Shown: in pieces, positions 1-38,343 of the stretch | How positions within the stretch are numbered: position 1 is the first letter of the stretch | How the letters are laid out: each line of letters opens with the position of its first letter | DNA from: Candidatus Nomurabacteria bacterium | Lineage (GTDB): Bacteria; Patescibacteriota; Minisyncoccia; Phycocordibacterales; CAIJYI01 | Length of the DNA: 38,343 nt | Direction of reading: 5' to 3' | Assembly (NCBI GenBank): GCA_943356445.1 | Contig: CALREZ010000009.1 | Span: 1 to 38,343 of the forward strand | Translations under genes and position numbers: made by a program | Notes under the pieces: model-generated | What the model saw: the letters and a program-made list of their open reading frames with translations, nothing else | What the model was told of the DNA's origin: nothing | The model's database searches: none

Positions 1-893
1 ACGGTTGCCATATCAGCGGTTGCAATAGACTGGTTGTTGCCCAAAATCGGGTATGCGCCATTTACTGCTACGCTTCCATCAACGCTTGCGAGTGAAACGC
101 CAATGATCTGACCTGAAGTTGAAGCTGCGATGTCAGCCTTAACGGAAATCGTAACCATTCCGCCCGCAGGAACCGTGAAGAGTCCTGAAGCATCGTTGAA
201 AGTGATTTTCGTTACGGAAACAGTTGCAGAGTCAGTCAATCTTTTTGCTCCATTGAAGAGGTAGACATTCGCGAGGGTTGAGTCGTTGGAAATACCCGTG
301 CGGTTCATGACGATCTTGGTGACTTTCTGCTCAACTCCTGTCGGATTTGAGAAAGTGAAGTGTGCCAAGTCGGCAACTGCCTGACCAGCGATAATGGTTC
401 CTGCTGCCGGTGTGTCATAGGAGAGCGCAGCCGCGAGGGTTGTACCTGATCCGATGACGACAGGGGTGGTAGGAGTGGTTCCGCCACTCGTGGTACCAGC
501 TCCCATGGTGTTAAGGAAAGCCCTGGTCTTTGCGCCAACATAACCTGCTGCCGGCGTAATGCTGTGAGCTGCTTGGAATTTAATAACGGCGGCTTTGGTC
601 AATGCTCCGAAATATCCGGTAGCAGGGCTAATGCCGACAACATTTTGGAGATTCGTTACATCGGTTCCTTTTGATCCCATGGTGAGATCTTTGGAGAATG
701 TATATCCCGCGGTTGCTGTAGTACCGGTGGTTGCTGTGCCGAGCTGTGCCTGCAAACCTTGAATGGTTGCGAGCAAGCTTGCAATCTGAGCCTGGAGTTC
801 TTCAGTCGTAGCGGCTGATGCCGTTCCAAACGACATAGTCACAGCGGTTGCAAAACCCACGAAGCCTGCGATTACTTTTTCAAATTTACCCAT
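1..893 (-). CDS. Secreted/surface protein with peptidoglycan-binding (PG_binding_1-like) domain, truncated by window edge
   Basis: Reading frame from ATG at 893 (MGKFEKVIAGFVGFATAVTMSFGTASAATTEELQAQIASLLATIQGLQAQLG...) stays open to base 1; signal peptide; GSKGTDVTNLQNVVGISPATGYFGALTKAAVIKFQAAHSI...GYVGAKTRAFLN motif. Confidence 0.85.
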   Translation of the reverse strand, partial: MGKFEKVIAGFVGFATAVTMSFGTASAATTEELQAQIASLLATIQGLQAQLGTATTGTTATAGYTFSKDLTMGSKGTDVTNLQNVVGISPATGYFGALTKAAVIKFQAAHSITPAAGYVGAKTRAFLNTMGAGTTSGGTTPTTPVVIGSGTTLAAALSYDTPAAGTIIAGQAVADLAHFTFSNPTGVEQKVTKIVMNRTGISNDSTLANVYLFNGAKRLTDSATVSVTKITFNDASGLFTVPAGGMVTISVKADIAASTSGQIIGVSLASVDGSVAVNGAYPILGNNQSIATADMAT

Positions 894-1099
894 AAAATAC
901 TTTTTAATTATTATTGCGAATAAGAGCAGTAGCAACTCTCATATTTTGCCGTCACTCGGACAATATGAAAGTAATACTTTCATATTGCTCCTCGCTAGCC
1001 AAAATAAAACTTTTATTGCTAAAAACTTCGTTCGCCGCACGAGAGGAATAATTAGTTTCGACACCTAACTCCCCTCATGTTTCTTGTCGTAATATATTT

Positions 1100-1240
1100 T
1101 TAAAGCATCACTCCAGCCCCGACCAAGGCATAAGTGCTTGCTGTCAATTTTGGTGGACTCTCCGCCGATTCAGTAGAAGAGCTCGCGCTTTTTAAGAACG
1201 CGACAAATACAAAAACTAAGTTTTTGTAGTCTCTTGCCAT
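1100..1240 (-). CDS. Possible 46-aa hydrophobic small ORF (MARDYKNLVFVFVAFLKSASSSTESAESPPKLTASTYALVGAGVML)
   Basis: ATG at 1240 to TAA at 1100; below ORF-track cutoff; hydrophobic N-terminus; no clear Shine-Dalgarno. Confidence 0.25.
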   Translation of the reverse strand: MARDYKNLVFVFVAFLKSASSSTESAESPPKLTASTYALVGAGVML

Positions 1241-1710
1241 CTTGCGATATTTGGTTGTCAACGAACATTCCTATTCCGCACATTCTGTCGATACTTCCAT
1301 ATACAAGAAAAAAACAGATTTCTCCCTTTCCCTACAATTATATTACCTGCGGTACTCTACTGCAAAATATAAGTGTGGATAACTTGTGGATGAAACGTCG
1401 TATTTTACTCAACTTTTGAGCAAATTTTCTACGAAGCGAAACACCGGTTTGTCGTCCAATTTATACCAATCGCAGTAATGTAAAGTATCGCATTTTCGTC
1501 TAGGGAAGTCAAGAAGAAACACGGCAAAAGTCAACAAAATCAAGACCCTGTAAAGAAGCGGCTCTGTGAGGAAAATGACGTTTTTTTATCCTTTAAAACA
1601 GCTAGAAATAAGGGGTTTTTAGGTAAAATAACGAAGGGACGCATTCTGGCTATTCGTACGGGGTTTTTAGGGGGTTTGGCGCAAAAAAACAAGGATATCT
1701 CACCATGTTT

Positions 1711-1833
1711 ATTACCCTAAGGACGGGCGATTTTCACGATACTCCCTCATGGTCACTACGCATGATAAAAACCCGTGTTTTTCATACTTTCCTTTCTCTT
1801 TTAAGGACTACCCTTGCAAAGAGAAAGGAAAGT
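1711..1833. repeat. Dispersed repeat copy A (related to 3013-3130) plus 16-bp-arm hairpin
   Basis: Shares TTTTCACGAyrCTCCC...GGTCrCTACGCATGATrAAAACC...TTCATACTTTCC with 3030-3110; ACTTTCCTTTCTCTTT(1786-1801)/AAAGAGAAAGGAAAGT(1818-1833). Confidence 0.7.
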
Positions 1834-1934
1834 TCCCTTCCTTTTTGAGTGGAAGAGAGTGGGGTAAAAGTTTAGAAGGGGAGAAGTCTGTTTACTAACA
1901 AAGCTGAATGACTTCGTGGGCAATCCAAACATTC

Positions 1935-1959
1935 CGGACGGGGTCAGAGACCCCGTCCG
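1935..1959. repeat. Hairpin CGGACGGGGTC-AGA-GACCCCGTCCG
   Basis: Perfect 11-bp arms with 3-nt loop; related hairpin at 13373-13397. Confidence 0.85.
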
Positions 1960-2022
1960 AAGAAAGAGCAGTATAAAAAACACGGAGAGATCTTGTGTGT
2001 GTGGGGTGACTTCTGGAGATGG

Positions 2023-2931
2023 CTACTGGACAAAAATGGAGTAGCGGCTCCAGCGGCGATCACCAGTTTTCTTTAGGACATTTGAAGTGACAAGGGAGGC
2101 GAGTTCTCGTTGAATCGTTTTTTCTCCGCAAGTGGAAAAGTGGGTTGTTATGTCCTTTATAGAGAGTTCTCCTTTTCCTTGGATCAAGGAAATTATCATT
2201 TCACGGCGAGACTGTTTATCTTCAGAGGCTTTTGGATTTGAGATAGTTTTCCCCACCTCTGAAGAACCACCATGACCTTTATAGAGATTGTCCGAGAAAT
2301 TCTTTTCTCCTATTGCCGGCATGGATTCCGGCTTTCGCGAGAATGACGGAGGGGTGTCCTTTATTTGTCCTTTATAAAAGACGCTGGTTTTCTCCTCTTG
2401 TTGTCCGAAAGAAATAGTCGGGGTTTCTCTCGCGGTAAAAAATTCTCTTCCAAAAACAAAACCGGATTCCCCTTCTTTTTTCTTTGCGCCGAGGGTTTGG
2501 ATCAGAGAGAGGTATTCCTCTCTGAGGATTGTAAGATTCATCTCGGACATAAAACCTGCGGTGGCAGATATCTCCAGAAGAGCAATTACCTTCTCAATAT
2601 CAGACATTACTTTTTTTACGCTATTCACAGTATCAGACATCGTCGTACTTCCGAATGACGTTATGTCCGTAAGAATGTTAATTCCCTCTTTTCGGATATT
2701 CCACTTGAGAGGTTCACTGTCCGATAAGAAGCTGGTGATGAGGTAGAGGGCGGTTGCCAGCTTCTCTGCTTTTTTACAGAGAAAGGCTTGAGAAATTTCG
2801 TGGTTCATCCCGTCAAAATCAGTGATACTCTTAAGGACAGTTACGGAGCTTTTCGGTGCCATTAATTGTCCTTGAGTTTTGTCCTCAGGTTGTCTAATAC
2901 CGAACGACTGATTGTCTTTTTTGTAGTCCAT
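2023..2931 (-). CDS. Hypothetical protein with C-terminal winged-HTH-like domain
   Basis: 302-aa ORF; C-terminus REMIISLIQGKGELSIKDITTHFSTCGEKTIQRELASLVTSNVLKKTGDRRWSRY resembles a DNA-binding wHTH. Confidence 0.7.
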   Translation of the reverse strand: MDYKKDNQSFGIRQPEDKTQGQLMAPKSSVTVLKSITDFDGMNHEISQAFLCKKAEKLATALYLITSFLSDSEPLKWNIRKEGINILTDITSFGSTTMSDTVNSVKKVMSDIEKVIALLEISATAGFMSEMNLTILREEYLSLIQTLGAKKKEGESGFVFGREFFTARETPTISFGQQEEKTSVFYKGQIKDTPPSFSRKPESMPAIGEKNFSDNLYKGHGGSSEVGKTISNPKASEDKQSRREMIISLIQGKGELSIKDITTHFSTCGEKTIQRELASLVTSNVLKKTGDRRWSRYSIFVQ

Positions 2932-3000
2932 GTCTTTGACCGATAGGCCTTATATTTTCCACAGTATCGCATGAGAGGGGAAATATCAAGTCCTTTATGC

Positions 3001-3130
3001 TAACAGCATTGAATAGCCCCAAGGGCAGGCAATTTTTTCACGACGCTCCCGCGGGTCGCTACGCATGATGAAAACCTACTCCGCCAGCCGGCGGATTTCA
3101 TACTTTCCCTTGCCTGGCTTCAGGCAAAAA
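3001..3130. repeat. Dispersed repeat copy B (TAACAGCATTGAATAGCCCCAAGGGCAG... with nested hairpins)
   Basis: Matches copy A and the 5588-5668 element; internal TCCGCC-AGCC-GGCGGA (3080-3095) and TTGCCTG-GCTT-CAGGCAA. Confidence 0.65.
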
Positions 3131-3203
3131 GTTTTGAATAAGTCATGAAACACAAAGCAAAAATAATTTTCTGCGATGGGGAAATTATGGTATTATATTG
3201 GAT

Positions 3204-5540
3204 ATGAAGAAGAAAAAATTTGAAAAAAATAAACTCTCAAACAAACTGGAAGTTGAAGAAATAAAGGAACCTCTTTTAAGCGAGGAAGTTTTCTCAACCG
3301 CCATTGCCATCTTGTTCTTTATCCTCTCCCTTTTCTTTATCATGGCCTCCATCGGAAAGGCGGGCGTTGCGGGTACCGCGATTTATTCCAACCTGAAAGA
3401 ACTTTTAGGACTCGGGTTTTTCCTTTTGCCGATACTCTTCCTCCTCCTCGGTATTTCTTTCATGAGAACCGTGAAGCCGAACCTTGCGGCGAGAAGTTCT
3501 ATCGGATCGGCTCTTTTTGTGTTTTCGGGACTCGGACTGCTTTCTCTCGCTCCGTGGGAAAACTCGGGCGGTTTTCTGGGGAGGATATTTTCGTATCCTC
3601 TCGTGAAGTTTTTTGATATCCCTTTTACTATTCTTTTGCTTTCCGCCATTCTTATTATTTCCGTCATTGTTCTTTTTGATACGGCGCCGAGAGGAGAACA
3701 TTTTGCTTTCCTCAAAAGGCTGTTCTTCTGGAGAAAAAAGGAGGCGGAACCCGCTCTGCCGGCAGTACTTCCCGCAATAAAAGAAGAACCGAAAAAAGAG
3801 GAGACTCTTCCTCTTCCCGAAATCATCGCTTCCATAGAGACGCAAGAAGCAAAGAAAGAACCAGAAGAAGAAAAGAAAGGGCTTTTCGGATTTATAAAAA
3901 AGAAAGAAGAGGAGGATTCTTCCGAAGAAAAATTTGAAAGATTAAAGAACAGCGTTTCCATGAAAGAATTCAACCCTCCTCCGCTTACCCTTCTTGAAAG
4001 AGATAAGGGGAAGCCGGGAACAGGGGATATGAAAGCGAACTCAAACATTATCAGACGCACCCTTCAGCAATTCGGCATCATCGTTGAAATGGACGAGATC
4101 TGCATCGGGCCGTCCGTTACTCGCTACGCCTTAAAACCGGCGGAGGGAGTAAAACTTTCCCGCATCGTCGGACTTCAGAGCGAACTTGCTTTGAATCTTG
4201 CCGCGCACCCTATCCGTATTGAAGCGCCTATTCCAGGAACCTCTCTGGTCGGAATTGAAGTACCGAACAGCACTAAAACCACGGTCGGTCTCGGCACGCT
4301 TCTCGCCTCTCAGGAATTCACCAACTCGGAACATCCGCTCTTCATTTCTCTCGGAAAAAGCATTTCCGGAAAAACGCATTTCGGCAATCTTACGAAGATG
4401 CCTCATCTTCTCGTCGCCGGCGCTACCGGTTCGGGAAAATCCGTAACGGTACATACGATGATCACATCTCTTCTTTACCGAAACCCTCCGGAGAATCTGA
4501 AGTTTATTATGATAGACCCGAAACGCGTTGAGCTTACGCTGTATAACGGAATCCCCCACCTTATCACCCCGGTTATTACCGACGCAAAAAAAACGCTCGC
4601 TTCCCTTCGCTGGGCGGCACGAGAAATGGATAGACGCTACGACGTGCTTGAGGCGGAGAAATGCCGAGATATAAAATCGTATCACGACAAGATAAAAGAC
4701 GAGTTGGAGAAGATATCAGCGGAACGAAGAGAAAATGCGGATGAAAAAGAAAATGAAGCAAAAGACGAAGATATGATGTCCGAAGTTATTTCTACCGAGG
4801 AATCAGTCAAGGTGCCGGAGCGCATGCCCTATATCGTGATTGTTATTGACGAGCTTGCCGACCTCATGCAGACATTCCCGAGAGAATTGGAGGGAGCCAT
4901 CGTCCGTCTGGCCCAGATGAGCCGCGCCGTCGGTATCCATCTTATTATTTCCACACAAAGACCGTCAGTAAATGTCATCACCGGTCTTATCAAAGCCAAT
5001 ATCCCCTGCCGCGTGGCGCTTCAGGTTACTTCTCAGATAGACTCACGTACCATTCTGGACACGGGCGGAGCCGAAAAATTGCTCGGCGCCGGAGACATGC
5101 TCTATCTTTCAGGTGATATGCCCAAGCCGGTTCGTTTGCAGTCGGCGTACGTTTCAGAGTCAGAACTGAAAAAAGTGGTTAAGTATATCGTGGACGAATA
5201 CCGCGATGTTCTGCCTGACTACATCAACATGGTTGATGTTCCCGGCTCCGATGCGATATTCACTTCAAATCTTGATGAAGCAAAAGATTCCGTAGACGAT
5301 GAACTGTATGAAAAAGCGAAAGCGGAAGTTATTTCTTCCGGACAAGCTTCCACTTCCTATTTGCAAAGAAAACTCGGCGTCGGATATTCAAGAGCCGCCA
5401 AACTGATAGATGTGATGGAAGAACAAGGCGTTATCGGCCCGAAAAACGGATCCAAAGGACGCGAAGTTTTAGTAAAAAGCGCGGAAATGCAGGCGGATGC
5501 GCTTTTGGAAAAAGAGGGATTTGAGGAAATGATGATGTAA
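3204..5540 (+). CDS. ftsK: FtsK/SpoIIIE family DNA translocase
   Basis: N-terminal TM segments, Walker A GATGSGKSVTVHT, IVIDELADLMQ, STQRPSVNVITGLIKANIP, C-terminal gamma wHTH; ORF track starts at TTG 3198 but ATG 3204 preferred. Confidence 0.95.
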   Translation: MKKKKFEKNKLSNKLEVEEIKEPLLSEEVFSTAIAILFFILSLFFIMASIGKAGVAGTAIYSNLKELLGLGFFLLPILFLLLGISFMRTVKPNLAARSSIGSALFVFSGLGLLSLAPWENSGGFLGRIFSYPLVKFFDIPFTILLLSAILIISVIVLFDTAPRGEHFAFLKRLFFWRKKEAEPALPAVLPAIKEEPKKEETLPLPEIIASIETQEAKKEPEEEKKGLFGFIKKKEEEDSSEEKFERLKNSVSMKEFNPPPLTLLERDKGKPGTGDMKANSNIIRRTLQQFGIIVEMDEICIGPSVTRYALKPAEGVKLSRIVGLQSELALNLAAHPIRIEAPIPGTSLVGIEVPNSTKTTVGLGTLLASQEFTNSEHPLFISLGKSISGKTHFGNLTKMPHLLVAGATGSGKSVTVHTMITSLLYRNPPENLKFIMIDPKRVELTLYNGIPHLITPVITDAKKTLASLRWAAREMDRRYDVLEAEKCRDIKSYHDKIKDELEKISAERRENADEKENEAKDEDMMSEVISTEESVKVPERMPYIVIVIDELADLMQTFPRELEGAIVRLAQMSRAVGIHLIISTQRPSVNVITGLIKANIPCRVALQVTSQIDSRTILDTGGAEKLLGAGDMLYLSGDMPKPVRLQSAYVSESELKKVVKYIVDEYRDVLPDYINMVDVPGSDAIFTSNLDEAKDSVDDELYEKAKAEVISSGQASTSYLQRKLGVGYSRAAKLIDVMEEQGVIGPKNGSKGREVLVKSAEMQADALLEKEGFEEMMM

Positions 5541-5587
5541 GATTATTTCCGCCGTTAGCTAAAATTCTTTTTTTGATTGATAGAGTA

Positions 5588-5668
5588 TAACAAAGTTAAA
5601 TAGCCCCAAGGGCAGTCCTTTCCCCGTCATTCCGCTTCGCTTCATTCCTCCTTTAAGGACTGCCCTTG
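5588..5668. repeat. Dispersed repeat copy C: TAACAAAGTTAAATAGCCCCAAGGGCAG leader plus long-loop hairpin
   Basis: CAAGGGCAGTCCTT (5607-5620) / AAGGACTGCCCTTG (5655-5668), perfect 14-bp arms. Confidence 0.8.
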
Positions 5669-5708
5669 CAATGCGACCTAATGAAAGATAAATACAAAAA
5701 ACTGACAG

Positions 5709-6074
5709 ATGAAGACCAATCTTAAAAAAACACTGGGGATGGCCACCGTAACAATTCTTTTTGTTACGGTTTTGGGCTATACCTATTCCCGGACGAAAGA
5801 TTTTTTGGAGGGACCCGTGTTGAACATATCGGAACCGAACAACGGAGTTTCCATGGCTTCCGCTCTTATCAGTGTGCAAGGAACATCAAAGAATCTCGCC
5901 TTTTTGAACATTGACGGGAGGAAAATTTTTACGGATAAAGAAGGAAATTGGTCTGAGAAATTGCTTTTGCACCCGGGACTGAATATAATAGAGACCAGGG
6001 CAACCGACAGGTTCGGAAGAGAAACAAAACAAATACTGAGAATAATGCATACAGACCAACCCCCTCCCCGTTAA
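5709..6074 (+). CDS. Membrane-anchored protein with bacterial Ig-like domain
   Basis: N-terminal TM then [71 protein letters not shown]. Confidence 0.7.
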
Positions 6075-6121
6075 AACAATATGCACAAGTTGAAACTTAT
6101 AAACTTTACAACCTAATTCTT

Positions 6122-7174
6122 ATGGCAAAAAAGGCAAAGGAAGAAGAGAAAAAGACCGACGCGGGAGTTGATGCGACGATCAAGGCAATACAGACTAAAT
6201 TCGGAGAAGGAGCGATTATGAAGCTCGGCGATAAACCGAAAACGGGAATTGACGCTATTCCAACCGGTTCCATCGGCCTTGACCACGCGCTTGGTATCGG
6301 AGGACTTCCGAGAGGCCGTATCATTGAGATATTCGGACCCGAGTCATCCGGAAAGACCACCCTTTCCCTTCATGTCATTGCCGAAGCCCAAAAAAGAGGC
6401 GGAATCTGTGCCTTTATAGACGCGGAACACGCGCTTGATCCGGAGTATGCCAGACGATTAGGGGTGAATATAAATGATTTATTGGTTTCGCAACCTGATA
6501 CCGGAGAGCAGGCGCTCGAGATTACCGAGAGTTTGGTTCGTTCCGGCAAGATAGACGTTATCGTTGTTGACTCTGTGGCGGCTCTCACCCCGAAAGACGA
6601 AATTGAAGGCGAAATGGGAGCGCACCACGTCGGAAAACAGGCCCGGCTCATGTCGCAAGCGCTCAGAAAACTGACCGCTATTGTGGATAAGAGCAAAGGG
6701 CTCGTCATTTTCATCAACCAGATCCGCATGCAGATCGGCGTTATGTTCGGCAACCCGGAAACCACGCCGGGAGGAAAAGCGCTTAAATTCTATACTTCCG
6801 TACGGCTTGATATCCGACGCATTGCCCAAATCAAAAAAGGAGACGAGGTTATGGGAAACCGTACCAGAGTAAAAGTGGTAAAGAATAAGGTCGCTGCCCC
6901 CTTCAGACAAACGGAATTTGATATTATGTATAACGAAGGCATCTCCAAGCAAGGCGAGATTATCGCTCTCGGTGAAAAATACGAAGTGCTCCAAAAATCG
7001 GGCTCATCGTATAAATACGGCGATATTCCGCTCGGTCGCGGATATGACGCCACTCGCCTTTTCCTCCGAGATAAGGCAAATAAGAAAGTCGCCGACGAAA
7101 TCCTTGAAACAATTATGCAGAAGATGGAAGAAGAAGCGACGACCGCAAGGAATGCGATGGATGAAGGACTATAA
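6122..7174 (+). CDS. recA: Recombinase A
   Basis: [13 protein letters not shown] Walker [51 protein letters not shown]. Confidence 0.98.
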
Positions 7175-7215
7175 CTTCTAACAAAGTGAAATAGCCACAC
7201 CACGCAAAGTAACGT

Positions 7216-7250
7216 AATACCCCGCGTAACAAATCGTTACGCGGGGTATT
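7216..7250. terminator. Rho-independent-like hairpin downstream of recA
   Basis: AATACCCCGCGTAAC-AAATC-GTTACGCGGGGTATT, 15-bp perfect stem. Confidence 0.8.
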
Positions 7251-7275
7251 TGGGTCGTATAATTTAATCTGACAT

Positions 7276-7587
7276 TCAAGAGTATCGGGGTTTACACAGA
7301 GCATCTCGGATAAGCCAAAAAGAAAACGCAAGCATGGCGATAAAAAGAAGCTGTACTGATATTTCCGTATTCACAAAGGCCCGGCTTAAAAATTCAGAAC
7401 TGGCAAGGGGGTCGGCAAGAGAAGGAGAATTTTGAATGACATTCGGAACGGAAACCAGAGAAAAAGATTGCTTTAATATGCCGACAAGGACGAGCATCTT
7501 CATAAAGGTCGGCGAAGTGAGCTTTTTCAGAGCCCAAACCGTATACACCCGGCGCATTATTCTTTTTTTTAATAGTTGTTGCGGCAT
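7276..7587 (-). CDS. Small hypothetical membrane protein downstream of sigma factor
   Basis: 103-aa ORF with hydrophobic segments, 7 nt after sigma-factor ORF. Confidence 0.55.
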   Translation of the reverse strand: MPQQLLKKRIMRRVYTVWALKKLTSPTFMKMLVLVGILKQSFSLVSVPNVIQNSPSLADPLASSEFLSRAFVNTEISVQLLFIAMLAFSFWLIRDALCKPRYS

Positions 7588-7594
7588 AAATTAT

Positions 7595-8164
7595 TTATTC
7601 CCCGTTTTGAATCGCGTAAATTTTCTTTAATTCTTGTTTTGCGCGAAAGACCCTTGTTTTTATTGCGCCGACCGTTTCCCCTTCCATGTCGGCAATCTCT
7701 TGCTGTTTGTAACCCATAATGAAATGCAGATGAAGCACTCGGTGGAGATTTTTCGGCAGCTGAGAAAGAAGCGTGGCAACCAAATCTCCCAACTCCATCT
7801 CTTTTTCTTCGTCCTTCTTTTCAGAGAGATTATAAAAGAGTTCATCTTCCATGTAGACCCTCTTTCCGGAAATTCTTTTGCGTTTCTGGTGGAAAGTATA
7901 GCAGGTATTCAGAAGTATTTTGTACCCCCATGAACCGAAGGTGGCCCCCTCTTGCGATTGAAACCTCGCCGCGTTCACATAAATCTTGGTGAAGGCTTCC
8001 TGAACGACATCTTCCGCGTCTTCTTGGTTCCGAAGCACCCGATAGGCTTTTCTTAAAAACGGCGCTTGGTATCGTTCAACGAGCACCCCGAATACGGAGG
8101 GGCTTTCTATGGAAAGCCGTAAAAGTTCCTCGTCGCGTAAAGATGTATAATCAGCGGTCGTCAT
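7595..8164 (-). CDS. ECF-type sigma-70 family RNA polymerase sigma factor
   Basis: RNQEDAEDVVQEAFTKIYVNAARF (region 2) and LPKNLHRVLHLHFIMGYKQQEIADMEGETVGAIKTRVFRAKQELKK (region 4). Confidence 0.92.
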   Translation of the reverse strand: MTTADYTSLRDEELLRLSIESPSVFGVLVERYQAPFLRKAYRVLRNQEDAEDVVQEAFTKIYVNAARFQSQEGATFGSWGYKILLNTCYTFHQKRKRISGKRVYMEDELFYNLSEKKDEEKEMELGDLVATLLSQLPKNLHRVLHLHFIMGYKQQEIADMEGETVGAIKTRVFRAKQELKKIYAIQNGE

Positions 8165-8242
8165 TTTGTGTCTTTCTGCTTTATAGTACTATCATAGTAA
8201 ACAAATGGTTACATTGTCAAAAACGAAACGCCGAGAGCTTTT

Positions 8243-8271
8243 TTGACTTTTCCCGTTTCCTCCGCTAGAAT
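8243..8271 (+). promoter_or_regulatory. Sigma-70-type promoter for efp
   Basis: TTGACT (8243-8248) - 17 nt - TAGAAT (8266-8271); ATG at 8278. Confidence 0.65.
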
Positions 8272-8277
8272 AGCCCT

Positions 8278-8847
8278 ATGCTTGAATATAACGAAATAAC
8301 GCCTAAAAAGTGTATTATTATGGACGGAGCACCCTACGAAGTGCTCTCTTCTCATGTTTTTCGGATGCAGATGCGCAAACCGGTCAATCAGACCAAACTG
8401 AAAAATATCATTACCGGAAAAGTAACCGAACGGTCTTTTCATCAGTCGGAAAAAGCGGAAGAAGCTGATATTGAAACCAAAAATATCAAATATCTCTACG
8501 AAAACCGCGGAGAATACTGGTTCTGTGAAGAAAAGGATGCGTCAAAACGTTTCAAATTGAGCTCGGAGATCTACGGAAACGGCGCAAAATACGTTAAACC
8601 GAACACTCTTGTGGAAGCAATGGTCTTTGAAGATGAGATTATCGGTATCAAACTCCCTATCAAAGTAGAACTCAAGGTTACTGAAGCGGCGCCCGCCGTC
8701 AAAGGAGATACCGCTCAAGGCGCCAGCAAGACTGTTACGATGGAAACCGGGCTTATCCTGAATGTCCCCCTCTTCATCAACGAAGGTGACGTGCTCCGCA
8801 TCAATACCGACACGGGAGAATATACGGAACGAGTGGACAAGAAATAA
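8278..8847 (+). CDS. efp: Translation elongation factor P
   Basis: MLEYNEITPKKCIIMDGAPYEVLSS...KLKNIITGKVTERSF...TGLILNVPLFINEGDVLRINTDTGEYTERV. Confidence 0.93.
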   Translation: MLEYNEITPKKCIIMDGAPYEVLSSHVFRMQMRKPVNQTKLKNIITGKVTERSFHQSEKAEEADIETKNIKYLYENRGEYWFCEEKDASKRFKLSSEIYGNGAKYVKPNTLVEAMVFEDEIIGIKLPIKVELKVTEAAPAVKGDTAQGASKTVTMETGLILNVPLFINEGDVLRINTDTGEYTERVDKK

Positions 8848-8856
8848 AAGAACGTA

Positions 8857-8881
8857 AAATACCCGATTTAATCGGGTATTT
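8857..8881 (+). terminator. Rho-independent terminator after efp
   Basis: AAATACCCGAT-TTA-ATCGGGTATTT followed by T run. Confidence 0.85.
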
Positions 8882-8896
8882 TTTTATGGAATTAGC

Positions 8897-8925
8897 TTGC
8901 CATATACCCTTTTCCTTTATATGAT
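8897..8925 (+). promoter_or_regulatory. Putative promoter of AAA-type ATPase gene
   Basis: TTGCCA - 17 nt - TATGAT. Confidence 0.5.
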
Positions 8926-8960
8926 AGGAAAAGTTCTTTTTGTCTGAAGAGGTTCTTTGT

Positions 8961-9476
8961 ATGCGCAAATATGTCTTAACCGGCGGGCCGTGTGCCGGAA
9001 AAACTACGGTTCTTAATATCCTTTCCAAACGCGGATATATGGTTTTAGAAGAAACCGCAAGAGTGATTATAGAAAAAGAAGTCGCCGAAGGAAGCGATAT
9101 TCTTCCCTGGAAAAACGCAAAAGCATTCCAAGAAAAAGTGGCATGGAAACAGTTAAGAAAAGAAGTTTTTGCGCCGCGAAGTCCAATACTTTTTTTGGAT
9201 CGCGGCATCATTGACGGATACGGGTATTCTATTCTGGAAAAAGTGACCGCTCCAAAGGTTATTTCTTGGTTCGGAAAAAATCGGTATGATAAAGTTTTTC
9301 TTCTTGAACCGCTTCCCTTTTACGAATTGGACGAATCGCGGATGGAAGATCAGGCGTTTGCGTATGCCGTTCACGAAGAAATACGAAAGGCGTATGTTCA
9401 TTTCGGACATGATATTATTTTAGTACCGGTACTGCCTCCGGAAGAACGAACGGACTTTATTTTGGAAAGAATATAA
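8961..9476 (+). CDS. ATP-binding protein (AAA_28/NadR-kinase-like P-loop)
   Basis: MRKYVLTGGPCAGKTTVLNILSKRGYMVLEETARVIIEKE...LDRGIIDGYGY; ATG at 8961 preferred over 8940. Confidence 0.75.
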   Translation: MRKYVLTGGPCAGKTTVLNILSKRGYMVLEETARVIIEKEVAEGSDILPWKNAKAFQEKVAWKQLRKEVFAPRSPILFLDRGIIDGYGYSILEKVTAPKVISWFGKNRYDKVFLLEPLPFYELDESRMEDQAFAYAVHEEIRKAYVHFGHDIILVPVLPPEERTDFILERI

Positions 9477-9485
9477 GTCTACAAA

Positions 9486-9512
9486 AAACGACCCTTTTTA
9501 AGAGGGTCGTTT
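9486..9512. terminator. Bidirectional terminator hairpin between convergent genes
   Basis: AAACGACCCT ... AGGGTCGTTT with T tracts. Confidence 0.75.
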
Positions 9513-9523
9513 CTTTTTTGTCT

Positions 9524-9739
9524 TTATCTTCCGACGAATGGGAGGAGTCCCATAATGCGGGAGTTTTTGACAGCCAAAGCGAGTTTGCGTTGGTTTTTGG
9601 CGCTCGTGCCCGTTTTCTTCCTGGAGATAATTCTCGCATACGGATCAAGAAACTTTTTGAGGAGCTCCGTATCTTTATAATCAATATGTTTGATGTTATT
9701 TGAAGAAAAATAACACTGCTTTACTTCCTTTTTTTGCAT
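9524..9739 (-). CDS. rpsR: 30S ribosomal protein S18
   Basis: [50 protein letters not shown]. Confidence 0.95.
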
Positions 9740-9759
9740 AATACTTTATTTATTTTTTC

Positions 9760-10233
9760 CTAGAACGGGATATCTTCTAAATTAACTTCTTCTTCCGGAT
9801 ACTGAATGGTATCCATCGGTTCGGGTTGTTTGGCGTTGCCTGCTCCGGTTTGCGGTCTCGGCGCATTTCCTCCTTGAGATTGAGGCGCTCCGGTCGGAGC
9901 TCCCGTTCCCGGACGAGGTCCGAATTGGACGCGGTCGGCAACGATCTCGGTGCGGTAATGTTTTACTCCGTCTTTATCCCAGCTTCTGGTCGTCATGCGG
10001 CCTTCCACCAAGACGGAACTTCCCTTTGTTAAATAACGAGCAACGTTCTCGGCCTGTATCCCAAATACCACCACATTGTGAAAATCAGTAAAATCCTGCT
10101 TCACCCCGTTCTTATCCTTTCGCGTAAAATTGGTCGCGACGGAGAAAGAAGTGACTTTAATGCCCGACGGCAGAGCTTTTATCTCCGGGTCTCGCGTTAA
10201 ATTTCCGATTATGATGGCTTTGTTAAGATACAT
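9760..10233 (-). CDS. ssb: Single-stranded DNA-binding protein
   Basis: MYLNKAIIIGNLTRDPEIKALPSGIKVTSFSVATN...; C-terminal acidic tail NLEDIPF. Confidence 0.96.
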   Translation of the reverse strand: MYLNKAIIIGNLTRDPEIKALPSGIKVTSFSVATNFTRKDKNGVKQDFTDFHNVVVFGIQAENVARYLTKGSSVLVEGRMTTRSWDKDGVKHYRTEIVADRVQFGPRPGTGAPTGAPQSQGGNAPRPQTGAGNAKQPEPMDTIQYPEEEVNLEDIPF

Positions 10234-10255
10234 GTTTTGAAAGTTCCTTTAACTC

Positions 10256-10783
10256 TTAAGCGATAATGAGGTCGTCAATCGTTTTGTCTAACTCCGCTTC
10301 GTTGATGATCTCTTTCGGCTCTTCTTCTTTTGTTGCTTCCTTCGGGGCTGATTTGATCGGCTTTGAGGCGAAGGCGGCAGGTTTTCTGGTAAGCGTATTT
10401 TCTCTGACGGTTTTGATGATGAGGTAACGCAATACGTTTGGTTCCGCATCAAGGGCTTTTTTGAGTTTCAAAACGCCCTTCGGTTCGCCGTCAAATTTGA
10501 CCCATCCGAAATATGCATTTTCAAACTTCGTTTTCTTGTTTGAGAACACCTTATACATCGGATAAGATAAGGCTAAAAGCCTGGGATTTTCTTCGGCAAA
10601 AGTGGTACCTCCTGCCGCCGTGATCGCCTCTTTGATGCGACCTGACTCTTGTTCGAGATCCGCTTCCTGTACATAAGGAAGAAGCAAGTACCCTACTTCA
10701 TACACACGGGTCTCAGTCTCTAATTCTTTTAATTCTTCGTTTTCCATAAGCGCCATACTAACAAATATATCCATATTATGCAA
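10256..10783 (-). CDS. rpsF: 30S ribosomal protein S6 (start may be internal Met)
   Basis: YEVGYLLLPYVQEADLEQESGRIKEAI...YPMYKVFSNKKTKFENAYFGWVKFDGEP; in rpsF-ssb-rpsR order. Confidence 0.88.
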   Translation of the reverse strand: MHNMDIFVSMALMENEELKELETETRVYEVGYLLLPYVQEADLEQESGRIKEAITAAGGTTFAEENPRLLALSYPMYKVFSNKKTKFENAYFGWVKFDGEPKGVLKLKKALDAEPNVLRYLIIKTVRENTLTRKPAAFASKPIKSAPKEATKEEEPKEIINEAELDKTIDDLIIA

Positions 10784-10820
10784 GGGTTGCGGGAAATTGT
10801 CTTTAGTCCTTAAGAAATTG

Positions 10821-11204
10821 TTAAATGGGAGTTTTCCGTGAAATTTTATGGCCTTTTTTTACCGCCTCGTCTATTTCAGAGGAAATATACCATGAATAGT
10901 ATAAGTAAAATCCATAGGAAGCGCTCATACTATCATCATGTCCAAGAAACATTTTTGCGGCCAGTTTTACGTCCTGCAAAAGCTTGCCGTAAAGCATTTC
11001 GTAGACATTGTTTTCCATATCAAACAAAGAAAGAGCTGTTTTAATAAGGGGTTTAAGATATTCTGCAGTATTATCAAAATTTTCCGTATCTTTTTGAAGA
11101 ATGAGAATCTCTTCTTCTCTTGATTTTGGTATAAAGTCTTTTTTCAATCTCACGATTTCGGTTATGTCTTTCTCTTCAAAGGAGACTTTTTCTTCGTTTT
11201 TCAT
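10821..11204 (-). CDS. Hypothetical protein
   Basis: 127-aa ORF, MKNEEKVSFEEKDITEIVRLKKDFIPKSREEEI... Confidence 0.55.
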   Translation of the reverse strand: MKNEEKVSFEEKDITEIVRLKKDFIPKSREEEILILQKDTENFDNTAEYLKPLIKTALSLFDMENNVYEMLYGKLLQDVKLAAKMFLGHDDSMSASYGFYLYYSWYISSEIDEAVKKGHKISRKTPI

Positions 11205-11289
11205 ATAATTCTAAGAATATATCTCTATTAGAACACACAATGATAAAAAAACACAGGGAAACTTGAAATACAGAAAAAGAAGACAAAAA

Positions 11290-11315
11290 GTACCCAAAAC
11301 TCTCGTTTTGGGTAC
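11290..11315 (-). terminator. Terminator after 385-aa coiled-coil gene
   Basis: GTACCCAAAAC-TCTC-GTTTTGGGTAC followed on - strand by CTTTTTG. Confidence 0.75.
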
Positions 11316-11328
11316 AACTATGCTGTTT

Positions 11329-12444
11329 TTATGAACCACGGAGCTTTTCTTCTCCTTCTTCAATCCACTGCTCCAATTTTGCTATCCATTCTTTTTTGGA
11401 CTCAATTTGCTCTTCTGATTCTGAAATCCAACCGGAGACTCGGTCGTAATAACTCCCCTGTCTCGCATTTGAGAGTTTTTCTTGCAGATCAGAAAGATGA
11501 TGTTCCATGCGAGAGAGATCATTAACCGCCTTTTCGTGTTTTTCACGATTGATTTCAAGATTAGACAGAATACGATTTTTCCATTCAGTATGGCGATTTT
11601 GCTTTTCCTCGCGGAAAACTTGTCTTTTACTGTATTCTTCTGATTTCTCTTCTTTGAACTTTTTCCATTGTTCATTCAAAAATTCACGAGCTTCAGTAAT
11701 AGCTTTAAAACATTCCTGTTTGTGCTCATAAGTCATTTTGTGTTTATTTTCAGTAAGAGTTTTACTGGATTTTTTTATCACGTCATCTAGTTTTTTCATT
11801 GACAAACGAAACACATCATCAAATTTATCCTCACCCGCACAAGGAATCAATGCTCCCATTGTCACCGCGCCCAAAAGTAACTTTTCCCCAAAATTGGACA
11901 TTTGCACACTCGAATAAGTAGGAGCAGATTTTGCAAGAAAAAGATCATTTAATATCTCATTCCTGTAATCGCGAGCGGAATAAAATTCTTTATTACTTCT
12001 TTCTTCAGACTCTTTGTTTTTAATAGCAGTACATTTTTCATTAAACTTAGTCCAAAGCCTTTCTCTGTCCCCGTGAGAAAGTTTTACTGTTTTAAACATT
12101 TGAGAAACTTCGCGTATCTTTTTCCATTGTTCAGCATAACTATATTTGGAAAAAATATCACTGGATTCCTGAATACATTCAATTTCACGTTCCAATTGTT
12201 CAGTGTTTCTTTTTTGCTCATCCCGAAACTCTTGTTGTTTCGTTTTATGCTCTTTATACAAGCTATCAAATTGTGTCCACAAGTTTTCCCTGTCCTCACG
12301 GCGAAGCTTCAAACTTTTGAACATTTGAGATATTTCATCGGCCGTATCACGGAAAGTTCTGCTTCCCGGAACCAAAAGAGAGATTTTCTCTCTTATCATT
12401 TCTGCATTAGCATGAAGTTCATTCTTTTCTATCGGTTTATTCAT
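11329..12444 (-). CDS. Coiled-coil hypothetical protein with DUF349-like repeats
   Basis: Two internal repeats: EISQMFKSLKLRREDRENLWTQFDSLYKEH and EVSQMFKTVKLSHGDRERLWTKFNEKCTAI; ATG at 12444 preceded by GAAAGGAAAAG. Confidence 0.7.
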   Translation of the reverse strand: MNKPIEKNELHANAEMIREKISLLVPGSRTFRDTADEISQMFKSLKLRREDRENLWTQFDSLYKEHKTKQQEFRDEQKRNTEQLEREIECIQESSDIFSKYSYAEQWKKIREVSQMFKTVKLSHGDRERLWTKFNEKCTAIKNKESEERSNKEFYSARDYRNEILNDLFLAKSAPTYSSVQMSNFGEKLLLGAVTMGALIPCAGEDKFDDVFRLSMKKLDDVIKKSSKTLTENKHKMTYEHKQECFKAITEAREFLNEQWKKFKEEKSEEYSKRQVFREEKQNRHTEWKNRILSNLEINREKHEKAVNDLSRMEHHLSDLQEKLSNARQGSYYDRVSGWISESEEQIESKKEWIAKLEQWIEEGEEKLRGS

Positions 12445-12471
12445 TTTTGCTTTTCCTTTCAAATTACAAAA

Positions 12472-12502
12472 AACTATACCAGACATTGTGTCTTGTATAG
12501 TT
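12472..12502. promoter_or_regulatory. Operator-like palindrome upstream of 385-aa gene
   Basis: AACTATAC-C-AGACA-TTG-TGTCT-T-GTATAGTT. Confidence 0.5.
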
Positions 12503-12549
12503 ACTGAAATATATTATTAGTTATTTTTTGACTTTTGTCAATAATTACG

Positions 12550-13341
12550 TTATGTAATTTTAAAAATACGAAAAGCGTTTTCTACCATGGCGATGCGGAC
12601 TTTTTCGGGGTCTTCGTTCCGGATCTTTGCTAGGGCTTTTACCACTTCTTGGACGTATATCGGTTCGTTTCTTTTTCCTCGGTATGGAACGGGAGCAACG
12701 TAGGGAGAATCGGTTTCGGAGAGGATCATGGAAAGAGGGGCGTATTGTACGGCTTCATCGTAGTCGTGCGTAAAGGTGATAACGCCGGTAAAGGAGATGG
12801 TAAAATCAAGATTAAAGTATTTTTTTGCGGTTTCGGCGCCTTCGGAGAAAAAGTGGATATTCCCTCTTAACTTTTCTCCATATTCTCGTTTTTTAGAATG
12901 AAGAATATCAAGGAGGTCGGGGTGGGCCTCGCGACAGTGAATCATCAGAGGTAATCCATGAGAAACCGCAAATTCAAGCTGAGTTTCAAACAGAGCTTTT
13001 TGGCGAAGTTCTTCTTTTCTTTTTTCTTCGGGAACCCGCGAATAATCAAGACCGCATTCGCCTACGGCGATGACTTTTTTATGGTTTGAGAGATGGCTGT
13101 AAAATTCTTCGTTCCAAACTTCCCCGTTATTATCGGTCGGATGAAGACCGATGCAGGCAAAAATTCCTTCATGATCGTTCGCCAAAGAAACGGCTTTTTC
13201 GGACATGGCCTGATCCGTTCCAACAACAACAGAATAAACGCTCGCTTCTTGCATACGAGAAAGAGCAAAAGCGCAATCTTCGGAGAATTGCGGGTCATTG
13301 AGATGAGAGTGGGCGTCAAAATAGAGAGGGGTGGTAGACAT
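12550..13341 (-). CDS. tatD: TatD family hydrolase/DNase
   Basis: YFDAHSHLNDPQF, AVGECGLDYSR, LPLMIHCREAHPDLLDIL, ILSETDSPYVAPVPYRGKRNEP. Confidence 0.95.
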   Translation of the reverse strand: MSTTPLYFDAHSHLNDPQFSEDCAFALSRMQEASVYSVVVGTDQAMSEKAVSLANDHEGIFACIGLHPTDNNGEVWNEEFYSHLSNHKKVIAVGECGLDYSRVPEEKRKEELRQKALFETQLEFAVSHGLPLMIHCREAHPDLLDILHSKKREYGEKLRGNIHFFSEGAETAKKYFNLDFTISFTGVITFTHDYDEAVQYAPLSMILSETDSPYVAPVPYRGKRNEPIYVQEVVKALAKIRNEDPEKVRIAMVENAFRIFKIT

Positions 13342-13372
13342 AAAAGAGTTTTGAAATTACCTTCAAACGTTT

Positions 13373-13397
13373 CGGGCGGGGTTACAAACCCCGCCCG
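13373..13397. repeat. Hairpin CGGGCGGGGTT-ACA-AACCCCGCCCG (same family as 1935-1959)
   Basis: Perfect 11-bp arms with compensatory changes relative to 1935-1959. Confidence 0.85.
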
Positions 13398-13409
13398 GAG
13401 ACGAACAGA

Positions 13410-14312
13410 CTAACTGCCGAGGAAGTTATAAGTTTCAGGAACTCCGAGGCCGGCAACAATCGCGTGAACAATAAGCCATGCAGCAAGAGCTAAGGGGAGT
13501 CCAAAAACTATAACATTTACAAAAATAGTCTTAGCTTTTCCGATATTGGACGGATTTACTCCTGCTGTCAAATAAAGATAACCAGCATACGCAAAAGAGA
13601 TTGCAGCAAGAGGTACGGCAATAGCAAACAACAAGAAGTTTATAATCCTCTGGATTAAGGAAATGATGTCGTTAAAACCGCATTGATTGGCGGCGTCGGG
13701 GCCTTCGCCGGTTCCGCATTGGACGAGTCCACTGAGGAGACTACCGGATTGATTCGTATTGTTTCCTGCATTATTAGCGGAAGTATCCGTATTGGCGGCA
13801 TTTTGATCTGCTGCCGTATCTGCGACGCAGCAAGTTCCACTATTCGGACAGGTTTGGGAAATTGAGTGGGAACCAGTACCGCATGCCCCAGCAAAACAAG
13901 TTCCTCCGGAGTTCGCGCAAGTGGAAACTGTTTGGGCTGATGCCGGCACGCAGCAATCATAAATACCGCAAACCGGATCTGCTGGCTTGCTGTCGGTAGC
14001 GGCACAACCGCTTACCATACAAGTCCCCGTCCCTCCGGCGCAAGAAACCACCTGGGTTTGACCGGTGGATTGACCGGTCTGATTTGTTTGATCGGAAACT
14101 GTATTTTGTTGACAGGTATGACCTCCTGCCACACATTCGGCTTGCGAATTAAAACATTGGGGTGTTACGAAACCGATGTAGTACCACTGTCCGTCACCAC
14201 AAGCAACGGTAGCATGAGAAAAATTTGCCGCGGTTAATAACAAAAGAAAAACGAATGCGGAAAATACCGCCGTAATCGTTTTTGAAAAACCGCGAGAGAG
14301 AAAGTATTTCAT
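13410..14312 (-). CDS. Cys-rich secreted protein with C-terminal TrbC/VirB2-like pilin region
   Basis: Signal peptide; Cys modules ending in CCV; C-terminal two TM IINFLLFAIAVPLAAISFAYAGYLYLTAGVNPSNIGKAKTIFVNVIVFGLPLALAAWLIVHAIVAGLGV. Confidence 0.75.
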   Translation of the reverse strand: MKYFLSRGFSKTITAVFSAFVFLLLLTAANFSHATVACGDGQWYYIGFVTPQCFNSQAECVAGGHTCQQNTVSDQTNQTGQSTGQTQVVSCAGGTGTCMVSGCAATDSKPADPVCGIYDCCVPASAQTVSTCANSGGTCFAGACGTGSHSISQTCPNSGTCCVADTAADQNAANTDTSANNAGNNTNQSGSLLSGLVQCGTGEGPDAANQCGFNDIISLIQRIINFLLFAIAVPLAAISFAYAGYLYLTAGVNPSNIGKAKTIFVNVIVFGLPLALAAWLIVHAIVAGLGVPETYNFLGS

Positions 14313-14330
14313 ACTTTTAGTATACCTTTT

Positions 14331-15863
14331 TTATCTCCGAGGAAAAAGAGGAGTATCCACATGTCTCACGGAAAAAGTGTTGGCGGTTCCGTCTTCGGAG
14401 AGCGTAACGCCGAGAATTTCGTCTATTTTCTTGGAAGTTTCCGGCATGAACGGGGTGAGCATATGAGTGATCGCATGTATTCCATACAGCAAATTCGCCA
14501 GTACCGCTTCGGTTTTTTCTTGATTGGTTTTGATAAGTTTGTACGGTTCGTAATCGGTGACGTACCCGTCCAGTTTTTTTATGACCGCCCAAATCGTATC
14601 GGTCGCGCGATTCAATTCATATCGTTCCATGTGTCCATGATAGGCAGGAAAAACTTCGTGATTGAGATAATCCTTCACGGAAATATCCGGCGCGCCGTCT
14701 TTCCCTTTCAGAAGAACTTCCATTTCATCTTTCATTTCCGCTTTTCCTTCAAAATAGGTTTCGGTCATTTTTATCGTGCGAGAGACAAGATTTCCGATGC
14801 CGTTCGCGAGATTGGCGTTGTAACTTTCCAAGAATTTTTCTTCGGTGAAATCGCCGTCTTCAAACGGAGAAAGATCGCGAGAAAAATACGAACGGAGCGC
14901 TTCGGAACCGTACTTTTCCACAAATTCTTTCGGATCAACGACGTTGCCGATAGATTTTGACATTTTCTTTCCGCCCGAAGTAATAAAACCATGGACGAGA
15001 ATTTCTTTCGGAAGAGCCACTCCCGCTGAGAGAAGCATAGCCGGCCACAAAAGCGAGTGGAAACGAAGAATGTCTTTGCCGATAACATGAACATCTGCCG
15101 GCCAGTATTTGGTAAAATTCGTTTCGTCTCCGCTTCCGTAACCGAGAGCGGAAATGTAATTCGTCAGGGCATCGCACCACACATACATGACTTGATTCGG
15201 ATCTTCGGGAACCGGAATACCCCACGGAATCTGGCTTTGCGGACGGGAAAAACTCACATCGGAAACTCCCTCTTTAATGAGGGCGATAATCTCGTGTTTT
15301 CTCGCTTCGGGTACGATGCGAATCTCGTCATTCTCCAGTTTTTGCCGTATGATATCGGCGTATTTGGTGAGGCGGAAGAAATAATTTTCTTCTTCCACTT
15401 TTTCGGGAGGAACATTGTGGTTCGGACAAAGACCGTTAATGAGATCTCTCTCTCCGACGAAAGCTTCGCAGCCGACGCAGTACAGTCCGGTATATTTTGA
15501 TTTGTAGATATCGTCTTTCTCGGCGAGTTTTTTCCAGAGGGTTTGCGCGCCCGGCCAGTGCTGTTTTTTGTCGGAGGTGCGGATAAATCCATCAAAAGAG
15601 GAATTGATGGAGGCGTAAAATCTTTGGAATTCTTCGGCGTTCTTATCAACGAATTCCTGAACGGGCATTTCGTTCTTTTCGGCGGTTCGGCAGATCTTGG
15701 TTCCGTGTTCGTCGGTACCGGTCAAGAAAAAAACATCCATACCGCGATTTCTTTTGTATCGCGCGATGACGTCCGCCAAAAATTCCTCATAGGCATGACC
15801 CATGTGAGGCGCGGCGTTGGCATACGCGATGGAAGTGGTGATATAAAATTTGGGATTCGGCAT
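14331..15863 (-). CDS. metG: Methionyl-tRNA synthetase
   Basis: TTSIAYANAAPHMGHAYEEFLADVIARYKR, GTDEHGTKI, GGKKMSKSIGNVVDP. Confidence 0.97.
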   Translation of the reverse strand: MPNPKFYITTSIAYANAAPHMGHAYEEFLADVIARYKRNRGMDVFFLTGTDEHGTKICRTAEKNEMPVQEFVDKNAEEFQRFYASINSSFDGFIRTSDKKQHWPGAQTLWKKLAEKDDIYKSKYTGLYCVGCEAFVGERDLINGLCPNHNVPPEKVEEENYFFRLTKYADIIRQKLENDEIRIVPEARKHEIIALIKEGVSDVSFSRPQSQIPWGIPVPEDPNQVMYVWCDALTNYISALGYGSGDETNFTKYWPADVHVIGKDILRFHSLLWPAMLLSAGVALPKEILVHGFITSGGKKMSKSIGNVVDPKEFVEKYGSEALRSYFSRDLSPFEDGDFTEEKFLESYNANLANGIGNLVSRTIKMTETYFEGKAEMKDEMEVLLKGKDGAPDISVKDYLNHEVFPAYHGHMERYELNRATDTIWAVIKKLDGYVTDYEPYKLIKTNQEKTEAVLANLLYGIHAITHMLTPFMPETSKKIDEILGVTLSEDGTANTFSVRHVDTPLFPRR

Positions 15864-15877
15864 AAAGTTTATCAGAA

Positions 15878-16912
15878 TTAATTTTGGGCAATCTTCTCTA
15901 TTTTTCTTTTTTCCAGATCGTTTACGAACTCCATAAGAGCGGCGGCGAACGGAACCGAGAGTATGAGCCCCATAAAACCGCCGAGTTTTGTACCAATAAG
16001 GAGAGCGATAATGACGAGTATCGGCGGCACGCCGACGACTTTGCGGACAACAATCGGATAAATAAGATGATTTTCAAACTGCTGGATAATGACGTAGAGC
16101 GCGATAGTCATAAAACCGAGCGGGGCGCTCACCGTAAAACCGATCATGACGGCGGGAATAGCAGAGATAGTCGGACCAAAAACGGGAATGAGCTCAAAAA
16201 GGGCGGCAATCATCGCCAGCATGAACGCCTGCGGAACCTGGAGGATAAGCAAACCAAGATAGACAAGCACTCCGACCATCACACCAAGAAGAAGCTGTCC
16301 CTGCATCCACTTCCCTATTTTCGCCTGCGAACGATACCAAAGATCTATGATATACTTCTCGTTTTTCGGAGGAACGATGATTTTCAGAAAATTTTCTATC
16401 CCTCTTTCTTGAACGGCAAAATAAAAAGAAAGAACGAGAACAAGAATGAAGTTGAGAACGCTGTTGAAAACTCCAGAAACCGTCTGCGCGATATTTCCGC
16501 CAGAAGCCGGGCTGGGAGAAAACTGAGAAATGAGATTGTTCAGAATGGTCTGATAATTAAAAACGTCATTCCACGGATTCCATTGACCAAGAAAACTCAA
16601 GTACTGCGGGAGTGAGGCGAAAAAATGAGAAAAGTCCTGCAATAAAGGCGGGAGGAAAAGAAAGAACGAACCGGCGAAGGCTCCGAGAAAAAGAATGTAA
16701 ACGATAAGAACGGCGGGAATTCTCGGAATTCTGCGCTTAACAAACCATTTTGTGGCCGGTTCAACCGACGAAGCGACAACAATGGAAGTCAGCAAAACAA
16801 GGACAAGATCCGAAAGCAAATAGAGCACGTAGAAAAGAATAAAGACCAAAAAAGCCTTTATCATCGTGCCGACGCTTATGCTGATAATCGTGTCGCCTTT
16901 GTTTTCTTTCAT
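15878..16912 (-). CDS. AI-2E family transporter (PerM-like)
   Basis: Multi-TM; LLLGVMVGVLVYLGLLILQVPQAFMLAMIAALFELIPVFGPTISAIPAVMIGF; ATG at 16912 preferred over 17071. Confidence 0.9.
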   Translation of the reverse strand: MKENKGDTIISISVGTMIKAFLVFILFYVLYLLSDLVLVLLTSIVVASSVEPATKWFVKRRIPRIPAVLIVYILFLGAFAGSFFLFLPPLLQDFSHFFASLPQYLSFLGQWNPWNDVFNYQTILNNLISQFSPSPASGGNIAQTVSGVFNSVLNFILVLVLSFYFAVQERGIENFLKIIVPPKNEKYIIDLWYRSQAKIGKWMQGQLLLGVMVGVLVYLGLLILQVPQAFMLAMIAALFELIPVFGPTISAIPAVMIGFTVSAPLGFMTIALYVIIQQFENHLIYPIVVRKVVGVPPILVIIALLIGTKLGGFMGLILSVPFAAALMEFVNDLEKRKIEKIAQN

Positions 16913-16967
16913 AATGTTTTGATTATACACATATCTACTCGTTTTTCCAGCCGCGTCAAACAAAAGG

Positions 16968-24999: not shown

Positions 25000-26664
25000 T
25001 TACATTTTCTCCAACACGGGAATTCCAAGCAAAGTGAGGCCGTTTTTGAGGACGATACCGACCGCTTTTACGAGAGCAAGGCGGTGTTCGGAGTGTTCGT
25101 TTCCAAGAATTTGGTTTTGTTCGTAATAAGCGTTGAATTCGCGGCAGAGATCAATCAAATAGGTGGCGATATAATTCGGAGCAAGTTCCCTGCGTGCCAT
25201 CAAAACCGTATTCGGCAATCCTTCAAAAAGCAGTCTTTCTAACACAGATATCGGTTCTACAAGGGTAGTCCTTGTATCAACAAGGACTACCCTTGTAGAG
25301 CTCGCTTTTCGCAGAATGGATTGAGTTCTTACGTAGGCATATTGCAGGTAAGCGCCGGAATCGCCTTCAAAAGAAAGCGCTTTTTGCGGATCAAAGATGA
25401 TATCTTTTCCGGGCGACTGTTTCAAAACGGAGTATTTTATTCCGGCGACGGCAATTTCTTCCGCCACCTTTCCTTTGTCTTCAATATCGCGATCCGCAAT
25501 TTTTTCCATCACCATTTCGGAAAGCGCTCCGATAAGCGCCTCGGCGGTAATCACGTCGCCGGTACGGGAAGACATCTTCCCCGTCGGAAGACGGAGCATG
25601 CCGTGCGAAACATGTTTGGTTTTCTTTTCCAGTTCCGGAAAAACAAGCGACATCGCGCAAAGCAAGACTTGGAAATAGTCATTCACTTCATTTCCGGTAA
25701 CCACAACAGAAGTATCATACGGATACGCATCATATTTTATTTTCGCCAACCCCAATTCTTTCGCTTCGTACGTCGGCAATCCTTCGGAATTCAGAAAGAC
25801 GCGCGTATGCAAGCCGTGTTCTTCGCCCGGAAATACCACCGCGCCATCACTTTTGAAAAACACGGTATCCAGGTTTTCTTCCACTATCTTTTTGCCGAGC
25901 ACCCCTGTTTCGCTCTCAAAAAAGTAATAGTCAAAATGCGTGCCAAGCCGTTTATAGATATGTTCAAAATACTCCAGCGATATCTTCCGCCCTTCATCGT
26001 AAATCTTGTTTATCTCTTCATCGCTTCGGTCGTAAATTTTCTTATTAACCTCCTGAATTTCTGTTTTATATTCTTCGTAATTTTGAGCTCCATAAGAATA
26101 GGCTTGGCCAAGATCGCTCGCGTCCCTTATTTCTTTTTGCTTTTTGCTTATTGCCCAAACCGTTTTCGCCACATGCATGCCGACATCGCCCTGATAGCAC
26201 GCGCGTTTTACCTCCGCTCCGTTCGCTTCAATAATCCGAGAAAGCGCTTCACCAAGGGTGTTCGTCATCAGGTGTCCGATATGAAATTCTTTGAAAGGAT
26301 TCGGATCGGTGTATTCAATAATCACCTTTTCTCCTTTTTCTTTTTCATTCTTTCCATATTCCGCGCCGCTCTCCAAAATTTCGCCGATATGTCCGCTCAC
26401 AATCTCGTCTTTCAAATAAAAATTGATGAATCCCGGCCCGGCAACTCCCATTTTTTCAACAACCTTTTTTATTTCCTCCGATTTCCATAGTTCAGAGATA
26501 AGAAATTCGGCAAATTCGCGGGGACCGCCCTCTCTCCCCTTCGCATTCATCATCGCCGCATTCGTCGCGTAATCCCCGAATTCAGAAGATTTTTCCACGA
26601 CAAAATCCCGAGCATTTTCGCCGAGAATTTTGTTTATTTCCTTTTGTATCGTTTCTTTGATCAT
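25000..26664 (-). CDS. argS: Arginyl-tRNA synthetase
   Basis: VIIEYTDPNPFKEFHIGHLMTNTLGEALSRIIEANG, SHGMLRLPTGKMSSRTGDVITAE, YLIDLCREFNAYYEQ. Confidence 0.96.
   Translation of the reverse strand: MIKETIQKEINKILGENARDFVVEKSSEFGDYATNAAMMNAKGREGGPREFAEFLISELWKSEEIKKVVEKMGVAGPGFINFYLKDEIVSGHIGEILESGAEYGKNEKEKGEKVIIEYTDPNPFKEFHIGHLMTNTLGEALSRIIEANGAEVKRACYQGDVGMHVAKTVWAISKKQKEIRDASDLGQAYSYGAQNYEEYKTEIQEVNKKIYDRSDEEINKIYDEGRKISLEYFEHIYKRLGTHFDYYFFESETGVLGKKIVEENLDTVFFKSDGAVVFPGEEHGLHTRVFLNSEGLPTYEAKELGLAKIKYDAYPYDTSVVVTGNEVNDYFQVLLCAMSLVFPELEKKTKHVSHGMLRLPTGKMSSRTGDVITAEALIGALSEMVMEKIADRDIEDKGKVAEEIAVAGIKYSVLKQSPGKDIIFDPQKALSFEGDSGAYLQYAYVRTQSILRKASSTRVVLVDTRTTLVEPISVLERLLFEGLPNTVLMARRELAPNYIATYLIDLCREFNAYYEQNQILGNEHSEHRLALVKAVGIVLKNGLTLLGIPVLEKM
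25256..25299. repeat. In-frame palindromic element within argS
   Basis: TCTACAAGGGTAGTCCTTGT-ATCA-ACAAGGACTACCCTTGTAGA, 20-bp perfect arms. Confidence 0.95.
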
Positions 26665-26702
26665 TCTCTAATAATACACGCTCCAAAAAATTACGCAAAA
26701 AA

Positions 26703-26724
26703 CACCCCGGCCGAAACCGGGGTG
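26703..26724 (-). terminator. Terminator after 317-aa gene
   Basis: CACCCCGG-CCGAAA-CCGGGGTG; TTTTTT follows on - strand. Confidence 0.75.
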
Positions 26725-26731
26725 CGTACTT

Positions 26732-27685
26732 TTATCTGCTTTTCACGAACAAAGTGCCGTTTTCAAAACATTCCACGAAACGTTTTGCTCGGTCTTCGTC
26801 TATGAACGAATGACGAATTTCTTCGTTCTCTTCTTTCCATAAAGAGTGATATTTCTTCAGACCTTCCGCGAGCAATTCACGGATGATTTTGAAGAGAGAA
26901 GATGTTTCAACGGCTTTTTGAGAGTTGAGAAGCAAGGTAAGACTGTCGTCAAAACCTTTCTTTTCCGCGTTCATAAAATCAAACGCGTTTCTCATGGCCA
27001 AACCTTGGATAAGGATCATCAGCTGTTCGGGAGAAATCATCAAATAAAGTTTTATCGGTCCTTCAATAAAAACTTCAATGACGCCCGCGGTCGCTTTTTC
27101 GGCAACGGAAGAGAATTGATCAAATTCTTCTTTTCTCTCCCATGTCTTCAAGCTCGCGTATTTCCGAGCCAATTCATCGTCGGTATTGCCGAACTTATCC
27201 GCTTGTTTCTTTGCATATTCATAGTGGTCAATAAAAGCTTTCGCTTTCGCCGCCACCTGATATAGATCGCATTGAACCGCGGTGCTTCTTGAAACCAGAG
27301 AAGCGACCTTATCGGTCGTTTCTTCCAGGTTCAGAAATTTCGCCGCAACGGAAAGCGCATACCCTTTCGGCGTAGTGCGGGTCAATGTCCGCGCGCCGGT
27401 CAAATGACGATCCCAAGTTTTCCTTTCATGATCGGGATCTTTGAGTATGCCGAATGCCGTATCATGAGCATCATCGGCAAGAAACGAAATGATAGTTCCG
27501 GCTCTTACGATCTTTTGCCAAAGCTCTTTGGCTTCTTCGGGGCTCAACCCACCGGATTGAGCCTTAAAGTAAGCGCCTGACGCCTTGGCGATAGATTTTT
27601 TGAACCGTCCCATTTCTTCCTTCGCAAGTTCCTCCAAGACTTCAATACTTGCGAATGTGTCTTTTGGAGGACTGTTAGCAATCAT
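26732..27685 (-). CDS. Hypothetical predominantly helical protein, translationally coupled to the TldD-like gene
   Basis: 317-aa ORF whose ATG (27685) overlaps the TldD stop (27675) by 11 nt. Confidence 0.75.
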   Translation of the reverse strand: MIANSPPKDTFASIEVLEELAKEEMGRFKKSIAKASGAYFKAQSGGLSPEEAKELWQKIVRAGTIISFLADDAHDTAFGILKDPDHERKTWDRHLTGARTLTRTTPKGYALSVAAKFLNLEETTDKVASLVSRSTAVQCDLYQVAAKAKAFIDHYEYAKKQADKFGNTDDELARKYASLKTWERKEEFDQFSSVAEKATAGVIEVFIEGPIKLYLMISPEQLMILIQGLAMRNAFDFMNAEKKGFDDSLTLLLNSQKAVETSSLFKIIRELLAEGLKKYHSLWKEENEEIRHSFIDEDRAKRFVECFENGTLFVKSR

Positions 27686-29729
27686 AGGGGTCGCCTCGCT
27701 CTATCAATTTGTCTTCGTCTTTTGCGGAGACTTTGTGGGTGGAAGTGTCTATCCTTCTTCCGAGGATATAGTCCGCTTCGCCTTCAATAGAGAAGCACGC
27801 GGTAACCAAACACACGCCTTGTTGGCTTTCACCAGGTTCAAGCAATTCCGCTATTTCAGGAATATACACTTGTTCCAAAGTTTTTTGACCAAGAAGCACT
27901 TTCTTGTGCTCGCTGTCGTAGGCGTCAAGAATGCGTTGCCATGGAGTAACGCTGCCGCCGGCAAAAGTAATTTTTTGAAGCAATACCGCAGGAGCGATCG
28001 CTTCAACGGGAACCCATTGGTTACCCTTACCATCCAGACCCTTTCCGCAGTAACCGGTGAAAGGATATTTTGCCGTTTCGGATGAACCGATGGCAACAAT
28101 CTTTTCTTGGAACCGGGTAATGTTGTCTTGGATCTTAATGCCCTTCAGCGGTTTTTCGGTAATCATGCCGTTTTCAATCAAGAAACACAGCATACCGTCC
28201 AACATGAAGTCCCCATTTTCGGTATTTACCCATCCACCGTTGATGGATTTGATGTAAACGCCTTTCATGTTTTTGGGAATCAGGTTCGCCATTTCTTGAA
28301 CGCTTTTTGGGCCGTCTTCATCAGGTTCAATAACCGTCGTGGTCATGCGAACTTGAGGAATTTTTCCGTAGTCTTCAGAACGAGAACGTCCGGACAAGCC
28401 TTCTTTCCGCATTCTTTCGCCGAGTTCGGCGTCAATACCGCTCGCCACTTCGTTCAACGTATAATGGTTGTTCAAAGCGCCGACTTTTCGTCCCGCTTCA
28501 ATGAGCTGGACTTTCTTGCACTCAACGCAGTATTCGTCAAATTGAGGCATCGCGCCCCAAGAGAATTTGACTTGGCGTTTGCCGACTAAAAAGTTCGGTT
28601 CAGCCGTTTCAAATACGTTGAATTTGGAATGGTCGGAGAAACGAGCGCCCATCGTACCCATCAACTTAATCTTCGCGTTGGGGTTATTCTTGTTTTCAAT
28701 AAGAATATCCGCTTCGTGAGGATGACCGATCACTTCATGACCGAGTACGCCTGCCGCTTGAGCGGAAAGGATAACATATCCTTCTTTACCCAATACGCCT
28801 GCGCCTTCCGCGCGATCAAGGTTGATCGCTTCTTTCGCCACTCTCTTCGCGAGACGAGTAACGATGTCATGAGGATCTTTACTGATAATCAAAGGATTAG
28901 CAGCAGCCGCTTCCGGAGAAACATCTTTTTCATCGGGAACGTTCCGTGAAAGCATTTCAAAGAAAGTGCCGGATGAACCGCCGATCGCGCCGAACGCTTC
29001 AGAACCGTTAACGGTTTTCACCTGAATAACAAGCCGCATACGGGGGATCATGGTATCAATTTGAGACCCTTGAGAATCCGCCGCTACCGTTGAGTCGGTA
29101 AACTTCGCGCACAAGACCTTCAGATCCGAAACTTGCGCGCCGAGTTCTTGCGCCACAACGCTGTACGCGTGCGAGGTAAGACTGGCGATGAGCTCAACAT
29201 TGGGCTCAAGTTCTGGATCGCAATCAACGGACGCGCAGTGTGATGGTTCAAAAAAGTAAGGAAAAATCTTCCAGTTTTGTTGATCCGCCTTTTTTTGAAT
29301 GCCGTCGGCCGTTTTTTGCGCTACGGGAATAACTGACTGCAAAAGCTGGTCAATTTTCGCCCGAGTCATAAACTTTTTGGGCATCGTGCGGGTTTTCAAG
29401 TCCGCGGAAGAGATTTCTCTCCCGAGCGTATTGGCTTCCGCGCGCGCGCCGATAGTAAATGCTTGGCGTACCGTTTTTCCTTTGGCGTCCTTTTCTTTGG
29501 AAGTAATCGTAATGCCGAGAGTACCGTTAGCGTCTGTTTGACAGACGATACCGGAACGAAACGCCAAATAAGCGGTCGTGTGTTTTATCTCTCTCGGGCC
29601 TTTTTCATCCAGAGACTCGATGACTTGTTCGCAGCTATCGGCAAAAGCCGGCGCCAGCAAACCGTAATCATTCGGGCTCTGCATCTTCCCGTTTCCATCG
29701 GGAAGCTTGCATAATTTTTTCTGATTCAT
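27675..29729 (-). CDS. TldD/PmbA family metalloprotease-like protein (684 aa)
   Basis: AAGVLGHEVIGHPHEADILIENKNNPNAKIKLMG metalloprotease motif (HExxxH); RSRSEDYGKIPQVRMTTTVIEPDEDGP; GGAGGGAGAG upstream of ATG. Confidence 0.85.
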   Translation of the reverse strand: MNQKKLCKLPDGNGKMQSPNDYGLLAPAFADSCEQVIESLDEKGPREIKHTTAYLAFRSGIVCQTDANGTLGITITSKEKDAKGKTVRQAFTIGARAEANTLGREISSADLKTRTMPKKFMTRAKIDQLLQSVIPVAQKTADGIQKKADQQNWKIFPYFFEPSHCASVDCDPELEPNVELIASLTSHAYSVVAQELGAQVSDLKVLCAKFTDSTVAADSQGSQIDTMIPRMRLVIQVKTVNGSEAFGAIGGSSGTFFEMLSRNVPDEKDVSPEAAAANPLIISKDPHDIVTRLAKRVAKEAINLDRAEGAGVLGKEGYVILSAQAAGVLGHEVIGHPHEADILIENKNNPNAKIKLMGTMGARFSDHSKFNVFETAEPNFLVGKRQVKFSWGAMPQFDEYCVECKKVQLIEAGRKVGALNNHYTLNEVASGIDAELGERMRKEGLSGRSRSEDYGKIPQVRMTTTVIEPDEDGPKSVQEMANLIPKNMKGVYIKSINGGWVNTENGDFMLDGMLCFLIENGMITEKPLKGIKIQDNITRFQEKIVAIGSSETAKYPFTGYCGKGLDGKGNQWVPVEAIAPAVLLQKITFAGGSVTPWQRILDAYDSEHKKVLLGQKTLEQVYIPEIAELLEPGESQQGVCLVTACFSIEGEADYILGRRIDTSTHKVSAKDEDKLIERGDPYDC

Positions 29730-29738
29730 CTCTCCCTC

Positions 29739-29894
29739 CTATCGTTTGAGTGTTATCGGACGATCTTCTTCGTCTTCGGGTTTTTGAGGTTTCTTGTCCT
29801 CCGCCGATTCGGCGGGGGTTGGTTTTTGTTCGGGTTTCTTTTTGGAAATCAATCCGGTAACAAAACCGAACAAATCAATTTCTTGCGTCGTCAT
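29739..29894 (-). CDS. 51-aa charged/proline-rich small protein upstream of TldD-like gene
   Basis: MTTQEIDLFGFVTGLISKKKPEQKPTPAESAEDKKPQKPEDEEDRPITLKR; strong SD AAAGGAGGTCGT-ATG. Confidence 0.65.
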   Translation of the reverse strand: MTTQEIDLFGFVTGLISKKKPEQKPTPAESAEDKKPQKPEDEEDRPITLKR

Positions 29895-30025
29895 ACGACC
29901 TCCTTTGCAAATAAAAACATCTTCTTTTTTCAATGAACGAGCCATTCCCTTTTTACAAAAAGGGAAACCTCCTTTTTGGATTATGTCCCATAAAAAGAAA
30001 GTCCGCAATCTTGTCAGGGTGTTGT

Positions 30026-30700
30026 TTACAGGTTGTATTTTTTAAGAATTTCCGCAATCTTTTCGCGTATAGTTTCAGGGGAGAAAATCGTTCCATTCTC
30101 GGAACAAGAAACGATGTGCCAATTTTCCCGTTCTTCGGAGAGCGAACGATAGACCTCCGCGACCTTTTCCTGATACGGAATATCTTTCTCGTATTGGTCT
30201 TTCACTCCCCCTTCTCCCAAATAATCGCGTTTTTCTTTTTTTAAAACGAGCGCGGAAGCGACTTCTCTCGGGACATCCAGATACATAACGACGTCCGGTT
30301 TCGGTAATCCCAGCTCTTCATATTCTCCTTTTTCTAAAAAACGAATCAGCTCTTCCCTCTCTTTTCCTTCCAATTTCGCCGCTTGAAAACCGATATTGCT
30401 CGTCGTATAGCGATTACAGACAACATTTCCTTTTTCAAGCGCGGAAATAATCGCATCTTTCGCGCAGGCGCGGTCAAGCATATACGGCAAAGAAGAAAGA
30501 TACGGCGACATGTGCACAAAATCACCGAAATCTCCGGAAAGACATCGTCCGGTCAGGTCGCCGAAAACCGTTTTTCCATATTGAGGAAAATCAAAATACG
30601 AAACCGTCCCGTTCTTTTTCAAGTATTCCAAAAGGAGTTTGCCCTGCGTCGCCTTCCCTGACCCGTCCCCGCCCTCAAGCACAATAAGTTTATTTTTCAT
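30026..30700 (-). CDS. tmk: Thymidylate kinase
   Basis: MKNKLIVLEGGDGSGKATQGKLLLEYLKK... VCNRYTTSNIGFQAAK... PDVVMYLDVP. Confidence 0.92.
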   Translation of the reverse strand: MKNKLIVLEGGDGSGKATQGKLLLEYLKKNGTVSYFDFPQYGKTVFGDLTGRCLSGDFGDFVHMSPYLSSLPYMLDRACAKDAIISALEKGNVVCNRYTTSNIGFQAAKLEGKEREELIRFLEKGEYEELGLPKPDVVMYLDVPREVASALVLKKEKRDYLGEGGVKDQYEKDIPYQEKVAEVYRSLSEERENWHIVSCSENGTIFSPETIREKIAEILKKYNL

Positions 30701-30723
30701 ACCTTCATCATAACAAAAAGAAA

Positions 30724-30750
30724 AAACGGACACCAATACGGCGTCCGTTT
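30724..30750 (-). terminator. Terminator/attenuator between folA and tmk
   Basis: AAACGGACACC-AATAC-GGCGTCCGTTT (one internal mismatch); TTTTTT on - strand. Confidence 0.65.
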
Positions 30751-30757
30751 ACACAAT

Positions 30758-31273
30758 CTACTTTTTCTTTCTCTCGTATATTTTCCAGATAAAGCAATAA
30801 GGATTTTCTGCATCTTTCCAATACATTCTTTTCCAAAGCCCTCTTATATTTATTTTTTCTTCCCATTCTTCTTTGCTCAATTTTGGAAAGAACGTATCGC
30901 CCTCAAACTCGGCGTTTATATGCGTCGCATAAACTCTGTCCGCGAGAGGAATCGCCTGTTCGTACACATTCGCCCCGCCGATAACGAATACTTTTCCGCT
31001 TCCGGCAATTTTCAGCGCTTCTGTCAGATTGCCGGCAAGTTTGGCGCCGGCAATCGGCCGATATTCTTTTTGAGAACTGATAACGATATTTTTCCTTCCC
31101 GGCAGAATGCGTCCGATGGACTCGTGAGTTTTTCGTCCCATAATAATCGGCCGTGTTCCCGTTACTTTTTTAAAGTAAGCAAGATCCGCCGGAAGATTCC
31201 AAGGAATTTTCCCTTTATTCCCAATAACGCGATTTTTATCCACCGCGACGATAATGCAAACGGTTTGCTTCAT
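30758..31273 (-). CDS. folA: Dihydrofolate reductase
   Basis: MKQTVCIIVAVDKNRVIGNKGKIPWNLPADLAYFKKVTGTRPIIMGRKTHESIGRILPGRKNIVIS. Confidence 0.95.
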   Translation of the reverse strand: MKQTVCIIVAVDKNRVIGNKGKIPWNLPADLAYFKKVTGTRPIIMGRKTHESIGRILPGRKNIVISSQKEYRPIAGAKLAGNLTEALKIAGSGKVFVIGGANVYEQAIPLADRVYATHINAEFEGDTFFPKLSKEEWEEKINIRGLWKRMYWKDAENPYCFIWKIYERKKK

Positions 31274-31277
31274 TATC

Positions 31278-32111
31278 TTATATGGAAATCGGAGCTTTGA
31301 TAGCATCATGGGGTCTATACCCCGTAAGTTCAAAGTCTTCATACCTGAAATCAAAGATGGAATCCACTTTGCGGACGATCGCCAGTTTCGGAAGTTTTTT
31401 CGGGCGACGACTAAGCTGTATCGCCACTTGTTCCATATGGTTGACATACAAATGAGTATCTCCTCCCGTCCAAATAAATTCTCCGGGTTCAAGATGGCAC
31501 ACATGCGCCATCATGATCGTCAAAAGAGCATACGAAGCGATATTGAACGGAACGCCGAGAAACGTATCGCAGCTCCGCTGATAGAGCTGACATGATAATT
31601 TTCCGCCGGCGACGTAAAATTGAAAAAGACAGTGGCACGGCGCGAGCGCCATTTTTCCGTTTTTCACGTTCGCTTGCGGAGAAATGCTTTCGTCCGGCAG
31701 ATCGCAGACATTCCATGCAGAAATAATATGACGCCGAGAATTCGGATGTTTTTTGATCTGTTCAACCAGAAGCGCCATTTGGTCAATCGTTTTTCCGTCG
31801 GGTGTCGGCCACGAACGCCATTGGTATCCGTAGACCGGACCCAAGTCGCCGTTTTCCGTCGCCCACTCGTCCCAAATTTTCACACCGTTATCGCGAAGAT
31901 ATTTGGTATTCGTATCGCCCTTCAAAAACCACAAAAGCTCATGAATGACGCTTTTAAAATGAATCTTTTTGGTTGTCACCAAAGGAAATCCTTTGGAAAG
32001 ATCAAAACGCATTTGATACCCGAACACACCTTTAGTGTCGGTACCCGTACGATTTCCTTTCAGGAAACCGTCTTTTTGTATACATCGCAAAAGTTTCAGA
32101 TATTGTCTCAC
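31278..32111 (-). CDS. thyA: Thymidylate synthase
   Basis: [66 protein letters not shown]. Confidence 0.97.
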
Positions 32112-32128
32112 TCTTTATTCCTCCCTTG

Positions 32129-32155
32129 CCCGCCGTAGCCTTTGGCGAAGGCGGG
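32129..32155. repeat. REP-like nested palindrome between thyA and dut
   Basis: CCCGCC-GTA-GCC-TTT-GGC-GAA-GGCGGG. Confidence 0.75.
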
Positions 32156-32209
32156 TTGTAAAAAAACTATTCTTCCGCTTTTATACCATTTTACCGTAAG
32201 ACAAACAAT

Positions 32210-32635
32210 CTATTTTTTCCCCGTACTTCCAAACCGTCCTTCCCCGCGTTTGGTTGCTTTGAGAATTTTTACTTCTTTTATGGTTACCTTTTCTTTCTTT
32301 TGAATAAGAATCTGGGCAATTTTATCGCCTTTTTTGAAAACGTATTTTTTTTCGGTCAAATTAAAGAGACAGACAAGAATTTCTCCGCGATAGCCGGAAT
32401 CAATGACTCCGGCCATAGTTTTAATCCCTTCGTTTACCGCCAAACCGCTTTTATCCCAGATAAGCCCCACGAAGCCTTTTGGTATTTCCATGGAAATATC
32501 CGTTGGAATAACAGCTTTCTTAAAAGGAAAAACCCCGATATTTTCAGAAGCGAACAAATCAAGACCGGCATCGCCCGGATGAGCATATGATGGAAGTTTC
32601 GCGTTTTTATTCAGTTTTTTTATTTTTAAAATCAT
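32210..32635 (-). CDS. dut: dUTP diphosphatase
   Basis: HPGDAGLDLFASE, DKSGLAVNEGIKTMAGVIDSGYRGEILVCLFNL, GRFGSTGKK. Confidence 0.95.
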   Translation of the reverse strand: MILKIKKLNKNAKLPSYAHPGDAGLDLFASENIGVFPFKKAVIPTDISMEIPKGFVGLIWDKSGLAVNEGIKTMAGVIDSGYRGEILVCLFNLTEKKYVFKKGDKIAQILIQKKEKVTIKEVKILKATKRGEGRFGSTGKK

Positions 32636-33156
32636 TGTTTCTCTTTATTTTTCTGATTTATTCCGCAATACCGTTCTATTTCTTTTGTTGCAATCGTCAA
32701 TTTTATTTTTGCTTCCTTAAAAATTTCTTTTGACCGTTTTCCGGCGAGATAATCTTTCAACACGACGACATTCTTTATTCCCGCATTTATCGCCATTTTT
32801 GCGCAGGTATAACACGGGGTCATATGACAGTACAAAGTTCCGCCATCAAGCGATATGCCGAAACGCGCCGCAACGGCTATGGCATTTTGTTCCGCGTGAG
32901 TCGTCCGAATGCAGTGTTCCGTTTCAGAACCGTCCGAGTGAGTCACTTTATGCATTTCATGACCGACATCATCGCAATGAGGAAGCCCTCTCGGCGCCCC
33001 GGAATATCCGGTCGCCAATATCCGATGGTCGCGTGTGATGATACACCCCGTTCTCCCGCGATTACACGATGATCGGGTTCCAACCGCTTCAGTAAGTGTC
33101 AAAAAGTATTCATCCCAAGAAGGTTTTGCTGATTTATCAGTTATTTTTTTCTTCAT
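32632..33156 (-). CDS. dCMP/cytidine deaminase family (ComEB-like)
   Basis: GCIITRDHRILATGYSGAPRGLPHC, TTHAEQNAIAVAARFG, TPCYTCAKMAINAGIKNVV; 4-nt ATGA overlap with dut. Confidence 0.93.
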   Translation of the reverse strand: MKKKITDKSAKPSWDEYFLTLTEAVGTRSSCNRGRTGCIITRDHRILATGYSGAPRGLPHCDDVGHEMHKVTHSDGSETEHCIRTTHAEQNAIAVAARFGISLDGGTLYCHMTPCYTCAKMAINAGIKNVVVLKDYLAGKRSKEIFKEAKIKLTIATKEIERYCGINQKNKEKQ

Positions 33157-33180
33157 AGGGATATTATACACATAATTCTT

Positions 33181-33305
33181 AAAAATTTTCAATTTGCAAT
33201 TTTCAATGAATTTTCAAATCCGAACGAAACCGTCGTGTTTGAAAATTTTAACGTTGAAACATTGCGAATTGATTGAAAATTAAAAATTGCAAATTGAAAA
33301 TTTTT
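33181..33305. repeat. AT-rich long inverted repeat
   Basis: AAAAATTTTCAATTTGCAATTTTCAAT (33181-33207) vs ATTGAAAATT[aaaaatt]GCAAATTGAAAATTTTT (33272-33305); inner AATTTTCAAA/TTTGAAAATT. Confidence 0.9.
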
Positions 33306-33308
33306 GAA

Positions 33309-33342
33309 AAACCCGCCATGGAATTTTCCGTAGCGGGTTTTA
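33309..33342 (-). terminator. Terminator after rplK
   Basis: AAAACCCGC ... GCGGGTTTT. Confidence 0.65.
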
Positions 33343-33358
33343 TCTTGTTATATTTTTA

Positions 33359-33784
33359 TTAGTCCTTGATATCAATTCCCATGGATCTCGCGGTTCCGGC
33401 AATAATTTTCATTGCCATTTCCACGTCGTTTGCATTCAGGTCGGGCATTTTCTTTTCTGCTATTTCTCTCACCTGAGCCGAAGTGATCTTTCCCGCTTTG
33501 GAAACCGCATTTTTCTTGGAACCTTTCGCAAGGCCAGCGGCTTTCAAAATTAATCGTGAAGCCGGGGGGGTTTTCAAAATGAAGTCATAGCTTCGGTCTT
33601 CGTAGACACTGATGACTACCGGGATAATATCTCCAACCATTGCTGCCGTTGCGGCGTTGAATTTCTGGACGAAATCTCCGATATTGATACCTGCCTGTCC
33701 GAGAGCCGGGCCGACTGGAGGCGAAGGATTCGCTTTTCCGCCCGCGATCTGCAATTTTATTTTCTTAACAACTTTTTTTGCCAT
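33359..33784 (-). CDS. rplK: 50S ribosomal protein L11
   Basis: [37 protein letters not shown]. Confidence 0.97.
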
Positions 33785-33853
33785 AATAATTTCATTAACT
33801 TACAATTTTACAGTTGCCGATAAGTAGAAGCCAAACCGACAATTTCTGCCCTG

Positions 33854-38343: not shown

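Follow-up and report, generated by a model that had tools for sequence, protein, structure and literature searches.

Palindromes of the REP/REPIN type and their RAYT transposases (REPtrons; TnpAREP) are the closest described systems: short GTAG palindromes form two inverted half-units, a RAYT gene is bracketed by them, and each RAYT has its own palindrome type, features that the locus described here shares. Coevolution of RAYTs with the REPs around them has been described, as has rapid evolution of orthologous rayt genes (PMC2817692, PMC8266576). The spread of the palindromes themselves is poorly understood (PMC8266576). A survey of GTAG/CGTC REPs (BMC Genomics 2013; PMC3733652) describes in-frame REP monomers and dimers in uvr, DNA ligase, and tRNA synthetase genes of O. 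terrae, R. conorii, Thioalkalivibrio, and others, with the REPs possibly in flexible linkers or loops. Two further systems place palindromes within genes. Rickettsia palindromic elements (RPEs), of about 150 bp, occur in ORFs of unrelated genes and are read through in frame (PMC10969869), and nematomorph mitochondria carry perfect inverted repeats in essential genes, whose upkeep has been ascribed to conversion or template switching (PMC6649704).

Here we analyzed a window of 38,343 nucleotides (contig CALREZ010000009.1, the whole stretch of DNA under study) and followed up a sequence-only reading that had reported an in-frame palindromic insertion in argS of a CPR-like genome. The CPR assignment agrees with the name Candidatus Parcubacteria on the sister-species record. 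The palindrome itself is exactly as reported (TCTACAAGGGTAGTCCTTGT-ATCA-ACAAGGACTACCCTTGTAGA; Table 1), with perfect arms of 20 bp compared to a longest perfect arm of 11 bp in 20 shuffles of the whole window. It leaves the reading frame unbroken and encodes residues 456 to 470 of ArgRS on the minus strand. Its assignment to an ArgRS linker also holds: the palindrome lies early in the DALR anticodon-binding region, beyond the end of the catalytic domain model at residue 425, and both solved ArgRS relatives in the PDB and Pfam domains place it in the linker before the anticodon-binding domain. In composition it consists of two inverted half-units with 4 to 5 nt between them, the layout of a REPIN, and GTAG stands next to the hairpin (GTAG-TCCTTGTATCAACAAGGA-CTAC).

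Table 1. Coordinates of the argS palindrome and associated features in the window
Feature	Position	Strand	Remarks
argS, arginyl-tRNA synthetase, 554 aa	25000..26664	-	ORF; Pfam tRNA-synt_1d 93-425 and DALR_1 440-554; PDB ArgRS matches covering almost all of the protein
RAYT-type palindrome, 20-bp arms, 4-nt loop, encoding STRVVLVDTRTTLVE in the ArgRS linker	25256..25299	.	17-bp half-units ACAAGGGTAGTCCTTGT identical at C25:2890-2934, the 3' flank of the RAYT gene
Left arm of argS palindrome, includes GGGTAG TCCTTGT	25256..25275	.	
Right arm of argS palindrome, reverse complement of left arm	25280..25299	.	
Intergenic single half-unit CAAGGGTAGTCCTT; occupies the loop of a 16-bp hairpin (1786-1833) that is otherwise unrelated	1803..1816	-	
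Distinct, though related, repeat family: CAAGGGCAGTCCTT and AAGGACTGCCCTTG around a 34-nt spacer	5607..5668	.	Dispersed here and in the sister species

A genome-wide search for the full palindrome recovered one further full copy (C25:2890-2934) and one diverged copy (C25:2160-2205; TTTACAAGGTACGCCCTTGT-ATCA-ACAAGGGCGTACCTTGTAAA), which together bracket a Y1_Tnp gene at G000:C25:2234-2899 (G000 being this genome). The full copy lies directly 3' of this gene, whose stop codon falls within the palindrome (GGGTAG), and is laid out like the argS copy, GTAG included; the diverged 5' flank has GTAC. The encoded protein carries the HUH signature HFH (identified by eye) and scores above the Pfam cut-off for Y1_Tnp; against the NCBIfam model for REP transposases (NF047646, REP_Tyr_transpos) it reaches an E value of 6e-10 and 39 bits, below the cut-off of 80. 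The bracketed arrangement recurs in the sister species (G001; ArgRS 93% identical) and in a third congener (G002; 75% identical), and the RAYT, its palindromes, and downstream genes for a GH57-like glycosidase and adenylate kinase are syntenic in all three species, with map also downstream in G001 and G002 (gene names assigned by eye from translations). Because its copies bracket a RAYT transposase gene, we assign the element to the REP/REPIN type, and the argS palindrome is, judging from these matches, a satellite copy of the RAYT's bracketing palindromes. The likeness to Rickettsia elements drawn earlier is sound in that the palindrome sits inside an ORF and is read in frame; the RPE label is an analogy only, and, unlike RPEs, the elements here come with a RAYT whose bracketing copies place them with REP/REPIN. 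Perfect repeats kept perfect in essential genes also recall the nematomorph mitochondria, but the mitochondrial repeats lack a transposase and have not been presented as members of a dispersed family (PMC6649704).

Relatives of the palindrome had been reported and are indeed present elsewhere in the genome. The core motif has 15 matches, compared to a mean of 3.9 in shuffles, none of 100 of which reached 15. The core AAGGACTACCCTTG also recurs identically at the intergenic site in Table 1, as had been noted. A second proposed relative fared less well. The pair CAAGGGCAGTCCTT...AAGGACTGCCCTTG does exist (5607-5620 and 5655-5668), but it belongs to a different, longer family. This 62- to 75-bp dispersed family (5596-5680 in the window) has a conserved center, CCCCGTCATTCCGCTTCGCT, between arms that read CAAGGGCAGTCCTT or CAAGGTCTCTCCTT, occupies about 8 places in this genome and about 20 in the sister species, and shows covariation of its arms between subtypes; no RAYT was linked to it. 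With two full copies and one diverged copy, the argS-type family falls short of the many copies of a REP family, and because the copies are so few we describe the palindrome as REP/REPIN-type and not as a typical high-copy REP family. Other departures from REPtrons are the fusion of the half-units into a near-perfect hairpin of 42 to 45 bp, the score of the RAYT below the NCBIfam cut-off, and an off-locus copy that is coding and tracks the RAYT type. A search of 197 related genomes for the pattern GGGYAGTCC...GGACTRCCC gave matches confined to the home genus, and the sequence type appears to be genus-specific within this sample of the order. The same core was found in GTDB contigs of other CPR lineages, although some matches, e.g., in Flavonifractor or Alistipes, may be due to chance.

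Comparison with the sister species bears on how the coding copy relates to the transposase. At the same argS codons, G001 carries a different palindrome (ATACACAGGGTAGTCCTGTGT|ACACAGGACTACCCTGTGTAT, where G000 has the ACAAGG type), and its 38-nt core is identical to both flanks of the G001 RAYT. The argS palindrome is absent from G002, which has an equally long linker. Conservation of the same residues in related ArgRS had been raised as a sign that the element is no insertion; the sister species does have a palindrome there, but its sequence and peptide (EIHRVVLCTQDYPVYE) differ. Within G000 and within G001, the palindrome 3' of the RAYT gene and that in argS match in type, and from this correspondence the argS palindrome apparently tracks the transposase type. 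The copy within argS seems to keep pace with the transposase and does not look like a dead scar.

The RAYTs themselves show a matching discontinuity. Between G000 and G001, identity per 25-residue block is 25 to 72% over residues 1 to about 135 and 79 to 91% after residue 150. In the N-terminal half, 48 sites are common to G001 and G002 only, compared to 4 common to G000 and G001 only; in the C-terminal part the corresponding counts are 7 and 15 (Fisher p of about 2e-7 for N- versus C-terminal). The same comparison gave 7 versus 49 sites for the GH57 protein and 11 versus 108 for ArgRS, both in line with the species order. The bracketing palindromes of the G001 and G002 RAYTs (ACACAGGGTAGTCCTGTGT|ACACAGGACTACCCTGTGT) share 40 identical nucleotides between species, while the neighboring genes are only about 75% identical. 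These patterns point to a change of the G000 and G001 RAYTs mainly in the catalytic, DNA-recognizing N-terminal half, by recombination or fast divergence, and the mosaic could reflect fast divergence instead of recombination. In a genus sample of three genomes, one ancestral argS event followed by concerted change is indistinguishable from two separate events.

The ArgRS linker carries RAYT-type palindromes in other genera as well. In four genomes the argS type matches a RAYT of the same genome; besides G000 and G001, these are G014 and G030, which represent two other genera and carry palindromes of their own RAYTs in the linker. The G014 linker palindrome (TTACTTGGAAG-TCAGG-CTTCCAAGTAA) belongs to a RAYT's palindrome family with about 45 copies in that genome, as many as expected of a dispersed REP family, and that of G030 (AAAAGTTGGTTGTC-C-GACAACCAACTTTT) corresponds to AAAAGTTGGGTGTC-G-GACACCCAACTTTT at a G030 RAYT. 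Among 50 argS genes from the order, 6 linkers (2,997 nt in total) contained an inverted repeat with at least 9-bp arms, and 11 such repeats lay in the remaining 78,726 nt, for a Poisson P of about 5e-6, or 8e-4 without the home genus; the latter is the fair figure because the linker site was picked on account of G000. The correspondence with RAYTs did not extend to every case: no RAYT was found in G031, which has a weak linker palindrome, or in G034, which has an N-terminal argS palindrome, so that neither has a RAYT match, and a likewise weak G051 linker palindrome with 10-bp arms did not match the RAYT palindromes of that genome. In three other genomes, palindromes of 11 to 14 bp occur at another argS site, close to where the N-terminal and catalytic domains meet (around L039:195 and L042:191, and at L175:196, of the CDS), and these may be a coding coincidence (AEIL...ENFG).

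RPEs add their length to the host protein. The ArgRS linker, in contrast, has 21 residues with the palindrome, 21 in the 75%-identical congener without it, and a median of 19 elsewhere. The four RAYT-type linkers measure 21, 21, 19, and 22 residues, no longer than the 44 linkers without a strong inverted repeat (range 14 to 35), and an insertion in the sense of about 45 nt gained is not supported. Removing the palindrome would leave 6 to 12 linker residues, below the minimum of 14 among the 44 others. Because the lengths are ordinary and the remainder is shorter than any of these, the palindrome stands where linker sequence would otherwise be, and on this comparison it appears to have replaced that sequence while adding almost no length. 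Other proteins vary in this respect. The palindrome-encoded DLAVSPPS of Ung in this genome lies in a conserved loop with a length difference of one residue from human UNG, and the G014 aspS palindrome leaves no gap relative to Thermus AspRS. Other CPR genomes show net gains of about 9 residues in LigA and 11 in cysteine desulfurase, less than the 15 to 16 encoded, and the uvrA copy is part of a longer insertion that comprises about 30 residues. A one-step exchange or an insertion followed by trimming would both fit these lengths, which are the least settled part of the account.

Coding copies are not restricted to the argS-type family. In this genome, a second RAYT family (ACTTGGCGGTGAAACCGCCAAGT and ACTTGGAGGCGAAGCCTCCAAGT) is present in about 16 copies, a number in keeping with a many-copy REP family, and its palindrome occurs in frame in uvrA, uvrC, and ung (G000:C5:27329, C17:12631, and C22:10699; loci L251, L256, and L259). 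All three are DNA-repair genes of one genome. Its RAYT gene (G000:C6:31963-32634; L022:7964-8635) contains two in-frame copies of its own palindrome encoding LGGEASK, besides the flanking copies, and RAYT genes with their own palindrome inside the ORF were also found in G014, G030, and G051. The GGGTAGTCC core is in frame in genes for cysteine desulfurase, PheT, LigA, and ComF-like and PAP2-like proteins in other CPR genomes (the latter two identified by eye). Perfect outer arms specific to the individual copy extend at least 4 bp past the core in 12 of 39 family copies, where about 0.15 would be expected. In G014 (L232, L246), some palindromes enclose another member of their own family, e.g., TTGGAAGCTC[TACTTGGAAGCCGAGCTTCCAAGTA]GAGCTTCCAA, which looks like insertion into a hairpin loop. 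Outer arms and nesting together suggest insertion into hairpin loops or later conversion of the arms.

We consider it likely, with a probability of roughly 80%, that the palindrome in argS is a non-autonomous element of the REP/REPIN type, belongs to the Y1 HUH RAYT at G000:C25:2234-2899, and was inserted by this RAYT and later rewritten. Each arm carries GTAG, then the hairpin TCCTTGT-ATCA-ACAAGGA, then CTAC, the layout that RAYTs recognize as single-stranded DNA, and the candidate single-stranded target of the G000 RAYT is TCTACAAGGGTAGTCCTTGTATCAACAAGGACTACCCTTGTAGA. The transposase would have cut a single-stranded hairpin copy and joined it into the argS linker, which may have tolerated it because of its interdomain position and a stop-free frame (AGG GTA GTC CTT ... 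AGG ACT ACC CTT). When the DNA-recognizing half of the transposase changed, the argS copy may have been rewritten in place, by renewed transfer or by conversion from the RAYT-flanking palindromes, and the net effect would be an exchange of linker sequence at almost unchanged length. Against this account are the very low copy number and the state of the GTAG motif, which the left flank of the G000 RAYT has lost and the other RAYT palindromes in the genus lack; movement is inferred from sequence. More tentatively, and at less than even odds, we propose that the RAYT overwrites coding DNA with a palindrome of similar length, adding almost none, and holds remote copies to its own specificity. The ArgRS linker would then be a recurrent landing site across Parcubacteria-like CPR genera.

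Several other explanations were considered. The argS linker could be a preferred target at which each species gained its palindrome separately, with native residues then trimmed by selection on length. Linker palindromes in at least three genera, their density relative to the rest of argS, and the difference in sequence between sister species at one site are what this would predict; yet all four linkers are ordinary in length with no ordinary-length native linker left beside the palindrome, and linkers of 27 to 35 residues are tolerated in other genera, so that trimming is not required. We regard this history as unlikely, if plausible. Correction of a quasi-palindrome, in which a preexisting imperfect repeat is perfected by template switching at the replication fork and no transposase is involved, would be inherently length-neutral, has been discussed for the perfect coding palindromes of nematomorph mitochondria (PMC6649704), and would account for the perfect copy-specific outer arms, to which it may contribute. 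It fails to explain why the core equals the RAYT-bracketing palindromes of the same genome in four genomes, and as the origin of the argS palindrome it is improbable.

RAYT-derived origin also has to be set against a functional hairpin in the argS mRNA (attenuation or processing) that is under selection and unrelated to mobile DNA. The predicted fold is very stable (z = -6.6 relative to dinucleotide shuffles) and is kept perfect in two species, but no known Rfam family matched in the window, a strong inverted repeat is missing at this place from 44 of the 50 argS genes in the order, and RAYT flanks elsewhere in the genome match the sequence, which makes such a function very improbable. Least probable is an assembly or chimera artifact: this is a metagenome-assembled genome in 34 contigs, and contig C25 has a run of N beside the left palindrome of the RAYT, but the same arrangement recurs in separately assembled records (JAPLYL010000002/3 and CAIJYI010000008), in frame and with coherent species-specific sequence.

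Among these observations, in-frame REPs (PMC3733652), RAYT-REP coevolution (PMC2817692), and in-frame RPEs (PMC10969869) are already known, and the copies reported here resemble those of the GTAG/CGTC survey in lying in frame in uvr, ligase, and tRNA synthetase genes. Reuse of the argS site across genera, a coding copy that matches the transposase type, length neutrality, and a CPR host go beyond the passages of that survey considered here (PMC3733652). As far as can be seen, the new elements are the match of a coding palindrome to the RAYT type at one orthologous site in sister species, the recurrent argS linker, and the length neutrality; a literature search found no paper joining Patescibacteria and repetitive extragenic palindromes, which is an incomplete test of novelty. 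Sister species with different own-transposase palindromes at one orthologous coding site amount to a natural experiment on RAYT specificity. Mobile palindromes would also reshape essential proteins (ArgRS, UvrA, UvrC, Ung, AspRS, LigA, PheT, and cysteine desulfurase), several of them with little or no added length, which is relevant to the origin of loop sequence in proteins encoded by small genomes.

Two further arrangements were observed. In the window, an inverted repeat with 28-bp arms and zero spacer (CTTAAAAAAATCTAGTCAAAGTTTGCAT / ATGCGAACTTTGACTAGATTTGCGTAAG; 36102-36157) adjoins a gene that reads as ftsH. On contig C8 of G002 (L081:584-2854), four RAYT-type palindromes delimit a HicA-type toxin pair, a ParE/RelE-like toxin pair, and then a RAYT, in a cassette-like array with a conserved stretch (CTAATTTGGTTCGC...CCTCCC...GGTTTTTGCG) after each toxin pair.
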